Positions 1 to 64,000 of a DNA stretch of 64,000 nucleotides are shown here, piece after piece; the first letter of the stretch is position 1, and every line of letters begins with the position of its first letter. A program made the position numbers and the translations under genes. The notes under the pieces are model-generated. The model made no database searches. It was given only the letters and a program-made list of their open reading frames with translations, and was not told where the DNA came from. The DNA is taken from positions 186,001-250,000 of the forward strand of contig NZ_JAMXMV010000002.1 in the NCBI RefSeq assembly GCF_024055715.1, written 5' to 3'. Origin of the DNA: Actinoallomurus soli (GTDB lineage Bacteria; Actinomycetota; Actinomycetes; Streptosporangiales; Streptosporangiaceae).

Positions 1-951
1 GGCTACGACCGTGTCGTCGCCGGCCTGTGCACGGGTGGTTTCGAGCTTGACGTCGAGTTCTCCTCCACCCGGCTCCGCGAGCTGGCCAAGATGGACGGCG
101 CGATCGTCCTGGACGCCGGCTGCACCCGCATCGTGCGCGCCGGCGTGCACCTCATGCCGGATCCGACGATCCCGACCGAGGAGTCCGGCACCCGGCACCG
201 CACGGCCGAGCGGGTCGCCCGCCAGACCGGCTACCCGGTGCTGTCGGTGAGCCAGTCGATGCGGATCATCGCGCTGTACCTCAACGGCCAGCGCTACGTC
301 CTGGAGGACTCGGCCGCCATCCTGTCCCGCGCCAACCAGGCCCTGGCCACGCTGGAGCGCTACAAGCTGCGCCTCGACGAGGTCTCCGGCACGCTGTCGG
401 CGCTGGAGATCGAGGATCTCGTCACCGCCCGCGACGTCAGCGCGGTCGTGCAGCGCCTGGAGATGGTGCGCCGCATCGCCGACGAGATCAAGGGCTACGT
501 CGTCGAGCTCGGCACGGACGGACGGCTGCTGTCCCTGCAGCTCGACGAGCTGGTGTCCGGCGTCGACGTCGACCGCGAGCTGATCGTCCGCGACTACCAG
601 CCGGAGGACCACTCCCGCTCGGTCGAGGAGGTCCTCGCCGCGCTCAACCAGCTGTCGGCCTCCGAGCTCCTCGACCTGGCCACCGTGGCCGACGTGCTCG
701 ACTTCGGCGGCAACGACCCGCTGGACACCCCGGTCAGCCCGAAGGGCTACCGCCTGCTCGCCAAGGTCCCCCGCCTGCCCGGCCTGCTGATGGAGCGCCT
801 CGTCGAGCACTTCGGCGGCCTGCAGAAGCTCCTCGCCGCCAGCATCGACGACCTGCAGTCGGTCGGCGGGGTCGGCGAGTCCCGCGCCCGCAGCGTCCGC
901 GAGGGCCTGTCCCGCCTGGCCGAGTCCTCGATCCTCGAACGCTACGTCTGA
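1..951 (+). CDS. disA: DNA integrity scanning diadenylate cyclase DisA (5'-truncated by window edge)
   Basis: Makes cyclic di-AMP from two ATP while scanning DNA for branched structures. Reading frame 1 is open from base 1, so the start lies upstream. About 316 residues are visible, which leaves roughly 40 missing against the usual length near 355. The diadenylate cyclase motifs are present: MDGAIVLD near visible residue 30 and GTRHRTAER near residue 64. A helical spine follows, and then a C-terminal helix-hairpin-helix region ([12 protein letters not shown]) that binds DNA. The protein is cytosolic. A strong hairpin lies about 125 bp downstream. Family assignment is secure; only the N-terminus is unseen. 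Confidence 0.95.
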
Positions 952-1077
952 CACGCCCGACCCGAGCCACCCGGCGTCCGCCGCCCCGCGCCCGAGCCTG
1001 AGCGGTGCCCACCGCCCGCGTCCGCTAGAAGCGAAACCGGCCGGCCGCATCGCATGCAGCGCCGCCGCTGGGCCACA

Positions 1078-1111
1078 CGCAAGGCCGCAGCCCTCTGGCT
1101 GCGGCCTTGCG
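1078..1111. terminator. Bidirectional hairpin between disA and csbD-like gene
   Basis: Perfect 13-bp inverted repeat: CGCAAGGCCGCAG at 1078-1090 and CTGCGGCCTTGCG at 1099-1111, with an 8-nt loop. It sits between the convergent disA and CsbD-like genes. There is no U-tract, as is usual for high-GC actinobacteria. Confidence 0.75.
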
Positions 1112-1148
1112 TCGAGACGGGATCGGCGAGATCAGTCCCCGAACGGGA

Positions 1149-1322
1149 TCAGTCCTTGAAGACGTCCTTGATCTTCTCGCCGGCCTGCTTCGCGTCGCTC
1201 TTGGCCTGGTCGGCCTTGCCCTCGGCTTCCATCTCTTCGTTTCCGGTGACCTTGCCGACCGCTTCCTTCGCCTTGCCCTTGATCTTGTCGCCCGTGTTCG
1301 CGGCCTTGTCCTGCGCGCTCAT
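1149..1322 (-). CDS. CsbD family stress protein
   Basis: Small cytosolic protein of the CsbD family, usually induced by general stress. The function is not established. The 57 residues are rich in Lys, Ala, Gly and Glu, with the family pattern DKIKGKAKEAVGKVTGN followed by a Gln/Lys/Ala-rich helix and a DVFKD end. I chose the ATG at 1320-1322 because AAGGAG lies 7 nt upstream; an upstream extension would be Pro/Arg-rich and unlike the family. It converges on disA across a hairpin. The upstream region (1323-1813) is unusually long and structured. Confidence 0.85.
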   Translation of the reverse strand: MSAQDKAANTGDKIKGKAKEAVGKVTGNEEMEAEGKADQAKSDAKQAGEKIKDVFKD

Positions 1323-1813
1323 ATCGACTCCTTTTCGCCGTGCATCGCTCGGCCGGGGCCTACCCGCCCTGGCGGCAGGAATGCAGATGTGCCCGGGGGG
1401 CTCGCCCCGCTGGAGTGGGGGCATCGTTTCCGGCGCTGTCCCCTCAGGCGGGATTTCTTCCTCCTGAGGGGACCGCGCCGAGAGACAGTGGGCCACCTGC
1501 GGGAGCGGACCGGTGAGAGGTACGGGCACCGCCGACCGGGCGGCCCGGTCCTGCCTGGTAGGTGGGCCGCCCGCCGGGATAGGGCATCGTTTTCATGCCT
1601 GTCTACACAGGGGAGAAAAATTCTTCTCTGAGTAGACGCTCCTGGAAGACGGCACGCCACCTGGGAGTCCGTTGTGAGGATGATTGTCCGGTGTGTCGCT
1701 GGAGCCAAGGGCGTACGCGGAGCAGGAGACGGGCGGGTCGCCCGGTCCCCGGCCGGTATGGCCTGACCGCCGGTCGGTGCGTGGCCACCCCTCAATGATT
1801 CGCCGGACAGGCC
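1323..1813. other. Gene-free region with three hairpins
   Basis: I see no convincing gene here. Three inverted repeats are visible. CCCCTCAGG (1440-1448) pairs with CCTGAGGGG (1463-1471). GGGCGGCCC (1538-1546) pairs with GGGCCGCCC (1564-1572). The third, at 1601-1637, is listed separately. The region lies upstream of the CsbD-like gene and downstream of the secreted-protein gene, so it holds the promoter of the first and the 3' end of the second. Confidence 0.5.
1601..1637. repeat. Long AT-rich hairpin in the csbD upstream region
   Basis: Inverted repeat with 17-nt arms (1601-1617 and 1621-1637), one mismatch, two G-U pairs and an AAA loop. Outer arms are GTCTAC and GTAGAC. It is markedly more AT-rich than its surroundings. 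It could be a terminator for the gene at 1814-2476 or an RNA element upstream of the CsbD-like gene. Confidence 0.5.
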
Positions 1814-2476
1814 TTAGCGCAGGCGGAAGACCTGGCTCTGCGTCCGGACGCCGGCGCTCTTGGCCGAGACGACGTACGTCCCCGGCCGGGCGCGCGAGTC
1901 GCCGCCGCAGCGCGTACGGTCCCAGTCGACGTCCGCGATGTACGGGACGCCGCGCCGCAGGAGCCGGGGCTCGGACGCGGGGCGGTCGGCGCACCGATCG
2001 GACGACCAGACCGGGTCCGAGCCAGAGGTGATCCGCAGCCGCAGCGCCTTCGCCCCCACGTCGAACGTGCAGGCCCGGCGGCCGGTGTTCACCACGCTGA
2101 TCCGGAAGCGCGGGTGTTCCTTGTCCTGATAGATGTCCTTGGTCGGTGTGAGCCCGACGACCACGTCCGCGTCGTCGCAGGGGTCACCCTTGCGCGGCGC
2201 CGCGGCGGGCACGCCGGCGGTCACCGTGACCGTCACCGTGGGCGTCGCGGCGGCCGATGGGGCGGCCGGTGTCACCGCGGGAGTCGGGGTGACCTGCAGC
2301 GGCGTCATCGTGGTGGCTGCGGCGTTTCGCACCTGGGCCGTCGGCTTCTTGTGATCGGGACCCGAGCAGGCCCACGCCATCAGGCCGATGGCGGTGATCC
2401 CCCCGGCGAGAACGTAGACCCGGCGGCGCCAGTAGGCGTCCGCCTCCCCCAGGTCCCCGTGTGTGTCGGAGTCCAT
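1814..2476 (-). CDS. Membrane-anchored secreted protein, DUF4232-like
   Basis: 220 residues of unknown function. An N-terminal cytosolic stretch (MDSDTHGDLGEADAYWRRR) is followed by a membrane segment at about residues 22-37 (VYVLAGGITAIGLMAWAC). A Thr/Pro/Ala/Val-rich extracellular linker runs to about residue 95. The C-terminal domain of about 120 residues has Cys at CDDADVVV, ACTF, DRCAD and RTRCGG, which suggests two disulphides in an immunoglobulin-like fold. The Cys after the membrane segment could instead be a lipobox. It is transcribed divergently from mutY, with 66 bp between the starts. Confidence 0.65.
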   Translation of the reverse strand: MDSDTHGDLGEADAYWRRRVYVLAGGITAIGLMAWACSGPDHKKPTAQVRNAAATTMTPLQVTPTPAVTPAAPSAAATPTVTVTVTAGVPAAAPRKGDPCDDADVVVGLTPTKDIYQDKEHPRFRISVVNTGRRACTFDVGAKALRLRITSGSDPVWSSDRCADRPASEPRLLRRGVPYIADVDWDRTRCGGDSRARPGTYVVSAKSAGVRTQSQVFRLR

Positions 2477-2542
2477 ACGCTGAGTATCCTTTTTCGATCA
2501 GTGCGTGCCATCGCGACCCGCCGTGCCAGGATCGAACTCACC

Positions 2543-3418
2543 ATGCACCGACCTACCTACGCCGAGCCCATTCTCAGCTGGTACGCGCAGAACGCACGGG
2601 ATCTCCCGTGGCGCCGGCCGGACGCCTCCCCCTGGGCGGTCCTGGTCAGCGAGATCATGCTGCAGCAGACACCGGTCTCCCGCGTCCTGCCCGCGTACGA
2701 GGCGTGGCTGACCCGCTGGCCCACCCCCGCCGCGCTGGCCGCCGAGCCGCCCGGTGAGGCCGTCCGCGCCTGGGGACGGCTCGGCTACCCCCGGCGCGCG
2801 CTGAACCTCCACGCGAGCGCCCGCGCGATCGTCGAGCGCCACGGCGGACGGGTGCCGTCCGCGTACGACGACCTGCGCGCGCTGCCGGGCGTCGGCGCGT
2901 ACACCGCCGCGGCGGTGGCGAGCTTCGCCTACCGGCAGCGGCACGCCGTCCTGGACACCAACGTGCGCCGCGTGCTGGCCCGGATGGTCACCGGCGTGGA
3001 GTACCCGCCGAAGACGCAGACGGCCGCCGAGGTCCGCCTCGCCGAGTCGCTGCTGCCGCCGGACGCCGAGACGGCCGCCACCTGGGGCGTGGCCGTGATG
3101 GAGCTTGGCGCGCTCGTCTGCACGGCCCGGGCTCCGCGCTGCGCCGACTGCCCGGTGACCGCGTCCTGCGCCTGGCGGCTGGCGGGCAAGCCCGCGTACG
3201 ACGGCCCGGCCCGGAAGGGCCAGACGTACGCCGGGACCGACCGCCAGTGCCGGGGCCGCCTCCTCGCCGTCCTGCGGCACGCCAGCGGTCCGGTGGAGCG
3301 CGCGGCGCTGGACGACGCGTGGGACGACGTACGCCAGCGGGAGCGCGCCCTGTCGTCCCTCATCGAGGACGGCCTCATCGACCCCCTGGACGACGGCCGC
3401 TTCGCCCTCCCCCGCTGA
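2543..3418 (+). CDS. mutY: Adenine DNA glycosylase MutY
   Basis: Removes adenine mispaired with 8-oxoguanine in base-excision repair. The 291-residue protein has EIMLQQT with the catalytic Glu at residue 37, the helix-hairpin-helix LPGVGAYTAAAV, and the catalytic Asp at residue 138 in LDTNVRR. Both residues fall at the E. coli MutY numbers, which supports the ATG at 2543. The [4Fe-4S] ligands are spaced C-x6-C-x2-C-x5-C in CTARAPRCADCPVTASC. The C-terminal 8-oxoG-recognition domain is reduced, as is common in actinobacterial MutY. An in-frame extension upstream is not protein-like. It is divergent from the secreted-protein gene. Confidence 0.93.
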   Translation: MHRPTYAEPILSWYAQNARDLPWRRPDASPWAVLVSEIMLQQTPVSRVLPAYEAWLTRWPTPAALAAEPPGEAVRAWGRLGYPRRALNLHASARAIVERHGGRVPSAYDDLRALPGVGAYTAAAVASFAYRQRHAVLDTNVRRVLARMVTGVEYPPKTQTAAEVRLAESLLPPDAETAATWGVAVMELGALVCTARAPRCADCPVTASCAWRLAGKPAYDGPARKGQTYAGTDRQCRGRLLAVLRHASGPVERAALDDAWDDVRQRERALSSLIEDGLIDPLDDGRFALPR

Positions 3419-3447
3419 GCTTTCGAGGCAGTCCCCCTGACCCGGCA

Positions 3448-3469
3448 GCCGGGGCGCGTACGCCCCGGC
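3448..3469. terminator. Hairpin terminator between mutY and small gene
   Basis: GCCGGGGCG, a CGTA loop, and CGCCCCGGC form a perfect 9-bp stem between the convergent mutY (ends 3418) and the gene ending at 3483. Confidence 0.7.
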
Positions 3470-3482
3470 CTGAGGCCCCCGA

Positions 3483-3695
3483 TCAGACCGTGTCGGCCTT
3501 GGGCTGCCGGGCGCCTTGGATCGCCTCGATGAGGGTGGGGACCATGGCGTCGTCGAGTTCGACGACGAGCAGCTCGTCCTCGCCGAACCGCACGGACGTG
3601 ATCTCCTCGTCCGCGTGCCGGACGACCCGCAGTGCCGTGTTCTCGGGGATGTGGGCGCACGTGGAGACGTACACGCCCTCGACCTTCATCAGCAC
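3483..3695 (-). CDS. Small protein of an XRE/DUF397 cassette
   Basis: 70-residue acidic cytosolic protein of unknown function. The N-terminal half is beta-like (VEGVYVSTCAHIPENTALRVV). The C-terminal half is EDELLVVELDDAM followed by a helix LIEAIQGARQ. The GTG start at 3693-3695 is supported by AGGAGG five bases upstream; an ATG two codons later is an alternative. It diverges from the XRE regulator with 125 bp between the starts. Its C-terminal half occurs again next to regulator and DUF397 fragments at 27.2-27.5 kb, so the gene seems to travel with the cassette. I infer a role as partner or product of the regulator. Confidence 0.75.
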   Translation of the reverse strand: MLMKVEGVYVSTCAHIPENTALRVVRHADEEITSVRFGEDELLVVELDDAMVPTLIEAIQGARQPKADTV

Positions 3696-3820
3696 GGTGA
3701 CCTCCTGTGATCGGACTTCGCCATCTGCCTGACGATGGTGTCATCGAATGATTACGCTGCGGAATGGTTCCAGCTCGTACCCCTGCGCTCTCCCCCAACG
3801 CGTACAAGGAGCCCGTACCC

Positions 3821-4612
3821 ATGACGAACTCCTCCGGCTTCGTCGCCTACTTCGGCACCGAACTACGCCGCCACCGCGAACGCCTGGGCTGGCCTCGCGA
3901 ACAACTCGCCGAGCGCGTCCCCTGGTCCGTCTGGACGGTCGCCTCCGTCGAGCAGGGCCGCCGCAAACCCCCACCCGGCCTCGGCGAACACGCCGACGCC
4001 CTCTTCAACCTCCCCGGCGTCATGACCGAACTCTCCAAAAAGGCCCAAGACGACAACACGTCGTTCAGCGACCTAGTCGAGTTGGAGCAACGCGTCAGCG
4101 GAATCTGTGAGTACGACATGCGCTTGGTGTCCGGCTTACTACAGACGAGGTCGTACGCCCGTGCAGTCAATCAGGTACCAGGAAACGGTCTCTCACCTCA
4201 AGAGATCGATCATCTAGTCGACAAGCGCATGAAGCGCCAGGAGATTCTCAGCTGTCGACCAGCGCCAACGTTCCATGCGATCATCGATGAAGCGGTTCTG
4301 TGCCGCCGGATCGGCGACACAACCGTCATGCGCGAACAACTCACTGCGTTGACCGTCCCGCGCCCCAACTTGACCCTTCAAGTTCTTCCGTTCTCCGCCG
4401 GAGCCCATGATGCCGTTGGCGGCCCGCTCTTGCTGCTGAGCATCCCCGACGAGCCGGAGGTCGCCTACGCCGATGGCTGGGCTCGTGGGCAGCTCATCGA
4501 CACCCCGGCCGAGATTCTCCGCGCGCGACGCTCTTTCGAGCAACTCGCCGCCCTGGCATTGCCTCCAGACATGTCGGCGGAGATGATCCAGGCATACGCA
4601 GAGGAGATATGA
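3821..4612 (+). CDS. XRE-family regulator with DUF5753 domain
   Basis: 263-residue cytosolic DNA-binding protein. The N-terminal helix-turn-helix spans about residues 10-60 (FGTELRRHRERLGWPREQLAERV, with SVWTVASVEQGRRKPP). The DUF5753 sensor-like domain covers residues 90-260, with the hallmarks LVSGLLQTRSYARAV and VLPFSAGAH. The ATG at 3821 has AAGGAG 9 nt upstream. In actinomycetes such regulators are paired with small DUF397 proteins, and two DUF397-like micro-genes start 3 bp after the stop. The second half has visibly lower GC than neighbouring genes, consistent with horizontal acquisition. The signal it responds to is unknown. Confidence 0.9.
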   Translation: MTNSSGFVAYFGTELRRHRERLGWPREQLAERVPWSVWTVASVEQGRRKPPPGLGEHADALFNLPGVMTELSKKAQDDNTSFSDLVELEQRVSGICEYDMRLVSGLLQTRSYARAVNQVPGNGLSPQEIDHLVDKRMKRQEILSCRPAPTFHAIIDEAVLCRRIGDTTVMREQLTALTVPRPNLTLQVLPFSAGAHDAVGGPLLLLSIPDEPEVAYADGWARGQLIDTPAEILRARRSFEQLAALALPPDMSAEMIQAYAEEI

Positions 4613-4615
4613 AGA

Positions 4616-4708
4616 ATGTCGCAGTGGCGGAAAAGTACGTACAGCGCGCAAGGCGAGTCGCACTGTGTTGAGGTCACCACATGGCTCAACGAAGTCGATC
4701 AGTCCTGA
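4616..4708 (+). CDS. DUF397-like micro-protein (30 aa)
   Basis: A 30-residue frame starting 3 bp after the XRE stop. It has GAGGAG (4601-4606) 9 nt upstream, inside the end of the regulator gene. It encodes only the DUF397 core: WRKSTYSAQGESHCVEV, then TTWLNEVDQS. A normal DUF397 protein is about 60-70 residues and continues with a VRDSK-like strand, which is absent here. The stop TGA overlaps the next ATG (TGATG at 4706-4710), suggesting translational coupling. DUF397 proteins typically partner the adjacent XRE regulator; that role here is inferred. Confidence 0.7.
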   Translation: MSQWRKSTYSAQGESHCVEVTTWLNEVDQS

Positions 4709-4860
4709 TGAAGTCGGGAACATGGCGCACGAGCAGTTACAGCACCCAAGGTGAGTCCCAGTGTGTCGAGGTACAGCTTCGGTGGCGCAAGGCCACCTAC
4801 AGCACCCAGGGCGAGTCCAACTGCGTCGAGGTCGCCGCATGGCCTAGCGGAAGCTCATGA
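4708..4860 (+). CDS. Tandem double DUF397-like micro-protein (50 aa)
   Basis: 50-residue frame with two copies of the DUF397 core: TWRTSSYSTQGESQCVEV, then RWRKATYSTQGESNCVEV. Together with the preceding gene this makes three copies in a row. The copies are near-identical in DNA (TACAGC-ACCCA-GG-GAGTCC), so they look like recent tandem duplications. Start and stop both overlap their neighbours: ATG at 4708 overlaps the upstream TGA, and the stop at 4858-4860 overlaps the DinB-like start (ATGA at 4857). No separate ribosome site is evident, so coupling is inferred. Confidence 0.68.
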   Translation: MKSGTWRTSSYSTQGESQCVEVQLRWRKATYSTQGESNCVEVAAWPSGSS

Positions 4861-5384
4861 CCTGGACGGCACCGGAGGCGCCGCGCGATTCCGCCCATTT
4901 CAAGGCGGTCACCGCGGATGAGCGCGCGACACTCGATGCGTGGCTGGACCATCATCGGCGGACGCTGCTGTGGAAGTGCGGGGGGCTGACCGCTGAGCAG
5001 CTTAAGCGGCGGTGCGTCGAGCCGTCCGGTCTGTCGCTGCTCGGTCTCGTCCGCCACATGGCCGAGGTCGAGCGCGACTGGTTCCGCTACCGGTTCGCCG
5101 GGGAGCGGCCCGGCTATCTGTACTGCTCCGACGACGATCTGGACGCCGAGTTCGACGTGGCGGGCGCCGACGCGGAGGCGGATCTGGCCGCGTACGCCGG
5201 TGAGATCGAACTCGTGCGGAAGACCACGGCGGGGCGATCGCTCGACGAGACCTTCCTCGACCCGCGCGTCGGCGTGGAGATGAGCCTGCGCTGGGTGTAC
5301 ACGACGATGATCCAGGAGTACGCCCGGCACAACGGCCACGCCGACCTGCTCCGCGAGCGCATCGACGGCGCCACGGGGCACTGA
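4857..5384 (+). CDS. DinB/DUF664 family protein
   Basis: 175-residue cytosolic four-helix protein of the DinB superfamily (DUF664 branch), which includes metal-dependent thiol transferases and uncharacterised enzymes. Possible metal ligands are His in LVRHMAEVERDWF and in the C-terminal EYARHNGHADLLRERIDG. The domain occupies residues 25-170. The ATG overlaps the stop of the DUF397-like gene by 4 nt, so it is the last gene of the XRE-DUF397 chain. Whether it is a functional part of the cassette or a captured neighbour is not clear. The substrate is unknown. Confidence 0.83.
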   Translation: MTWTAPEAPRDSAHFKAVTADERATLDAWLDHHRRTLLWKCGGLTAEQLKRRCVEPSGLSLLGLVRHMAEVERDWFRYRFAGERPGYLYCSDDDLDAEFDVAGADAEADLAAYAGEIELVRKTTAGRSLDETFLDPRVGVEMSLRWVYTTMIQEYARHNGHADLLRERIDGATGH

Positions 5385-5415
5385 GCCGGCCGCACGCCCC
5401 CGCGGGTAGGCCGGC
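5385..5415. terminator. Hairpin between dinB-like gene and yceI-like gene
   Basis: GCCGGCC (5385-5391) pairs with GGCCGGC (5409-5415) across a 17-nt loop, between two convergent genes. Moderate strength, no U-tract. Confidence 0.45.
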
Positions 5416-5431
5416 GGACTCGATCGCCTCG

Positions 5432-5974
5432 TCAGGGCCGCCGGATCGCGGTGACGTCGAACTCCAGCTCCACCTTCCTGCCGATCAGGAGCCTGGTCGC
5501 GGCGTTCCAGTTCACGCCCCAGTCCGTACGGTCGATGGTGGCGCCGCCCGTGAAGCGGACTCGGAGGTCGCCCTCCAGGTCGCGCTCGGCACCGGTCCGC
5601 TGGAAGGCCACGGTGACCGGCCTGGTCACGCCGCGGATGATGAGGTCACCGGTGAGCCTGAACTCGGTCTCGTCGACGAGCCGCGTCTCGGTCGAGGTGA
5701 AGGTGATGGTCGGGTGGTCCTTCAGGCCCAGGAACCGGTCGCGCAGCTGACCGTCGCGTTGCGCGTTGTCGGTTTCGAGGCTGCCGGCCTGGATCGTGAG
5801 TTCGACGCTCGACCTCGACGGATCGCCGCCGTCCAGGTGCGCGCGCCCCTCGAACCGCTCGAACCGCCCGCGCACCTTGGAGCCCATCGTGTGCCGGGCG
5901 ACGAAGCCGATCCTGGTGTGGGCGGTGTCGAGGACGTAGTCGCCGGACAACGCGCCGAGCGTCGTGGTCGTCAT
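5432..5974 (-). CDS. YceI family lipid-binding protein
   Basis: 180-residue lipocalin-like beta-barrel of the YceI family, which binds isoprenoid-type lipids. It carries the usual pattern YVLDTAHTRIGFVARHTMGSKVRGRF, then TFTSTETRL, and a TDWGVNW motif near the C-terminus. There is no signal peptide, so it is probably cytosolic, as in many actinobacterial members. The ATG at 5972-5974 has AGGAG 8 nt upstream; an upstream in-frame extension is not conserved-looking. It is divergent from a LysR regulator 100 bp away and is its most likely target. Confidence 0.9.
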   Translation of the reverse strand: MTTTTLGALSGDYVLDTAHTRIGFVARHTMGSKVRGRFERFEGRAHLDGGDPSRSSVELTIQAGSLETDNAQRDGQLRDRFLGLKDHPTITFTSTETRLVDETEFRLTGDLIIRGVTRPVTVAFQRTGAERDLEGDLRVRFTGGATIDRTDWGVNWNAATRLLIGRKVELEFDVTAIRRP

Positions 5975-6055
5975 GCTGATCACTCCTAGGGATCTCGTGA
6001 GTTCAGCATCGAGGCAGGTCAGCGCCGGAACAAGGTAGGCTTCGTGCGGCAATCA

Positions 6056-6071
6056 ATAACAGTGGGGTTAT
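6056..6071. promoter_or_regulatory. LysR-type operator in yceI-lysR intergenic region
   Basis: Perfect inverted repeat ATAAC-N6-GTTAT ending 2 nt before the LysR start. It has the size and symmetry of a LysR T-N11-A box. Because it overlaps the ribosome-binding region of the regulator gene, autorepression is likely. Its effect on the yceI-like gene is inferred. Confidence 0.6.
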
Positions 6072-6073
6072 CG

Positions 6074-6964
6074 ATGGAGCTGCGGGACATCGAGATCTTC
6101 CTGACGTTGGCCGAGGAGCTGCACTTCGGGCGTACCGCCGAACGGCTGCACGTGTCCCAGGCCCGCGTCAGCCAGGCCATCGCCAAGCAGGAACGGCGCA
6201 TCGGCGCGGCGCTGTTCGACCGGACCAGCCGGCGCGTGGCCCTGACCCCGATCGGCCGGCGCCTCCGCGAGGACCTGCGGCAGGCATACGACCTCCTGCA
6301 GGCGGGACTCGCCCGCGCGGAGGCGGCCGGTCTCGGCGCGGGCCAGACCCTGCGGATGGGTGTGATCGGCCAGTTCGGGCACGAGCTGCGCCCCCACCTC
6401 GACGCCTTCCGCAGCCGCTATCCCGGCAGCGACGTGCAGTTCGTCGAGGTCGTGGGCGGCGCCCCGTTCACGACCCTGCGTACCGGAGAGACGGACGTGA
6501 ACGTCCTGTGGCTGCCCGTCGCCGAACCCGATCTCACCATCGGCCCCACCGTTGCCACCGGAGGACGCGTGCTGGCCGTGCCCGTGGATCATCCGCTGGC
6601 CGATCGCGGCACGGCCTCCCTGGAGGACCTCGCCGACGGTCACGTCGTCGACCTCGGCCCCGGCGCCTCCGAGTACTGGCTCGCATCGATGGTCCCGACG
6701 CGTACGCCGCTCGGCCGCCGGGTCCCGCGCGGACCGGCCGCGCGCACCTTCCAGGAGATCCTCTCCCTGGTGGCCGCCGGGGACTGCGTTCACCCGCTGA
6801 GCGCGCACGCCGCCCGCTACAACAGCCACCCGGGCATCGTCTTCGTGCCCATCGACGAGGCGCCCGACCTTCAATGGGCGCTGGTCTGGCGCTCCACCGC
6901 CGACGGTCCCGCGATCCGCGCGCTGGCCCAGACCGCCGCCGACGTCGGCCCGATCGCGCTGTGA
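6074..6964 (+). CDS. LysR family transcriptional regulator
   Basis: 296-residue LysR-type regulator. The N-terminal winged helix covers residues 1-60 (MELRDIEIFLTLAEELHFGRTAERLHVSQARVSQAI). A linker helix follows, and then a periplasmic-binding-protein-like effector domain from about residue 90. The ATG at 6074 gives the canonical LysR N-terminus. It diverges from the YceI-like gene and carries an ATAAC-N6-GTTAT palindrome immediately upstream. The effector is unknown. The downstream SDR gene is convergent, so it is not in the same operon. Confidence 0.93.
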   Translation: MELRDIEIFLTLAEELHFGRTAERLHVSQARVSQAIAKQERRIGAALFDRTSRRVALTPIGRRLREDLRQAYDLLQAGLARAEAAGLGAGQTLRMGVIGQFGHELRPHLDAFRSRYPGSDVQFVEVVGGAPFTTLRTGETDVNVLWLPVAEPDLTIGPTVATGGRVLAVPVDHPLADRGTASLEDLADGHVVDLGPGASEYWLASMVPTRTPLGRRVPRGPAARTFQEILSLVAAGDCVHPLSAHAARYNSHPGIVFVPIDEAPDLQWALVWRSTADGPAIRALAQTAADVGPIAL

Positions 6965-7004
6965 CCGGCGACATGCGGGAGGCGGCGGACCGGCGTTCCC
7001 CGGG

Positions 7005-7832
7005 TCAGCCGCCCAAGAAGGGCTCCAGCAGCTCGGCGGTGACGGCGCGCAGGCGGGCGCGGATCGCCGGGTCGTACGTGCCCTCGTGCGCCCTCGCCTC
7101 ACTCTCGCCGTCGAAGTACCGGCCCGTGACCGCACCGCCGGCCGGTCCGGCCGCGAGGTTCAGCACCGCCCTGGCGCCCGTGCCCACGGTCGACATGGGC
7201 GGCATCATCGCCTCCCGGACCATGTGGGTGTTCATGAACGTCGCGGGGTGCAGGCAGTTGACGGTGACGCCCTCGCCGGCGAGCTCGTCCGCCAGGTCGA
7301 AGGTGAACGCGGCGAGCGCGAACTTGCTGCGGTAGTAGGCCTGGGCGCCGGTGTAGCCGGTGTCCATCCTCAGATCGGCGAAGTCGACCGGCGCCTGTCC
7401 GACCGAGCCGACGTTCACGATCCGGGCGGGCGCCCCCTCCCGCAGGGCCGGCGTCAGCCGCCGGGCCAGCAGCGCCGGAGCCAGGTAGTTCACGGCGAAC
7501 CGCAGCTCGTGGCCGTCCCCGCTCAGCCGCCGCCTGCGGTAGGGCGGACGGCCGGCGCCGATCCCCGCGTTGTTGACCAGCAGCCGGAGCCCGCCGTGGT
7601 CGGCGCTCACCCGGTCGGCCAGTTCCCGTGCCTGCGCGAGCGACGCGAGGTCGGCGAGGTACGCCTCGGCGGTGCCGCCGGCCTTCTCGATCCGGCCGAC
7701 CACGTCGGCGGCCCGGTCGGCGTCCCTGCCGTGGACCAGGACGTGCATCCCGTGCTCCGCCAGGGCCGTGGCGACGGCCCGGCCGAGGCCCGCGGTGGCG
7801 CCGGTGACCAGGGCGATCCCGGTGTTCGTCAT
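7005..7832 (-). CDS. Short-chain dehydrogenase/reductase
   Basis: 275-residue NAD(P)-dependent oxidoreductase of the classical SDR type. The cofactor motif TGATAGLG is at residues 10-17, LLVNNAGIG at about 86, and the catalytic Tyr and Lys are in YYRSK, with an upstream Ser in NVGSVGQ. Arg in VHGRDADR after strand two favours NADP(H). The substrate is unknown. It lies 25 bp downstream of a second SDR gene on the same strand, so the two probably form one operon controlled by the divergent PadR regulator. Confidence 0.9.
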   Translation of the reverse strand: MTNTGIALVTGATAGLGRAVATALAEHGMHVLVHGRDADRAADVVGRIEKAGGTAEAYLADLASLAQARELADRVSADHGGLRLLVNNAGIGAGRPPYRRRRLSGDGHELRFAVNYLAPALLARRLTPALREGAPARIVNVGSVGQAPVDFADLRMDTGYTGAQAYYRSKFALAAFTFDLADELAGEGVTVNCLHPATFMNTHMVREAMMPPMSTVGTGARAVLNLAAGPAGGAVTGRYFDGESEARAHEGTYDPAIRARLRAVTAELLEPFLGG

Positions 7833-7857
7833 CGTCTCTCTCCTGTTCCCGGTCGGC

Positions 7858-8715
7858 TCAGGCCGCTTTGGCCAGGCCGAGGACCCGCATGACCATCCGA
7901 TCCCGGAGCCGGACGGGCAGCCGTGCCACGAGCAGCATCGGCCGGACGTCGGAGTTCGCGAGGTACCGCGGCTTCGGCCTAGCCGCCTCCATCGCCTTGA
8001 CGATCGTGCGGGCGACCGTCTCGGGCTTGGACGCCCGCATCTTGGCCATGGCGGCTCCCATGGCCGCCAGCCGCGGCCGGTAGAGCGCGAGGCGCGCGGG
8101 GTCGGCGTCCGCGAGGGCGGCCTCGGCCGCCTCGTCCGCCTTGGCGAAGATCTGCGTGTCGACGGCGCCGGGGACGACGGTGACGACGGCGATGCCCTGC
8201 GCTCCGAGCTCGATGCGGAGGGCGTCGGACAGCGCGTCGAGCGCGGCCTTGCTCGCCGAGATCGGAGCGGCGAACGGTGCCGCGAGCCTGGCCGTCGGGG
8301 CGCTGATGTTGATCAGGCGGCCGCCGCCCTTCCGGAGCAGCGGCGCGAACGCCCGTACCACCTCCGCGGGCCCGAAGACGTTGATCGCGAACTGGCGGCG
8401 CAGCTCGTCGGCGGGCACGAGTTCCAGGGGGCCCTGGATGATGATCCCCGCGTTGTTGACGACGGCGTGCAGGCCCTCGCCGTCCTGCAGCCGGGCGACC
8501 TCGGCGGCGGCCTCGGCGACGCTCTCCGGATCGGTGACGTCGATCCGTACCTGCTCGATCCGCTCCTGTCCTCGCAGGTGAGGGGTGTCGCGGCGCACTC
8601 CGGCGTAGACGCGGTACCCCCGCTCGGCCAGGGCCTGGACGGTCGCGGTGCCGATGCCTCCGCCGGCCCCCGTGACGAAGACGGCGCGTTCGTTCCGCTG
8701 CGCTGCCTGACTCAT
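7858..8715 (-). CDS. Short-chain dehydrogenase/reductase (first gene of SDR pair)
   Basis: 285-residue SDR oxidoreductase. It has TGAGGGIG near residue 16 for cofactor binding and VVNNAGI. The catalytic set is present as Ser in INISAPTARL and the SASKAAL helix, where the usual Tyr-x3-Lys region reads ISASKAALD. The Tyr position is therefore atypical and activity may differ. The ATG at 8713-8715 has GAGGTC upstream; a GTG 12 nt further up is an alternative. It is divergent from a PadR gene, and a PadR-type operator lies just upstream. Confidence 0.85.
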   Translation of the reverse strand: MSQAAQRNERAVFVTGAGGGIGTATVQALAERGYRVYAGVRRDTPHLRGQERIEQVRIDVTDPESVAEAAAEVARLQDGEGLHAVVNNAGIIIQGPLELVPADELRRQFAINVFGPAEVVRAFAPLLRKGGGRLINISAPTARLAAPFAAPISASKAALDALSDALRIELGAQGIAVVTVVPGAVDTQIFAKADEAAEAALADADPARLALYRPRLAAMGAAMAKMRASKPETVARTIVKAMEAARPKPRYLANSDVRPMLLVARLPVRLRDRMVMRVLGLAKAA

Positions 8716-8727
8716 GATCGACCTCAC

Positions 8728-8743
8728 ATGTACTTAGGGACAT
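8728..8743. promoter_or_regulatory. PadR-type operator within a tandem repeat
   Basis: ATGT-N8-ACAT, the published PadR half-site arrangement, lies between the SDR operon and the padR-like gene. It is embedded in two tandem copies of a 14-bp element ACATGTACYTWGGG (8726-8753). This is a good candidate for repression of the SDR pair and for autoregulation. Confidence 0.7.
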
Positions 8744-8792
8744 GTACCTTGGGACAGGATGATCATCAGCCGTCCCGGGAGGACATGTCAAG

Positions 8793-9377
8793 ATGGACGT
8801 CCGGATCACGAGTGAGGACGGTGAGGCAGTGTCGCTGCGGCATGGTCTGCTCGGGCTGCTCGCCGAAGGACCGGCCAGCGGCTACGACCTGGCCCGGCGC
8901 TTCGAGGAGCACCTGGGGCCGGTGTGGCCGGCCCAGCACCCGAAGATCTACGCGGAGCTGTCCCGGCTCTCCGACGCCGGGATGATCGAGGTCGACAGCC
9001 ACGGCCCACGCGGCCGGAAGGCCTACCGGATCACCGACGCCGGGCTGGCCGAGATCCGCCGCTGGCTCACCGAGGAGAAGGTCGACCACACCCTCCGCAT
9101 CGAGTCCGTCCTCCGGTCGTTCTTCTTCTGGCTCATGGAGACCGACGACCTCCAGGCGCACCTCCGGCGCGAGCAGGAGTTCTTCGCCGAGACCGCCGCG
9201 GTGGCGCGCGGCTACGCGGCGGCCAAGGATCGCGGCGACTTCGGGACGAGCGAGCAGACCCGCTCCATGCGCGTCGCCATCGAGGCGGCGAACCGGATCT
9301 ACCAGGCGCTCGCCGACTGGGCCGAGTGGGCGCAGACCGTCCCCCCGGCCGTACCGGCCGGGGACGGCGAGGACTGA
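8793..9377 (+). CDS. PadR family transcriptional regulator
   Basis: 194-residue winged-helix regulator. The PadR DNA-binding domain spans residues 14-95 (LRHGLLGLLAEGPASGYDLAR, then WPAQHPKIYAELSRLSDAGMI). A C-terminal helical dimerisation region, rich in Phe and Arg, covers residues 105-185. The ATG has GGGAGGA about 10 nt upstream. Family members usually repress a divergent stress or detoxification gene when no phenolic or drug ligand is present. Here the divergent SDR pair and the ATGT-N8-ACAT site fit that arrangement. The ligand is unknown. Confidence 0.92.
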   Translation: MDVRITSEDGEAVSLRHGLLGLLAEGPASGYDLARRFEEHLGPVWPAQHPKIYAELSRLSDAGMIEVDSHGPRGRKAYRITDAGLAEIRRWLTEEKVDHTLRIESVLRSFFFWLMETDDLQAHLRREQEFFAETAAVARGYAAAKDRGDFGTSEQTRSMRVAIEAANRIYQALADWAEWAQTVPPAVPAGDGED

Positions 9378-9378
9378 G

Positions 9379-9408
9379 CCGGAGGCCCGCACCGCGGCGG
9401 GCCTCCGG
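9379..9408. terminator. Hairpin between padR-like gene and GH44 gene
   Basis: CCGGAGGCCCGC, a 6-nt loop, and GCGGGCCTCCGG form a perfect 12-bp stem between two convergent genes; it probably works in both directions. Confidence 0.8.
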
Positions 9409-9416
9409 TGTCGGGG

Positions 9417-11690
9417 TCAGCTACCGCACTTCTGCCCGTTCAGGGTGAACGCCGTCGGCACCGGGTTCTGGCCGGTCCACGCGCCGTTGAACCCGATCGA
9501 CGTGGCCGCGCCGGGGTTCAGGTGGCCGTTCCAGCTCAGGCTGGCCGCGGTCACGCTCTTACCGGTCTGCTGCCAGGTGGCGGACCAGCCCTGCGTGACC
9601 CGCTGGCCGGCGTCCGGGAAGTCGAACGCCAGCTTCCACCCGTCGACCGCCGTCGTACCGGTGTTGGTGACGGAGACGCTCGCGGTGAAGCCGCCCGGCC
9701 AGCTGCTGCCGATCGTGTACGCGACCTTGCAGGTTCCCGCCGAGGTGGCCGCCGTCCGTACGGTCAGCGACGGGGAGACCGGTGAGACGTTGCCGGCCTT
9801 GTCCCGGGCCCGGACCGCGAACGTGTAGGAGGTGTCCGGGGTAAGACCGGTCACCGTGTACGCGGTGCCGGTGGCGTCGCCCACCTTGGTCATCGAGTCG
9901 CCGTCGACCCGCAGGACGTCGTAGCCGGCCACGCCGGTGTCGTCGGTCGACGCCGCCCAGCTGAGGGCGACGCTGTCGCTCGTGACCGTCCCGGCGACCG
10001 GCTTGCCCGGCGCAGTCGGCGGCTGCGTGTCGCCCTGCCCGCCGCTCGGCAGCACGACCATGGTGATCGAGTTGGCCGGGAAGGTGGCGTTGAAGCCGGT
10101 CGCGGTGACGGGCTGGTCGGCCTGCCGTACGACGCCGGTCAGGTCGGCGGAGCTGTAGCGGTAGACCTGCGCGGTTCCGGCGGAGGCGCCGGTGAGCGCG
10201 ACGGGGCTGGTCAGGTCGTCGCCGGTCTTGTTCACGACGACCATCGTGAGCGCCTTGTCGCTCGACCGCTGGGCGGCGTAGATCGCGAGCTTGCCCTGGT
10301 CCTCGCTGGTCGCCTTGACCGAGGTCTCGCCGAACGCCCCGCCCTTGCCGTCGTAGTTGCGGTAGATCCGGAAGGCGTCGGCAACCGGCTGGTCGCTGGT
10401 CGGGGCGGTCCACAGGTCGGCCATGTCGAGCCCCTCGCGGCCGAAGATGCCGAGGACGTCCGCCTCGGCGAGCGCCCCGTTGATGTCGCCGAAGGCGCCC
10501 CAGCTGTACTCGGTCATGGCGGTCTTCGTGCCGGGGTAGTGCTGGTCGACCAGCGCCCGCATCCTCGGGATCATCTGCACCGGCTGGTTGATCCAGCTCT
10601 CGTCCACGTACGTCGGGTCCCAGAGCTGACGGGTGGAACGCAGGCGCAGCTCCTTGGTGGCCGCGTCGCCCGGATCGCTGCCGGAGACCCCGGACTGCTG
10701 CGGGTACAGGTGGATGTCGAAGTAGTCCAGAATGCGGGTGCCGTGCGCCTGCTCGTACGCGCGCATCTGGTCGAGGTACCACGGCCCGAGGTCCTCACCG
10801 CCGTGCGCCGCCTTGTCCGGCGGGTTCGACCAGCAGCCGGTGCGGTTGCACTGGTCCTGGTCGAGGCCGGAGTAGAAGATCGAGTTCAGGCCCCAGCCGA
10901 CCGGCCCGAGCGTCTTGGCGTCCGGATCGGCCTCCTTCACCGCCGCGGCCCACTGGTACGTGCGGTCGCGCAGCTCGTCGTAGCCCAGGCCGGTGGGGCG
11001 TACGTCGCGCTGGGTGCTGTGCCAGATGTCCGGCTCGTTGTCCAGGTCGTAGTACTGCACTCCGCCGTCGGCGGCGCCGCCGTACCGGCTCTTGAGGTGG
11101 GCGATCCAGTCCTTCGCGTACTGCGGGCCGACCTGGACGCTGGTGTCGGTCGGGTCGTTCCCGGTGATCTGCGTGCCGTCCGGTGTGACGCCGTTCCCGC
11201 AGTCCGGCGCCCACTGGTCGGTCTGCTGCTGCGGGCCGTACTTGGCGACGCTGAAACCGCACGCCTTCGCCCGGTCCTTCGCCACCCAGCCGATCATCGG
11301 CAGGGTGAGGATGGTCTTCGTGCCGGTGGCCTGGTCCTGCTCGACGAAGCGGTCGGTCTCCGAGCCGTCCGGGAGCGTGGACGGGTCGGGGTTGTCGTTG
11401 GGGATGTTCTCGAAGTACCAGTCGGCGGCGCGGTTGGTCGTGTCGTTACGGAAGTTGTAGCGGGAGGTCGCGTTGCCGCCCCAGCGCCGTACGGGCAGGC
11501 GCAGGTCGCGGGCGAGGTCCTCGTCGGCGAAGTTCATTCCGTAGATGTCGGGGCTGATGGCGTGCCGGGCGGCCGTGAGGTCGACGGCCAGTGCCGGGCC
11601 GGTGGCGGCCCGGGCCGGCCGTGCCGCGATCACGCTGCCGCCGAGGGCGGCGGCGAGCGCGACCGAGAGCAGTGCGGGGGCAGTGCGCAC
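9417..11690 (-). CDS. Secreted GH44 endoglucanase/xyloglucanase with FN3 and CBM2
   Basis: 757-residue secreted glycoside hydrolase for cellulose or xyloglucan. A signal peptide covers residues 1-29 (cut after PARAA). The GH44 catalytic domain spans about 32-540, with the proposed acid Glu in YDLDNEPDIWH and the nucleophile Glu in MTEYSWGAF. A fibronectin type III module lies at about 565-650 (TQPPTAPGKPVAGTV). A C-terminal CBM2 cellulose-binding module covers 655-757, with its flanking Cys in GTCKVAY and GQKCGS. I chose the GTG at 11688-11690 because AAAGGA lies about 7 nt upstream and it begins a normal signal peptide. A perfect CebR-type box lies just upstream, so cello-oligosaccharide control is likely. 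Confidence 0.93.
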   Translation of the reverse strand: MRTAPALLSVALAAALGGSVIAARPARAATGPALAVDLTAARHAISPDIYGMNFADEDLARDLRLPVRRWGGNATSRYNFRNDTTNRAADWYFENIPNDNPDPSTLPDGSETDRFVEQDQATGTKTILTLPMIGWVAKDRAKACGFSVAKYGPQQQTDQWAPDCGNGVTPDGTQITGNDPTDTSVQVGPQYAKDWIAHLKSRYGGAADGGVQYYDLDNEPDIWHSTQRDVRPTGLGYDELRDRTYQWAAAVKEADPDAKTLGPVGWGLNSIFYSGLDQDQCNRTGCWSNPPDKAAHGGEDLGPWYLDQMRAYEQAHGTRILDYFDIHLYPQQSGVSGSDPGDAATKELRLRSTRQLWDPTYVDESWINQPVQMIPRMRALVDQHYPGTKTAMTEYSWGAFGDINGALAEADVLGIFGREGLDMADLWTAPTSDQPVADAFRIYRNYDGKGGAFGETSVKATSEDQGKLAIYAAQRSSDKALTMVVVNKTGDDLTSPVALTGASAGTAQVYRYSSADLTGVVRQADQPVTATGFNATFPANSITMVVLPSGGQGDTQPPTAPGKPVAGTVTSDSVALSWAASTDDTGVAGYDVLRVDGDSMTKVGDATGTAYTVTGLTPDTSYTFAVRARDKAGNVSPVSPSLTVRTAATSAGTCKVAYTIGSSWPGGFTASVSVTNTGTTAVDGWKLAFDFPDAGQRVTQGWSATWQQTGKSVTAASLSWNGHLNPGAATSIGFNGAWTGQNPVPTAFTLNGQKCGS

Positions 11691-11707
11691 GGAGCGTCCT
11701 TTCGTCG

Positions 11708-11721
11708 TGGGAGCGCTCCCA
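11708..11721. promoter_or_regulatory. CebR-type operator upstream of GH44 gene
   Basis: Perfect 14-bp palindrome TGGGAGCGCTCCCA, identical to the consensus described for the cellobiose repressor CebR in Streptomyces. It lies 17 bp upstream of the GH44 GTG start and just outside the ribosome site, well placed for repression. Confidence 0.88.
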
Positions 11722-11776
11722 TAGCACACAGCTCACCGCGTCACGTCAACGAATCCCGTGAATCTTTCAGAACCGC

Positions 11777-12610
11777 TCAGCGCTTCACGGCCACGCCGCC
11801 GCACATGTGGGGCGCGGGATCGTCCGGGTCGGCCGGCTCGTCGGGGTGCCACTCGGTGACCTTGACGACGCCCGGATCGACCAGCTCCAGGCCCTCGAAG
11901 AAGCGCTCGATCTCGGCCCTGGTGCGCATCTTCATCGGGATCCCCTGCGAGCGGTAGGCGTTCACCCCATCGGCGAGCGGGCTCGCCTCGTCGGCCGTGG
12001 GCACCACCGACAGCGCGAGCACGCTGCCCGGCGCCAGCGGCTCGATCAGAGACCGTACGACCGTGAGCGCCTCGTCCTCGTCGACGAAGAACTGCAGGAT
12101 CGCGATCAGGGTCAGCGCCACCGGCCGGCCGAGGTCGAGGGTCTCGCGGAGGACGGTGGAGCCGAGGATGGCCCCGGTGTCCCGCAGGTCGGCGTCGATG
12201 TAGGCCGTGCACCCCTCGGCGGAGCTCGTCAGCAGCGCCCGTGCGTGCGCCAGGACGATCGGATCGTTGTCGACGTAGACGACTCGTGTCTCCGGCGCGA
12301 GCTCCTGAGCGACCTCGTGGAGGTTCGGCGAGGTCGGCAGGCCGGTGCCGATGTCGAGGAACTGCCGGATGCCCAGGTCCCCGACCAGATACCGCGTCAT
12401 GCGGAGCATGAAGTCGCGATTGGCCCGCATGGAGATCGGCAGGGTCGGCAGGTGCCTGGCGATCGCGTCGGCCGCGGCGCGATCCGCCGCGAAGTTGTCC
12501 TTACCGCCGAGCATGTAGTCGTAGATCCGCGCCGAATGCGCGACATCCGTGCGCAGATCCGGTGCCTGCACGGCGCCCGCCGACCCGTCGCCGATCCCGT
12601 TCGTCTCCAC
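11777..12610 (-). CDS. DUF574-family SAM-dependent methyltransferase
   Basis: 277-residue protein of the actinobacterial S-adenosylmethionine methyltransferase family DUF574. Hallmarks are ARIYDYMLGGKDNFAADR near residue 28, the SAM-site motif QFLDIGTGLPT near residue 84, and VVYVDNDPIVLAHA near 111. The GTG at 12608-12610 with GGGAAGG upstream gives the usual N-terminus. The substrate is unknown for the whole family. A second copy (28059-28862) is in this window. There is a 50-bp gap to the aldo/keto reductase gene upstream, so read-through is possible. Confidence 0.9.
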   Translation of the reverse strand: METNGIGDGSAGAVQAPDLRTDVAHSARIYDYMLGGKDNFAADRAAADAIARHLPTLPISMRANRDFMLRMTRYLVGDLGIRQFLDIGTGLPTSPNLHEVAQELAPETRVVYVDNDPIVLAHARALLTSSAEGCTAYIDADLRDTGAILGSTVLRETLDLGRPVALTLIAILQFFVDEDEALTVVRSLIEPLAPGSVLALSVVPTADEASPLADGVNAYRSQGIPMKMRTRAEIERFFEGLELVDPGVVKVTEWHPDEPADPDDPAPHMCGGVAVKR

Positions 12611-12660
12611 GCGCGACCTTCCCGTAAGGTGCCTGGAGCAAGTGATCTTAAGGGCCGGGC

Positions 12661-13629
12661 TCAGAAACCCGCGACCGCGTGCGGGGTGTAGGGCTTCTCC
12701 AGTCGGGCGATCTCGTCGTCGGTGAGCCGCAGTTCGAGCGCGGCCAGGGCGTCGTCGAGGTGCCGGTCCTTCCCCATGCCGACGATCGGCGCGGTCACGA
12801 ACGGCCGGCTCAGCACCCAGGCGAGCGCCACCTGGGCACGCGGCACGCCCCGGGCCTCGGCGATCGCGCCGACGGCCTCGACGATCTCCCGGTCGCCCTC
12901 CTGGTAGAGGGTCTTGCCGAACTCGTCGGTGGCGGCGCGATGGGTCGTCTCGTCCCAGGCGCGGGCGAGGCGGCCGCGGGCCAGCGGGCTCCACGGGATG
13001 ACGCCGACGCCCTGGTCCACGCAGAGCGGCATCATCTCGCGCTCTTCCTCGCGGTAGAGGAGGTTGTAGTGGTTCTGCATCGTCACGAAGCGTGTCCACC
13101 CGTGCCGCTCGGCGGTGAACTGCGCCTTGGCGAACTGCCACGCCCACATGGACGAGGCTCCGATGTAGCGGGCCTTGCCGGCCTTCACCACGTCGTGCAG
13201 CGCCTCCATGGTCTCCTCGATGGGCGTCGAGGGGTCCCAGCGGTGGATCTGGTAGAGGTCGACATAGTCGGTGCCGAGGCGCCGCAGGCTGTTGTCGATC
13301 TCCGTCATGATCGCCTTACGGGACAGGCCGCCGCCGTTCGGGCCCGGCCGCATCCGACCGTGCACCTTGGTCGCCAGAACGATCTCGTCGCGCCGCGCGT
13401 AGTCGGCCAGCGCCCGGCCGACGATCTCCTCGCTCGTGCCGTCGGAGTACACATTGGCCGTGTCGAAGAAGTTGATCCCGGCCTCGACGGCCCGGCGGAT
13501 CAGCGGACGGCTCTGCTCCTCGTCCAGGGTCCAGGCGTGATTGCCCCGGTCGGGGATGCCGAAGCTCATGCACCCCACGCAGATCCGGGACACGTCCAGG
13601 CCGGTCGCACCGAGTTTCACGTACTCCAT
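12661..13629 (-). CDS. Aldo/keto reductase
   Basis: 322-residue NADPH-dependent oxidoreductase with the AKR TIM-barrel. The N-terminus MEYVKLGATGLDVSRICVG is typical. Catalytic residues are Asp and Tyr in FFDTANVYSDG, Lys in LATKVHG and His in YQIHRWD. A C-terminal cofactor-binding part includes SPLARGRL and APIVGMGKDRHL. The ATG at 13627-13629 has GGAGA upstream. The physiological substrate is unknown. The gene stands alone downstream of the clpC terminator. Confidence 0.92.
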   Translation of the reverse strand: MEYVKLGATGLDVSRICVGCMSFGIPDRGNHAWTLDEEQSRPLIRRAVEAGINFFDTANVYSDGTSEEIVGRALADYARRDEIVLATKVHGRMRPGPNGGGLSRKAIMTEIDNSLRRLGTDYVDLYQIHRWDPSTPIEETMEALHDVVKAGKARYIGASSMWAWQFAKAQFTAERHGWTRFVTMQNHYNLLYREEEREMMPLCVDQGVGVIPWSPLARGRLARAWDETTHRAATDEFGKTLYQEGDREIVEAVGAIAEARGVPRAQVALAWVLSRPFVTAPIVGMGKDRHLDDALAALELRLTDDEIARLEKPYTPHAVAGF

Positions 13630-13662
13630 CTGTCTCCATCTCCTCGAATATCGCAATGCCGA

Positions 13663-13693
13663 AGGCCCCGCGCTCGCGTGGAGCGCGGGGCCT
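13663..13693 (-). terminator. clpC terminator
   Basis: Perfect 13-bp stem AGGCCCCGCGCTC / GAGCGCGGGGCCT with a 5-nt loop, 20 bp past the clpC stop. Confidence 0.8.
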
Positions 13694-13712
13694 CAGGGAC
13701 GATCAGGCCGGG

Positions 13713-16220
13713 CTACTGGCGGTTGACCGACTCGGCCGCGGGCGGCGGGGAGTCGGGCACCGAGGCCGGCTTGGGCTCACCGGTGAAGGTGAACTTGGCG
13801 GTCTCGCCGCTGCCCTCGACACCGACGATCACGATCTCGCCGGCGCGCAGCTCGTTGTACAGGATCTTCTCGGACAGGTTGTCCTCGATCTCCCGCTGGA
13901 TCGTGCGGCGCAGCGGACGGGCGCCCAGCACCGGGTCGTACCCGCGCTCGGCCAGCAGGTCCTTGGCCTCGGGCCGCAGCTCGATGCCCATGTCGCGGTC
14001 CTTGAGCCGCTCGTCCACCTTGGCGATCATGAGGTCGACGATCTCGATGATCTCCACCGGGGTGAGCTGGTGGAAGACGACGATGTCGTCGACACGGTTC
14101 AGGAACTCCGGCCGGAAGTGCTGCTTGAGCTCCTCCTGGACCTTCGCCTTCATCCGGTCGTACGACCCCTGCTGGTCGTTCTCCCGGGCGAAGCCGACGG
14201 AGACGCCCTTGGAGATGTCCCGGGTGCCGAGGTTCGTCGTCATGATGACGACGGTGTTCTTGAAGTCCACGACCCGGCCCTGGGCGTCGGTCAGGCGACC
14301 GTCCTCCAGGATCTGCAGCAGCGAGTTGAAGATGTCCGGGTGGGCCTTCTCGATCTCGTCGAACAGGACCACGGAGAACGGCTTGCGGCGGACCTTCTCG
14401 GTCAGCTGGCCGCCCTCTTCGTACCCGACGTAGCCGGGCGGGGAGCCGAACAGCCGCGAGACCGTGTGCTTCTCCATGAACTCGGACATGTCGAGCTGGA
14501 TCAGCGCGTCCTCGTCGCCGAACAGGAACTCCGCGAGGGTCTTGGACAGCTCGGTCTTACCGACGCCGGACGGGCCGGCGAAGATGAACGAACCGCCGGG
14601 ACGCTTCGGGTCCTTCAGGCCGGCGCGGGTACGCCGGATCGACTGGGACAGCGCCTTGATGGCGTCGTTCTGGCCGATGACCCGCTTGTGGAGCTCGTCC
14701 TCCATGCGGAGCAGCCGCGCGGACTCCTCCTCGGTGAGCTTGAAGACCGGGATGCCGGTGGCCGTCGCGAGGACCTCGGCGATGAGCTCCTCGGTGACCT
14801 CGGCGACGACGTCCATGTCGCCGGCCTTCCACTCCTTCTCCCGCTGCGCCTTGGCCTGGAGAAGCTGCTTCTCCTTGTCGCGCAGCGCGGCGGCCTTCTC
14901 GAAGTCCTGCGCGTCGATCGCGGACTCCTTGTCCCGGCGCACGTCGGCGATCTTCTCGTCGTACTCGCGCAGGTCCGGCGGCGCGGTCATGCGGCGGATG
15001 CGCATCCGCGAACCGGCCTCGTCGATGAGGTCGATCGCCTTGTCCGGCAGGAACCGGTCGCTGATGTAGCGGTCGGCGAGCTGGGCGGCGGCCACCAGCG
15101 CGCTGTCGGTGATCGACACGCGGTGGTGCGCCTCATAGCGGTCCCGCAGGCCCTTGAGGATCTCGATCGTGTGGCTGAGCGAGGGCTCGGCCACCTGGAT
15201 CGGCTGGAAGCGGCGCTCCAGCGCCGCGTCCTTCTCCAGGTACTTGCGGTACTCGTCCAGCGTCGTGGCGCCGATGGTCTGGAGCTCACCGCGGGCCAGC
15301 ATCGGCTTGAGGATGCTGGCGGCGTCGATCGCGCCCTCGGCGGCGCCCGCGCCGACGAGCGTGTGCAGCTCGTCGATGAACAGGATGATGTCGCCGCGCG
15401 TGCGGATCTCCTTGAGCACCTTCTTCAGGCGCTCCTCGAAGTCACCGCGGTAGCGGGAACCGGCGACCAGCGCGCCGAGGTCCAGCGTGTAGAGCTGCTT
15501 GTCCTTCAGCGTCTCGGGGACCTCGCCCTTGACGATCTTCTGGGACAGGCCCTCCACGACGGCGGTCTTGCCGACGCCGGGCTCCCCGATCAGCACCGGG
15601 TTGTTCTTGGTACGGCGGGACAGCACCTGCATGACCCGCTCGATCTCTTTCTCTCGCCCGATGACGGGGTCGAGCTTGCCCTCGCGCGCGGCCTGGGTCA
15701 GGTTGCGGCCGAACTGGTCCAGCACGAGCGAGGTCGAAGGCGCAGCCTCCGACGGGCCGCCGGACGACGCCGGCTCCTTGCCCTGGTAGCCGTGCAGCAG
15801 CTGGATCACCTGCTGGCGGACGCGGTTCAGGTCGGCCCCGAGCTTCACCAGGACCTGGGCCGCCACACCCTCACCCTCGCGGATCAGGCCCAGCAGAATG
15901 TGCTCGGTCCCGATGTAGTTGTGGCCGAGCTGCAGCGCCTCCCTCAGCGACAGCTCAAGGACCTTCTTCGCCCGCGGAGTGAACGGGATGTGTCCCGAAG
16001 GTGCCTGCTGCCCCTGGCCGATTATCTCTTCGACCTGCTGGCGGACGGCCTCGAGGCTGATGCCCAGACTCTCCAGAGCCTTGGCGGCAACACCCTCGCC
16101 CTCGTGGATGAGGCCCAAGAGGATGTGCTCGGTGCCGATGTAGTTGTGGTTGAGCATCCTGGCCTCTTCCTGAGCCAGGACGACAACCCGCCGCGCGCGG
16201 TCCGTAAACCTCTCGAACAT
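13713..16220 (-). CDS. clpC: Clp protease ATP-binding subunit ClpC
   Basis: 835-residue AAA+ unfoldase that feeds ClpP and also works as a chaperone. Two Clp-N repeats ([20 protein letters not shown], each with [12 protein letters not shown]) cover residues 1-145. The first AAA+ module has Walker [10 protein letters not shown] near 210. A UVR/middle-domain coiled coil lies near 420-470. The second AAA+ module has GPSGVGKTE near 545, and the ClpP-docking loop VGF near 672. The ATG at 16218-16220 with GAGGAG upstream gives the canonical MFERF start. It is downstream of lsr2 on the same strand, a conserved actinobacterial order. It ends in a strong terminator. Confidence 0.97.
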
Positions 16221-16404
16221 CTCGTCGCTCCTCACAGAGCGGTCGGGCAGAGGCCGGGATGTCCGACCCTGTCCTCCCGCATGCTAGCCCGCCCCGCGGT
16301 CCCTACCTCGGCGCCGTACCAGAGAAGATTCCCCGGGCTAGGGCTGTTCATCCTCATCCAACTACCGCGCGGGGCCCGGATGTTCCCCGTACGCCGCAAG
16401 CGAA

Positions 16405-16438
16405 CGGCCCGCCGCCGACAAACTCAGGCAACGGGCCG
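16405..16438 (-). terminator. Weak hairpin after lsr2
   Basis: CGGCCCG (16405-16411) pairs with CGGGCCG (16432-16438) across a 20-nt loop, 24 bp past the lsr2 stop. It may separate lsr2 from clpC transcription. Confidence 0.4.
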
Positions 16439-16461
16439 GTCTGACTTCTCTCTGCCGCGGG

Positions 16462-16782
16462 TCAGTGCGCGCGCTCGTACTCCTCGACGACCGTCGCGGG
16501 GATGCGTCCGCGCTCGTTGACCTTGATCCCACGCGCCTTCGCCCACGCACGGATGTCCGCGCTACGCTCGCGGCTCGAGGCGGCACGGCTGCGGCGGCGG
16601 CGTCCCACGCCGGCCCTCCGCGCGTGCTCCACGAACGGGGACAGAGAATCGCGCAGCTTCTTCGCGTTGTCGCTGCTGAGATCGATCTCATAGGAGACAC
16701 CGTCGATAGAGAACGGAACCGTCTCCTCCGCCTCGCCACCATCGAGGTCGTCGATGAGGCGCTTAATGATCTGCTCTGCCAT
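16462..16782 (-). CDS. lsr2: Nucleoid-associated protein Lsr2
   Basis: 106-residue H-NS-like protein that bridges DNA and silences AT-rich and horizontally acquired genes. The N-terminal dimerisation domain covers residues 1-60 (MAEQIIKRLIDDLDGGEAEE, then FSIDGVSYEIDLS). A basic linker (GRRRRSRAASS) is followed by the C-terminal DNA-binding domain with RSADIRAWAKARGIKVNERG and the RGR loop that enters the minor groove. The length matches the family. The ATG at 16780-16782 has GAAAGG upstream. It lies directly before clpC, as in other actinomycetes. Confidence 0.96.
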   Translation of the reverse strand: MAEQIIKRLIDDLDGGEAEETVPFSIDGVSYEIDLSSDNAKKLRDSLSPFVEHARRAGVGRRRRSRAASSRERSADIRAWAKARGIKVNERGRIPATVVEEYERAH

Positions 16783-16928
16783 GGAGACTGACCTTTCACC
16801 GGAGCAAACTGCATTCGGTTGCCAAAGATATACCGCGACGGTGGCCGATGACAATTCGAACCACAGATCCGAGTTTAGCACGCCCGTTACGCAGCGTTAT
16901 CCCCGGCAATCGCTCTGGATCCCCCGGG

Positions 16929-17072
16929 TTACTGGCCGCTCCGGCGCTTCTCGGAGGTGCGTTCGCGCCGTCGCTTACCGCCCATCTCTCGCCGCACCAC
17001 CCAGAACACGCCCGCCAAGAACGCGGCGGCCACGGTGAGAGGCGGCGCGAGGGCCGCCAGGTCCTTCCACAT
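16929..17072 (-). CDS. 47-aa single-pass membrane protein
   Basis: Small frame upstream of lsr2 on the same strand. It starts at the ATG at 17070-17072, with GGACAGG immediately before. It encodes MWKDLAALAPPLT, a hydrophobic segment TVAAAFLAGVFWVV, and a strongly basic cytosolic tail (RREMGGKRRRERTSEKRR). The layout is a type-II style membrane microprotein. I do not recognise a named family. The position before lsr2 suggests cotranscription, but 147 bp separate the two genes. Confidence 0.6.
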   Translation of the reverse strand: MWKDLAALAPPLTVAAAFLAGVFWVVRREMGGKRRRERTSEKRRSGQ

Positions 17073-17601
17073 CCTGTCCACGCCTTCCGTTGGCCGGGTT
17101 TAAGGGACGCCTGGCCCGAACGCTGCGGTTCTGGACCTGCATCCTCACCGTGAAATTGTCTCCCAGCGCCGAGCCGGGGCGCGCACCGACCCCTTTCGGG
17201 CCCGGCCTCGGCGACCATGCGGAGCCTCGTGGGAGCTCCGGGATTGAACGAGGCCGGCCGCGAGCCCACTGATCAACGTACGGGCCCGCCCTCGGCGTTC
17301 CCGCAGCGTCCGGGGTTGGTGGGCATGTCGGCGACGGCCGTCACAGGCATGCCCGCTAAACGGGCGTCTCTCCGATTTGGCGACACCTCCGGCATCGCGA
17401 ATAACAGCCTCGAAGCTGCCCTTAACCCCCAGCCTGCTCGAGAATGCGCCCTGCGGGCCATGCCCCCGCAGTCCCAGATCCCCTGTGGGGCAAGGGGTTC
17501 CGGGGAATCCGGCCGCCCCGGCGATCGGGCGATCATAAGTCCCGGGACATGGCAGGATCCATTGGGGTTGGGTCGGACGATCGAGAGACGGCGGCGACGA
17601 C
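17073..17601. other. Gene-free region with a strong hairpin
   Basis: I see no gene here. GCCGAGCCGGG (17168-17178) pairs with CCCGG-C-CTCGGC (17201-17212) with one bulged C and a 22-nt loop; it is not a tRNA. A smaller GCCCGC/GCGGGC-like hairpin lies near 17350. The region holds promoters for the leftward 47-aa gene and the rightward helicase-nuclease gene. Confidence 0.45.
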
Positions 17602-17604
17602 GTG

Positions 17605-20600
17605 ATGTTCTACGCGGACCTTCATATCCATTCGAAGTACTCCCGCGCCTGCAGCAAGGACTGTGACCTTGAACACTTGGCCTGGTGGGCCGGGCGCAAA
17701 GGCGTATCGGTCGTGGGCACCGGGGATTTCACGCATCCGGCGTGGATGGAGGAGCTGCGGCAGAACCTCGTTCCCGCCGAACCGGGGCTGTTCCGGCTGC
17801 GGCCCGAGCTGGAGCGGCGGGTGGCCCGTACACTACCGCCCGCCTGCCGGGCTCCGGTGCGCTTTCTGCTCTCCGTGGAGATCTCGACCATCTACAAAAA
17901 GGGTGAACGCACACGGAAGGTGCATCACCTTCTTTATGCTCCGACGTTCGAGGCGGCCGAGCGCATCACCGCCGCCCTGTCCCGCATCGGGAACCTGACC
18001 TCGGACGGGCGGCCCATCCTCGGCCTCGACTCCCGGCATCTGCTGGAGATCACGCTGCAGAGCGACCCCGGGTCCTACCTCATTCCGGCGCACGTGTGGA
18101 CCCCGTGGTTCTCGGTGCTGGGGTCGAAGTCCGGTTTCGACGCCGTCGCCGACTGCTACGACGACCTCGCGGACCACATCTTCGCCGTGGAGACCGGTCT
18201 GTCCTCCGACCCCCTGATGAACTGGCGGGTCGGATCGCTCGACCGGTACCGCCTCGTCAGCAACTCCGACGCGCATTCCCCGCCCGCGCTGGCCCGTGAG
18301 GCGTCGGCCTTCTCGACGGACCTGGACTACTACGCGCTGCGCGCGGCGCTGGAGACCGGTGAGGGGTACGCCGGCAGCGTCGAGTTCTTCCCCGAGGAGG
18401 GCAAGTACCACCTCGACGGGCACCGCAAGTGCGGCGTACGGCTGGAACCGGAGGAGACCAAGGCGCAGGACGGCCGCTGCCCGACCTGCGGCCGCCCGCT
18501 CACCGTAGGCGTGCTCTACCGCGTCGACGAACTCGCCGACCACCCGGAGGGACGCCGGCCCGAGGGCGCGGCGGACTTCCGCAACCTCATCCCCCTGCCG
18601 GAGATCGTCAGTGAGATCCACGGGGTCGGGCCGCGCTCGAAGTCCGTCCTGGGCAACATCGCCGAACTCGTGGCGGCCCTCGGGCCGGAGCTGGCGATCC
18701 TCGACGAGGTGCCGCTCGACGACGTGCGCCGCGCGGGCGGCGAGCTGCTGGGCGAGGCGATCGCCCGGCTGCGGCGGGGCGAGGTGATCCGCGAGGCCGG
18801 GTTCGACGGCGAGTACGGCGTGATCCGTCTCTTCGAGGCGGGCGAACTCCGCCGGGAGGGCAAGCGCGCCGTCGGCCTCATGGGCGCGCCCGACGACTCG
18901 GGCCTGTTCGACCTGCCCGAGCCGTCCGCCGCGCCCGCCGTACGGGGCGCGGCGCCGGTGGTCCGCGAACCCGGCCTGTTCGACGTTCCGGGCGCCGAGG
19001 ATCGTCCGTCTCCGCTCGAGAGCACCGCCCCCGCGCCCTCAGAGCCCCGTGAGGAGGTCGAGGAGGCCGTCCCCGACGATGAAACACCGATCGAGGGCCA
19101 ACAGGACATCCTGGAGGCCGTCGAGGCCGTCGAGGCCGACAGGGCCGACGAGGCCGACAGGGCCGACGAGGCCGTCGAGCGGCCGCTCCCGGCCGGGGAG
19201 GAGACGTCGGTCCTGGACGGGCTCGACCCGGACCAGCGCGCCGCGGCCGCTCATCCCGGCGGGCCACTGCTGATCATCGCGGGGCCCGGAACCGGCAAGA
19301 CCCGTACGCTGACGCACCGCATCGCCCACCTCGTCGGCGAGCGCGGCGTCCCGCCCGAGCGGTGCCTGGCGATCACGTTCACCCGCCGCGCCGCCGAGGA
19401 GATGCGCGAGCGCCTCGACGCCCTCCTGCCCGGCCGCGCCCGCCGGCTCACCGTGACGACCTTCCACGGCCTGGGCGCGTTGATCCTGCGGGAGCAGCAC
19501 ACCCGCGCCGGGCTGCCCGACGGCTTCCGGATCGCGGACGAGACCGACCGGCTCGAAATCGCGCGGGAGATGACCGGCTCGGACAAGGAGGCGCGGCGGC
19601 TGCTGGCCGAGTTCGACCGGCCGGAGGGCGACGGCGGGCGGGACGAGTCCGAGTCCCGCAGCGTGTTCGAGAAGCTGCTGCGCGAGCGCGGCCTGGCCGA
19701 CTTCACCGACCTGCTCCGCCTCCCCGTACGTCTCCTGGGCGAGGACCCCGAGCTGGCCGGGATCTACCGCGACCGCTGGCCGTGGATCAGCGTCGACGAG
19801 TACCAGGACGTCGACGAGACGCAGTACGCCCTCCTGCGCCTGCTGACCGGCCAGAGCCGAGGGGACGGCGGGCCGCCGACCGGGGAGAGCCCGGGGGATG
19901 AGAGGCCGGCCGGAGAGAGCACGGGGGACGGCGGGCCGACCGGGGAGAGCACGGCGGACGGCGGGCTGACCGCGATCGGTGACCCGGACCAGGCGATCTA
20001 CTCCTTCCGCGGCGCGGACGTCGGATTCTTCCTGCGCTTCCAGGAGGACTTCGCGGGCGCGACGACGGTCCAGCTGACCCGCAACTACCGGTCGGCGCCG
20101 GCGATCGTCGACGGAGCCGTGCGCGCGATCGCCGCCACCAGCCTGGTGCCCGGCCGTACGCTCGTCCCGCAGCGGTCCGGCGACCGGCTCATCCAGGTGC
20201 ACGAGACCGCCGACGCGCAGGCGGAGGCCGACCACGTCGCCGGCACGATCGACCGGCTGCTGGGCGGGGCGTCCTTCCACTCGATGGACTCCGGGCGCTC
20301 CGACGGCCACCACACCGACCACCTGGACTTCTCCGACATCGCCGTGCTGTACCGCACCGACGCGCAGTCCGAGGCGGTGATGGAGGCGCTGACGCGGGCC
20401 GGCATGCCGTACCAGAAGCGCTCGCACGACCGGCTGCTGGGCCGGCCCTGTGTCCGGGAGCTCGCGCACGAGCTGCGGCACCACGGCGGTCCGCTGCGCG
20501 ACCGGCTCCGGGCCGCGACGGGCGTGCTCGCCGAGGTACACGACGAGGCGGTGCTGCGGTCGGCGGCCGAGCTGATGACGCCGCTCGCCGGCCGCCACGG

Positions 20601-20961
20601 CGAGGATCTGGAGGCGTTCCTGGGCGAGCTGGCCCTAGGCGCCGAGGTCGACGCGTACGACCCGCGTGCGGACCGGATCGCGCTGCTGACGCTGCACGCG
20701 GCCAAGGGGCTGGAGTTCCCGGTCGTGTTCGTCATCGGCTGTGAGGACGGGCTGCTGCCGCTGCGGCTGCCGGACAGCGACGAGGCGGAGGAGCGCCGGC
20801 TGTTCTTCGTCGGCATGACGCGGGCGCAGACGCACCTGTTCCTGTCGTCCACGCGCCGCCGGGAGCCCTCGCCGTTCCTGCGCGCGATCCCGGCCGAGCT
20901 GGTGACCCGCCCGGAGGCGGCCCGCCGCCGTCCCCGCGACCGGCAGCTACGGCTGCTCTGA
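17605..20961 (+). CDS. Fusion of EndoQ-like PHP endonuclease and UvrD/Rep helicase
   Basis: 1118 residues with two enzymes in one chain. Residues 1-420 match endonuclease Q, which nicks DNA 5' of deaminated bases: DLHIHSKYSRACSKD, GTGDFTHPAW, VSNSDAHSP, a zinc-finger-like KCG / CPTCGR pair, and the helical EIHGVGPRSKSV. Residues 421-535 are an acidic linker with repeated EADRAD. Residues 536-1118 form a superfamily 1 helicase: AGPGTGKTRTLT, ITFTRRAAEEMRERL, VDEYQDVDETQ, GDPDQAIYSFRGAD, LTRNYRS, TLHAAKGLEFPV, FVGMTRAQTHLFLS. A repetitive Gly/Glu/Ser insert (about 750-789) sits between motifs II and III. An in-frame GTG at 17602 is an alternative start. Repair of uracil or hypoxanthine lesions is inferred. 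Confidence 0.9.
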   Translation: MFYADLHIHSKYSRACSKDCDLEHLAWWAGRKGVSVVGTGDFTHPAWMEELRQNLVPAEPGLFRLRPELERRVARTLPPACRAPVRFLLSVEISTIYKKGERTRKVHHLLYAPTFEAAERITAALSRIGNLTSDGRPILGLDSRHLLEITLQSDPGSYLIPAHVWTPWFSVLGSKSGFDAVADCYDDLADHIFAVETGLSSDPLMNWRVGSLDRYRLVSNSDAHSPPALAREASAFSTDLDYYALRAALETGEGYAGSVEFFPEEGKYHLDGHRKCGVRLEPEETKAQDGRCPTCGRPLTVGVLYRVDELADHPEGRRPEGAADFRNLIPLPEIVSEIHGVGPRSKSVLGNIAELVAALGPELAILDEVPLDDVRRAGGELLGEAIARLRRGEVIREAGFDGEYGVIRLFEAGELRREGKRAVGLMGAPDDSGLFDLPEPSAAPAVRGAAPVVREPGLFDVPGAEDRPSPLESTAPAPSEPREEVEEAVPDDETPIEGQQDILEAVEAVEADRADEADRADEAVERPLPAGEETSVLDGLDPDQRAAAAHPGGPLLIIAGPGTGKTRTLTHRIAHLVGERGVPPERCLAITFTRRAAEEMRERLDALLPGRARRLTVTTFHGLGALILREQHTRAGLPDGFRIADETDRLEIAREMTGSDKEARRLLAEFDRPEGDGGRDESESRSVFEKLLRERGLADFTDLLRLPVRLLGEDPELAGIYRDRWPWISVDEYQDVDETQYALLRLLTGQSRGDGGPPTGESPGDERPAGESTGDGGPTGESTADGGLTAIGDPDQAIYSFRGADVGFFLRFQEDFAGATTVQLTRNYRSAPAIVDGAVRAIAATSLVPGRTLVPQRSGDRLIQVHETADAQAEADHVAGTIDRLLGGASFHSMDSGRSDGHHTDHLDFSDIAVLYRTDAQSEAVMEALTRAGMPYQKRSHDRLLGRPCVRELAHELRHHGGPLRDRLRAATGVLAEVHDEAVLRSAAELMTPLAGRHGEDLEAFLGELALGAEVDAYDPRADRIALLTLHAAKGLEFPVVFVIGCEDGLLPLRLPDSDEAEERRLFFVGMTRAQTHLFLSSTRRREPSPFLRAIPAELVTRPEAARRRPRDRQLRLL

Positions 20962-21519
20962 GCCGGGCTCGTCCACGAGGTAGGGGTCGCCGGGCTCCGC
21001 TTCCATCTCGCCGGGCTCCGCTTCCACGGGGCCCGGCGAGGACGGCTCTTCCTCGGGCCCCGGCGCGGGCGATCGTACGTCGAGCACCAGCGTGCCGGCC
21101 GCGCGGTCGTGCAGGGCCTGGCGGTAGGAGCCCTCGAACAGCAGGCCGTTCTCGGCCAGCCAGAAGATCCCGGCGAGGATGTTCAGGACCGGTACGGGGC
21201 GCGCGGCGGGCGGCAGGGTGTAGATCGCCGTCCGGACGAGCGCCTGCACCACCGTCGGCCGCTCCCCCGTCACCGAGATCACCCGCAGCCCGGTGAGACG
21301 CTTGCCGACCGTACGGCCCCAGATCGCCACCTGCACCGCCTCGTACAGGAAGAAGGCCACCGCGAAGGCGAGGGGGGCGACGACGCGCTGCGCGGTCTCG
21401 CGAGGGAACAACTCGGTCGCGCCCAGACCGATGGGCACGCCGACGATGAGGATGTCGATGATCCGGGCGACCAGCCGCTGGGACGGCTCGGCGACCGCGC
21501 CGACGCCCTCCTCGGTCAT
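20947..21519 (-). CDS. RDD family membrane protein
   Basis: 190-residue inner-membrane protein with the RDD domain at residues 12-150. QRLVARIIDILIVG opens the first helix (Arg and Asp of the RDD signature), and WGRTVGKRLTGLRVI and LHDRAAGTLVL complete it. An acidic Pro/Glu-rich cytosolic tail follows. Its start overlaps the stop of the upstream RDD gene (ATGA, 21516-21519), so translation is coupled. Its 3' end overlaps the convergent helicase gene by 15 bp. RDD proteins are proposed transporters or ion antiporters, but the substrate here is unknown. Confidence 0.88.
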   Translation of the reverse strand: MTEEGVGAVAEPSQRLVARIIDILIVGVPIGLGATELFPRETAQRVVAPLAFAVAFFLYEAVQVAIWGRTVGKRLTGLRVISVTGERPTVVQALVRTAIYTLPPAARPVPVLNILAGIFWLAENGLLFEGSYRQALHDRAAGTLVLDVRSPAPGPEEEPSSPGPVEAEPGEMEAEPGDPYLVDEPGSEQP

Positions 21520-22151
21520 TCGTCCGCGAACTCTCGGTCGTCGACCACGACGGTGGCCGCCAGCCGGTCGTGCAGCCCCTGATGCAGGGGCTGGTCCCAG
21601 ATCGCCCAGAGGTACGCCATCACGGTGCCCACTCCGCAGCCGAAGAGATAGACGACGTTGTTGACCGCCGCGCGGGCCGACGCGCGGGCCGGGGTCAGGG
21701 GCTCGCCGGTCTCACCGACCACGCGGAGCCGCAGCACCCGCTTGCCGAGCGTCTGCCCCCAGAGCGCGAGCTGCACCGCCTCGTACCCGAACGGGAGGAT
21801 CCCCAGGACGAGGATCCAGCCGACGATGGCGGTGCCGGACCAGATGCCGCCGCCGTTCTTGACGTGGCTGCCCGGCTCGTTGAGCCCCACCGCCGCGATC
21901 ATGAAGGGGAGGATGAGCGCGAACCCGACCACCCCGAGCAGCCCCGCGTCGATCAGCCGCGCGGCGGCCCGCCGCGCGATCGGGGCCAGCAGCAGCTCCG
22001 CGGGCGGCTCCTGCCCGCCGTACGCGCCGCCGTCGTCGTACGCGCCCTGGCCGCCGTACTCGTCCCGGCCGCCGTAGCCGTCCTGGCGGCCGTACGCGCT
22101 CTGACCGCCGTAGCCGCTCTGGTCGCCGTACGACGGGTAGGCCTCGCTCAT
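21516..22151 (-). CDS. RDD family membrane protein with Gly/Tyr-rich N-terminus
   Basis: 211-residue membrane protein. Residues 1-45 are a low-complexity cytosolic tail made of repeated YGG/YGGQ units. The RDD domain follows at 55-205: RRAAARLIDAGLLGVV, WGQTLGKRVLRLRVV and LHDRLAATVVV. It overlaps argA upstream and the second RDD gene downstream by ATGA junctions, so all three form one coupled operon. The two RDD proteins may work as a heteromer. Substrate unknown. Confidence 0.87.
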   Translation of the reverse strand: MSEAYPSYGDQSGYGGQSAYGRQDGYGGRDEYGGQGAYDDGGAYGGQEPPAELLLAPIARRAAARLIDAGLLGVVGFALILPFMIAAVGLNEPGSHVKNGGGIWSGTAIVGWILVLGILPFGYEAVQLALWGQTLGKRVLRLRVVGETGEPLTPARASARAAVNNVVYLFGCGVGTVMAYLWAIWDQPLHQGLHDRLAATVVVDDREFADE

Positions 22152-22663
22152 CGATCACCTTCCAGGTGCAGCAGCATCCGCGTGTTGCCCAGGGTGTTCG
22201 GCTTGACCCGCTCCAGGTCGAGGAACTCCGCCACGCCGTCGTCGTAGCTGCGCAGCAACTCCTCGTACACCTCAGGAGAGACCGGCGTGCCCTTGAGGCG
22301 CTCGAACCCGTGCCGGGCGAAGAACTCCACCTCGAACGTCAGGCAGAACACCCGGCGTACCCCCAGCTCGCGCGCGGTGTCGAGCAGCCGCGCGACGATC
22401 CGGTGCCCCACGCCATGCCCACGCCGGGACGGATCGACGGCCACCGAACGGACCTCGGCGAGATCCTCCCACATGACGTGGAGGGCGCCGCATCCCACGA
22501 TCTCACCGCTCGCCCGGTCCTCCGCCACCCAGAACTCCTGAACGTCCTCGAACAGGGTGACGGTCGTCTTCTCCAGCAGGCGGCCCGGCCCGGAGTACAG
22601 GTCGATGAGCCGCCGGATCGCCCGGACGTCGCTGACGCGGGCACGGCGGGTCGCTATATCCAC
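22148..22663 (-). CDS. argA: Amino-acid N-acetyltransferase (N-acetylglutamate synthase, actinobacterial type)
   Basis: 171-residue GNAT enzyme matching the short actinobacterial N-acetylglutamate synthase (Rv2747 type), the first step of arginine biosynthesis. Matching stretches are LLEKTTVTLFEDVQEFWVAE, VGCGALHVMW, the acetyl-CoA loop RRGHGVGHRIV, FCLTFEVEFFARHGF, and the C-terminal EFLDLERVKPNTLGNTRMLL. It is cytosolic. It is the first gene of a coupled argA-RDD-RDD operon, which would link arginine synthesis to two putative transporters. The other arg genes are not in this window. Confidence 0.92.
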   Translation of the reverse strand: MDIATRRARVSDVRAIRRLIDLYSGPGRLLEKTTVTLFEDVQEFWVAEDRASGEIVGCGALHVMWEDLAEVRSVAVDPSRRGHGVGHRIVARLLDTARELGVRRVFCLTFEVEFFARHGFERLKGTPVSPEVYEELLRSYDDGVAEFLDLERVKPNTLGNTRMLLHLEGDR

Positions 22664-22696
22664 GAACAGGGAACCCTAGTCGTTAGGGCCCACTGG

Positions 22697-22927
22697 TCAG
22701 ATCAGCTGCCGCCGCGCCGCCCAGACAACGGCCTCGATGGGGGTGTTCACGTCGAGCCGGTCACAGATCGATCGCAGCCTCCTCCGCAGGGTGCGCGCGC
22801 TGAGCTCGAGCTTCCGCGCCGCCACATCTGCGGTGACGCCTGTGGCGATCTGCGCGAGCAAGCGGAGCTCGTCCTCGCTCAGACGCGGATCGTCGGTGCC
22901 ACGGCGTGCGAGTGTGGCCTGTTCCAC
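22697..22927 (-). CDS. Short LuxR-type helix-turn-helix protein
   Basis: 76 residues that consist almost only of a LuxR/GerE-like DNA-binding domain: LSEDELRLLAQIATGVTADVAARKLELSARTLRRRLRSICDRL, ending NTPIEAVVWAARRQLI. No receiver or sensor domain is attached. I chose the GTG at 22925-22927 because GGGAGG lies 5 nt upstream; an ATG five codons earlier is possible, and longer extensions are Pro/Ala-rich and unlikely. Single-domain regulators of this kind are common in actinomycetes. The target is unknown. Confidence 0.78.
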   Translation of the reverse strand: MEQATLARRGTDDPRLSEDELRLLAQIATGVTADVAARKLELSARTLRRRLRSICDRLDVNTPIEAVVWAARRQLI

Positions 22928-23392
22928 TCCGTCCTCCCTCATCCCGGGTGATGGCTGCGGGGGTGCGGCGACCGCCGCATGGGCACGGGTAGGCGAAGGC
23001 GCACTTGACCGGAGTTGGCCGCCCGCCCGCATGAGGATGCGCGACGCGGGAACTCCGGGTAACGATTCATACGTTGGAGAGTTGAGCGGGAACGTCGCCT
23101 CGGGTGCACGAGGGAACGTCCCGGCGGCGTTGCCGGGACCGATTTCGGCGTGTCCGGGTGGGGTCATGTGTGCGCCCTCGCCCCCATCCTTTCGCGCAGC
23201 GATCCGGCAAGATCGTGAATCGTTTCAAGGTACGCTCCGCTCCGGAACGCTAAGCGGCCGTCTTCCGAGCGTCAAGGGTTGGCATGTTACGCCGCGTACG
23301 CCGTCGTATCCGTTCCGCTACATAACACATCGGCCACAGTTGTTCACCCTCGTCGACCTGCGGAAATCGGTCTCACCGGGAAGGTGGAAGCG
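22928..23392. other. Divergent regulatory region, no gene
   Basis: Separates the leftward short HTH gene from the rightward LacI gene. Apart from the operator-like site at 23216-23227 I see no gene. The segment 23200-23340 is less GC-rich than its surroundings, as expected for a promoter. Confidence 0.5.
23216..23227. promoter_or_regulatory. LacI-family operator candidate
   Basis: TGAATCGTTTCA has TGAA/TTCA arms around a CG-containing centre, the layout of LacI/GalR-family operators. It lies 166 bp upstream of the LacI gene start, so autoregulation is possible. Confidence 0.4.
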
Positions 23393-24388
23393 TTGGCGCG
23401 CATCAGCATCCGAGATGTTGCGATCCATGCGGGGGTCTCGGTGGGCACGGTTTCGAATGTCCTTAATCGGCCAAACCTCGTGGCCGAAGCCACCCGCGAG
23501 CGCGTACAGGCCTCCATCGGCGAGCTCGGTTTCGTGCGCAACGAGACCGCGCGGCAGCTCCGGCAGGGGCGAGGGCACATCCTCGGCGTGGTCCTGCCGA
23601 CCATGTCCAACCCGCATTTCACGGAGGTCGGCCGGGCCGCCGAGGAGGCGATGAACGCCGACGGGTTCGACGCGCTGTGGTGCACGAGCGACGGCTCCCG
23701 CGCGAAGGAGCAGCGCTGCCTCGACTTCCTCGAGGAACAGAACGTCTCGGGCGTGCTCATCAGCCCGCTCGACCTCGACGAGGACCGCGTCGCCGAGCTC
23801 CACGGTCACGGCCTCGCCGTCGTGCTGCTCGACCGGGTCGGCGTCCGCGTCTGCTCCGTGGGGGCCGATCACCGGGCGGGCGGGGCGCTGGCCGCCCGCC
23901 ACCTGCTGACCCGGCGGCACCGCCGGCTGTTGTTCGTGACCGGCCCGCTGTCCGCCAGGCCGGTACGCGAGCGCCATCACGGCGCCGTACGCGCGGCGCT
24001 GAACGCCGGGCTGACCGAGCGCGACCTGACGACGTTCGAGCAGGCGGAGATGACCGCGGCGGCCGGCCAGGCGGCGGCGGTCCGGCTGCTCACGCTCGAC
24101 CCTCTGCCGACCGGCGTCTTCTGCGCCAACGACCTGCTCGCGCTGGGTCTGGTCAACGAACTCGTACGGGCCGGGGTGAAGGTGCCCGCGGAGATCAGCG
24201 TGGTCGGCTACGACGACATCGACCTGGCCGCGACCGCCGTCGTGCCGCTGACGACCGTACGCCAGCCGCGCGCGGAGCTCGGCCGTACCGCCACCGAACT
24301 CGCGCTCGCGGAGACCGGCGACCCGGAGCACCACGATCACCGGCAGGTCGTTCTTTCTCCCGAGCTCATCGTCCGCGAGTCCGCCTGA
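23393..24388 (+). CDS. LacI family transcriptional regulator
   Basis: 331-residue sugar-responsive repressor. The LacI helix-turn-helix covers residues 1-55 (ARISIRDVAIHAGVSVGTVSN, with VLNRP hinge start). A periplasmic-binding-protein-like effector domain covers 60-331 (GVVLPTMSNPHFTEV, GVFCANDLLALGLVNEL, ISVVGYDDIDLA). I chose the TTG at 23393 because GGGAAGG lies 8 nt upstream; the GTG at 23384 has its Shine-Dalgarno sequence too close. It converges on the msiK-like gene. It could regulate carbohydrate genes such as the GH44 gene, but nothing in the sequence proves that it is CebR. Confidence 0.92.
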   Translation: MARISIRDVAIHAGVSVGTVSNVLNRPNLVAEATRERVQASIGELGFVRNETARQLRQGRGHILGVVLPTMSNPHFTEVGRAAEEAMNADGFDALWCTSDGSRAKEQRCLDFLEEQNVSGVLISPLDLDEDRVAELHGHGLAVVLLDRVGVRVCSVGADHRAGGALAARHLLTRRHRRLLFVTGPLSARPVRERHHGAVRAALNAGLTERDLTTFEQAEMTAAAGQAAAVRLLTLDPLPTGVFCANDLLALGLVNELVRAGVKVPAEISVVGYDDIDLAATAVVPLTTVRQPRAELGRTATELALAETGDPEHHDHRQVVLSPELIVRESA

Positions 24389-24454
24389 GCGGCGTCGCCA
24401 CGGGCCGTCCGCCCGTGACGGCGTCGTCGGCGCGTCCGCCCGAACCTACGGCGA

Positions 24455-24483
24455 GGGCCTCCGCCCCCGAAGGGGGGAGGCCC
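24455..24483. terminator. Bidirectional terminator between lacI-like and msiK-like genes
   Basis: GGGCCTCC and GGAGGCCC pair as an 8-bp stem, with an inner CCCC/GGGG extension and a small bulge, between two convergent genes. Confidence 0.75.
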
Positions 24484-24496
24484 CGCGTTCGCTCGG

Positions 24497-25717
<1,221 letters not shown>

Positions 25718-25772
25718 AGGGGAATCCTCCGAGGATGCATCGCCGGTTAAAAGTGTCCACAACCATAGCCAG

Positions 25773-25790
25773 TGTTCGCATATATGAACA
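25773..25790. promoter_or_regulatory. IclR-type operator between msiK-like and iclR-like genes
   Basis: TGTTC-N8-GAACA inverted repeat with an AT-rich centre (GCATATAT). It lies in the only AT-rich part of the 160-bp divergent promoter region and could block both promoters. Confidence 0.62.
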
Positions 25791-25877
25791 AGGCCTACCC
25801 GGGACTAAGCTGTTCCCTGGCTCCGGCGTGGTCGCCGGGCCGCGCGTAAGCGCAGGCCAGGTGCCTCGGGAGGCTTC

Positions 25878-26645
25878 ATGGACGCATCTGAAAGGACCGC
25901 GCCGGGCGTCAAGTCCGCGACGCGGACCGTCGAGCTGCTCGACTTCTTCGCCCGCCAGGGCGGCATGTACAGCCTGACCGAGATCCAGCAGGAGCTCGGC
26001 TACCCCAAGAGCAGCCTGTACGCCCTCCTCCGAACCCTCGTGCAGCTCGGCTGGGTCGAGACCGACCCGACGGGGACGCTCTACCGCATCGGCATGCGGG
26101 CCCTGCTCGTCGGCGCCTCCTACATCGACGGCGACCCCGTCGTCGGCATGGCCCACGAGACGCTCGACTGGCTCGCGGAGGTCACCGGCGAGACCGTTCA
26201 CTTCGGCCGCCTCGACGACCATGACGTCGTGTACCTCTCCTCCCGCCCGTCCCGGCACAACCTGCGGCCCGTCATCCGGGTCGGCCGGCGCGTGCCGACG
26301 CACAGCACCTCACTCGGCAAGGCGCTGCTCGCCGACCACCCCGACCCGGCCCTCCCCGAGACCCTGGAGCGCCAGACCGAGCGCACGATCACCGACCGTG
26401 ACGCGCTCCGCGCCGAGCTTCGCCGCATCCGCGAACGCGGCCACGCCGCCGACCGCGAGGAGAACACCGTGGGCGTCTGCTGCTTCGGCGTCGTCCTGCG
26501 CCTCCAGCGGCCCGCGCGCGACGCGATCAGCGTGTCGATCCCGGCGATCCGCCTCAACGAGACCCGCGAACGCGAGATCTCGGCGCTCCTGCTCCAGGCC
26601 CGCGAGCGCATCGAGTACGCGGCGTACCACCTGATCCACCCCTGA
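25878..26645 (+). CDS. IclR family transcriptional regulator
   Basis: 255-residue regulator. The N-terminal winged helix covers residues 12-75 (KSATRTVELLDFFARQGG, with PKSSLYALLRTLVQLGW). The effector-binding IclR domain covers 90-250 and includes GRRVPTHSTSLGKALLAD and GVCCFGVVLR. The ATG has GGGAGG 5 nt upstream. It diverges from the sugar-importer ATPase gene and shares a palindrome with it. I infer control of that ATPase by a carbon-source signal. It is not preceded by metabolic genes that would reveal the ligand. Confidence 0.92.
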   Translation: MDASERTAPGVKSATRTVELLDFFARQGGMYSLTEIQQELGYPKSSLYALLRTLVQLGWVETDPTGTLYRIGMRALLVGASYIDGDPVVGMAHETLDWLAEVTGETVHFGRLDDHDVVYLSSRPSRHNLRPVIRVGRRVPTHSTSLGKALLADHPDPALPETLERQTERTITDRDALRAELRRIRERGHAADREENTVGVCCFGVVLRLQRPARDAISVSIPAIRLNETREREISALLLQARERIEYAAYHLIHP

Positions 26646-26677
26646 CCACGCCCGCCGCACCCCCGGCCCGCGTACCC

Positions 26678-26699
26678 CTACCTACGTGGTTCCAGGTAG
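26678..26699 (+). terminator. Hairpin downstream of iclR-like gene
   Basis: CTACCT (26678-26683) pairs with AGGTAG (26694-26699) across a 10-nt loop, 33 bp past the stop; AT-rich sequence with a T-run (26711-26715) follows shortly after. Confidence 0.45.
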
Positions 26700-26760
26700 T
26701 TAACCGGGTATTTTTCCCAATCCGGTAGCGCCAGCGGCACGGCATGCTCGTGAATGAGAA

Positions 26761-26779
26761 CAACTGCTGGAACCAGTTG
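26761..26779. repeat. Inverted repeat before the DUF5999 gene
   Basis: CAACTG-N7-CAGTTG ends 19 bp before the MCQH start codon. It could be an operator or a 5'-leader hairpin for the small gene. Confidence 0.4.
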
Positions 26780-26798
26780 AAAGGGGATGAACTCCGCG

Positions 26799-26993
26799 AT
26801 GTGTCAGCACCGTCCGCCGTGCCCACCGGCGGGTGCCCCCGATCACGACGCGGCACGCCTCGTCGCCTACCACCCCGAACAGGGATGGGGACTCCTCTGC
26901 AACGGCGTCATCGTCTTCGAGGACACCGGAGAGCTGCTGCCCGACGGCCGTAGCGTCCCCACCCACCGCGGGCACCTCGTACCAGCCGCCTAG
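26799..26993 (+). CDS. DUF5999 family small protein
   Basis: 64-residue protein of the actinobacterial DUF5999 family, function unknown. It begins MCQHRPPCPPAG and contains AARLVAYHPEQGWGLLCNGVIVFEDTGELLPDGR. Two N-terminal Cys and a His with a further internal Cys could bind metal. The family usually begins at MCQH, so I chose the ATG at 26799; an ATG at 26787 in the same frame is an alternative. It stands alone, followed by a long gene-poor stretch. Confidence 0.82.
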   Translation: MCQHRPPCPPAGAPDHDAARLVAYHPEQGWGLLCNGVIVFEDTGELLPDGRSVPTHRGHLVPAA

Positions 26994-27210
26994 ACCATCT
27001 GCCTGCGGATCACAGTAAGAGGCCGTCGACGGACCTGAGGGTCCGGACCGGCCGTCCCCTCGTCAGGCACCCCCACTGACCCCCCGGATCCCCTCAGTGA
27101 GCGCCGGGGTGGGTATCCCCACCGTGCCGGCCCCGGCGTTCATTACCCCATCGCCCCAGCCGGTCCCCGAGCCGCCGTAGGCCGACCCGCCGGGCCGCCC
27201 CGGTTCTCGA
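26994..27210. other. Gene-poor stretch
   Basis: No gene seen. A small GGTGGG-TATC-CCCACC hairpin lies at 27108-27123. Confidence 0.4.
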
Positions 27211-27310
27211 TCAAGCCGTGTCGGCCTGACGTTGATGGGCGCCTTGGATGGCCTCGATGAGGCTGTGGATCACGCCGTCGTCGAGTTCGACGACGAGCAG
27301 TTCGTCCTCA
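27211..27310 (-). pseudogene. Fragment of the cassette's 70-aa protein gene
   Basis: Encodes the last 33 or so residues of a relative of the protein at 3483-3695: EDELLVVELDD, then LIEAIQGAHQRQADTA and a stop at 27211-27213. DNA identity to 3483-3576 is obvious by eye. The N-terminal half, its start codon and the divergent promoter are missing. At about 27311 the sequence switches directly into a fragment of an XRE gene on the other strand. It is therefore a remnant left by an internal deletion. Confidence 0.8.
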
Positions 27311-27525
27311 CTCTCGATCATCGACGAAGCGGTCCTTTGCCGCCGATTCGGCGATTCGGCGATTCGGCGGCCACGCGGGCGCAACTGTTGGGTCTCCCCG
27401 GAACGTCACCGTCCAGGTTCTTCCATTCTCCGCATGCCTGATGGCGAATAAGCAGCTACAGCGGCACCGGGGAATCCAACTCCGTCGAGGTCACCGAGTG
27501 GTCCGGCGACGCCGGCCGCTCCTGA
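27311..27525 (+). pseudogene. Fragments of an XRE/DUF5753 regulator and a DUF397 gene
   Basis: 27317-27350 matches the part of the XRE gene encoding IIDEAVLCRRIGD (4279-4316). 27385-27430 resembles the NLTLQVLPFSA part. 27445-27525 encodes ISSYSGTGESNSVEVTEW and a TGA stop, a DUF397 core in which the usual Cys is Ser. The order small gene, regulator, DUF397 is the same as at 3.5-4.9 kb. The first roughly 150 regulator codons are deleted, and frameshifts break the rest. This is a dead cassette copy. Confidence 0.78.
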
Positions 27526-28058
27526 GGGGAAGGCAGAGCCGGCGCACCAGCGGCCGGGCGAGTCCTCGTGCACTCGGACCGAGCCTCCGGGCCCGCCCCA
27601 AGCGATCCGACGCTATAACCCCAGCAGGAACATATCCCTGCTCACATGACGGCGCCGATGACGAACCCACCCCCGCCCGCGAAGGACACGGCCGGTCACC
27701 CAGTCGTCCCCCGCCCGTACGGCCGGCGGTACTGGCTGCCGCTTCTGGTCTGCCGGACGTCTCCTCGGGCCGGCGTTGGGAGGGGTAACGCTCACATCCC
27801 GCTTTCACCGAGCATTGCGTACGCCCGATACGCCAATCGCGGCGAAATGTTCGTTATCTCGCATCCGAAAATCACATAACGATTGTCCGCATTGAAGCTG
27901 CCGTCGTTCTCCCTGGAGGAGTCCGCGGGAGAGACGTCCGTCACATCCGGTCCGATGGGGAGATTCGGTGACTCCAAGCGGAAAGTCGGTAAAGTGCCGG
28001 AAGTGGGCGAGCTTCCCCTGTCGGCCGAGACCGGCTGGGCGTCAAGGGCGGAGAAGCG
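27526..28058. other. Gene-poor stretch after the dead cassette
   Basis: No supported gene. Short open frames here are Pro/Arg-rich and have no start signals. The final 200 bp (27800-28000) are less GC-rich and probably hold the promoter of the DUF574 methyltransferase gene. Confidence 0.45.
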
Positions 28059-28862
28059 GTGACGGGCGAGGTATCTCGATTGGGCGGATTCGATGCGAAT
28101 GTGCCGAATATTGCCCGAATGTACGACTACTACCTTGGCGGGAAGGACCACTACGAGGCCGACCGCGTACGGGCGGAGGAGGCCGTCGCGGCCGACCCCA
28201 CGCTGGTCAACCTGATCAAGGAGAACCGCGCCTTCATCGGGCGCGCGGTGCGGTACATGGCCGAGCAGGGCATCGACCAGTTCCTCGACATCGGCACCGG
28301 CCTGCCCACCCAGCAGAACGTGCACCAGATCGCCCACGCGGTGAACCCCGGCGCCCGGGTGGTCTACGTCGACTACGACGAACAGGTGGTCGCGCACGGG
28401 CGGGCCCTGCTCGCCGACTCGGACCAGACCGAGATGATCCGCGCCGACCTGCGCCGACCCGGGGAAATCCTCGACCACGTCAGAGGGAAGCGGCTCCTCG
28501 ACCTCGACAGGCCGGTCGGGCTGCTCACCATCGCGACCCTGCACTTCATCCCGGACGAGGACGACCCGCAGGGGATCATGACGAAGCTGCGCGAGGCACT
28601 GGCGCCGGGCAGCCACCTGGCCCTGACCCACGCGTCGGCCGACGGCGTGCCCGACGTGGTCGCCAAGGTGGTCGAGGTGTATCGGCGGACCTCCGCCCCT
28701 GGAACGCCCCGTACCCGGGAGCAGGTGACGGACCTGTTCGGCGAGTTCGCGCTGGTGGACCCCGGTCTGGTGTGGGCGCCGCTGTGGCGTCCCGAGCGGC
28801 CGGTCTCCATGGAGGAGGCCGTACAGACCTGGTTCTATGCGGGCGTCGGCCGCAAGCCTTAG
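28059..28862 (+). CDS. DUF574-family SAM-dependent methyltransferase (second copy)
   Basis: 267-residue member of DUF574, related to the protein at 11777-12610. It has PNIARMYDYYLGGKDHYEADR, the SAM-site motif QFLDIGTGLPTQQNVHQIA, YVDYDEQVVAHGRALLAD and LTIATLHFIPDEDDP. The GTG start has GGAGAAGCG directly upstream. It stands alone. The two copies differ enough to be separate subfamilies, not a recent duplication. Substrate unknown. Confidence 0.9.
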   Translation: MTGEVSRLGGFDANVPNIARMYDYYLGGKDHYEADRVRAEEAVAADPTLVNLIKENRAFIGRAVRYMAEQGIDQFLDIGTGLPTQQNVHQIAHAVNPGARVVYVDYDEQVVAHGRALLADSDQTEMIRADLRRPGEILDHVRGKRLLDLDRPVGLLTIATLHFIPDEDDPQGIMTKLREALAPGSHLALTHASADGVPDVVAKVVEVYRRTSAPGTPRTREQVTDLFGEFALVDPGLVWAPLWRPERPVSMEEAVQTWFYAGVGRKP

Positions 28863-29170
28863 GGACCGGCGCACTCCCGCGCCGGGTGACCCATCGCGGC
28901 CCTGGCGAATGCGGCACCACCCCGGCGCGCGATCCGCCAGATACGCCCGCCATGTCCCGCGCGGTGGTCCGGCACCGGTCCGATCGCACGGGCCCTCAGC
29001 GTGATCGACCATGCAGCCGAGAAGGATCGTCCGGCGTCGCAGGCGGTTCGGATGCGGGGATCCGGACCGTCGCCGCGACGCCGGACGGTTCGTCGGACGC
29101 GGTCTCCCGGCGGGTGATCAGCGGGCCGGGTCGGGCCGGCCGCTGATCGAGAGACCGTTCACGTCATCGA
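28863..29170. other. Gene-free stretch
   Basis: Convergent intergenic region between the methyltransferase and DoxX genes. I see no gene and no strong hairpin. Confidence 0.4.
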
Positions 29171-29232
29171 GCCGGGTCGGGTGACCTGTCACGCCGTGGT
29201 GGCCGGGTCAGGTGACTCGTCACGCCGTGGCG
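29171..29232. repeat. 31-bp tandem duplication at the doxX 3' end
   Basis: Two adjacent 31-bp copies (29171-29201 and 29202-29232), sharing GCCGGGTC-GGTGAC and GTCACGCCGTGG. The right copy contains the stop codon and last codons of the DoxX gene, so the left copy is a duplicated gene end. Confidence 0.75.
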
Positions 29233-29678
29233 GCGGGGTCGGGACGGGCGTCGGCGGGACGGGCGGCGACCGTACGGTGCGGGCGGTGCCGTATCACCGA
29301 GTCCAGGGCCCACGTGCCGGGGCCGAGGACGGCGATCAGCAGGAACGCCCAGCTGAACATCGCGGCCGGCTCGCCGCCGTTCTGCAGCGGGATGATCCCG
29401 CTCTTGATGTGGACGGTGAAGTAGGCGTACGCCATGGAGCCGGAGGCGAGCGTCGCGGCGGGGCGGGTGAGCAGGCCGATCAGGACGAGCGCGCCGCAGA
29501 TCAGCTGGATCAGTGCGGCGTACCAGCCGGGCCAGGTGCCGGCGGCGATGGCGTGACCGGTGCCCCGGTTGCCGCCGAAGACGCCGAACAGCGAGGCCAG
29601 GCCGTGGAAGGTGAAGAGCAGGCCGACGACGATGCGGAAGAGGGACAGCACCGGGCCGTCGAGTCGATTCAGGTTCAT
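29220..29678 (-). CDS. DoxX family membrane protein
   Basis: 152-residue four-helix inner-membrane protein of the DoxX family. LSLFRIVVGLLFTFHGLASLFG forms helix 1, WYAALIQLICGALVLIGLLT helix 2, with helices 3-4 around AYAYFTVHI and FSWAFLLIAVLGPG. Family members are linked to redox and thiol-stress complexes, but this one has no adjacent partner. The ATG at 29676-29678 has AGAGG upstream. A Pro/Ala/Arg-rich cytosolic tail ends the protein, and part of its coding sequence is duplicated downstream. Confidence 0.87.
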   Translation of the reverse strand: MNLNRLDGPVLSLFRIVVGLLFTFHGLASLFGVFGGNRGTGHAIAAGTWPGWYAALIQLICGALVLIGLLTRPAATLASGSMAYAYFTVHIKSGIIPLQNGGEPAAMFSWAFLLIAVLGPGTWALDSVIRHRPHRTVAARPADARPDPAATA

Positions 29679-29915
29679 CAGAGCCTCTCGGGTAGAGCAG
29701 GGGCCATCGACCGCGCGGTGATGAAGGTCGCCGTACTCCCGATCGGTCGCCGGGCGGGGCGGGGAGTTCAGCAGCTGATCAGGCTGGATCAAGGATCGAT
29801 CTGACAACCGTACCTGTCAATCAGCCAACTTTTCAGTTAACTCCCGGACGCCGCTGACCTGGAAACTCGCCGATGATGCGACGGATCCACAGTGAAAGAA
29901 CCAGCGATTCGCAAC

Positions 29916-29947
29916 CGGGCTCCGGCGGAACGTCCCGCCGGAGCCCG
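29916..29947 (-). terminator. lysS terminator
   Basis: Perfect 13-bp stem CGGGCTCCGGCGG / CCGCCGGAGCCCG with a 6-nt loop, 8 bp past the lysS stop; it ends the nadB-nadC-coaX-lysS transcript. Confidence 0.82.
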
Positions 29948-29954
29948 CGTGCGG

Positions 29955-31442
29955 TCACTCCGGCTTGACGAGCGGGAACAGGATCGTCTCGCGGATGTTC
30001 TTGCCGGTGAAAGCCATGATCATGCGGTCGATGCCGATGCCGACGCCGCCCGTGGGGGGCATGGCGTACTCCAGAGCGCGGAGGAAGTCCTCGTCGAGCT
30101 GCATGGCCTCGGGGTCCCCCCCGGCGGCCAGCAGCGACTGCTCGGTCAGCCGGCGGCGCTGCTCGATCGGGTCGATGAGCTCGGAGTAACCGGTGCCCAG
30201 CTCGGTTCCGAAGCCGATGAGGTCCCACTTCTCCGTCAGCAGCGGGTCGTCGCGGTGGGTGCGGGCGAGCGGCGAGGTCTCCAGGGGGTAGTCCCGCACG
30301 AACGTCGGCTGCACGAGGGTGTGCTCGACCAGCGCCTCGAACAGCTCCTGGACCAGCTTGCCCTGGCCCCACTTGGGGTCGAACTCCAGCTCGCGCCGCT
30401 CGAAGATCTTCCGGACGTCGTCGATCGGCGTCTCGGTGGTGATCTCCTCGCCGACCGCGTCGGAGACCGCGCCGTACAGGGTGACCTGCGGCCACTCGTC
30501 GCCGGCGAGGTCGATCTCCTGGCCCTTGTGCACGACGACCGTCGTGCCGAGCGCGGCGACCACCGCGGCCTGGTACAGCTCGCGGGTGAGGGTGGCGATC
30601 GTGTCGTAGTCGCCGTACGCCTCGTACGCCTCGAGCATCGTGAACTCGGGGTTGTGCGTGGAGTCCGCGCCCTCGTTGCGGAAGTTGCGGTTGATCTCGA
30701 AGACCTTCTCGATGCCGCCGACGACGAGCCGCTTGAGGTACAGCTCGATCGCGATCCGCAGGTAGAGGTCCATGTCGTACGCGTTGATGTGCGTGGCGAA
30801 GGGGCGCGCGGCCGCACCGCCGTGGATCGGCTGCAGCATCGGCGTCTCGACCTCGAGGAACTCACGGCCGGTGAGGTACTCGCGGATCGCCCGTACGGTG
30901 TCGCTGCGCAGGCGGGCCATGCGCCGCGCCTCGTCGTTGACGATCAGGTCGACGTAGCGCATGCGGACCCGCTGCTCCGGGTCGGTGAGGCCGGCGTGCT
31001 TCTCCGGGAGCGGGCGCAGCGACTTGGAGGTCAGCGCGAACCGGTCCGCCATGATCGACAGCTCACCGCGCTTGGAAGTGATCACCTCGCCCTCAACGCC
31101 GACATGGTCGCCGAGGTCGATGTCGCGCTTCCAGGACTCCAGCGCCTCCGGGCCCACGTTGGCGAGCGAGAGCATGACCTGGATGTCGCCGCTGCCGTCC
31201 CGGATCGTGGCGAAGCAGAGCTTGCCGGTGTTGCGGGCCAGGATGACGCGGCCGGTGACGCCGACCTTCTCCCCGGTCGACGCGCCCGGCTCGAGGTCGG
31301 GATACTTCGCGCGGACCTCCGCGATCGTCGCGGTGCGCGGGAACCCGAGGGGGTAGGGATCCACCCCCTGCTCGCGCAACCGGTCCACCTTCTCGCGGCG
31401 GACCCGCATCTGCTCCGGAAGATCGTCGTAGGACTCGCTCAC
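29955..31442 (-). CDS. lysS: Lysyl-tRNA synthetase, class II
   Basis: 495-residue cytosolic enzyme that charges tRNA-Lys. The N-terminal OB-fold anticodon-binding domain covers about residues 55-150 (VGVTGRVILARNTGKLCFATI). The class II catalytic core follows: FLEVETPMLQPIHGGAAARPF (motif 1 and lysine pocket), FEINRNFRNEGADSTHNPEF (motif 2) and GVGIGIDRMIM (motif 3). The length is normal. It is last in a minus-strand run with nadB, nadC and coaX and is 64 bp from coaX, an arrangement common in actinobacteria. A strong terminator follows. Confidence 0.97.
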   Translation of the reverse strand: MSESYDDLPEQMRVRREKVDRLREQGVDPYPLGFPRTATIAEVRAKYPDLEPGASTGEKVGVTGRVILARNTGKLCFATIRDGSGDIQVMLSLANVGPEALESWKRDIDLGDHVGVEGEVITSKRGELSIMADRFALTSKSLRPLPEKHAGLTDPEQRVRMRYVDLIVNDEARRMARLRSDTVRAIREYLTGREFLEVETPMLQPIHGGAAARPFATHINAYDMDLYLRIAIELYLKRLVVGGIEKVFEINRNFRNEGADSTHNPEFTMLEAYEAYGDYDTIATLTRELYQAAVVAALGTTVVVHKGQEIDLAGDEWPQVTLYGAVSDAVGEEITTETPIDDVRKIFERRELEFDPKWGQGKLVQELFEALVEHTLVQPTFVRDYPLETSPLARTHRDDPLLTEKWDLIGFGTELGTGYSELIDPIEQRRRLTEQSLLAAGGDPEAMQLDEDFLRALEYAMPPTGGVGIGIDRMIMAFTGKNIRETILFPLVKPE

Positions 31443-31506
31443 GGGTGAAAAGGCTACCGGGCCGGTGGACCTCCACCGGCCGCCGAGCCCCCTGTCGCCT
31501 GGGCGA

Positions 31507-32298
31507 TCAGCCCGAGACGCCGACGTTGCGCTCGTAGACGAGGCGCAGGCCGATCAGCGTCAGCCACGGCTCGTACACGTCGATGCTGCGGGCCTCTTCC
31601 AGGACGAGCGGGGCGAGGCCGCCGGTCGCGACGACGGTGACCTCCTCCGGGTCGTCGGCCAGCTCCTCCGACATGCGCCGTACGACGCCGTCCACCTGGC
31701 CGGCGAAGCCGTAGATGATGCCGGACTGCAGCGCCTCCACGGTGTTCTTGCCGATGACGCTGCGGGGCCGTACGAGCTCCACCTTGTGCAGCTGGGCGCC
31801 GCGCGCGGACAGCGCGTCGACGGAGATCTCGATGCCGGGGGCGATGGCGCCGCCGACGTACTCCCCCTTGCCCGAGACGGCGTCGAACGTCGTCGCGGTG
31901 CCGAAGTCGACCACGATCGCGGGGCCGCCGTAGATGTGGCCGGCGGCGAGGGAGTTGATGATCCGGTCGGAGCCGACCTCCTTCGGGTTGTCCATCCGGA
32001 TCGGCACGCCGGTCTTGACGCCGGGCTCGACGATGACGGCGGTGACGTCCCCGTAGTAGCGGCGGCACATCTCCCGCATCTCGTGCAGGACCGAGGGAAC
32101 GGTGGAGCACAGCGCGATGCCGCTGATGTCGGTGTCGGCCAGCAGCGGGCTCTGCTGCACGAGGCCCTGCAGGACGACCGCGATCTCGTCCGCGGTACGC
32201 CGGGAGTCGGTGTTGATGCGCCAGTGCTCGATGACCTCCTCCCCCTGGAAGAGGCCGAGCACCGTGTGGGTGTTACCGACGTCGATCGTGAGCAGCAT
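31507..32298 (-). CDS. coaX: Type III pantothenate kinase CoaX
   Basis: 263-residue enzyme that phosphorylates pantothenate as the first step of coenzyme A synthesis. It has the ASKHA fold: phosphate-1 motif LLTIDVGNTHTVLGLF, GSDRIINSLAA, the catalytic-Asp motif VVDFGTATTFDAV, GGAIAPGIEIS, and the adenosine motif VATGGLAPLV. Length and motifs are standard. It lies between nadC and lysS. A copy of a dispersed repeat sits in the nadC-coaX gap, just upstream of its start. Confidence 0.96.
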   Translation of the reverse strand: MLLTIDVGNTHTVLGLFQGEEVIEHWRINTDSRRTADEIAVVLQGLVQQSPLLADTDISGIALCSTVPSVLHEMREMCRRYYGDVTAVIVEPGVKTGVPIRMDNPKEVGSDRIINSLAAGHIYGGPAIVVDFGTATTFDAVSGKGEYVGGAIAPGIEISVDALSARGAQLHKVELVRPRSVIGKNTVEALQSGIIYGFAGQVDGVVRRMSEELADDPEEVTVVATGGLAPLVLEEARSIDVYEPWLTLIGLRLVYERNVGVSG

Positions 32299-32315
32299 CA
32301 GGTCCCCGCTGTGTT

Positions 32316-32397
32316 GATGGTCGCGCTCGCCTCCTCGCTCGCTTCGCGGACGGCTCGTTCCTCGCCGTCCACTCCGCTCACTCGTCAGCTCGCCGCT
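32316..32397 (-). repeat. Dispersed ~85-bp element between nadC and coaX
   Basis: On the minus strand this segment aligns almost end to end with the 89-bp units at 53121-53298. Shared stretches include GGCGAGGAACGAGCC and AGGCGAGCGCG. It contains a hairpin GGACGGC / GCCGTCC. In the nuoD copies the same arms read GGTCGGC / GCCGGCC. Both copies lie immediately before a start codon in the same orientation. It includes the last codons of nadC. Confidence 0.75.
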
Positions 32398-33266
32398 CCC
32401 GAGAGGTCAAGGCCGATGTCGAGCGCGCCTGCCGAGTGGGTCAGCGCCCCCACGGCAAGGTAGTCGACTCCGGTCTCGGCCACGGCGCGGGCCCCGTCGA
32501 TCGTGAGCCCGCCGCTGGCCTCCAGTTCGGCCCGGCCGTCGGTCAGGCGCACGGCCTCGGTCATCTCGGCGATGCTCATGTTGTCCAGGAGGATCGAGCG
32601 CGCCCCGGCGGCCAGCGCCTCGCGCACCTGGGCGAGGGTGTCGCACTCCACCTGAACGTGCAGGCCGGGGGCGGTGACGGCGGTGAACGCGGCGGTCACC
32701 GACCCGGCGGCGGCGACGTGGTTGTCCTTGATCAGTGCCGCGTCGGCGAGGGACATGCGGTGGTTCACGCCGCCGCCGAGGCGGACGGCGTACTTCTGCA
32801 GCGCGCGCAGGCCCGGCAGCGTCTTGCGGGTGTCCCGGACGTGCGCCTTCGTGTGCGCGATCTCGTCCGCCCAGCGGCGGGTGAGGCTCGCGACGCCGGA
32901 CAGGTGGGTGAGGAAGTTCAGCGCGGTGCGCTCCGCGCGCAGCAGCGGCACCAGCGGGCCCTCGACGGTGAGCAGGACGTCGCCGGGCGCGATCCGGGCC
33001 CCGTCCTCGACCCGGGTCACGACCTTCAGGCCGTCGCCGGTCTCCGGAGAGAGGATCGCGAAGACCAGTTCGGCGACGGGGAGGCCGGCGACGACGCCGG
33101 ACTGCCGGGCCACCATGTCGGCGCGGCCGGTGGCGGTGGGCGGGAAGATCGGCTCGCTGGTGACGTCCGTCTCGCCGTCCTCGGCCAGCGCCGTACGGAC
33201 GAGGCCGTCCACAGCCTGGGGATCGAGTCCGGCGGTGCGCAGCCTCGTCTCGAGTTCGGCGTTCAC
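32385..33266 (-). CDS. nadC: Quinolinate phosphoribosyltransferase NadC
   Basis: 293-residue enzyme converting quinolinate and PRPP to nicotinate mononucleotide in de novo NAD synthesis. Signatures are ALAEDGETDVTS, ERTALNFLTHLSGVA, RDTRKTLPGLRALQKYAVR-type substrate loop, GGVNHRMSL and IKDNHV, and the C-terminal EASGGL and VGALTHS phosphate site. The GTG at 33264-33266 overlaps the nadB stop (GTGA), giving coupled translation. The end of the gene lies inside a dispersed repeat. Confidence 0.96.
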   Translation of the reverse strand: MNAELETRLRTAGLDPQAVDGLVRTALAEDGETDVTSEPIFPPTATGRADMVARQSGVVAGLPVAELVFAILSPETGDGLKVVTRVEDGARIAPGDVLLTVEGPLVPLLRAERTALNFLTHLSGVASLTRRWADEIAHTKAHVRDTRKTLPGLRALQKYAVRLGGGVNHRMSLADAALIKDNHVAAAGSVTAAFTAVTAPGLHVQVECDTLAQVREALAAGARSILLDNMSIAEMTEAVRLTDGRAELEASGGLTIDGARAVAETGVDYLAVGALTHSAGALDIGLDLSGAAS

Positions 33267-34894
33267 GAAAGCTCCCGGGGCTCGTAGTCGGTGGTGATGG
33301 TTCCGTCGTCGGCGAGGGTCGAGACCAGGTGACCGAGCCAGTTCTCGTCGGCGTCGGGGAAGTCCTCCCGCCAGTGGCTGCCCCGGGTCTCCTCCCGGCG
33401 CCGGGCCGCCGCCACGATCAGCGACGCCACGGTGTGCAGGTTGGTCGCCTCCCACGCCTCGGTGCACGGCTCACCGGTCGTACGGTCCGCGAGCGCGGCG
33501 AGGTCGCGTGCGGCGCGCTCCAGTCCTGGACCGTTCCGCAGGACGCCGGCGCAGGAGGTCATGACCTGCTGAACGTCGGCGTGCACGCTCGGGTCCAGCA
33601 ACGCCGGCCCCGCGACGGCCCCACCCGAAGCGGTACCGGCGGGGGCGTCCGCGGCGAGGTCGGCGGGCAGCGCCTCGGCGATCCGGCGGCCGAAGACGAG
33701 ACCTTCGAGGAGGGAGTTCGAGGCGAGCCGGTTCGCGCCGTGCACGCCGGTGCAGGCGACCTCACCGCAGGCGTACAGGCCGGGGACGGACGTGCGGCCC
33801 CACAGATCCGTACGGACGCCGCCGCTGGCGTAGTGCGCGGCCGGGATCACCGGGATCGGCTCGTGCACCGGGTCGATGCCGTGCTCCTCACAGGCCGCGA
33901 GGATGGTCGGGAACCGGTTCGCCCAGGTGCGCGGCCCGAGGTTCCGGCCGTCGAGGTACGCGCAGGGGGCGCCGGTCTCCCGCATCATCGCCATGATCGC
34001 CTTGGCGACGACGTCGCGCGGGGCGAGGTCGGCCAGCGGGTGCCGCCCGGCCATGAACCGGTCACCCCGCTCGTCGATGAGGTACGCCCCCTCGCCGCGT
34101 ACGGCCTCGGAGATCAGCGGCTGTCGGCCCTTCGCGTCCGGGCCGAGCCACATGACCGTGGGGTGGAACTGCACGAACTCCAGGTCGGTCACGGCCGCTC
34201 CGGCGCGCAGCGCGAGCGCGACGCCGTCGCCGGTCGACACCTCCGGGTTCGTGGTGGCCTGGAAGACCTGGCCCAGACCGCCGGTCGCGAGGATCACCGC
34301 ACGGGCGCGGGCGGCTCCGACGCCGTCGCGGCGCCCCTCCCCCATGACGTGCAGCGTCACCCCGGCGGCCCGGCCCTGCTCCATCAGCAGGTCGAGCACC
34401 AGGGCGTGCTCGATGACCTCGATGCCGGAGTCCTTGATCTTCGCGAGCAAGGCCCGGCTGACCTCGGCGCCGGTGGCGTCACCGCCCGCGTGCGCGATGC
34501 GGCGCTTGAGGTGGCCGCCCTCGCGGGTCAGGGCCACTCGCCCGTCCTCGCCCCGGTCGAACTCGGCGCCGAGCTCGATCAGTTCGCGAACGGCGTCGGG
34601 GCCCTCGGTCACGAGCACGCGTACGGCCTCGTCGTCGCAGAGGCCGACGCCGGCGGTGAGCGTGTCCCGGAGGTGCTCCTCCGGGGAGTCGTCCGGGTGC
34701 AGGGCCGCCGCGATGCCGCCCTGGGCCCACCGAGTGGACCCGTCGTCGAGCAGCGCCTTGGTGACCAGCAGCACCCGTCCGGCCGTACGTGCGCGCAGGG
34801 CCGTCACGAGCCCGGCGACGCCGGAGCCGATCACGATGATGTCGGTGTCGATCGTCCAGCCCGGATCGGGCGCGGTGAGGCGTCGGGGGATCAT
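33263..34894 (-). CDS. nadB: L-aspartate oxidase NadB
   Basis: 543-residue flavoprotein that oxidises L-aspartate to iminoaspartate, the first step of de novo NAD synthesis. The FAD-binding motif IIVIGSGVAGLVTALRA is at about residues 20-36. The succinate-dehydrogenase-like pattern includes DGSTRWAQGGIAAAL, LEFVQFHPT, YASGGVRTDLWG, and LYACGEVACTGVHGANRLA. A C-terminal helical domain follows. It is first of the nadB-nadC-coaX-lysS run. nadA is not in the window. Confidence 0.95.
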   Translation of the reverse strand: MIPRRLTAPDPGWTIDTDIIVIGSGVAGLVTALRARTAGRVLLVTKALLDDGSTRWAQGGIAAALHPDDSPEEHLRDTLTAGVGLCDDEAVRVLVTEGPDAVRELIELGAEFDRGEDGRVALTREGGHLKRRIAHAGGDATGAEVSRALLAKIKDSGIEVIEHALVLDLLMEQGRAAGVTLHVMGEGRRDGVGAARARAVILATGGLGQVFQATTNPEVSTGDGVALALRAGAAVTDLEFVQFHPTVMWLGPDAKGRQPLISEAVRGEGAYLIDERGDRFMAGRHPLADLAPRDVVAKAIMAMMRETGAPCAYLDGRNLGPRTWANRFPTILAACEEHGIDPVHEPIPVIPAAHYASGGVRTDLWGRTSVPGLYACGEVACTGVHGANRLASNSLLEGLVFGRRIAEALPADLAADAPAGTASGGAVAGPALLDPSVHADVQQVMTSCAGVLRNGPGLERAARDLAALADRTTGEPCTEAWEATNLHTVASLIVAAARRREETRGSHWREDFPDADENWLGHLVSTLADDGTITTDYEPRELS

Positions 34895-35070
34895 GGACCC
34901 TCCTCGGAGGCATTCTCGTCAGATTGACTATAACCCGTCGCCCGTACCGCACCACTCCGCCGGGTCCGCCTGATTCCGCCAGGGTCGTCCTTGTCAGCCG
35001 CCCGCCCCTCCGTGGTCACCAGCGCGGCAGCGCTCACGACCGCCGCGTCCAGCGTCTTCGCGTCCGCGAA

Positions 35071-35649
35071 TCACGTCTCGGGCGAAGCCTGACCGGTCAG
35101 CGCCTCGAAGCACGGCCGGAGCAGCCGCGTGATCTGCTCCGGCGTCGCGCCGCGGAGCGGGCCGAGCTCGATCAGGTTCCGTCCGGTGGACACGCCGAAC
35201 AGGATCGCCAGGATCAGCGCGGCGCGCAGCTCGGCCTCCTCGCCCGGGATGGCGGCGCTCGCCTGCTCGACCTGCCGGGTCATCGCGGCCCGCATCCGCT
35301 CGGTCGCCTCCGGATGAGTGAACGTCGAGCGCAGCAGCGGCAGAGACGTCTGCGGGAGTTCGCCGAGCTTGACCCCGACGATGGAAAGGAGCAGGTCGAT
35401 GAGCCCCGCGGGGTCGCCGGGCAGCTCCTCGTCGGGCGGGACCTCGACCGCCCGGCGGAACAGCTCCTTCTTGTCCCCGAAGTACTGCATGACGAGCGCG
35501 GGATCCACCTCGGCCGCCGCCGCGACCGCGCGGATCGTCGTCCGGTCGTACCCGACCTCGGCGAAGCGCGCGCGGGCGGCGGCGAGGATCCGCCCCTCCG
35601 TCCGGCGTCTCCGCTCCGCCCGGCTCATCGGCTGGTTGGCGTCGCGCAC
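35071..35649 (-). CDS. TetR family transcriptional regulator
   Basis: 192-residue repressor. The TetR helix-turn-helix covers residues 10-60 (GRILAAARARFAEVGYDRTTI, then VDPALVMQYFGDKKELF), with a C-terminal ligand and dimer domain. The GTG at 35647-35649 is the first good start; an ATG seven codons later (MSRAERRRR) is possible. It diverges from the double-SnoaL gene. A perfect CGTTGAG palindrome lies between them, so autoregulation and control of that gene are likely. It is part of a module inserted between nadB and panD. Confidence 0.9.
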   Translation of the reverse strand: MRDANQPMSRAERRRRTEGRILAAARARFAEVGYDRTTIRAVAAAAEVDPALVMQYFGDKKELFRRAVEVPPDEELPGDPAGLIDLLLSIVGVKLGELPQTSLPLLRSTFTHPEATERMRAAMTRQVEQASAAIPGEEAELRAALILAILFGVSTGRNLIELGPLRGATPEQITRLLRPCFEALTGQASPET

Positions 35650-35697
35650 GGCCTGAATCTACCGGCGTTGACCGAAGATCCGATTTCGCTCTACGCT

Positions 35698-35721
35698 CGT
35701 TGAGACTCAACGGACGTTGAG
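35698..35721. promoter_or_regulatory. TetR-type operator with an extra half-site
   Basis: CGTTGAG-A-CTCAACG at 35698-35712 is a perfect palindrome, and a third CGTTGAG half-site follows at 35715-35721. It lies between the tetR-like and double-SnoaL genes. Confidence 0.75.
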
Positions 35722-35738
35722 CGAATGGAGGTCTCAGC

Positions 35739-36707
35739 ATGGCGGCGACCGGTCCACGGCAGGTGTTCGAGAGCTTTCGCACCAGGGTGCTGCGCGGCGA
35801 GTGGGGGGCGCCGGAGGCGCTGCGCTCCGGGGACGTGACGATCGAGCTGCCCTGCGCGCCGCCCGGAGCGCCCCGGCGCTTCGAGGAGAACGGCGCGGAG
35901 TTCCACGCGCACACCGAGACGAGCCGGGCGGCCCTGCCCGTACGGTTCGAGGAGTTCCGCGACGTCCGCGTGCACGAGACCACCGACCCCGAGGTCATCG
36001 TCGTGGAGTACGCGATGGCCGGCACGGTGACGACCACCGGCCGTTCCGCCTCCGCGCCGTTCGTCCTCGTCCTGCGGGTCCGCGACGGCCGCGTCCGGCT
36101 GTGGCGCGAGTACCAGCCGGTCCTGGCCATCGCCGAGGCCCTCGGCTCTCCCGACGCGCTGCGCGCCGGCGTCCGCGGCCTCCCGGCCCTTGCTCCGGAC
36201 CCGGCGCTCTCCCCCTGGTCGCCGTCCGGCCCGGCCGGCCCGGCGTCCGCCCCGGAGACCCCGGCGTCCGCTTCGGAGACCTCGATGTCGGAGTCGGGGA
36301 CGCCGGTGCCCGGGCCGCGCGGGGTGTACGAGCGGATCCTGCGGGCCGCGCTCGATGGATCGCCCGACGACTACGCCGACCTGTACGCGACGGACGCGAT
36401 CCTGGAGTTCCCCTTCGCCGCGCCCGGCCTCCCGCGCTCCCTGCACGGCCGGGAGGAGATCCGGGCCCACCTGCGGGCGGCGATGGGCCGGGCCCTGAAG
36501 ATCGAGGAGTTCCGCGGCGTCGTCGTCCACGAGACGACGGACCCGGAGGTCATCGTCGCCGAGCACGCCATCGTGGGCACCGCGACGGCGAGCGGGCTGC
36601 CCTGCTCGATCGCGAACCTCATCGTCCTCACCGTCCGCGACGGCCGCATCGCCCACCAACGCGACTACCTGGACGTGCTGGCGGCCGCCGCCGCGGCCGG
36701 CCGGTGA
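35739..36707 (+). CDS. Two fused SnoaL-like (NTF2-fold) domains
   Basis: 322-residue protein with two SnoaL-like domains (about residues 5-140 and 190-318) joined by a Pro/Ser/Ala-rich linker. The duplicates share FEEFRDVRVHETTDPEVIVVEY and its counterpart EEFRGVVVHETTDPEVIVAE, showing an internal duplication. Each ends with a VRDGR-type strand. Single SnoaL proteins act as cyclases, isomerases or small-ligand binders; here the role is unknown. It is cytosolic. It is controlled, I infer, by the divergent TetR protein, and converges on an alpha/beta hydrolase gene 4 bp away. Confidence 0.85.
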   Translation: MAATGPRQVFESFRTRVLRGEWGAPEALRSGDVTIELPCAPPGAPRRFEENGAEFHAHTETSRAALPVRFEEFRDVRVHETTDPEVIVVEYAMAGTVTTTGRSASAPFVLVLRVRDGRVRLWREYQPVLAIAEALGSPDALRAGVRGLPALAPDPALSPWSPSGPAGPASAPETPASASETSMSESGTPVPGPRGVYERILRAALDGSPDDYADLYATDAILEFPFAAPGLPRSLHGREEIRAHLRAAMGRALKIEEFRGVVVHETTDPEVIVAEHAIVGTATASGLPCSIANLIVLTVRDGRIAHQRDYLDVLAAAAAAGR

Positions 36708-36711
36708 GCCG

Positions 36712-37578
36712 TCAGCCGGTGAGGACGGAGCGGAGGGTGGCGGCGAAGGCGTCCGGCTCGCCCGTCTGGCCGTACTCACCGCCGGCGAAGCCGATGTGGT
36801 TCCCGGGGAAGGTGACCGGCGTGATCCCGAGCCGCTCGGCGACGGCCACGGCCGTGCGCTTGGGGAGGGTCTCCCCCGACGCGGCGCCCACGCCGATCAC
36901 GATGCGGGTCGACGCCGCCCGGAGCGCGTCGAAGTCGTGCCGGTAGTGGTTGCAGAAGACCATGTTCCGGCCGAGCAGCGCGTCGTCGCGAGAGCCGTCG
37001 TCCTCGGTCGGCAGCCCGAAGGCGGCGGGGTCCGGAGCGGGCTCGTCGGCGTACCCCGCCGGGAGCGGGCCGTCATGGGAGACGAGCCTGATGAACTTCG
37101 CCATCGCCGGGCCGGAGCCGCTGCGCCGGTAGGTCTCGTTGATGTCGACGCACGCGGCGAGGACCACCTCCCGGTCCGGTAGTTCCCGGGAGGCCGGTGG
37201 CTCGTGCGCCACCAGCGTCCGCACCTGCTCCGGGTGCCGGGCCACCAGGGCCAGGGCGTTCACCGCGCCGCCGCTGCTGGCGAAGACGTCCACCGGCCCC
37301 GCGTCCAGCGTGGAGATCAGCCGGTGCAGGTCGTCCGCGTGGTCGTCGGGTGTGGACTCCGCGACCTCGCCGGGGACCTTGCTGCGCTCCGCGCCGCGCG
37401 GATCGTAGGTCACGACCGTACGGTCGGCGAAGTGCCCGGCGAGGGTGACGAAGCCGGCGGCGCCCATCGGCGACCCGATGAGCAGCAGCACCGGCTCGGT
37501 GCTCGCGTCATTGCGCCGGACGTCGTAGTGGAGCACGGCGCCCGGCACGGCCAGCGTGTACGTCTCGAGTTCGGTCAT
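36712..37578 (-). CDS. Alpha/beta hydrolase
   Basis: 288-residue enzyme with the alpha/beta hydrolase fold. VLLLIGSPMGAAGF carries the oxyanion-hole region, the nucleophile Ser is in the elbow FASSGGAVNAL near residue 101, and the catalytic His is probably in FPGNHIGFAGGEYG near the C-terminus. YDPRGAERSK is the usual strand-4 turn. The substrate is unknown. It lies 50 bp downstream of panD on the same strand but has no link to pantothenate synthesis. It seems to belong with the TetR/SnoaL module. Confidence 0.88.
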   Translation of the reverse strand: MTELETYTLAVPGAVLHYDVRRNDASTEPVLLLIGSPMGAAGFVTLAGHFADRTVVTYDPRGAERSKVPGEVAESTPDDHADDLHRLISTLDAGPVDVFASSGGAVNALALVARHPEQVRTLVAHEPPASRELPDREVVLAACVDINETYRRSGSGPAMAKFIRLVSHDGPLPAGYADEPAPDPAAFGLPTEDDGSRDDALLGRNMVFCNHYRHDFDALRAASTRIVIGVGAASGETLPKRTAVAVAERLGITPVTFPGNHIGFAGGEYGQTGEPDAFAATLRSVLTG

Positions 37579-37628
37579 GCAGGTACGGACCGGCCGCGCC
37601 GACGGAACTCATCGGCCACGCGCGGGTC

Positions 37629-38048
37629 TCAGCGCGGCGTCAGGGCGTCGCCGCGGACGTCGGCCGTGCCGGGGACCGGTTCGGCCGGGTCGGTGCCCAG
37701 GTCGACGATCCGGTTGTCGCGGTCGACATGGACGACGCTGGGCTGGAACGCCCGGGCCTCCGCGTCGGTCATCGCGGCGTAGCTGATGATGATCACCAGG
37801 TCGCCGGGATGGACGAGGTGGGCGGCGGCGCCATTGATGCCGATGACCCCGCTGCCGCGCGGGCCGGTGATGACGTACGTCTCCAGGCGGGCGCCGTTGG
37901 TGATGTCGACGATCTGGACCTGCTCGCCCGGCAGCAGGTCGGCGGCCTCCATGAGGTCCTCGTCGATCGTGACGGAGCCGACGTAGTGCAGGTCGGCCTG
38001 AGTGACCGTGGCCCGGTGGATCTTGGACTTGAACATCGTGCGGAACAT
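37629..38048 (-). CDS. panD: Aspartate 1-decarboxylase PanD
   Basis: 139-residue pyruvoyl enzyme that makes beta-alanine for pantothenate. The proenzyme cleavage site Gly24-Ser25 is in HYVGSVTID, and [19 protein letters not shown] is the canonical N-terminus. With the ATG at 38046-38048 these residues fall exactly at the E. coli numbers, which decides the start over a GTG three codons earlier. GGAG lies 8 nt upstream, inside the panC end. It is 5 bp after the panC stop. Confidence 0.96.
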
Positions 38049-38053
38049 GGGGG

Positions 38054-38923
38054 TCACTCCGAGGCGGGACCGAAGAGCAGGGGGACGTTGTCGATGAGGT
38101 GGGTGGTGCCGACCCGGCCCGCGACGGCGAGCACGGCCGGACCCGTGTGGGCGTCGTCGACCTCCTGGAACGTCTCCGGGTCGACGAGCACCAGGTAGTC
38201 GAGCTCGAGCGGCGGGTCGGCGGCGATCGCGCCGTCGAGCACGGTCCGCGCCGCCCGTACGACCTTGGCGGGGCCGTCGCCGACCGCCTCGGCACCCGCG
38301 CGCAGGGCCATCGACAGCGACACGGCGGTGAGGCGCTCGGCCGCCGACAGGTAGCGGTTACGGCTGGACAGCGCCAGGCCGTCCGCCTCGCGCACGGTCG
38401 GGGAGCCGACGATGCGGACGGGGACGTTCAGGTCGGCGACCATCCGGCGGATCACCGCGAGCTGCTGGGCGTCCTTCTCACCGAAGACGGCGACGTCCGG
38501 GCGGACCAGGTTGAACAGCTTGAGGACGACGGTCAGCACGCCGTCGAAGTGGCCGGGGCGGCAGGCCCCTTCCACGACCGTCCCCATCGGCCCGGAGTCG
38601 ACGGTGACCCGTGCGCCGAGCGCGGTCGGCGGGTACATGACGTCGACGGTCGGCGCGAACACCAGGTCGACGCCCTCCGCCGCGCAGATCTCGATGTCGT
38701 CGGGGAGGGTACGGGGGTACCGGTCGAGGTCCTCGTCCGGCCCGAACTGCAGCGGGTTGACGAAGATGCTCACCGCGACGGTGTCGGCCAGCTCGCGGGC
38801 CCGGCGCAGCAGCGACCGGTGGCCCTCGTGCAGCGCGCCCATCGTCGGGACCAGCGCCAGCGTGCCCTGGGAGGCGCGGGCGGCGGTGAGCTCCTCACGT
38901 GTGCGGGCGATGATGGGTGTCAA
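38054..38923 (-). CDS. panC: Pantothenate synthetase PanC
   Basis: 289-residue ligase that joins pantoate and beta-alanine using ATP. It has the HIGH-like [55 protein letters not shown] and the KMSKS-like [10 protein letters not shown]. The start is a TTG at 38921-38923 overlapping the stop of the DUF2520 gene (TTGA), with GAGGGG upstream. TTG use and overlap suggest coupled, moderated translation. The length is normal. Confidence 0.95.
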
Positions 38924-39837
38924 TCCTCGGTCCCCTCGATGTCGTCTCCACGGCCGCCCGCGAGGGCGTCGAGCAGGCGTTCGGCGTCCTCCGCGCGGAG
39001 CAGCCCGGCCGCCAGCGCGCGGTCGGCGGTGAGCCGGGCCAGCGCGATGTACGCGTCGTGCGCCTCGGGTGAGATGCGGGCGAGTTCGGTGACGTGCTCG
39101 GCGACCGTCCCGGCGTCGCCGCGCACGACCGGGCCGGTCAGGCCCCGGACGCCGAGCCGCAGCGCGTTGTCGAGCGCCGCGCCGAGCAGCGGCCCGAGCA
39201 TCCGGCCCGGCGCCTCGACGCCGGCCCGCGTCAGCAGGTCCATCGACTCGGCGACGAGCGTGACGAGGTGGTTCGCGCCGCCCGCGAGGGCCGCGTGGTA
39301 GAGGGCGCGGCGCTCCTCGGGGATCCAGACGGGCTCGCCGCCCATCTCCACGACGAGGGCCTCGGCGACGGGCCGCAGCGGCTCGGGCGAGGTCACGCCG
39401 AAGCTGATCCCGGCGAGCCGGTGGACGTCGTCGGGCCGCCCGGTGAAGGTCATCACCGGGTGCAGGGCGAGCGGCAGGGCTCCGGCGCGCGTGGCCGGGT
39501 CGAGGACGCGGACGCCGTACCGGCCGCTCGTGTGCGCCAGCAGCTTGCCCTCGACCTTGACGTCGGTCGCGACGAGCCCGGCGACGAGCGGCGCGAGCGC
39601 GTCGTCGGGGACGGTGAGCAGGACCAGGTCGGCGGCGGAGACGACGTCCTGGACGGGAAGAAGGGGCACGCCGGGCAGCCGCTGGCTCGCGCGTTCGCGG
39701 GAGGCCTCGGAGACGCCCGCGGCGGCCACGACCGAGTGGCCGGCGAGCGTGAGCGCGTGGCCGAGGGCCGAGCCGACGCGGCCGACGCCGACCACGCCGA
39801 CGGCCAGTCGTCCCGGCCGGTCATGGGAGGCGGTCAT
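38920..39837 (-). CDS. Rossmann-fold DUF2520 oxidoreductase
   Basis: 305-residue NADP-type dehydrogenase-like protein. The N-terminal Rossmann motif GVVGVGRVGSALGHAL is near residue 14, followed by AADLVLLTVPDDAL and LAHTSGRYG. The C-terminal DUF2520 helical domain (LHPVMTFTGRPDD, then YHAALAGGANHLVTLVAES) resembles 6-phosphogluconate or ketopantoate reductase folds. It is the first gene of an overlapping operon with panC and panD, so a role in pantoate or CoA synthesis is likely, for example as a ketopantoate reductase. That reaction is inferred. Confidence 0.86.
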   Translation of the reverse strand: MTASHDRPGRLAVGVVGVGRVGSALGHALTLAGHSVVAAAGVSEASRERASQRLPGVPLLPVQDVVSAADLVLLTVPDDALAPLVAGLVATDVKVEGKLLAHTSGRYGVRVLDPATRAGALPLALHPVMTFTGRPDDVHRLAGISFGVTSPEPLRPVAEALVVEMGGEPVWIPEERRALYHAALAGGANHLVTLVAESMDLLTRAGVEAPGRMLGPLLGAALDNALRLGVRGLTGPVVRGDAGTVAEHVTELARISPEAHDAYIALARLTADRALAAGLLRAEDAERLLDALAGGRGDDIEGTED

Positions 39838-39950
39838 TGATCGTTCCAGTCCTTCGCGGGTACCGGACGGTGCCGCCACAGCTTATATCGGGCCGGGCAG
39901 CGCACCGTTCCGCGCCTCGCGGCCGAGGCCTGCGCCTGGGCCGGGCAGCA

Positions 39951-39987
39951 CACCGGCCCGCCCGGTGGCACTGCGGGCGGGCCGGTG
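39951..39987 (-). terminator. Chaplin gene terminator
   Basis: Perfect 13-bp stem CACCGGCCCGCCC / GGGCGGGCCGGTG with an 11-nt loop, 24 bp past the chaplin stop. Confidence 0.82.
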
Positions 39988-40011
39988 AACGCTGTTACCT
40001 GTGCGACCGGG

Positions 40012-40317
40012 TCAGGACGACGACCACGGACGGTGGTGGCAGGGCGGGCGGTGGTGGTGGTGGCACGGCGGGCGGTACCCATGCCCGCCGCCGACCGAGG
40101 CGCCGCCGCGGCAGCCGGCGAGTGCGCCACCGATGACGGCGACGCTGTTGCCGCAGACGTTGATCGGGGCCGTGATCGGCACGAGGACCTGGTTGCCGGA
40201 CAGGACGCCTCCCTCGCCGCTCGTGCCGATGTCGGCCGCGTTGGCCGGGGCGGCCAGCAGCAGCGCACCCGTGACGGCGGCCGCCGCCACCCCGGCCGCG
40301 GTGAGTTTCTTGAGCAC
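40012..40317 (-). CDS. Chaplin with His/Cys-rich C-terminal tail
   Basis: 101-residue secreted surface protein. A signal peptide covers residues 1-27 (LLLAAPANA, then ADIGT). One chaplin domain follows (GGVLSGNQVLVPITAPINVC, then GNSVAVIGGALAGC), with the two Cys that form the chaplin disulphide. Chaplins assemble amyloid-like films that let hyphae grow into air. The C-terminal tail is unusual: HGYRPPCHHHHRPPCHHRPW has six His and two more Cys, a likely metal-binding stretch. The GTG at 40315-40317 has GGAGGAG upstream. No cell-wall sorting signal is seen. Confidence 0.88.
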   Translation of the reverse strand: MLKKLTAAGVAAAAVTGALLLAAPANAADIGTSGEGGVLSGNQVLVPITAPINVCGNSVAVIGGALAGCRGGASVGGGHGYRPPCHHHHRPPCHHRPWSSS

Positions 40318-40480
40318 CTGAGCTCCTCCCGTACTTCGGTTCGCAGCCGCCCCGGAGGGCGGCCGGTACGTACGGTAGTTACTCAGCTACTCCCAGGTAA
40401 CGGTAAGCGGATCTACCTTGGCGAAATCGAATCGTTACATCAGGTGACTGTTATGTCGCCGAGCGTCGATAACGTCCCGT

Positions 40481-42982
40481 CTAGTCGGCGGCGAGGGACT
40501 CGACGATCGAGGTCCGCGCGGCCCGCCGGCCGGGCATGATCGCCGCGACGACGCCGGCGACGGCCGCCAGGAGGATGAACAGGACGATCCGGCCGACCGG
40601 CAGCCCGAGCGCCGCGTCGTCGACGGCGGCGGAGATCGCCGCCCAGCCGAGCGCCGTCCCCATCACCACGCCGACGAGCGCGCCGATCAGCGAGATGATC
40701 AGAGCCTCCAGGGAGAGCATCCGGCGCAGGCCGCGCCGGGTCAGGCCGAGGGCCCGCAGCAGGGCCGACTCCCTGGTCCGTTCCACCACCGACAGGGTCA
40801 GCGTGTTCGCGATGCCGATCAGCGAGATGACGATCGCCAGGGCGAGCAGGGCGGCGACGAGCAGGAAGGCCTGGTCGAGGGCCTTCGACAGCTGGTCCTT
40901 GATGTCCGCGGCCGAGCTCACCCGCACCGCCGGGTAGTCCCGGAGCGCTTTGTTGACGGCCGCCCGGGAGGCGTCCGCCGAGACCCCCTTCCCGGCGATC
41001 AGGTAGACCTGCTCAGGATCCTTCGGCCCGAACGACCGGGTGAAGTCCGACTGGTCGAGCAGGATGTCCGGAAGGACCGACTCCTCGCCGGAGGTGATCG
41101 CGGCGACGCGCAGGGTCATGGTGCCGTGCGCGGTCCGTACGGGCACCGTCCCGCCGACCCGTACGCCGAACATCTTGGCGTCGTCATCGTGCAGCACGAG
41201 GGCGCCCGGCCGCAGGTCCGCGAGGGAGCCGGCGGAGATCTTGGGCTTCAGCTCGTGCCCGAGGGCCCCCTGCGTGACCGAGCTGACGTCCTGCTTCCGG
41301 CCGCCGACCGTGGCGGACGCCGTCCGTACCTCGATGACGGCCGAGAACTGCGGATCGGCGCGCAGGTGCGCCACCGCGGCGCCGGGGATCGGCCGGTCGT
41401 CCGGGCCCGACTGCGCGGTCAGCCGGTAGTCGACCGGGAAGTGGTCGCGGATGTTGTTGTCCGCCGTGGTCCGTACGGACGCCAGCGCCACCGAGAACAT
41501 CGTCATCAGCGTGACGCCGACCGTCAGCGCGACCGTGGTGACCGCGGCGCGCTTGGGATTGCGCCGCGAGTTGGCCAGGGCCAGCCGGCCGGGGACGCCG
41601 AAGACCCGTGCCGGCAGCCCGCCGACGACCCCGCTCAGGGCCCCGACGATCAGCGGGCTGAGCGCGATGACGCCCAGGAAGACGAGCGCGCCCGCCGCCA
41701 CGATCTCGAGGAACGGTCCCTTACCGGGCGTGGCGGTCAGCGCGAGGGCCGCGACGCCCACCCCGGCGACGCCGAGGAGCGCCCCGACGACGATCCGGGC
41801 GATCCCGGCGCGTCCCCGCACCCGGCCCTCCGACTGCGTCCGCAGCGCCGCGACCGGCGGCACCCGCGTCGCCGCGCGGGCCGGCATCAGCGCCGACAGC
41901 ACGGTCACCGCGAGTCCCACGGGAATGCCGACGAAAAACGGGGTGGGCGAGACGACCAGCGAACCGCCCGGCACGCCGCTCCCGGAGTCGAAGATGAGCG
42001 CGGCGCCGTACCCGAGCCCGATCCCGATGAGCACGCCGAGCACCGAGGCCAGCAGGCCGACCACCACCGACTCGACGAGGACCCCACGGAACACCTGGCC
42101 GCGGGTCGCCCCGACGCAGCGCAGCAGCGCCATCTCCCGCGTCCGCTGGGCGATCAGGATGTTGAACGTGTTGTAGATGACGAGCGCGGCCACGAACAGC
42201 GCCACCAACGCGAACGCGAGGAAGAACGTCGCGATGTCGTCCACGTTCAGGCCCGACGTGGCGGCGAGCCTCTTGGCGAGGCCGTGGCTGGTCACGGTCG
42301 TGTACGACGGCCCGGCCGCCGCGGCGACGGCGGCGCGCAGCCGGTCGTTCGAAACGCCGGCGGCGCCCTTGACGTCGACCTCGACGTAGCCGGGTTCCCC
42401 GGTCATCTGCCGCGCCACCGGCTCGGTGAAGCCGACGGCGCCGCGGAAGCCGATCTCCTGGTCGACGCCGACGTCGACCAGCCCCGTGACCGTGAAGGAG
42501 TGCGCGGTGCCCTTCTTGTCCAGGACCCGGATCGTGTCCCCGACCCTGTATCCCGTGTGCCCGGCCACGCCCTTCTCCAGGACGGCCTCGCCCGGACCGC
42601 CCGGGGCGCGGCCCTTGGTGATCGTGTAGCGGGCCAGCGGCCCGGTGACGATGGACATCCCCAGGGTGGGCGTCTCGCCGTAGGCCCGGCCGTCCTTGCC
42701 GAGCAGCGCGGCGTCGCCGCGTACGAGACCCTGGGCGTCCTGGACCCCCTGCACGGCGCGTACGGCGCGCAGCGTCGCGTCCGGGATCTTCTTGTCGTCT
42801 GTCAGGACGGCGACCGAGACCTTCTGGGCGGAGGCGGTGAACTGACGGTCGAACCCGGCCTTCATCGTGTCGGTCAGCACGAACGTGCCGGCGACGAAGC
42901 CCACGCCGAGGGTGATGGCGAGGGCGGTGAGCATGAGGCGCAGCAGGTGCGCGCGAAGCCCGGCGAGTGTCGTCTTCAGCAT
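40481..42982 (-). CDS. FtsX/MacB-family ABC transporter permease
   Basis: 833-residue inner-membrane permease with two FtsX-type halves and about eight to ten membrane helices. It starts with a cytosolic TLAGLRAHLLRLMLTALAITL and first helix. A large extracellular MacB-PCD-like domain follows (about 45-245). Three helices lie at 255-370 (FFLAFALVALFVAALVIYNTFN), a middle helix pair at about 400-450, a second extracellular domain, and C-terminal helices (ALAIVISLIGIANTLTLSVVERTRE). It lies 2 bp after its ATPase. Such pairs export lipids, peptides or drugs or signal to the envelope; the substrate is unknown. Confidence 0.9.
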   Translation of the reverse strand: MLKTTLAGLRAHLLRLMLTALAITLGVGFVAGTFVLTDTMKAGFDRQFTASAQKVSVAVLTDDKKIPDATLRAVRAVQGVQDAQGLVRGDAALLGKDGRAYGETPTLGMSIVTGPLARYTITKGRAPGGPGEAVLEKGVAGHTGYRVGDTIRVLDKKGTAHSFTVTGLVDVGVDQEIGFRGAVGFTEPVARQMTGEPGYVEVDVKGAAGVSNDRLRAAVAAAAGPSYTTVTSHGLAKRLAATSGLNVDDIATFFLAFALVALFVAALVIYNTFNILIAQRTREMALLRCVGATRGQVFRGVLVESVVVGLLASVLGVLIGIGLGYGAALIFDSGSGVPGGSLVVSPTPFFVGIPVGLAVTVLSALMPARAATRVPPVAALRTQSEGRVRGRAGIARIVVGALLGVAGVGVAALALTATPGKGPFLEIVAAGALVFLGVIALSPLIVGALSGVVGGLPARVFGVPGRLALANSRRNPKRAAVTTVALTVGVTLMTMFSVALASVRTTADNNIRDHFPVDYRLTAQSGPDDRPIPGAAVAHLRADPQFSAVIEVRTASATVGGRKQDVSSVTQGALGHELKPKISAGSLADLRPGALVLHDDDAKMFGVRVGGTVPVRTAHGTMTLRVAAITSGEESVLPDILLDQSDFTRSFGPKDPEQVYLIAGKGVSADASRAAVNKALRDYPAVRVSSAADIKDQLSKALDQAFLLVAALLALAIVISLIGIANTLTLSVVERTRESALLRALGLTRRGLRRMLSLEALIISLIGALVGVVMGTALGWAAISAAVDDAALGLPVGRIVLFILLAAVAGVVAAIMPGRRAARTSIVESLAAD

Positions 42983-42984
42983 CG

Positions 42985-43731
42985 TCAGGACTCCAGGCTC
43001 TTCAGCGTGTCCAGAACGCCGTCCGGGGTCGGGCCGTACAGCTCGGTGATGATCCGCCCGTCGCGCAGGAACACCACCCGGTCGGCGTACGAGGCCGCCA
43101 CCGGGTCGTGCGTGACCATCACGATCGTCTGGCCCATCTCCCGTACCGAGGAGCGCAGGAACGACAGGACCTCGGCACCGGACTTGGAATCGAGGTTGCC
43201 CGTCGGCTCGTCCGCGAAGATGACCTCGGGCCGGCTGACGAGGGCGCGGGCGCAGGCCACCCGCTGCTGCTGGCCGCCGGACAGTTCACTCGGGCGGTGC
43301 GACAGGCGCGGCCGCAGCCCCACCGTGTCGACGACGTGGTCGAACCACCTTCGGTCCAGCGTGCGGCCCGACAACTCCAGGGGCAGGAGGATGTTCTGCT
43401 CGGCGGTGAGCGTCGGCAAGAGGTTGAACGCCTGGAAGATGAAGCCGATCCGGTCCCGGCGCAGGTGGGTGAGCTGCTTGTCCGACAGGCGGGTGATCTC
43501 CACGTCGCCGATGCGGATCGCGCCCTCGTTCACCGTGTCCAGGCCCGCCAGGCAGTGCATCAGCGTGGACTTGCCGGAGCCCGACGGGCCCATGATGGCG
43601 GTGAACGCGCCGCGGGCGAACCCCACGCTCACCCCGTGCAGCGCCCGGACGGTGGCCTCACCGGTGCCGTAGTCCTTGATCACGTTGTGCGCCAGGACGG
43701 CGGGCGGAGCGCCCACGGCGGTGCTTGTCAC
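42985..43731 (-). CDS. ABC transporter ATPase, MacB/LolD type
   Basis: 248-residue nucleotide-binding protein. Walker A is GPSGSGKST near residue 49, the Q-loop is in FIFQAFNLLPTLTAEQN, the signature is LSGGQQQR near 150, and Walker B is VIFADEPTGNLDSKSG, then the H-loop VTHD. QAFNLLP and GNLDS are typical of the MacB/LolD subgroup. The GTG at 43729-43731 has AAGGAG upstream. It forms an operon with the FtsX-type permease. Confidence 0.94.
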   Translation of the reverse strand: MTSTAVGAPPAVLAHNVIKDYGTGEATVRALHGVSVGFARGAFTAIMGPSGSGKSTLMHCLAGLDTVNEGAIRIGDVEITRLSDKQLTHLRRDRIGFIFQAFNLLPTLTAEQNILLPLELSGRTLDRRWFDHVVDTVGLRPRLSHRPSELSGGQQQRVACARALVSRPEVIFADEPTGNLDSKSGAEVLSFLRSSVREMGQTIVMVTHDPVAASYADRVVFLRDGRIITELYGPTPDGVLDTLKSLES

Positions 43732-44041
43732 GACTACTCCTTGGTCTGGGTCGGAACGTCGTGATCGACGGTAGATCTCCGCAGCCCCGCCGCCATCGCC
43801 CCTGCGGACAGCGTCGAGTCAGCCTCCTCGGTGACAGGAATCCGCCCCATCAGCCTCAGGTCGTACGGGCCAGGATGACCCGGGACCGTACGGAACGCCG
43901 ACGACGTGGCGGCCGTCTGAGGGGCATGTTCGCCACCGGGCACGCCGCATCGAAGAGGTCGCCGAGACCGTCGGCCGCGGGTGCGCAGTACCCGGCCGGA
44001 TCCGATCGTGGTCTCCTGCGTACTCGACCCGACCCGTGGTG
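43732..44041. other. Divergent promoter region, no gene
   Basis: 310 bp between the leftward ABC operon and the rightward membrane-protein gene. I see no gene and no clear operator. Confidence 0.45.
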
Positions 44042-44752
44042 ATGTCCGAGGCCGAGAGGGCCGCCGTGGCCTCGGTGCTCCGGCGATGGCGGAGCGGGGG
44101 CCGCCTGCTGACCGGTTACCTGGTTGCCATGGCGCCGGCGTTCCCCCTCTTCGCCGGCTGGGACCACCGGTTCTTCGACCTCGTCAAGGCCTCGGGGCTC
44201 ATGACCGCTGGCGGTGTCGCGCTACTCCTGCTGGTCGGTATCCGTAACGGCTGGGCCGGCGACACGCTGGCGGAATGGCGACCGGAGCTGGCCCGCCCGC
44301 ACGAACTCGCGGGGAACCCGCGCCTCAGCGGGACCGGCTCGCTGGCGTACGTGGCGGCCCTGGTCGCCCTGACGACCTTCGGCCTGTTCGTGCAGTCCAT
44401 GACCGCGGACATCCGGGCGACCGCCCGAGGCACCGCTGAGGTGCGGAGTTGCGCCGTCAGCCACGACTCCCGCACCGGCCGGGTGACCACCTCCACCTGT
44501 AGGGGGACCTGGGTCGTGGCCGGCAGGACGTACTCCGGGGAGCTGCCGGGCGGAGATACGGATATTCGTTACGACCCCGATGATCCCGCGACGCTCGGCA
44601 AACGGTCGCTGGAAGGCCCGGTCGGTCTCACCTTGTTCCTGGGCGTCATCGCTGGAGGCCTCGCCTGGCGGTGGATCACTCTCGCCAGAGACCCCTACAT
44701 CGAAGAGCTCGAGATGCTCACCTGGCAAGCGGCCCGGACACGGGACCGGTAA
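44042..44752 (+). CDS. Membrane protein of unknown function, DUF3592-like
   Basis: 236-residue protein with about four membrane helices: LLTGYLVAMAPAFPLFAGW, GLMTAGGVALLLLVGI, SLAYVAALVALTTFGLFV and, near the C-terminus, GLTLFLGVIAGGLAWRW. An extracytoplasmic beta domain lies between helices 3 and 4, with two Cys (RSCAVSH and STCRGT) that could form a disulphide. Its last strand DIRYDPDDPATLG is typical of DUF3592-like domains. Start choice is uncertain: two GTG codons precede the ATG and no Shine-Dalgarno sequence is visible. I do not recognise a function. Confidence 0.7.
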   Translation: MSEAERAAVASVLRRWRSGGRLLTGYLVAMAPAFPLFAGWDHRFFDLVKASGLMTAGGVALLLLVGIRNGWAGDTLAEWRPELARPHELAGNPRLSGTGSLAYVAALVALTTFGLFVQSMTADIRATARGTAEVRSCAVSHDSRTGRVTTSTCRGTWVVAGRTYSGELPGGDTDIRYDPDDPATLGKRSLEGPVGLTLFLGVIAGGLAWRWITLARDPYIEELEMLTWQAARTRDR

Positions 44753-45201
44753 CGGATCTCGCTCGATCCGTCTCCGCGCGGGCGACGGCGCGGACAACGC
44801 CGTCGACCGGACCGTCGTCCGCGCCTACGGCCCGCGCTGATCAGCGTCCTGCGTGTGGTCGCACCGAACACCCTCGCGCGCGGCCACACGCCGGGCGCCA
44901 CGCCGTTGCTCCAGCTGAGTGAGTCTTTGCTCCTGGCGAGGGGTTGATCAGTCCCTACGACGAACCGCTTCACGCACCGCCGAGGCCGTGCATCCCGCCT
45001 GGCCGGACGACATCCGCCCGATCGGCCAGCCGCTATGGCGTCGGTAGTGACCTCACACGCCCGGCGAACCGGTCATCGTTCGGCACCATCGACGGCGACC
45101 AGGCCACGAGGACGGCGACGTGACGCCCGCGTGCGACGTCAGGATCAGGTAGGCCCCCACCACTGCCGTGTCGGCGTCCGCTCGGCGGAAGAACGTGTTG
45201 G
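44753..45201. other. Gene-free region
   Basis: About 450 bp with no supportable gene and no obvious hairpin. It lies between a membrane-protein gene and the oxidoreductase pseudogene and may include decayed sequence. Confidence 0.4.
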
Positions 45202-45274
45202 TCACGTTGTGCCGAGCCGGCTGCCTCCCCAGCCGAAAGCCGCAGTCGTCGTCATGCCGAACCCGCTCATGCTG

Positions 45275-46077
45275 CTAGGCGGCCGTGAGGACGATCTTGC
45301 CCTGGATGTGCCCTCGGGCGGCACGTTCGTGCGCTGCCCGGGCGTCCGCCAGCGCGAACGTGCTGTCGATGGCGACGCGGACCGTGCCCGTGTCGAGCAG
45401 CCGTCCCAGTTCGGCGAGCTGCGCGCCGTTCGAGCGGACCTGGCCACTCGAGACCGTGACGCCCAGCTTCTCGATCTCTTCTTCGTCGAAGTCCCCGGGA
45501 AGCACGGGGAACTGGGAGCTCCGCGCTTGAGCGTGCGCAGGAAGCGCCTGCTGTCGGGGCCGCCGACGGCGTCGAGGACGAGGTCGATGTCGTGCACGAG
45601 TTCTTCGGGGCGGCTCCTGGTGTAGTCGATGAACTCGTCAGCGCCGAGTTCGCGCAGGAACGACTCATGCCCGCCCGATGCCACCGCGATGACACGTGCG
45701 CCCTTCCACTTCGCCAGTTGGAGCGCGAGGTGGCCCACGCCGCCCGCGGCGCCGTTGACGAGCACCCTCGTGCCGGCGTCGAGAGCCGTCGGGCGGTGCC
45801 GCGCCTCCTGGAAGGGCGAGGGGTGATCGTGTCCGACGTCGATCAGGAACTGCCACACGGTGAGCCCGGCCATGGGCGCCCCGGCGGCATGCACGTGGTC
45901 GACGGCGGCCGGCTTGCGTGCGAGGTCCGACGCCGGCGCGGCCACGTATTCGGCGTAGGCGCTGCCGTCGAAGCCGGGGAAACGCAGCAGACCGAAGACC
46001 TCATCGCCGACGGCGAACGCGTCCACGCCCGCGGCGACGGCCTCGACGACACCCGACACGTCCGTCCCCGGGATCAC
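45275..46077 (-). pseudogene. Zinc-free alcohol dehydrogenase/quinone oxidoreductase, truncated and frameshifted
   Basis: Encodes most of a medium-chain dehydrogenase: IPGTDVSGVVEAV, then VGDEVFGLLRFPGF, the NADP-binding VLVNGAAGGVGHLALQLAKW, and DLVLDAVGGPDSRRFLRTLKRG. Near 45515-45530 the frame shifts. The natural C-terminus continues in another frame (LPGDFDEEEIEKLGVTVSSG to GHIQGKIVLTAA, stop at 45275). The N-terminal 50-60 residues of the family are missing, and the sequence runs straight into the divergent TetR gene. A single sequencing error could explain the frameshift but not the missing start. Confidence 0.8.
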
Positions 46078-46131
46078 CAGGCAGCCTGACGGTCGCTTCG
46101 GGCTCCCCGGGCATCGTGGTCATGCGGACAG

Positions 46132-46719
46132 ATGCGCGCGGACGCCAGGAAGAACCGTGACCAGCTGCTCGCAGTGGCGGGCGCCGCCATCACCGAGCAA
46201 GGCGTCGACGTGGCCCTGCGCGACATCGCGCGCAGGGCCGAGGTCGGGCTCGCGACGCTGCTGCGGCACTTCCCGACGCGCGAGGCACTGCTCGACGCCC
46301 TGCTCCACACGAGCTTCGACGCGCTGACGGCGAAGGCGGGCGAGCTCGAGGCATCGCGCTCGCCCGAGGACGCTCTCGTCTCGTGGCTACACGACTGCGT
46401 CGCGTGGACGACCGAGTACCGGGGCGTGACCGTGCTGATGGCGGCCGCCATCGAGGACACCGAATCCGCGCTCCACGCCTCGTGCGTCACCCTGCGCGCG
46501 GCCGGCGCGCGGCTCCTCACCCGCGCCCAGGCCGCCGGCGTGGCGCGCGGCGACATCGACGGCGACGATCTGTTCGCGCTGATCGCCATGCTCGCCTGGG
46601 CCGGCGATCAGCCCTCGCTCGCGCCACGCGCCGATCACCTCTTCGAGGTCGTCGCGAGCGCGGTCCTACCGGCTGCCGCCGGTCAGTCGGCGCCGCTGCG
46701 GACGAGGCCGGTCTCGTAG
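46132..46719 (+). CDS. TetR family transcriptional regulator
   Basis: 195-residue regulator. The helix-turn-helix covers residues 5-55 (DQLLAVAGAAITEQGVDVAL, then VGLATLLRHFPTREALL), with a C-terminal domain of the type often paired with oxidoreductases. It diverges from the broken oxidoreductase gene, its probable former target. The first good start is the ATG at 46132; because the adjacent sequence is deleted, its original promoter may be affected. Its 3' end overlaps the convergent response-regulator gene by 37 bp. Confidence 0.88.
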   Translation: MRADARKNRDQLLAVAGAAITEQGVDVALRDIARRAEVGLATLLRHFPTREALLDALLHTSFDALTAKAGELEASRSPEDALVSWLHDCVAWTTEYRGVTVLMAAAIEDTESALHASCVTLRAAGARLLTRAQAAGVARGDIDGDDLFALIAMLAWAGDQPSLAPRADHLFEVVASAVLPAAAGQSAPLRTRPVS

Positions 46720-47363
46720 GCGAAGACCACCGCCTGGACGCGGTCGCGGAGCTCCAGCTTCATGAGGATCCGGCCGACGTGGGTCTTGACGGTCGCCTCG
46801 GAGACGTACAGACGGCCCGCGATCTCGCCGTTCGACAGGCCCTTGGCCACGAGGTTGAGGACCTCGCGCTCGCGGGCCGTGAGGGTGTCCAGCCGGCCGT
46901 CCGGCGCGGGCTCCTCGGCGGGGAGGTGCGGCACGAACTTGTCGATCAGCCGCCGCGTGGTGCTGGGCGCGACGACCGCGTCACCGGAGCAGACCGCGTG
47001 GATGGCCTCGATGAGCTGCGTCGGGCCGGCGTCCTTCAGCAGGAACCCGGCCGCCCCGGCCTTCAGCGCGGCGAAGGCGTACTCGTCCAGGTCGAACGTG
47101 GTCAGGATGATGACCTTGGGAGCGTCCGGCAGCGCGCAGATCCGGCGGGTGGCCTCGATGCCGTCCATGCGCGGCATCCGCACGTCCATGAGGACGACGT
47201 GGGCCGGGGTCTGCCGGGCGACCCGCACGGCCTGCTCGCCGTCGCCGGCCTCACCGGCGACCTCCAGGCCCGGCTGCGCGTCGAGCACCATGCGGAACCC
47301 CGCGCGTACGAGCTCCTGGTCGTCGACGAGCAGGACCCGAATCGGTCGTTCCTCGTCCGTCAT
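46683..47363 (-). CDS. NarL/LuxR-family response regulator
   Basis: 226-residue response regulator. The receiver domain covers residues 8-125 (VLLVDDQELVRAGFRMVL, phospho-acceptor Asp in VVLMDVRMPRMDG, Lys in GFLLKDA). The LuxR/GerE helix-turn-helix covers 160-220 (LTAREREVLNLVAKGLSNGEI, then VSEATVKTHVGRI). It overlaps its histidine kinase gene by ATGA and is translated after it. The target genes are unknown; the nearest plausible ones are the transporters in this region. Confidence 0.95.
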   Translation of the reverse strand: MTDEERPIRVLLVDDQELVRAGFRMVLDAQPGLEVAGEAGDGEQAVRVARQTPAHVVLMDVRMPRMDGIEATRRICALPDAPKVIILTTFDLDEYAFAALKAGAAGFLLKDAGPTQLIEAIHAVCSGDAVVAPSTTRRLIDKFVPHLPAEEPAPDGRLDTLTAREREVLNLVAKGLSNGEIAGRLYVSEATVKTHVGRILMKLELRDRVQAVVFAYETGLVRSGAD

Positions 47364-48574
47364 GCCGCGCTCGTCTCTTCTCGTCGTTGGGACTCGGTCA
47401 CCGGGAGGTGGGCGAAGACCTCCCATCCGCCGCCGGGCCGTGGCCCGGTGCGCACCGACCCGCCGTAGAGGGCGGCGCGTTCGTTCATGCCGACCAGGCC
47501 GTGGCCCTGCCCGTCGCTCAACGTGGAAGCGCCCCGGCCGTCGTCGCGGATGCGGATCTCCACCGCGTCATCACCGTAGTGGAGGTTCACCTCCGCCGTG
47601 GCCGCGGGTCCGGCGTGCTTGCGGGTGTTCGTCAGCGCCTCCTGGACGATGCGGTACACCGTCAGCTGCAGCGCGGTCGGCAGCTCCGACGGCACCCCCT
47701 CGATCGTGAGGCCGACCGGGAGCCCCGCCGAGCGGATCTGGTCGACCAGCTCGGCGAGCTGCTCGACGCCGGGCTGCGGCGCGTACGGGCCGGCGTCCCC
47801 TCGTTCGCGCAGGACGCCCAGCATGCGCCGCATCTCGGTGAGCGCCTGCCGCCCGGTCGTCCCGATCGCCTCCATCGCCCGCCGCGCCCGTGCCGGGTCG
47901 ATGTCCACCATGTACGACGCGCCGTCGGCCTGGACCACCATCACGCTGACGCTGTGCGCGATGACGTCGTGCATCTCCCGCGCGATCCGGGCGCGTTCGG
48001 CGGCCGCGGCGACCTGGGCGTGGGCGTCCCGCTCGCGTTCGAGACGCTTGGCGCGCTCCTCCAGCTCGGCCGTGTACTTCCGCCGGGTGCTCATGTAGAG
48101 CCCCCACATCCACATCGCACCGGTGAAGACCGCTTGAGGGAGCAGCGTGCTCCAGCTCCCGAAACTGTTCGGCCCCTTCTGCCAACGCCATGTGGCCATC
48201 ACGCCGCCGAGCTCGACGATGAGGACCGCCGCGAGCGACCAGCGGAACGCGCACGCGGCCGCGACCGTGTACAGCGCGACGAAGAGGTTGAAGTCCGCCG
48301 GGACGATCTGGAAGTCGAGGGCCCACTGCACCAACGCGACGACCGCGACGACCGCGAACGTCGCACGCGGCCATCGTCGGCGCCAGATCATCGGAACGCA
48401 CATGGCGGCCACGAAGACCAGATAGGCGTACCACGGGATCACACGGCGACCGGGAATGCCCGGGCTCGTGTACGTGCTGGTCAAGGCCAGCGACATGCCG
48501 GTGAGCGGCAGCGCCCACAGGAGGTCGACGAGCCGGGGATGGCGGCGGAGCCAGGCGAAGAGACGGGCGAACAC
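47360..48574 (-). CDS. Sensor histidine kinase, NarX/DesK type
   Basis: 404-residue inner-membrane kinase. About five or six N-terminal membrane helices lie in residues 15-165 (LLWALPLTGMSLALT, then ATFAVVAVVALVQWAL). A coiled coil RRKYTAELEERAKRLERERDA follows, then HisKA_3 with the phosphorylated His in AREMHDVIAHSVSVMV, and the HATPase domain with IRDDGRGA and GHGLVGMNERA. The GTG at 48572-48574 is the first reasonable start. The signal is unknown; the absence of a large extracellular loop suggests that it senses membrane state or a drug. Confidence 0.94.
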   Translation of the reverse strand: MFARLFAWLRRHPRLVDLLWALPLTGMSLALTSTYTSPGIPGRRVIPWYAYLVFVAAMCVPMIWRRRWPRATFAVVAVVALVQWALDFQIVPADFNLFVALYTVAAACAFRWSLAAVLIVELGGVMATWRWQKGPNSFGSWSTLLPQAVFTGAMWMWGLYMSTRRKYTAELEERAKRLERERDAHAQVAAAAERARIAREMHDVIAHSVSVMVVQADGASYMVDIDPARARRAMEAIGTTGRQALTEMRRMLGVLRERGDAGPYAPQPGVEQLAELVDQIRSAGLPVGLTIEGVPSELPTALQLTVYRIVQEALTNTRKHAGPAATAEVNLHYGDDAVEIRIRDDGRGASTLSDGQGHGLVGMNERAALYGGSVRTGPRPGGGWEVFAHLPVTESQRREETSAA

Positions 48575-48665
48575 CGCATCAGCGTACGTTCGGGGGCGCC
48601 GGTGGCGCGTCAACCGCGAGTCTGAGGCGGAGTCCACCGGGAGGCGCACGCGGTACGGTCGAGAG

Positions 48666-49673
48666 GTGGGTCAGGTCGGGTGGCGGGCGGCGATGCAGGG
48701 GGCGCTGTACGGGCCCGAGGGCTTCTACACGCGGGGTGAGCGGCCCGCCGCGCACTTCCGGACCTCGGTGCACGCCTCACACCGGTTCGCCCTGGCCCTG
48801 GCCCGGCTGATCGTCGAGGTCGACACGGCCCTGGGTCACCCGGACCCGTTCGACCTGGTGGACGTGGGGGCCGGCTGCGGGGAGCTGCTCGCCGAGATCC
48901 TGCCCGTGACGAGCCTGGCCGGGCGGCTGCGGCCGATCGCCGTCGAGGTGGCCCCGCGGCCCGAGGGGCTGAGCGGGGCGATCGAGTGGCGTTCCACGCC
49001 GCCCGAGGAGATCACCGGGCTGGTCGTCGCCAACGAGTGGCTGGACAACGTGCCCGTCGACGTCGTCGAGCTGACCGACGAGGGGCCACGCCTGGTCGTC
49101 GTGGACCCGCTCACCGGAGCGGAGATCCCGGGCCCCGCGCCCTCCCCGGAGGACACCGAGTGGTTCGAACGCTGGTGGCCGCTGCGCGAGCCCGGTGACC
49201 GCGCCGAGATCGGCCGCCATCGCTGCGCGGCGTGGGAATCGGTCCTGCGGCGGCTGCGGGGCGGTCTGGCCCTGGCCGTCGACTACGCGCACGAGCGGGA
49301 CCACCGCCCGCCGTACGGCACCCTGACCGGCTACCGGGACGGCCGCTGCGTCGCGCCGGTGCCCGACGGTTCCTGTGACATCACCGCGCACGTCGCCCTC
49401 GACGCCTGTGCCGAGGCGGGCCTCCGGGGCGGGGCGACCGGCACTCTGCTCACGACCCAGCGCACGGCGCTGCGCGCGCTCGGGCTGCGCGGCGAGCGGC
49501 CCGCGCTGGACCTGGCCCGGTCGGACCCGCGCGGCTACCTCCGGGCGCTGCGCGCCGCCGGCGAGGACGCCGAGCTGATCGACCCGTCCGGCCTGGGCAG
49601 TTTCGGATGGCTGGTCCAGACCGTCGGGGTCGACGTGCCCGCCGTCCTGCGCGAGGCCCAACCCTCGGCGTGA
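48666..49673 (+). CDS. MidA/NDUFAF7-like SAM-dependent methyltransferase
   Basis: 335-residue member of the DUF185/Methyltransf_28 family. It has the N-terminal GALYGPEGFYTRGERPAAHF, the SAM site LVDVGAGCGELLAEIL near residue 64, VVANEWLDNVPVDVVEL, and LALAVDYAHERDHRPPYGTL, and ends GFGWLVQT-like. The mitochondrial relative NDUFAF7 dimethylates an arginine of NDUFS2, the NuoD homologue of complex I. A NuoD-like gene lies 3.6 kb downstream, so a similar target is possible but inferred. The start could be the GTG at 48666 or the ATG nine codons later. It is divergent from the kinase gene. Confidence 0.87.
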   Translation: MGQVGWRAAMQGALYGPEGFYTRGERPAAHFRTSVHASHRFALALARLIVEVDTALGHPDPFDLVDVGAGCGELLAEILPVTSLAGRLRPIAVEVAPRPEGLSGAIEWRSTPPEEITGLVVANEWLDNVPVDVVELTDEGPRLVVVDPLTGAEIPGPAPSPEDTEWFERWWPLREPGDRAEIGRHRCAAWESVLRRLRGGLALAVDYAHERDHRPPYGTLTGYRDGRCVAPVPDGSCDITAHVALDACAEAGLRGGATGTLLTTQRTALRALGLRGERPALDLARSDPRGYLRALRAAGEDAELIDPSGLGSFGWLVQTVGVDVPAVLREAQPSA

Positions 49674-49765
49674 GGGCTCGGCCCTCGGTGTGAAGGCTCG
49701 GCCCCTGACGTGAAGCCTCGGCTTCGGCGTGAAGGCTCAGACCTCGGTGTGAGGGCTCAGACCTC
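49666..49765. repeat. Five degenerate ~20-bp tandem repeats between convergent genes
   Basis: Units of the form CGGYGTGARGGCTCRGMCCT repeat about five times. The TGA of each falls at 49671, 49691, 49711, 49730 and 49750, a period of 19-20. The first unit contains the methyltransferase stop codon; the last reaches the P450 stop. Confidence 0.75.
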
Positions 49766-50956
49766 GACCTGGAGCGCCCGCAGGCCGCGCAGGACGTAGC
49801 CCGGTTTCCACTCGGGGTCCGCCTTGACGGTGAGCCCGGGCGCGAGCCGGAGGAACGCGCGGAACGACTCGGCGAGCTCCACCCGCGCCAGCGGGGCACC
49901 GAGGCAGAAGTGAATTCCGGCGCTGAACGCCAGGTGCGGATTGGGCGTCCGTGACAGGTCCAGCACGTCCGGGTCGGCGAAGACCTCCGGATCCCGGCAC
50001 GACGAGGCGAACTGCAGGGCGACCTCGGCGCCGCGCGGGATCGGCACCCCGCCGACCTCGATGTCCTCCAGCACCCAGCGCTCGAACAGCGGCAGCGGCG
50101 TGTCGTACCGCAGCAGCTCCTCCACCGCGGTGGGGATCAGGTCGTGGTCGGCGCGCAGCCGCTCCAGCTCGCCGGGGTTACGGAACAGCGCCCACCAGGA
50201 GTTGCCGGTGGCGTTCACGGTCGCCTCGTGCCCCGCGTTGAGCAGCAGGGCGCAGGTGCCGATCAGCTCGCCCTCGGTGAGGCCCTCGACCTGGCACAGC
50301 GCGCTGATGAGGTCGTCGCGCGGGTCCTTCCGGCGGGCACGGGACAGGTCGCGCAGGTAGCCGGAGAACTCGATCGAGGAGCGCACCGCCGCGTCCTGGA
50401 TCTCCTGGGACGGGTTCAGCTGGTACATCCCGCACATGTCCGCCGACCACGGGCGCAGCAGGTGCCGGTCGGCCTCGGGAACGCCGAGCATCTCGGCGAT
50501 CACGGTCACCGGCAGCGGCTCGGCGACCTCGGCGATCAGGTTCCCGCCGCCCCGCTCGACCAGGCCGCCGACCAGCCCCTCGGCGAGCGCCCGGATCCGG
50601 GGCCGCAGGTCCTCGACCATCCGCGGGGTGAACGCCTTCGACACCAGCCGCCGCAGGCGGGTGTGGTCCGGCGGCTCCATGTCGAGCATGCCCGCGTCGT
50701 TGAGGTCCCAGAACGGCTTCAGGGACTCCGGCTGCGGCTCGCGGCCGAACTCCTCGTCGGTGGCGACGTGATGGTACGTCCGGCCGAGCCGCCGGTCCCG
50801 CAGCAGCGCGTTGACGTCGGCGTAGCGCGAGATGACCCACTGGTTCGTCGGCTCGTGGAAGAAGACCGGCGACTCGCGGCGCAGGCGTTCGAAGACGGGG
50901 TACGGGTCGGCGACGAAGGCCGGCGATCCGGGGTTGTATTCGTTCAACGGGCCCAC
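49757..50956 (-). CDS. Cytochrome P450
   Basis: 399-residue soluble haem monooxygenase of bacterial class I type. I-helix oxygen-activation motif NAGHEATVN, ExxR in VEELLRYD, and the haem loop FSAGIHFCLGAPLAR with the axial Cys near residue 348 are all intact. It begins NEYNPGSPAFVADPYPVFERLR. The GTG at 50954-50956 overlaps the end of the PH-domain gene by 13 nt. No ferredoxin or reductase gene is adjacent. The substrate is unknown. It is the last of three minus-strand genes starting at 53048. Confidence 0.94.
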   Translation of the reverse strand: MGPLNEYNPGSPAFVADPYPVFERLRRESPVFFHEPTNQWVISRYADVNALLRDRRLGRTYHHVATDEEFGREPQPESLKPFWDLNDAGMLDMEPPDHTRLRRLVSKAFTPRMVEDLRPRIRALAEGLVGGLVERGGGNLIAEVAEPLPVTVIAEMLGVPEADRHLLRPWSADMCGMYQLNPSQEIQDAAVRSSIEFSGYLRDLSRARRKDPRDDLISALCQVEGLTEGELIGTCALLLNAGHEATVNATGNSWWALFRNPGELERLRADHDLIPTAVEELLRYDTPLPLFERWVLEDIEVGGVPIPRGAEVALQFASSCRDPEVFADPDVLDLSRTPNPHLAFSAGIHFCLGAPLARVELAESFRAFLRLAPGLTVKADPEWKPGYVLRGLRALQVEV

Positions 50957-52389
50957 CGTTCGGTACGGATGTCGGTCGCACGCGCCCGGTGCGCCCGCCC
51001 GGCCGCCGACTCGACGATCGCGCGGGCCTCCCCGAGCTCGCGATCCTCCGCGGCGACCTGGACCGGTCCAGGTGGCGCGTCGATGTGAACGGTACCGAGC
51101 CCCAGCAAACGCTGGAACGGGCCGGCGGTGAGGCGGACGCTCTGCGCCCGCGCGTGGGCGACCACGTCGAGCCGGCGGCACACCCGGCCCCGGCGGGTGA
51201 CGAACAGCCGGTCGTCCGTGCCGGCCTCCCCCTTGCGGAACGGCGCGAGCCACGAACGGGGTGCGGGCAGCAGCGGCACCGCCTCGGCGTTCGTGCCGGG
51301 GAAGACCAGGCCGACCATCCGCAGCGCGACCTCACGGGGCGCGACCGGCAGCAGCACCGACGACAGCGCCTGCCGGTCCCCGACGTAACCGGCGACGGTG
51401 ACGTCGATGCGCGCCCAGCCGTTCCCGCGCCACAGCACCGGCTCGACGACCCGGACGGCCTGCACCCGGCCCGGCGGCACGGTCTGCATCCGGGTCTCCA
51501 TCAGGCCGTACCGCAGCCGCAGGCCGTCCGGGGACAGGGCCGCGGTGAAGTTGGTGTGCATGACCAGCGGCGCGACCACACCGCGGGCCAGGCCCAGCAG
51601 CACCGGCAGCGCCGCCGCCAGCACGCCGGGCTCGCCGAACACGACCCCGAACGCCAGCAGGGCCACCAGCAGCATCAGCGCTCCGATGACCGGCAGCTTC
51701 ATCAGCTGCGAACCGAGCAGCGTCCCGAACCCGACCCGCCAGTACGGGCGTTCGGGCGCCTCGGGCGTGTGGCCGGGCAGCCCGGCGGCCCGGGCCAGCA
51801 GCTCGGCCCGCAGCTGCTCGGCCGGCGGCCGCCCCAGGAAGCGGAACTTCGTCTCGGCCTGATCGCCGCCGGCCAGCTCCACCCGCACCTCGGCGAGCCC
51901 GAACAGCCGTGACACCAGCGGCCGTACGACGTCCACGGCCTGCATGTGCGCCAGCGGGATCCGGCGGTTGCGGCGCCGCAGGATGCCGGTCTCGACGACC
52001 AGGTCGTCCCCGGAGATCCAGAACTTCAGCGACCACCAGCTCCAGAACCCGATGGCCGCGGCCACGACGGTCGCCGGCAGCATCACGGCGAGGAAGCGGG
52101 CGATGATTCGCGGGGTGAGGACCAGGGCGACGCCGTCGGGGGTCTGGGTCAGCAACAGCGAGTAGCCGCCGAGCACGAAGGCGATGACGACGACCCCGAC
52201 CGCGTTGATCACCGCGGTGGCCATGTGCAGCCGGTGCACGCCATGGGAGAAGTGCACGGGCGGCTTGGGCGGCGGACCGTACGGCGGCGGCCCGTACCCG
52301 TACGGCGCGGGCCCGTACATCGGCGGGGTGAACCGCGGGCGCGGCGGAGGCCCGTACGGCGGCCGCCCCGGCCCGTAGGGACCGTTCAT
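50944..52389 (-). CDS. Bacterial PH-domain membrane protein, YdbT-like
   Basis: 481-residue membrane protein. Residues 1-48 are a Pro/Gly/Tyr-rich cytosolic tail (PYGPPP units). Pairs of membrane helices lie at about 60-125 (MATAVINAVGVVVIAFVLGG, then LAVMLPATVVAAAIGFWSWW) and at 225-285. Bacterial PH2 domains follow each pair, such as LVVETGILRRRNRRIPLAHMQAVDVV and LRLRYGLMETRMQTVPPGRVQAV, and a third lies at the C-terminus. It overlaps the upstream PH gene by ATGA. The pair matches the YdbS/YdbT arrangement of Bacillus, linked to stress resistance. The exact function is unknown. Confidence 0.88.
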   Translation of the reverse strand: MNGPYGPGRPPYGPPPRPRFTPPMYGPAPYGYGPPPYGPPPKPPVHFSHGVHRLHMATAVINAVGVVVIAFVLGGYSLLLTQTPDGVALVLTPRIIARFLAVMLPATVVAAAIGFWSWWSLKFWISGDDLVVETGILRRRNRRIPLAHMQAVDVVRPLVSRLFGLAEVRVELAGGDQAETKFRFLGRPPAEQLRAELLARAAGLPGHTPEAPERPYWRVGFGTLLGSQLMKLPVIGALMLLVALLAFGVVFGEPGVLAAALPVLLGLARGVVAPLVMHTNFTAALSPDGLRLRYGLMETRMQTVPPGRVQAVRVVEPVLWRGNGWARIDVTVAGYVGDRQALSSVLLPVAPREVALRMVGLVFPGTNAEAVPLLPAPRSWLAPFRKGEAGTDDRLFVTRRGRVCRRLDVVAHARAQSVRLTAGPFQRLLGLGTVHIDAPPGPVQVAAEDRELGEARAIVESAAGRAHRARATDIRTERWAR

Positions 52390-53048
52390 AGTCCGATCGA
52401 CCTCGCTTCGCCCTTCTGCGCGAGCCGGTCGCGCAGGATCGCGGCGTCGCGGGCGGGCAGGCCGGGGATCCGCGCGTCGGTGGCCGCCGCCGCGGTGTGC
52501 AGCCGCACCGTCGCCACCCCCAGCCACTGTTCGAGCAGCCCGGCCGTCACGTCGACGTACTGCATGCGCCCGTACGGCACGACGACGAGGTGCCGGACGA
52601 AGAAGCCGTGCGTGACCAGCAGGTCGTCGGCCCGCTCCGCGAAGCCCCATGACCGGTAGCTCAGCTCGGCGACGATCCAGCCCACGGCACAGGCGACCAG
52701 GACCACGGCGAGCCAGATCAGGCCGCCGGCGAGGCCGCGCGTCCGCGACAGCACGAACGCGCCGACGACCGTCACCGGAAGCGCCCACAGCAGCACGGTG
52801 ATGCGCCGCTGCCAGGTGAGCTTGGGCGAGACCCGCACCCACGCCATGCCGCTCGGCGGGTCGAACGCCTGCTCCGCCCGCGCGCCGATGGGCACTACGG
52901 AGGGCATCGACGGCCCGTTCGGGGCGGGCGGCGGAGGCATCGGGCCGTGCTGCGGGCCGAGCGACGCGCCGGGCGGCAGCATGCTCGGACTGCCCGGCGG
53001 CATGTCCTGCGCCGCGCGCGGATTCGGATACTGATCGCCAGCGTTCAT
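52386..53048 (-). CDS. Bacterial PH-domain membrane protein, YdbS-like
   Basis: 220-residue membrane protein. Residues 1-60 are a Pro/Met/Gly-rich tail. Two membrane helices lie at about 82-130 (ITVLLWALPVTVVGAFVLS, LIWLAVVLVACAVGWIVAEL). A single bPH2 domain covers 130-215 (DDLLVTHGFFVRHLVVVPYG, then MQYVDVTAGLLEQWLG). It is the first gene of a run with the YdbT-like gene and the P450. It diverges from the repeat array before the NuoD-like gene. Confidence 0.86.
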   Translation of the reverse strand: MNAGDQYPNPRAAQDMPPGSPSMLPPGASLGPQHGPMPPPPAPNGPSMPSVVPIGARAEQAFDPPSGMAWVRVSPKLTWQRRITVLLWALPVTVVGAFVLSRTRGLAGGLIWLAVVLVACAVGWIVAELSYRSWGFAERADDLLVTHGFFVRHLVVVPYGRMQYVDVTAGLLEQWLGVATVRLHTAAAATDARIPGLPARDAAILRDRLAQKGEARSIGL

Positions 53049-53141
53049 GTCGCGCCTTAGTCAACCCCAACCGGGCCGCCTCCCGCGAGACCCGTCATGG
53101 CAGGATGGGTGATCGAGGCGAGTGAGAAGGCGAGCGCGGCA

Positions 53142-53234
53142 GTGAGCATCCAGCGGCGAGCCGCCGAGCGAGCGGAGTGGTCGGCGAGGAACGAGCCGGC
53201 CGCGCAGCGAGTGAGAAGGCGAGCGCGGCAGTGA
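53142..53234 (+). CDS. 30-aa Arg-rich mini-ORF in repeat unit 1
   Basis: GTG-initiated frame of 30 codons ([17 protein letters not shown], then an Arg-rich end). It has the same upstream context as the NuoD-like start (GAGAAGG 11 nt before the GTG). Its TGA overlaps the GTG of the next mini-ORF (GTGA). It may be a leader peptide or a by-product of repeat expansion. No homologue is recognised. Confidence 0.4.
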
Positions 53235-53323
53235 GCATCCAGCGGCGAGCCGCCGAGCGAGCGGAGTGGTCGGCGAGGAACGAGCCGGCCGCGCAGCGAG
53301 TGAGAAGGCGAGCGCGGCAGTGA
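53231..53323 (+). CDS. 30-aa Arg-rich mini-ORF in repeat unit 2
   Basis: Same sequence as the preceding mini-ORF, shifted by 89 bp. Its stop TGA overlaps the GTG start of the NuoD-like gene at 53320 (GTGA), so ribosomes finishing this peptide could restart on the gene. This is a feature of sequence and spacing; translation is not shown. Confidence 0.42.
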
Positions 53324-54474
53324 GCACCGAGCGGATCGTGGGCGTGGGCGCGGGGACCAAGGACCTCGCCACCGAGGACATGACGCTCAACATCGGGCCG
53401 CAGCACCCCTCCACGCACGGCGTGTTGCGCCTGCGGATCACCCTGGACGGCGAGCGGATCGCCGCCGCCGAGCCGATCATCGGGTACATGCACCGGGGCG
53501 CGGAGAAGCTCTTCGAGGTCCGCGACTACCGGCAGATCATCGTGCTGGCCAACCGCCACGACTGGCTGTCGGCGTTCGCCAGCGAGCTGGGCGTCGTCCT
53601 GGCGGTCGAGCGCATGCTGGGCATGGAGGTGCCGGTCCGCGCGGTGTGGGCGCGCACCCTCCTCGCCGAGCTGAACCGCGTGCTCAACCACCTGATGTTC
53701 CTCGGCTCGTACCCTCTGGAGGTCGGGGCGATCACGCCGATCTTCTACTCCTTCCGCGAGCGCGAGCAGCTGCAGCGCGTCATGGAGGAGATCTCCGGCG
53801 GCCGGCTGCACTACATGTTCAACCGGGTCGGCGGCCTGAAGGACGAGCTGCCCGCCGGCTGGCTCGGCCGCGTCACCGACGCCGTCACCGCGGTGCGCCA
53901 CGGCGTCGGCGACATCGACAAGCTCATCCGGGGCAACGAGATCTTCCGGGCCCGCACCCGCGGCGTCGGCGTGCTGACCCGCGACCAGATCGAGCAGTAC
54001 GGCGTGTCGGGACCGATCGCCCGCGCCTCCGGCGTCGACTTCGACCTGCGGCGCGACGAGCCGTACCTCGCGTACGGCGAGCTGCAGGACGTGCTCCGCG
54101 TGGTCACCCGGACCGAGGGCGACTGCCTGGCGCGGTTCGAGTGCCTCCTCGACCAGGTGCACGCCTCACTCGACCTGGCCGACGCCTGCGTCGCCCGGCT
54201 GAAGGAGCTGCCGCCCGGCCCGATCAACGTACGGCTGCCGAAGGTGCTGAAGGTGCCGGAGGGTCACACGTACGCGTGGACGGAGAACCCTCTCGGCATC
54301 AACGGCTACTACCTCGTCTCCCACGGCGAGAAGACCCCGTGGCGGCTGAAGCTCCGGTCGGCGTCCTTCAACAACATCCAGGTCCTCCGCGAGATGCTGC
54401 CGGGCCACCTCGTCGCCGACATGATCGCCATCCTCGGCTCGATGTTCTTCGTCGTCGGCGACATCGACAAGTAG
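53320..54474 (+). CDS. nuoD: Stand-alone NuoD-like complex I 49-kDa subunit homologue
   Basis: 384-residue homologue of NADH:quinone oxidoreductase subunit D. Family signatures are [61 protein letters not shown], and the C-terminal [20 protein letters not shown] and VVGDIDK. It is a little shorter than typical NuoD. No other nuo gene is nearby, so it is an orphan paralogue; whether it enters complex I is unknown. The GTG at 53320 is preceded by GAGAAGG and overlaps a mini-ORF stop. It lies beside PH-domain genes and 3.6 kb from a MidA-like gene. Confidence 0.92.
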
Positions 54475-54493
54475 CCGGTCCTACGACGACCCG

Positions 54494-54901
54494 TCAGCCG
54501 GTGGGCTGGGCGGGGGCGTTCTGGTTGCCGGGGGCGGTGGGGCGGAGGGAGGCGCAGGCCTGGGCGGCCTTCTTCTGGGCGGCGGACATGCTCGGCATGC
54601 CGCTCGGGCGGCCCGATGGCCTGGCGGTCGGCATGCCCGATGGCCTGCCGGACGGCTTACCGGAGGGCCGGCCGCCGGGGGCGCCCATGCCCGGTCCCCG
54701 GCCGGGCATCGTCACGCCCTGTTTCTCCATGCACTGCCGGTAGGCGGACGTGGCGCCGGCGTTCGGGCCGCCGCCCTCGCCGGCCGGACCGCCGCTCTGG
54801 GCCGAGCTCTTGCCGCCGCCTCCGCACGCGGCGCTGAGGAGCAGGGTGCCCGCGACGGCCGTGCCGCCGAGCAGTCGGATGGTCAGTCGCTTGGTCAGCA
54901 T
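54494..54901 (-). CDS. Lipoprotein with Pro/Ser/Gly repeats
   Basis: 135-residue predicted lipoprotein. The signal peptide ends in the lipobox LSAAC near residue 26. A Gly-rich stretch is followed by YRQCMEKQGVTMPG, then a repetitive GRPSG/GMPSG region. A final helix AAQKKAAQACASLRP carries a Cys that may pair with the one in RQCMEKQ. It is the last gene of the MacAB-like operon, 28 bp after its neighbour, so it may act at the outer face with the exporter. Function unknown. Confidence 0.78.
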   Translation of the reverse strand: MLTKRLTIRLLGGTAVAGTLLLSAACGGGGKSSAQSGGPAGEGGGPNAGATSAYRQCMEKQGVTMPGRGPGMGAPGGRPSGKPSGRPSGMPTARPSGRPSGMPSMSAAQKKAAQACASLRPTAPGNQNAPAQPTG

Positions 54902-54929
54902 TCTGGTTCCTGTTCTAGGAGAGTTACCG

Positions 54930-55521
54930 TCAGCGGCCGGACGAGGTGCCCTGGACGGATGTGGCGGTGAGGGTGCCGTCCGAGGCCTGGGAGCCCTGGA
55001 CGGTGACGGTCGTGCCGGTCTTGAGGGCGGAGGCCTTGCCGCTCCGCAGCACGCGGACCTTGGTCTTGCCGGTCACCTTGACCTGGACGACGCCGTTCGC
55101 GGTCTTGACGTAGATCGTCGTGCCCGTGACCTTCTGGACCGTGCCGGTGGTCCCCGAACTCACGCCATCGCCGGAGTCCGACGGGCGGCCGCCGCCGGGC
55201 ATGCCGCCGCCGTACGTCCCACGGCCGCCGGGCAGTTGACCGCCCGTCGACCCGCGTGAGCCCTGGACCGCGGTGGTCGTGTGGTCACCGAAGTGGCGGT
55301 CGACCTGGGCTCCCGCCCCGAAACCGGCGGCCAGCAGCGCGCCGGCGCCGAGGTAGGCGGTCAGGCCGAGTCGCCTGCGGGCCCTGGGCGCCGCGGCGAG
55401 TTCGGTCTCCAGGTCGCCGTCGAACGGCGAGGCGGACAGCACGTCATCCCGGGTCACCGTGGCCTCGGGCTCCTCGTACGGCGTCCACGTTCTGCGGCCG
55501 GTCACGTCGTTCTCCTCGATG

Positions 55522-55529
<8 letters not shown>
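54930..55529 (-). CDS. Single-pass membrane protein with DUF5666-like domain
   Basis: 199-residue protein. A cytosolic N-terminus (residues 1-50) is followed by a membrane helix at about 53-75 (GLTAYLGAGALLAAGFGAGA). A Gly/Ser-rich linker leads to a C-terminal beta domain with two similar strand pairs (GTTIYVKTANGVVQVKVTG, then TTVTVQGSQASDGTLTATS), resembling DUF5666 or other OB-like domains. It overlaps the permease gene by 8 nt, so it is part of the exporter operon and probably an extracytoplasmic accessory. Confidence 0.8.
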
Positions 55530-56780
<1,251 letters not shown>

Positions 56781-56784
<4 letters not shown>

Positions 56785-57521
56785 CGCACGCCCTCCACGA
56801 CGGTCGCGGGCGGCGGGCCGTCCACCGGGGCCTGCCGGCGGTCCTCGATGATCTCGCCGTCGACCAGCCGGATCACCCGTTTGGCGCGGGCGGCGACCTC
56901 GTCCTCATGGGTGATCAGCACGATGGTGCGGCCGGAAAGGCCGAGCCGGTCGAGGATGCCGAGGACGTCGGCGGTGGAGCGGGTGTCGAGGTTGCCGGTC
57001 GGCTCGTCCGCCAGCAGCAGCGCGGGCGCCGTGACGAGGGCGCGGGCCACGGCGACGCGCTGCTGCTGGCCGCCCGATAGTTCGTTCGGCTCGTGATCCA
57101 TGCGGTCGGCGAGGCCGACCTGCCGGAGGGCGGCGCGGGCCCGCCTCCGGCGCTCCGCCGGCTTCACGCCGCCGTACGCCAGCGGCAGCTCCACGTTGGC
57201 GAGCGCGGACATCCGCGGGATCAGGTTGAACGACTGGAAGATGAAGCCGATCCTGCGGTTGCGCAGGATCGACAGGCGGCGTTCGTCGAGCACGCCGACG
57301 TCCGTCCCGTCGAGCAGGTACCGGCCGCCGGACGGCACGTCGAGACAGCCGAGGATGTTCATGAGCGTCGACTTGCCGGAGCCGGACGCCCCCATGATCG
57401 CCACGTAGTCGCCGCGCTCGACGCGGAGGGACACGCCGCGCAGGGCGTGCACGGCGGTGCCGCCCTGGCCGTACACCTTGGTCAGCGCGCGGACGTCGAG
57501 GACCGCGGGTTCGGGCGTCAC
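56781..57521 (-). CDS. MacB-type ABC ATPase
   Basis: 246-residue ATPase. Walker A is GASGSGKST near residue 42, the Q-loop is in FIFQSFNLIPRMSALAN, the signature is LSGGQQQR near 145, Walker B is LLLADEPTGNLDTRST, and the H-loop is ITHEDEVA. MGASGSGKSTLMNILGCLD is the usual MacB/LolD form. The GTG at 57519-57521 overlaps the stop of the adaptor gene, and its own stop overlaps the permease start, so the three are translated as a coupled unit. Confidence 0.95.
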
Positions 57522-58738
57522 GGCCGGCCTCCCCCGGGAACTCCGCCGGGCGCCCCGCCTCCGCCGAAGCCGCCGCCGAACCCGCCGCCGGCCCGGCCGA
57601 AGCCGCTGGTGCCGCTGGTGCCGGTCGTCGTCGTGGTGATGAGCACCTGGTCGCCCTCGTTCAGCCCCGACTTGATCTCGGTGCCCTGGGTGCCTTTGAC
57701 TCCGGTCGTCACGGTCTTGATCACCTGCTTGCCGTTCTGCAGGACGGTGACCGTGCTCTGCCCGCCGGCGGTACGGACGGCGGCCGCCGGAACGTACAGG
57801 ACGTTCTGCGCCGTGGCCGTGGTCACCTGGACGGTCGCGGTCTGGCCGATCCGCACCGAGCCGGGGATCGAGGTGAGGGTGATGGTCGCGCCGTACTGCA
57901 CGACGTTGTTGCTCGTCGTCGGCGACATGTCGATCTGGGTGACCTTGCCGGTGGCGGTGACGCCGCTGAGCGCGTCGAAGGAGACCGTGGCGCGCTGGCC
58001 GGTCTTCAGCTTGATCGCGTCGGCCTCGGTGAACTCCCCGGTGACCATGAGCTTCTTCGGGTCGGCCAGCTCGATGAACCCGCTCCCGGACGAACTGGAC
58101 GAACTGGACGAGCTGCTCGTGCTCGACGACCCGGACGAGCCCCCGGAACCGCCGCTCCCGGACGGACCGCCCGATCCCCCGGACGAAGAGCCCTGGGAGG
58201 TCGAGCCGGAGGAGCCCGAACCGGAGGACGAGCCCCCGACGGTGCCGTTGACGGTCACGACCGTGCCGGCGAAGGGCGCCCGCAGCTCTGTCCCCGCGAG
58301 CGCGCGTACGGCCTGGTTGTAGGCGTTCTTCGCCGAGACGTACGAGGAGTAGCCGGAGGCCGTGGAGGTGTCGCCGTCCTCGGCGGCGGTGAGGTTCGCC
58401 TTGGCCGAGTTCACGTTCTCCTCGGCGGAGGTCGTGTCGAGCCGGGCGAGCAGTTCGCCCTTCGAGACCTTGTCGCCCGCCTGCACGTAGATCTTGGCGA
58501 CCGTGCCGGAGGTCGTGAACGACAGCGAACGGCTCCTGGCGCTCTCCACCGATCCCGAGGCCGACACCGACGAGACGACGGTGCCGCGCATGACCCGCGT
58601 CGTACGGCTGAGGGCGGAGGCCCCCGCCGAATCGTCCCCGCCGGTGAGCGAGAGATATCCGACGCCGACGCCGGTGACCAACAGCACGCCCAGCGCGCCG
58701 TTGACCACGAGGGATCTGCGCCCGAGTAGACGTTTCAC
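57518..58738 (-). CDS. MacA/HlyD-like efflux adaptor
   Basis: 406-residue adaptor of a tripartite-like exporter. A membrane anchor lies at about 12-33. The lipoyl-like halves are GTVAKIYVQAGDKVSKGELLARLD and LRAPFAGTVVTVNG. A very long Ser/Gly linker interrupts the second half near 180-235. The beta-barrel domain follows (GQRATVSFDALSG, then IGQTATVQVTT). A short helical hairpin replaces the long MacA one, as in monoderm bacteria. Start is uncertain: GTG at 58738 or TTG three codons earlier, neither with a clear ribosome site. First gene of the operon. Confidence 0.88.
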   Translation of the reverse strand: MKRLLGRRSLVVNGALGVLLVTGVGVGYLSLTGGDDSAGASALSRTTRVMRGTVVSSVSASGSVESARSRSLSFTTSGTVAKIYVQAGDKVSKGELLARLDTTSAEENVNSAKANLTAAEDGDTSTASGYSSYVSAKNAYNQAVRALAGTELRAPFAGTVVTVNGTVGGSSSGSGSSGSTSQGSSSGGSGGPSGSGGSGGSSGSSSTSSSSSSSSSSGSGFIELADPKKLMVTGEFTEADAIKLKTGQRATVSFDALSGVTATGKVTQIDMSPTTSNNVVQYGATITLTSIPGSVRIGQTATVQVTTATAQNVLYVPAAAVRTAGGQSTVTVLQNGKQVIKTVTTGVKGTQGTEIKSGLNEGDQVLITTTTTGTSGTSGFGRAGGGFGGGFGGGGAPGGVPGGGRP

Positions 58739-58869
58739 CCGGCACAAGCTGGCGGAGGAAGGTGGGATTACCCTAATTCAAAAATGAAAAGATGATGAGA
58801 GACGGTCCCCAGGAAACTCTCACATAAGGCCCAGATTAGTCTCATCCAAGCACGTCATCATGGCGCGCC
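58739..58869. promoter_or_regulatory. Divergent promoter region of two efflux adaptors
   Basis: AT-rich relative to its surroundings, with TTCAAAAATGAAAAG near 58775. It has a TGAGAG-N15-CTCTCA inverted repeat near 58797-58823. It separates the leftward exporter operon from the rightward adaptor gene and probably carries both promoters and a shared operator. Confidence 0.5.
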
Positions 58870-60096
58870 ATGAGATTTCGGGTGTCCGCGCCGAATTTCC
58901 GGCTGAAACGTACCCAGATGGCCACCGGCGCAATCGGCGTCGCGGTGATCGGCGCGGTGACGGCCGTCGCCGTCGGCACCGGCGGCGGGAGCGGGGCGGC
59001 GCCGGCGTACGCGACGGTCGCCGAGGGCGCGGTGACCGCCACGGCCGGGGCGGCGGGGAACGTCAGGAGCACCGACAGCCGCGATCTGGCCTTCAGCACC
59101 TCCGGAACGGTGACGAAGGTGTACGTCAAGGTCGGCGCGAAGGTGCGCGCGGGCGCCCGCCTGGCCCGCGTCGACCAGACCCGGGCCCTGGAGGACGTGG
59201 CGGCGGCCCGCGCGGCGCTCGCCGCCGCCGAGGCGGCCGAGTCCGCCGGGACCACCGTGACCGGCGCGACCGGCGCGACCGGCTCGAACGCGGCGGCGGC
59301 GACCGGCCGCGCGACCATCTCCCCGGCCGCCTACCGGACGACGACGTCGCCGAGCCCCACACCGTCGGCGCGGCCGAGCACGACGAGACGCCCGTCGACG
59401 CCGCCGAGCACTCCGCGGCAGACGCCGACGTCGAGGGCGCCGGCGTCCAGCAGGTCCTCGGGCGGCGGGACCTCCGGGGGCACGACCTCGGCGGCGCAGC
59501 TCGAGGCCCGGGTCGTCCAGGCGAAGAACACCCTGACCCAGGCGGAGCGCACCCTGGCCGGAACGGTCATCACGGCGCCGATCGACGGCACCGTCCTCGC
59601 CGTGAACGGCCGGGCCGGCGACACGGCCTCGGCCTCCAGTACGTTCATCACCATCGGTGACCTGGACGAACTGCAGTTGCAGGCGACCTTCTCCCAGAAC
59701 GACGTGGCGCGCATCCGCATCGGCCAGGAGGCCGAGATCACCCTCAGCACCGACAGCACGAAGACCTACGCCGGCTCGGTCACACACGTCGACACGAACG
59801 CGACGACCAGCGACCAGCTCGTCAAGTACGGCGTGATGATCGCCTTCGACGACGTGCCGTCCACGGTGCTGATCGGCCAGTCCGGAACCGTGTCGGTCAC
59901 CACCGCGTCCGCGACGGACGTCCTCTACGTGCCCTCGCCGGCCGTACGGACCGCGGCGAACGGGACCTCGACCGTCCGGGTACGCCAGGGCGGCCGCACC
60001 GTCACCCGTACCGTTGAGGTCGGCGTCCGCGGTGACGCCTACGTCGAGATCACCTCGGGCCTGGCCAAGGGCGAGCGGGTGGTCACGTCCGGCTGA
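58870..60096 (+). CDS. Second HlyD-like efflux adaptor (stand-alone)
   Basis: 408-residue adaptor related to the divergent one. An N-terminal membrane anchor covers about residues 17-37. Lipoyl halves are GTVTKVYVKVGAKVRAGARLARVD and ITAPIDGTVLAVNG. Between them lies a Thr/Ser/Pro/Arg-rich unstructured stretch (about 140-200) with a short coiled coil (ARVVQAKNTLTQAERTL). The beta-barrel and membrane-proximal domains follow (IGQEAEITL, IGQSGTVSVTT). No ABC partner adjoins it. It may exchange with the divergent exporter. Its 3' end overlaps the convergent AraC gene by 14 bp. Confidence 0.87.
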   Translation: MRFRVSAPNFRLKRTQMATGAIGVAVIGAVTAVAVGTGGGSGAAPAYATVAEGAVTATAGAAGNVRSTDSRDLAFSTSGTVTKVYVKVGAKVRAGARLARVDQTRALEDVAAARAALAAAEAAESAGTTVTGATGATGSNAAAATGRATISPAAYRTTTSPSPTPSARPSTTRRPSTPPSTPRQTPTSRAPASSRSSGGGTSGGTTSAAQLEARVVQAKNTLTQAERTLAGTVITAPIDGTVLAVNGRAGDTASASSTFITIGDLDELQLQATFSQNDVARIRIGQEAEITLSTDSTKTYAGSVTHVDTNATTSDQLVKYGVMIAFDDVPSTVLIGQSGTVSVTTASATDVLYVPSPAVRTAANGTSTVRVRQGGRTVTRTVEVGVRGDAYVEITSGLAKGERVVTSG

Positions 60097-60649
60097 GACC
60101 CTCGTGACCCGCCCGTCCAGGGCTGCCGCGACCCGGCGCCGCCTCGCGGCGGATGTCGGCCGCGGTGCGGCCGAACTCCCTCTTGAGGGCCCGGCTGAGG
60201 TGGCCGGCATCACGGATCCCCCACCGCGCGGCGATCGCGGCGGCGGTACGGGTCGCGAGAGCGGGGTCCTGGAGATCCCGGCGGATCCGGATGAGCCGCT
60301 CGCGCCGGACCCAGGCGGCGAAGGTGGTGCCCCGCCGCTGGAAGAGCCGGTGCAGGTAGCGGGAGGAGATGCCGTGACGGCGGGCGACGGAGTCGACGGA
60401 CAGGGCCGGGTCGTTCAGATTCGCGAGGGCGTAGGCGATGATCCGGTCGGTGAGGCCGGCGGCCGTCTCGACCCGCTGCGGGCCGGCGTCGGTTAACGAG
60501 GCGACGAGCAGCGAGGCCAGCGCGTCGGCGAGGTGGAGGCCGAACCCGTCGGGCAGATCGTCGATGCGCTGAATCGACGACGCCACCGCCTGCAGGTCCT
60601 CGGGCCGCAAAAGATTGGCCGCAGCGAACTCCGCGTCCATATCGCGCAA
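60083..60649 (-). CDS. Short AraC-family regulator lacking the N-terminal sensor
   Basis: 188 residues. The C-terminal AraC helix-turn-helix pair is complete at about 70-170 (LSVDSVARRHGISSRYLHRLFQRRG, then TAAAIAARWGIRDAGHLSRALKREFG). Relatives with the AraC-binding-2 domain are about 320 residues; here that sensor domain is absent and only its C-terminal helices remain. The TTG at 60647-60649 has AAAGGAG 11 nt upstream, so the short form may be the real product. It could be a truncated but still expressed regulator. The target is unknown; the overlapping adaptor gene is a candidate. Confidence 0.75.
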   Translation of the reverse strand: MRDMDAEFAAANLLRPEDLQAVASSIQRIDDLPDGFGLHLADALASLLVASLTDAGPQRVETAAGLTDRIIAYALANLNDPALSVDSVARRHGISSRYLHRLFQRRGTTFAAWVRRERLIRIRRDLQDPALATRTAAAIAARWGIRDAGHLSRALKREFGRTAADIRREAAPGRGSPGRAGHEGLSRT

Positions 60650-60851
60650 GGCGAGGTTTCTCCTTTCGGATCAGATGGGATGGAAGACGTCCATGTCGCT
60701 GTTCCTGACGCTAAGTCGTCGATACCTTCAAGATGCCGATCGGAGCTCAGAATGGGATGGGCTGGGATGTTCGTCGGACCGGGCGACCGCGACGGCGCAG
60801 GTCGCCTCAGGGCCCCGATCCCGGCCCCACCTGGGGATGGGACGGATTGGG

Positions 60852-61730
60852 ATGGAGCGGGAGACCGAGGCAGTGCCGAGCGACCCTCAACGGCCGACTC
60901 CGGAGGACTGCACGGTCGGCACGCGCCTGGCGACCGAGTTGCGCGCCCTACGGACGCGCACCGGGAAGAGCCTCAAAGAACTCGAACAACTGATCCATGC
61001 CAGCGACTCGTCGATATCCCGCTATTTGTCAGGACGGATCGTGCCGCCATGGCAGGTGATCGAACGGCTGTCGCGGCTGGCCGGAGACGACCCCGCACGG
61101 CTGCGTCCCCTCTGGGAGCATCTCAACGACGACCGCCACCGGAAAGGGACGTGCTCGGCGCTTCCCCTGGTACCTCCCGCGAGAGAGCAACCGTCCCGGC
61201 CGCCGGTCGAGGAGACGGTCCCGGCGTCCTCCGGGCGGCGGTTCACCGCCCCCAGGAGACTCCTCGTCGGCGGCCTGACGACGGTGGCCGCGCTCGCCCT
61301 CTTCGGGGCCGGAGTCCTCGTAGGACTGTGGCTGGCGCCTGACCGGACCCGCCCTCCCGTCGTCCAGCAGTCCACCGCGTGCGGGGACTGGCCCTGGCCG
61401 AACGGAGCAGAGGGTCAGGTGGTGGTCCCGCCCGCCGCCGCGTACGGCCACGACCACACCGCGACGGTCGAGCTGCGGAGCGGAAGCGTCAACGGGCGGC
61501 AGATGGCGTGGGGACAGATCAGCCACGCCCGGTACGGCGACCGGGTCTGGATGGACTGGAGCCGGAACGACGGCAGGACCTGGATCCAGTGCGGTCCCTT
61601 CACGACGACCGGCGCGACCTTCTCGAGCCGCGCCCACGAGATCGCACCGGGATGGCACTTCCGAGCCTGTGCCGACACTCCGCGCCCGGCGGCGGACCAT
61701 CCGCGCGACGCCTGCACGAACTACTGGTGA
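60852..61730 (+). CDS. Membrane-anchored XRE-like helix-turn-helix protein
   Basis: 292-residue single-pass protein. A cytosolic XRE helix-turn-helix covers about residues 18-80 (LATELRALRTRTGKSLKELE, then SDSSISRYLSGRIVPPW). A Pro-rich linker and one membrane helix at about 138-160 follow (LLVGGLTTVAALALFGAGVLVG). An extracellular beta-rich domain has four or more Cys (STACGDWPW, IQCGPF, RACADTP, DACTNYW). This layout suggests a one-protein transmembrane regulator. Start is uncertain among ATG 60837, ATG 60852 and GTG 60873. It is divergent from the AraC gene. Confidence 0.78.
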   Translation: MERETEAVPSDPQRPTPEDCTVGTRLATELRALRTRTGKSLKELEQLIHASDSSISRYLSGRIVPPWQVIERLSRLAGDDPARLRPLWEHLNDDRHRKGTCSALPLVPPAREQPSRPPVEETVPASSGRRFTAPRRLLVGGLTTVAALALFGAGVLVGLWLAPDRTRPPVVQQSTACGDWPWPNGAEGQVVVPPAAAYGHDHTATVELRSGSVNGRQMAWGQISHARYGDRVWMDWSRNDGRTWIQCGPFTTTGATFSSRAHEIAPGWHFRACADTPRPAADHPRDACTNYW

Positions 61731-61752
61731 GCGACGCCGGGGCGCCCGGTGC

Positions 61753-63240
61753 TCAGCCCGCCACCCGGTAGGCGCGCGAGACGGTCTCGGTGACCTGGTT
61801 CCCCGCGCTGTCCACGACGGTCGCGCGCAGCGCCACGAACCCCGGGTCGGCCGGGTTGGTCACGGAGGCGACGCCGTTCGCGACGGGAAGACTCTGCCAG
61901 GTCTTGGACCCGTCGGTGGACGCCTCGACCTTCAGCGTCCTGACCGCGTGCGCGGTCGCACCGGAGTTGGTCACGACCCGGACCGGGATCTCGGTGGTGG
62001 AGCCGGGCGCGGCGGCGTTCCGGTCGTCGAGCCCGCGCGGCGCGAACCGCACCGTGGTCAGCGGCAGCGCCGTCTTCTTCTTCGTCCGCGCGGACGTGAA
62101 CACCCAGCCCACCTGGACGCGGTCGGACAGCGTCGACTCGGCGGCGTCGCGGGTGGCCGTCACGTCGAGGTGGTAGGTCGCCGCCGACTTCCCCAGGGTG
62201 ACGTCCGGCTCGTACGCGTCGAGGGCGAGCGTCTTCGCGCCGGCCCGTAGCTTCACGTTCGCGATCGTGAACTGGTCGAATCCCCAGTTCCCGGCGGCGT
62301 CGGACAGCAGGTTGACCGGCGAGTAGTGCAGCTGGTCGCCCGTACGGTAACCGCCGGGCGCGGCAGGCGCGAACACCGCGGCGTTCCAGGTCTCGTCGGG
62401 CGCCGTGCCCTTCGCGTACGTCCGGGTGGCCAGGGTGACGTTGCCGAACAGCGGGTGGGACGACGACTCGTACCACAGCTCCCGCTTGCAGGCCGCGCCC
62501 GGCTGGACGTACTCGGTGAGGGTCGCGGGCGCGTCGAGCCACATCTCGTCGTCACCGCCCCAGACGGCGCCCCGGCAGCGCGGGTTCACCTTCATCCCGT
62601 CGCCGAACGACCGGTAGGTGACCTTGACCTGCGCGAGGTCGGCCTTGGTGACGTGCTGGGTCACCCCGGCCGGGATGCCCCCGGAGTAGGAGGTGCCGAG
62701 GCGGTACAGCACGCCCGACCCGGTCCAGGTGCTGCCCTGGGTGAACGTCACCCCGGAGCGCTTCACCGGCACCGCGTACAGCCGCCCGGGAACGTCGTCG
62801 GTGGTGAAGTCCATCGACCCGTGCCGTACGTGGACCCGGATCCGGCCCTGCACGGACGGATCGCCGACCGACAGGTCGATCGGCTTCCCGCTCTTGGCGC
62901 TCAACGTGACGTGGTCGTGGCCCTTGGACACCTTGTACGTGCTGAGGACGACGGTGTTCTCGGGCGACTCGCCCGGCTCGTTCCGCGCGAGCGTCGCGTA
63001 GATCTCGTACGTCCGCTTGTCCGGGAGCTTCGCCACGGCGGTGTCACGGCCCATCACCGGCCACGACCTCCCGCTCGCCGGGTCGTAGATCTGCGCGGTG
63101 ATCCAGGGCACCTTCCCGGCCCGGCTCAGCCCCTTGATCGTGAGGTACCGCGTGGTCGTCGCCGAGGCGGCCGCGGGCAGCGAGCCGAGAACGAGAGCCC
63201 CGGCGATCCCGGTGACGAGCGCGCGTCTCCCCAACCCCAT
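61753..63240 (-). CDS. Secreted protein of unknown function with Ig-like domains
   Basis: 495-residue secreted protein. The signal peptide covers residues 1-27 (MGLGRRALVTGIAGALVLG, ending AAASA). The rest is beta-rich: an N-terminal domain with YEIYATLARNEPGE, a middle domain with two Cys (VNPRCRGAVWGG, GAACKRELWY), and a C-terminal Ig-like domain (EIPVRVVTNSGATAHAVRTL, then STDGSKTWQSLPV). The C-terminal part resembles the non-catalytic part of actinobacterial subtilases, but no protease domain is present. The ATG at 63238-63240 has GGAGGG upstream. Function unknown. Confidence 0.75.
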   Translation of the reverse strand: MGLGRRALVTGIAGALVLGSLPAAASATTTRYLTIKGLSRAGKVPWITAQIYDPASGRSWPVMGRDTAVAKLPDKRTYEIYATLARNEPGESPENTVVLSTYKVSKGHDHVTLSAKSGKPIDLSVGDPSVQGRIRVHVRHGSMDFTTDDVPGRLYAVPVKRSGVTFTQGSTWTGSGVLYRLGTSYSGGIPAGVTQHVTKADLAQVKVTYRSFGDGMKVNPRCRGAVWGGDDEMWLDAPATLTEYVQPGAACKRELWYESSSHPLFGNVTLATRTYAKGTAPDETWNAAVFAPAAPGGYRTGDQLHYSPVNLLSDAAGNWGFDQFTIANVKLRAGAKTLALDAYEPDVTLGKSAATYHLDVTATRDAAESTLSDRVQVGWVFTSARTKKKTALPLTTVRFAPRGLDDRNAAAPGSTTEIPVRVVTNSGATAHAVRTLKVEASTDGSKTWQSLPVANGVASVTNPADPGFVALRATVVDSAGNQVTETVSRAYRVAG

Positions 63241-63413
63241 GGCCACCCTCCACCACACCCAGAATGAAGATCACAAACCCTACATTCCGGGCACCGCCCA
63301 CACCCCGCTTGGCCGAACCAGGCCAGCGAACCCCCGCCCCGCCCGCGTTCGATGGCGATCTGAATGATTCGTCCGCCTGTCGAAGCCGACGCCGGAGGTA
63401 CGTTCAGATCGTG

Positions 63414-63884
63414 ATGCACTTCTGGCGTATTCCGGCCGTGACACACTTCGTGCAGGCCACGGGCTGGTTGGCGCTGCTCGTCTTCGCGCTCCCCGCGCTC
63501 GGGTACCTCCTGGTGATGCTCTTAGCGCGCCCCCGGCCGCCGGCGATCTTCGCCGCTCCGTGCGTGTTCTTCGTCGTGGCGTGGTTCCTGGCCGCGCTCC
63601 CGGTGATGGCGCCGCTCTGGGTGATGCCGCCGCTTGCGCGCGCCGCCGTCGCCGCCGCGATCGCCTACCTGGTCGCGCTGGTGGTGCCGCTCGCCTCCGG
63701 GATGGCGCGGTATCCCCTGCACGTCATCCGTTGCGGCCGCCTGCCGGTGGTGGGGACGACCTTCGCCGCCGCCTACTCGTACACGGTCCCCGCCAGCCCG
63801 GAGTACATGGTGTCGCCCTTCAACGATCATTTCTTCTGTTCCTGCGAGGAGGCTTCTGCCGCAGGGTTCCACAAGTTCCCCTGA
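63414..63884 (+). CDS. Small membrane protein of unknown function
   Basis: 156-residue protein with three membrane helices: WLALLVFALPALGYLLVMLL, then AAPCVFFVVAWFLAALPVMAP, then AVAAAIAYLVALVVPLAS. A soluble C-terminal tail of about 55 residues has Cys in VIRCGR and FFCSCEEA. The start may be the ATG at 63414 or the GTG just before; GGAGG is 13-16 nt upstream. Not recognised as a named family. It stands alone between two minus-strand genes. Confidence 0.6.
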   Translation: MHFWRIPAVTHFVQATGWLALLVFALPALGYLLVMLLARPRPPAIFAAPCVFFVVAWFLAALPVMAPLWVMPPLARAAVAAAIAYLVALVVPLASGMARYPLHVIRCGRLPVVGTTFAAAYSYTVPASPEYMVSPFNDHFFCSCEEASAAGFHKFP

Positions 63885-63900
63885 CGAGCCTCCCGCCGGC

Positions 63901-64000
63901 TCAGGCGGATCGGTGGAGGTCGGACCGGACCTCGCTCGCGATCTCGTGGATCTTCTTCTCGGTCTCCCGCAGTCTCGCCTCGGCCTGGGCGGTCCGCTCG
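63901..64000 (-). CDS. C-terminal end of a coiled-coil protein (cut by window edge)
   Basis: The frame open from the right edge encodes about 32 residues, QAEARLRETEKKIHEIASEV and a short end, then a TGA stop at 63901-63903. The heptad-like Leu/Ile spacing suggests a coiled coil. The rest of the gene is outside the window, so no function can be given. Confidence 0.6.
   Translation of the reverse strand, partial: ERTAQAEARLRETEKKIHEIASEVRSDLHRSA

Follow-up and report, generated by a model that had tools for sequence, protein, structure and literature searches.

Endonuclease Q (EndoQ) has been described as a mainly archaeal enzyme with homologues in a few bacterial genera, and the steps that follow its nick are given in the same source as proposals, one of which invokes an unnamed helicase (PMC4357722). 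The window analysed here (the whole stretch of 64,000 nucleotides) contains a gene that appears to join an EndoQ-like nuclease to a UvrD-type helicase. This raises the question of whether the gene encodes a genuine two-enzyme protein and, if it does, what the helicase would do beside the nuclease. No description of an EndoQ-helicase fusion was found in the literature that we searched.

A single gene encodes both halves

The sequence GTGATG at 17602-17607 offers two possible starts, and no internal stop was found on reading through the frame to the stop at 20961 (Table 1). GC3 of the gene is 0.93, indicating that the frame looks coding. Among 41 surveyed genomes, including the genome of the window itself, 17 of the 19 that bear EndoQ carry both halves in one frame, which rules out a frameshift or assembly artefact. 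The fusion proposed in the preliminary description is thus borne out by sequence, structure prediction and conservation, and its concern that two genes might be joined through a frameshift does not apply.

Table 1. Coordinates of features of the fusion gene in the window
Feature	Residues	Position	Strand	Basis or remark
Whole gene, EndoQ-UvrD fusion		17605..20961	+	1,118 aa from ATG, single intact frame; alternative GTG start 17602
EndoQ half: PHP nuclease and zinc module	1-411	17605..18837	+	PfuEndoQ match, fold, conservation
EndoQ-half key residues and pocket	H7, H9, E92, H107, H163, D222, H224; pocket G198, S200	within 17605..18837	+	mapped from PfuEndoQ
Zinc module	H273, C276, C292, C295	18421..18489	+	His where PfuEndoQ has first Cys
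Linker	~423-532	18871..19200	+	mostly pLDDT <50; varies among relatives
LFD within linker	434-436	within linker 18871..19200	+	
UvrD/PcrA-type helicase half	536-1106	19210..20922	+	Pfam, motifs, fold
Motif I / Walker A, AGPGTGKT	559-566	19279..19302	+	
Motif II, DEYQD	731-735	19795..19809	+	
C-terminal QLRLL, sliding-clamp-binding type motif	1114-1118	20944..20958	+	motif conservation

The preliminary description had pointed to disA and mutY as nearby DNA-damage genes, a support that fell away on inspection: they lie at 91-951 and 2114-3418, 14-17 kb upstream, separated from the fusion gene by some twelve other predicted genes, and no neighbour was found to be conserved across phyla. Immediately next to the fusion gene are lsr2 and a Clp ATPase gene, which are divergent from it, and convergent genes of the RDD family. 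We clustered 2,766 flanking frames of the best-matching loci, leaving out 14 near-copies of Micromonospora, and obtained some clusters that cross phyla. Among the 14 largest clusters listed, the cross-phylum examples are mostly other frames overlapping the fusion gene itself, together with one transporter-ATPase-like cluster of nine loci; clusters of 7-11 loci confined to Actinomycetota are also present.

The EndoQ half retains the residues of characterised enzymes

Residues 4-411 match PfuEndoQ (5zb8) with an E value of 6.6e-43, and the AlphaFold model aligns with the crystal structure 5zb8_B with a TMt of 0.87 and an rmsd of 3.0 over 416 columns (Foldseek). The signatures DLHIHSKYS and GTGDFTHPAW and the Cys pair noted earlier are present in the translation. 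A zinc module is there as claimed, its make-up being His-Cys...Cys-Cys rather than four Cys; the three Cys occur in 56/56 aligned full-length proteins and the His at the first place in 55/56. Close Micromonosporaceae are numerous among the rows, and 14 of them were left out of this 56-row alignment.

The PHP metal ligands of PfuEndoQ are E76, H84 and H139, plus an HxH pair (PMC8307549). None of the mapped metal residues, whose loss the preliminary description had named as grounds for refuting the proposal, is missing: E92, H107, H163 and H9 are found in all 56 aligned proteins and H7 in 55/56. D222 is likewise invariant (56/56); it corresponds by alignment to Pfu D193, which is Asn at that place in 7k30, and the Mac EndoQ D192 mutant is reported as one of an essential residue (PMC6202378). 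The pocket residues G198 and S200 (Pfu G169 and S171) are kept in 56/56. All 13 mapped residues are retained in 142 of 148 fused frames, a set in which some genes were fetched twice; the divergent fused protein L184 lacks several of the EndoQ metal residues and retains the tail described below. The EndoQ half scores 146 bits against the NCBIfam model TIGR00375, below its cut-off of 326.6, which places the fused EndoQ in a subfamily outside that model; none of 396 genomes of the phylum passes this cut-off. The catalytic and pocket residues being intact, nicking at dU and dI is predicted for the fusion.

The helicase half is UvrD-like and lacks a PcrA-type extension

Residues 536-1086 make up the UvrD/PcrA-type helicase, and the Pfam models PF00580 and PF13361 are matched at 206 and 122 bits (cut-offs 23 and 25.6, respectively). 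The superfamily 1A motifs I, Ia, II, III, IV, V and VI are all found in order, as the preliminary description stated, and none of 16 residues checked across motifs I to VI varies among the 56 aligned proteins. Compared with Deinococcus radiodurans UvrD, the AlphaFold helicase half reaches a TMt of up to 0.72. The half belongs to the UvrD/PcrA superfamily, but it is not PcrA, UvrD or Rep proper, its scores against the NCBIfam equivalogs all falling below the cut-offs (350/911, 265/1144 and 273/951 bits, respectively). The spacing between motifs IV and V is 204 residues in the window protein (median 209, range 187-313, in 54/56 fused rows) versus 279-312 in ten PcrA-type frames, and motif V lies 88 residues from the C-terminus versus 164-174 in the same ten frames; the PcrA-type C-terminal extension is absent. 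The two halves are separated by a linker of about 110 residues modelled at low confidence (mean pLDDT of the whole protein, 82).

The fusion is found in many phyla and its halves are inherited together

Fused loci make up 75 of the 80 best-matching loci, including nine named phyla, a proportion that overstates the fused share since the loci were chosen for likeness to the EndoQ of the window; 42 of the 75 are from Actinomycetota. The fusion-bearing bacteria include genera known as antibiotic producers. The histories of the two halves are correlated (Mantel r of 0.87 for 82 proteins, with 0/1000 permutations as high).

Four samples of genomes were drawn, each of which includes its own positive seed genome. 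In 200 genomes of the order, EndoQ was detected in 68 and the helicase half, scored as present at 587 bits or more (the next-best score was 455), in 36; all 36 bear EndoQ, and the helicase half is present in 0/132 genomes without EndoQ (sets compared by eye). These comprise 35 fused frames with a length of at least 1,000 aa and one genome (G581) in which the gene is split by contig ends. The remaining 32/68 have EndoQ without the helicase, showing that the helicase is not needed in every case. EndoQ is broken in 7/32 of these genomes versus 0/36 with the helicase (Fisher p 0.0035). In the phylum of locus L071, 18/249 genomes have EndoQ, 10 of them fused and 8 not (one of the 8 cut by a contig end); in that of L084, the figure is 21/149, with 10 fused, 10 solo and 1 unclassified; and in that of L100 it is 32/117, with 24 frames that reach at least 949 aa and 8 that fall below this, judged by length alone. 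Spread is patchy within the phylum of the window, where only 7/396 genomes were positive at an E value of 1e-10. At locus L112 the EndoQ and helicase frames overlap, which may reflect a frameshift in a metagenome assembly.

These data indicate that the fusion is ancient and widespread. No clear case was seen of a split EndoQ/helicase gene pair that could represent its ancestor. We also considered as a split version PG1037 of Porphyromonas, in an operon with uvrA and pcrA; its authors describe a zinc-finger-SWIM protein (PMC3747172), and it was set apart on that description.

A conserved C-terminal motif resembles clamp-binding peptides

Beta-clamp clients carry peptides of the QL[S/D]LF type, in which positions 1, 4 and 5 matter most (PMC3919608). 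The window protein ends in QLRLL, in which Leu replaces Phe at position 5, and Q1114 is present in 56/56 aligned full-length proteins. Out of 106 distinct complete fused proteins, a clamp-type pentapeptide forms the very end in 81 and lies at most 12 residues from the end in 7; by the patterns used, 14 of the rest have looser variants and 4 have no motif. Control sets gave far lower counts, with 2 exact or near clamp motifs and 38 variants among 2,769 flanking frames and no clamp-type tail in 13 other UvrD-superfamily frames (L002 and L006 are one gene). In evenly drawn samples of two other phyla, only 7/17 complete C-termini fit the strict pattern, the other 10 being looser (QLTLNW, QLSFF and similar). 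In the single-chain AlphaFold model the tail (residues 1107-1118) has pLDDT <50.

Five solo EndoQs that branch basally in the tree likewise carry clamp-type tails (QLSLL, QMRMF, QMRLF, QMKLF and QKELF). They are the only 5 of 27 solo EndoQ rows with a Q..[LM][FL] ending; of the others, two are truncated at contig ends and the rest lack it. In the family of the window, 9/12 solo EndoQ regions end in P[TA]LF, with Gln absent. TkoEndoQ binds PCNA through a C-terminal PIP box (KD 55 nM, SPR) and is stimulated by PCNA, and clamp motifs in bacterial EndoQs were noted by the same authors (PMC4858679). From its conservation, we infer that the tail is a putative dock on the beta clamp. With this motif, which the preliminary description did not mention, the model becomes that of a clamp-docked enzyme instead of a free one in two parts.

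A proposed order of events and its alternatives

Our preferred reading, to which we give a probability of roughly 0.6, is that the fusion acts as a single-chain enzyme of strand-replacement repair: docked on the sliding clamp, it nicks 5' of dU or dI and peels away the damaged strand. Putatively, the nick comes first and unwinding starts from it, this being the most likely order. The QLRLL tail would dock the protein on the beta clamp, as its conservation suggests. The EndoQ half would flip the deaminated base (by homology dU or dI, perhaps also xanthine or an AP site) outwards and nick directly 5' of it, leaving a 3'-OH and a 5'-phosphate, as do assayed EndoQs with the same residues. Through the flexible linker, the helicase half might then take over the nick; it would load on the intact strand and, running 3'->5' (the direction of UvrD; PMC7776575), peel off the downstream lesion-bearing strand. 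A polymerase on the same clamp could extend the 3'-OH, with flap removal and ligation finishing repair; strand displacement by a polymerase, flap cutting and ligation have been proposed to follow the EndoQ nick (PMC4357722). In the host, four UDG-family matches and an EndoV match (239 bits) were also found, so the fusion is not its sole means of dU/dI repair. More tentatively, and at slightly less than even odds, at least nine bacterial phyla may possess a glycosylase-independent pathway in which one clamp-docked chain both incises at a deaminated base and strips the damaged strand; the clamp motif would then have been transferred from the EndoQ end to the helicase end at fusion.

The helicase might instead serve EndoQ, opening the duplex or tracking single-stranded DNA at forks for base inspection, or removing EndoQ from its product, with the clamp tail placing the scanner at the fork. 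PfuEndoQ does cut U and Hx in single-stranded DNA (PMC11354406), the tail is kept across the family, and the helicase half occurs only with EndoQ while EndoQ also occurs alone, which makes the helicase dependent on EndoQ and not the reverse. UvrD is, however, chiefly known as a helicase that peels nicked strands (PMC7776575, PMC7690668), and the clamp-type tails of the five basal solo EndoQs mean that docking by itself gives no reason for a helicase; we consider this explanation unlikely, if the best of the alternatives. Somewhat less probable is a shift of substrate, by which the EndoQ half would recognise another lesion (e.g. an AP site or an oxidised pyrimidine), making the fusion a general incision machine and not one for deaminated bases. 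The sub-threshold TIGR00375 score sets the subfamily apart, the host has other dU/dI enzymes, and known EndoQs already cut both kinds of lesion (PMC8307549); against this, H139, G169 and S171, by which PfuEndoQ excludes normal bases, are kept as H163, G198 and S200 in 56/56.

Two further possibilities seem improbable. If EndoQ cut 5' and EndoV 3' of the base, the fused helicase would merely lift out the short piece between them, an order put forward for dI, in which both cuts precede 'removal by helicase activity' (PMC4357722). The window's genome does encode EndoV, but that enzyme would be of no use for dU, there is little need of a helicase to release two or three nucleotides, and a link between the fusion and endoV, looked at in one genome alone, was not seen. 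Less probable still is a role against phages or plasmids. Gabija consists of the nuclease GajA and the UvrD-like GajB, and the helicase half is matched by PADLOC helicase profiles (RTasHel of DRT, 243 bits; GajB, 232 bits), in keeping with the patchy distribution of the fusion. These matches are confined to the common UvrD motifs, however; neither a GajA partner nor any other defence nuclease was found among twelve neighbouring frames scanned, and a housekeeping role is suggested by the retained EndoQ pocket together with the clamp-type tail. Searches for relatives in phages (1e-10), plasmids (1e-60), viral contigs and PHROGs gave none, and a phage, plasmid or viral origin of the fusion was rejected at these thresholds.

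Comparison with known systems

If the clamp-docked strand-replacement model is true, a one-chain incision-and-unwinding machine would be added to DNA repair; the fused helicase and its clamp-type tail hint at the identity of the helicase that acts after the EndoQ nick and at how it is brought there. The fusion has the fold and active-site residues of EndoQ (PfuEndoQ and TkoEndoQ, and the bacterial enzymes of B. pumilus and B. subtilis), which also has a C-terminal motif of sliding-clamp type, a PIP box in archaea (PMC4858679). TkoEndoQ is a standalone protein of 421 residues (PMC4357722), whereas the fusion has gained a UvrD-type helicase and carries the clamp-type motif at the helicase end; one of the four zinc-module Cys of PfuEndoQ is replaced by His. 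With UvrD, PcrA and Rep, the helicase half has in common the ordered motifs and the fold, differing in its shorter motif IV-V stretch and shorter C-terminal part. RecBCD of E. coli is likewise a helicase-nuclease that uses the clamp through a short motif (QVEMEF in RecB), docking of the fusion being putative; it differs in acting on double-strand breaks, in having several subunits and another nuclease, and in the internal position of the motif in RecB (PMC13254535). A further parallel to our proposal is UvrD in nucleotide excision and mismatch repair, where the helicase strips off the damaged strand once it has been incised (PMC7776575, PMC7690668); there, separate proteins act in turn, whereas the fusion is a single chain.

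One gene encodes an EndoQ and a UvrD-type helicase

The preliminary description had claimed a fusion of EndoQ with a UvrD-type helicase, and this is borne out by a single frame of 1,118 aa in which both halves are matched in profile and PDB comparisons. The N-terminal half matches the archaeal reference PfuEndoQ (E 6.6e-43; 30% identity in the structure alignment), and the C-terminal half matches the UvrD/PcrA profiles PF00580 (206 bits) and PF13361 (122 bits) as well as UvrD of D. radiodurans (E 1.5e-70). The gene has a GC3 of 0.93 and a coding-like base composition. It stands alone: its 5' neighbours, lsr2 and a ClpC/ClpB-like ATPase gene, are oppositely oriented, and its 3' end is met by a convergent RDD-family gene. 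The fusion gene and the RDD-family gene share 15 bases, which take in the stop codon and the larger part of the clamp-motif codons.

Coordinates of the fusion gene and its features
Feature	Window positions	Residues	Model confidence
Fusion gene, single frame, + strand	17602 (GTG) or 17605 (ATG) to 20961 (stop)
PfuEndoQ match		4-411
UvrD/PcrA match		536-1086
Longer low-confidence segment		423-500	pLDDT <50
Longer low-confidence segment		516-532	pLDDT <50
Gly/Glu/Ser low-complexity repeats between motifs II and III	19864-19953	754-783	pLDDT <50
Tail		1107-1118	pLDDT <50
Overlap with RDD-family gene	20947-20961

The window protein was modelled with AlphaFold2 using an alignment of 56 full-length fused proteins (A3). 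The model has two confident bodies (mean pLDDT 82, pTM 0.57), and its Foldseek matches include PfuEndoQ (TMt 0.87) and UvrD (TMt up to 0.72). Besides the longer low-confidence segments in the table, three further segments of 3-4 residues each have a pLDDT below 50. In the model of L099, a shorter relative of 962 aa (mean pLDDT 78.6, pTM 0.50), low-confidence stretches lie in the same places (residues 415-458 and 939-962), along with some shorter ones. The low pTM would fit two bodies on a flexible tether, without proving the tether.

Conserved residues and reduced regions

The zinc-holding residues of PfuEndoQ, E76, H84 and H139 (as described in PMC8307549), correspond to E92, H107 and H163, which are invariant in the 56 rows of A3, as are the essential aspartate (D222) and the pocket residues G198 and S200 (G169 and S171 in PfuEndoQ). 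Loss of metal residues from the PHP half, which the preliminary description had named as evidence against its claim, was not seen in the window protein. In the zinc module, the first Cys is replaced by His in 55 of 56 rows. All 13 checked EndoQ residues are present in 142 of 148 fused frames, a set that includes some genes fetched twice; of the remaining six, two frames have Gln at the position of the first His, two are copies of a single divergent gene (L166/L184) and two are rows gapped at several of the checked positions. The very divergent fusion (L184; G879:C126) has lost several EndoQ metal residues and kept its helicase half and a QLQLF tail; its nuclease half is possibly now structural.

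In the helicase half, none of the 16 residues checked across motifs I to VI varies in the 56 A3 rows. Motifs IV and V, which flank subdomain 2B, are separated by 204 residues in the window protein and by a median of 209 in the fused proteins (range 187-313; 54 of 56 rows measurable), compared with 279-312 in ten PcrA-type frames from related genomes. Monomeric Rep and UvrD are restrained by 2B, and a smaller 2B would be in keeping with a helicase under the control of its fused partner. From motif V to the C-terminal end there are 88 residues, versus 164-174 in the ten PcrA-type frames, so the fused helicase is without the PcrA-type C-terminal extension. The spacing of motifs II and III, where the low-complexity repeats are inserted, is 61 residues, versus a family median of 27. 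Three helicases from the order of the window organism (G584:C27, G502:C19 and G459:C2) score 443-455 bits on the model built for the fused helicase, which puts them below the fused type and above all others; two of them come from genomes with a solo EndoQ, that is, one without a fused helicase.

A C-terminal clamp-type motif

The last five residues of the window protein are QLRLL. In the published clamp consensus, QL[S/D]LF, positions 1, 4 and 5 are reported to matter most (PMC3919608). Among 106 distinct complete fused proteins, Q[LM]x[LM][FLIMV] forms the exact end in 81 and lies within 12 residues of the end in 7; looser variants occur in 14, and 4 have none by the patterns used (in two of these QLTLF or QLSLL lies farther from the end, one terminates in QMSFDF, and L081 ends early without the motif). 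In 2,769 flanking control frames (at least 150 aa, coding or not), an exact or near motif was found in 2 and variants in 38. A clamp-type tail was found in 0 of 13 other UvrD-superfamily frames (L002 and L006 are one gene). The strict pattern was less frequent in even samples of two further phyla, at 7/17, with variants in the other 10/17.

The five solo EndoQs that branch off at the base of the tree have the tails QLSLL, QMRMF, QMRLF, QMKLF and QKELF, and the other 22 solo rows of that set have no such ending. Solo regions from the window organism's own family have a P[TA]LF ending in 9 of 12 cases. Behind the EndoQ half, 18 of the 106 fused proteins carry Q..L[FL], and 55 carry LF or LL without Gln. 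These counts indicate that the motif probably stood at the end of EndoQ originally; in the fused proteins it stands at the helicase end, and some of them have a further copy in the linker.

Distribution and evolutionary history

Scanning genome contigs returned at least 583 relatives, the best 80 of which were kept for analysis; 75 of these 80 are fused and 5 are not. The fused loci belong to Actinomycetota (42), Pseudomonadota (7), Melainabacteria (7), Planctomycetota (4), Elusimicrobiota (4), Binatota (2), Myxococcota (2), Verrucomicrobiota (2), Chloroflexota (1) and unnamed phyla (4). Metagenome bins account for many of those from phyla other than Actinomycetota, and the one from Chloroflexota is truncated at motif II by the end of its contig.

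In the EndoQ tree, a distant solo group and a group formed by L038 and L158-L161 lie outside, and the fused rows lie inside with solo rows nested among them. The fused or solo state changes 13 times, 10 of these changes being forced by starred branches (three of the solo rows counted are truncated at a contig end or spread across contigs). The helicase tree, whose root branch is weak, places the fused halves on one side, except for one split gene. Across 82 proteins, pairwise distances in one half track those in the other with a correlation of 0.87. The simplest reading of the EndoQ tree is one early fusion and repeated helicase loss, although its root rests on long branches.

Among 200 genomes of the order, EndoQ was found in 68 and the fused-type helicase (at least 587 bits; next match 455) in 36. 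Matched by eye, these 36 are 35 genomes with EndoQ frames of at least 1,000 aa and G581, in which each of the two pieces runs into a contig end. The 32 EndoQs without a fused helicase include four with internal stops and three in pieces, and none of the 36 with one is so broken (Fisher p 0.0035; sequencing errors are a possible cause of breaks). No helicase frame was present in the 6.5-7 kb fetched around solo EndoQ in 12 own-family regions. From this co-occurrence, the 7/32 versus 0/36 broken genes and the helicase-free solo regions we conclude that the helicase depends on EndoQ and that EndoQ tends to decay once the helicase is lost.

At one locus (L112:6995-9923) EndoQ and the helicase occupy separate frames that overlap, the helicase ending in QLTLF; the gene is either split or frameshifted in the assembly. 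Rhodococcus rhodnii (L066) and Kibdelosporangium philippinense (L072), from different families, have closely similar fused proteins, reflecting recent transfer or contamination.

Proposed mechanism and comparison with known systems

EndoQ leaves 3'-OH and 5'-phosphate ends, after which polymerase strand displacement and flap cutting or, alternatively, helicase removal with EndoV have been proposed (PMC4357722). We favour a clamp-docked enzyme that would nick 5' of dU or dI and peel off the damaged strand. From the nick, a helicase moving 3'->5' along the intact strand would advance into the lesion-bearing strand, and a polymerase on the common clamp could follow, in an order of events that we infer. 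Since EndoV and four UDG-family matches are also present in the window genome, the host probably has other repair routes besides the fusion, and dual incision, in which EndoQ and EndoV both cut before helicase removal, is kept as a rival; the presence of EndoV speaks for it, and we consider it very improbable.

No title or abstract opening among the literature matches listed describes an EndoQ-UvrD fusion, and the available portions of papers naming both "EndoQ" and "UvrD" treat the two apart (PMC8307549, PMC7776575, PMC7690668). The three components (EndoQ, UvrD helicases, clamp motifs) are known individually: the archaeal TkoEndoQ is reported to bind PCNA via such a tail (KD 55 nM) and to be stimulated by it, and clamp motifs in bacterial EndoQs were remarked on in the same paper (PMC4858679).
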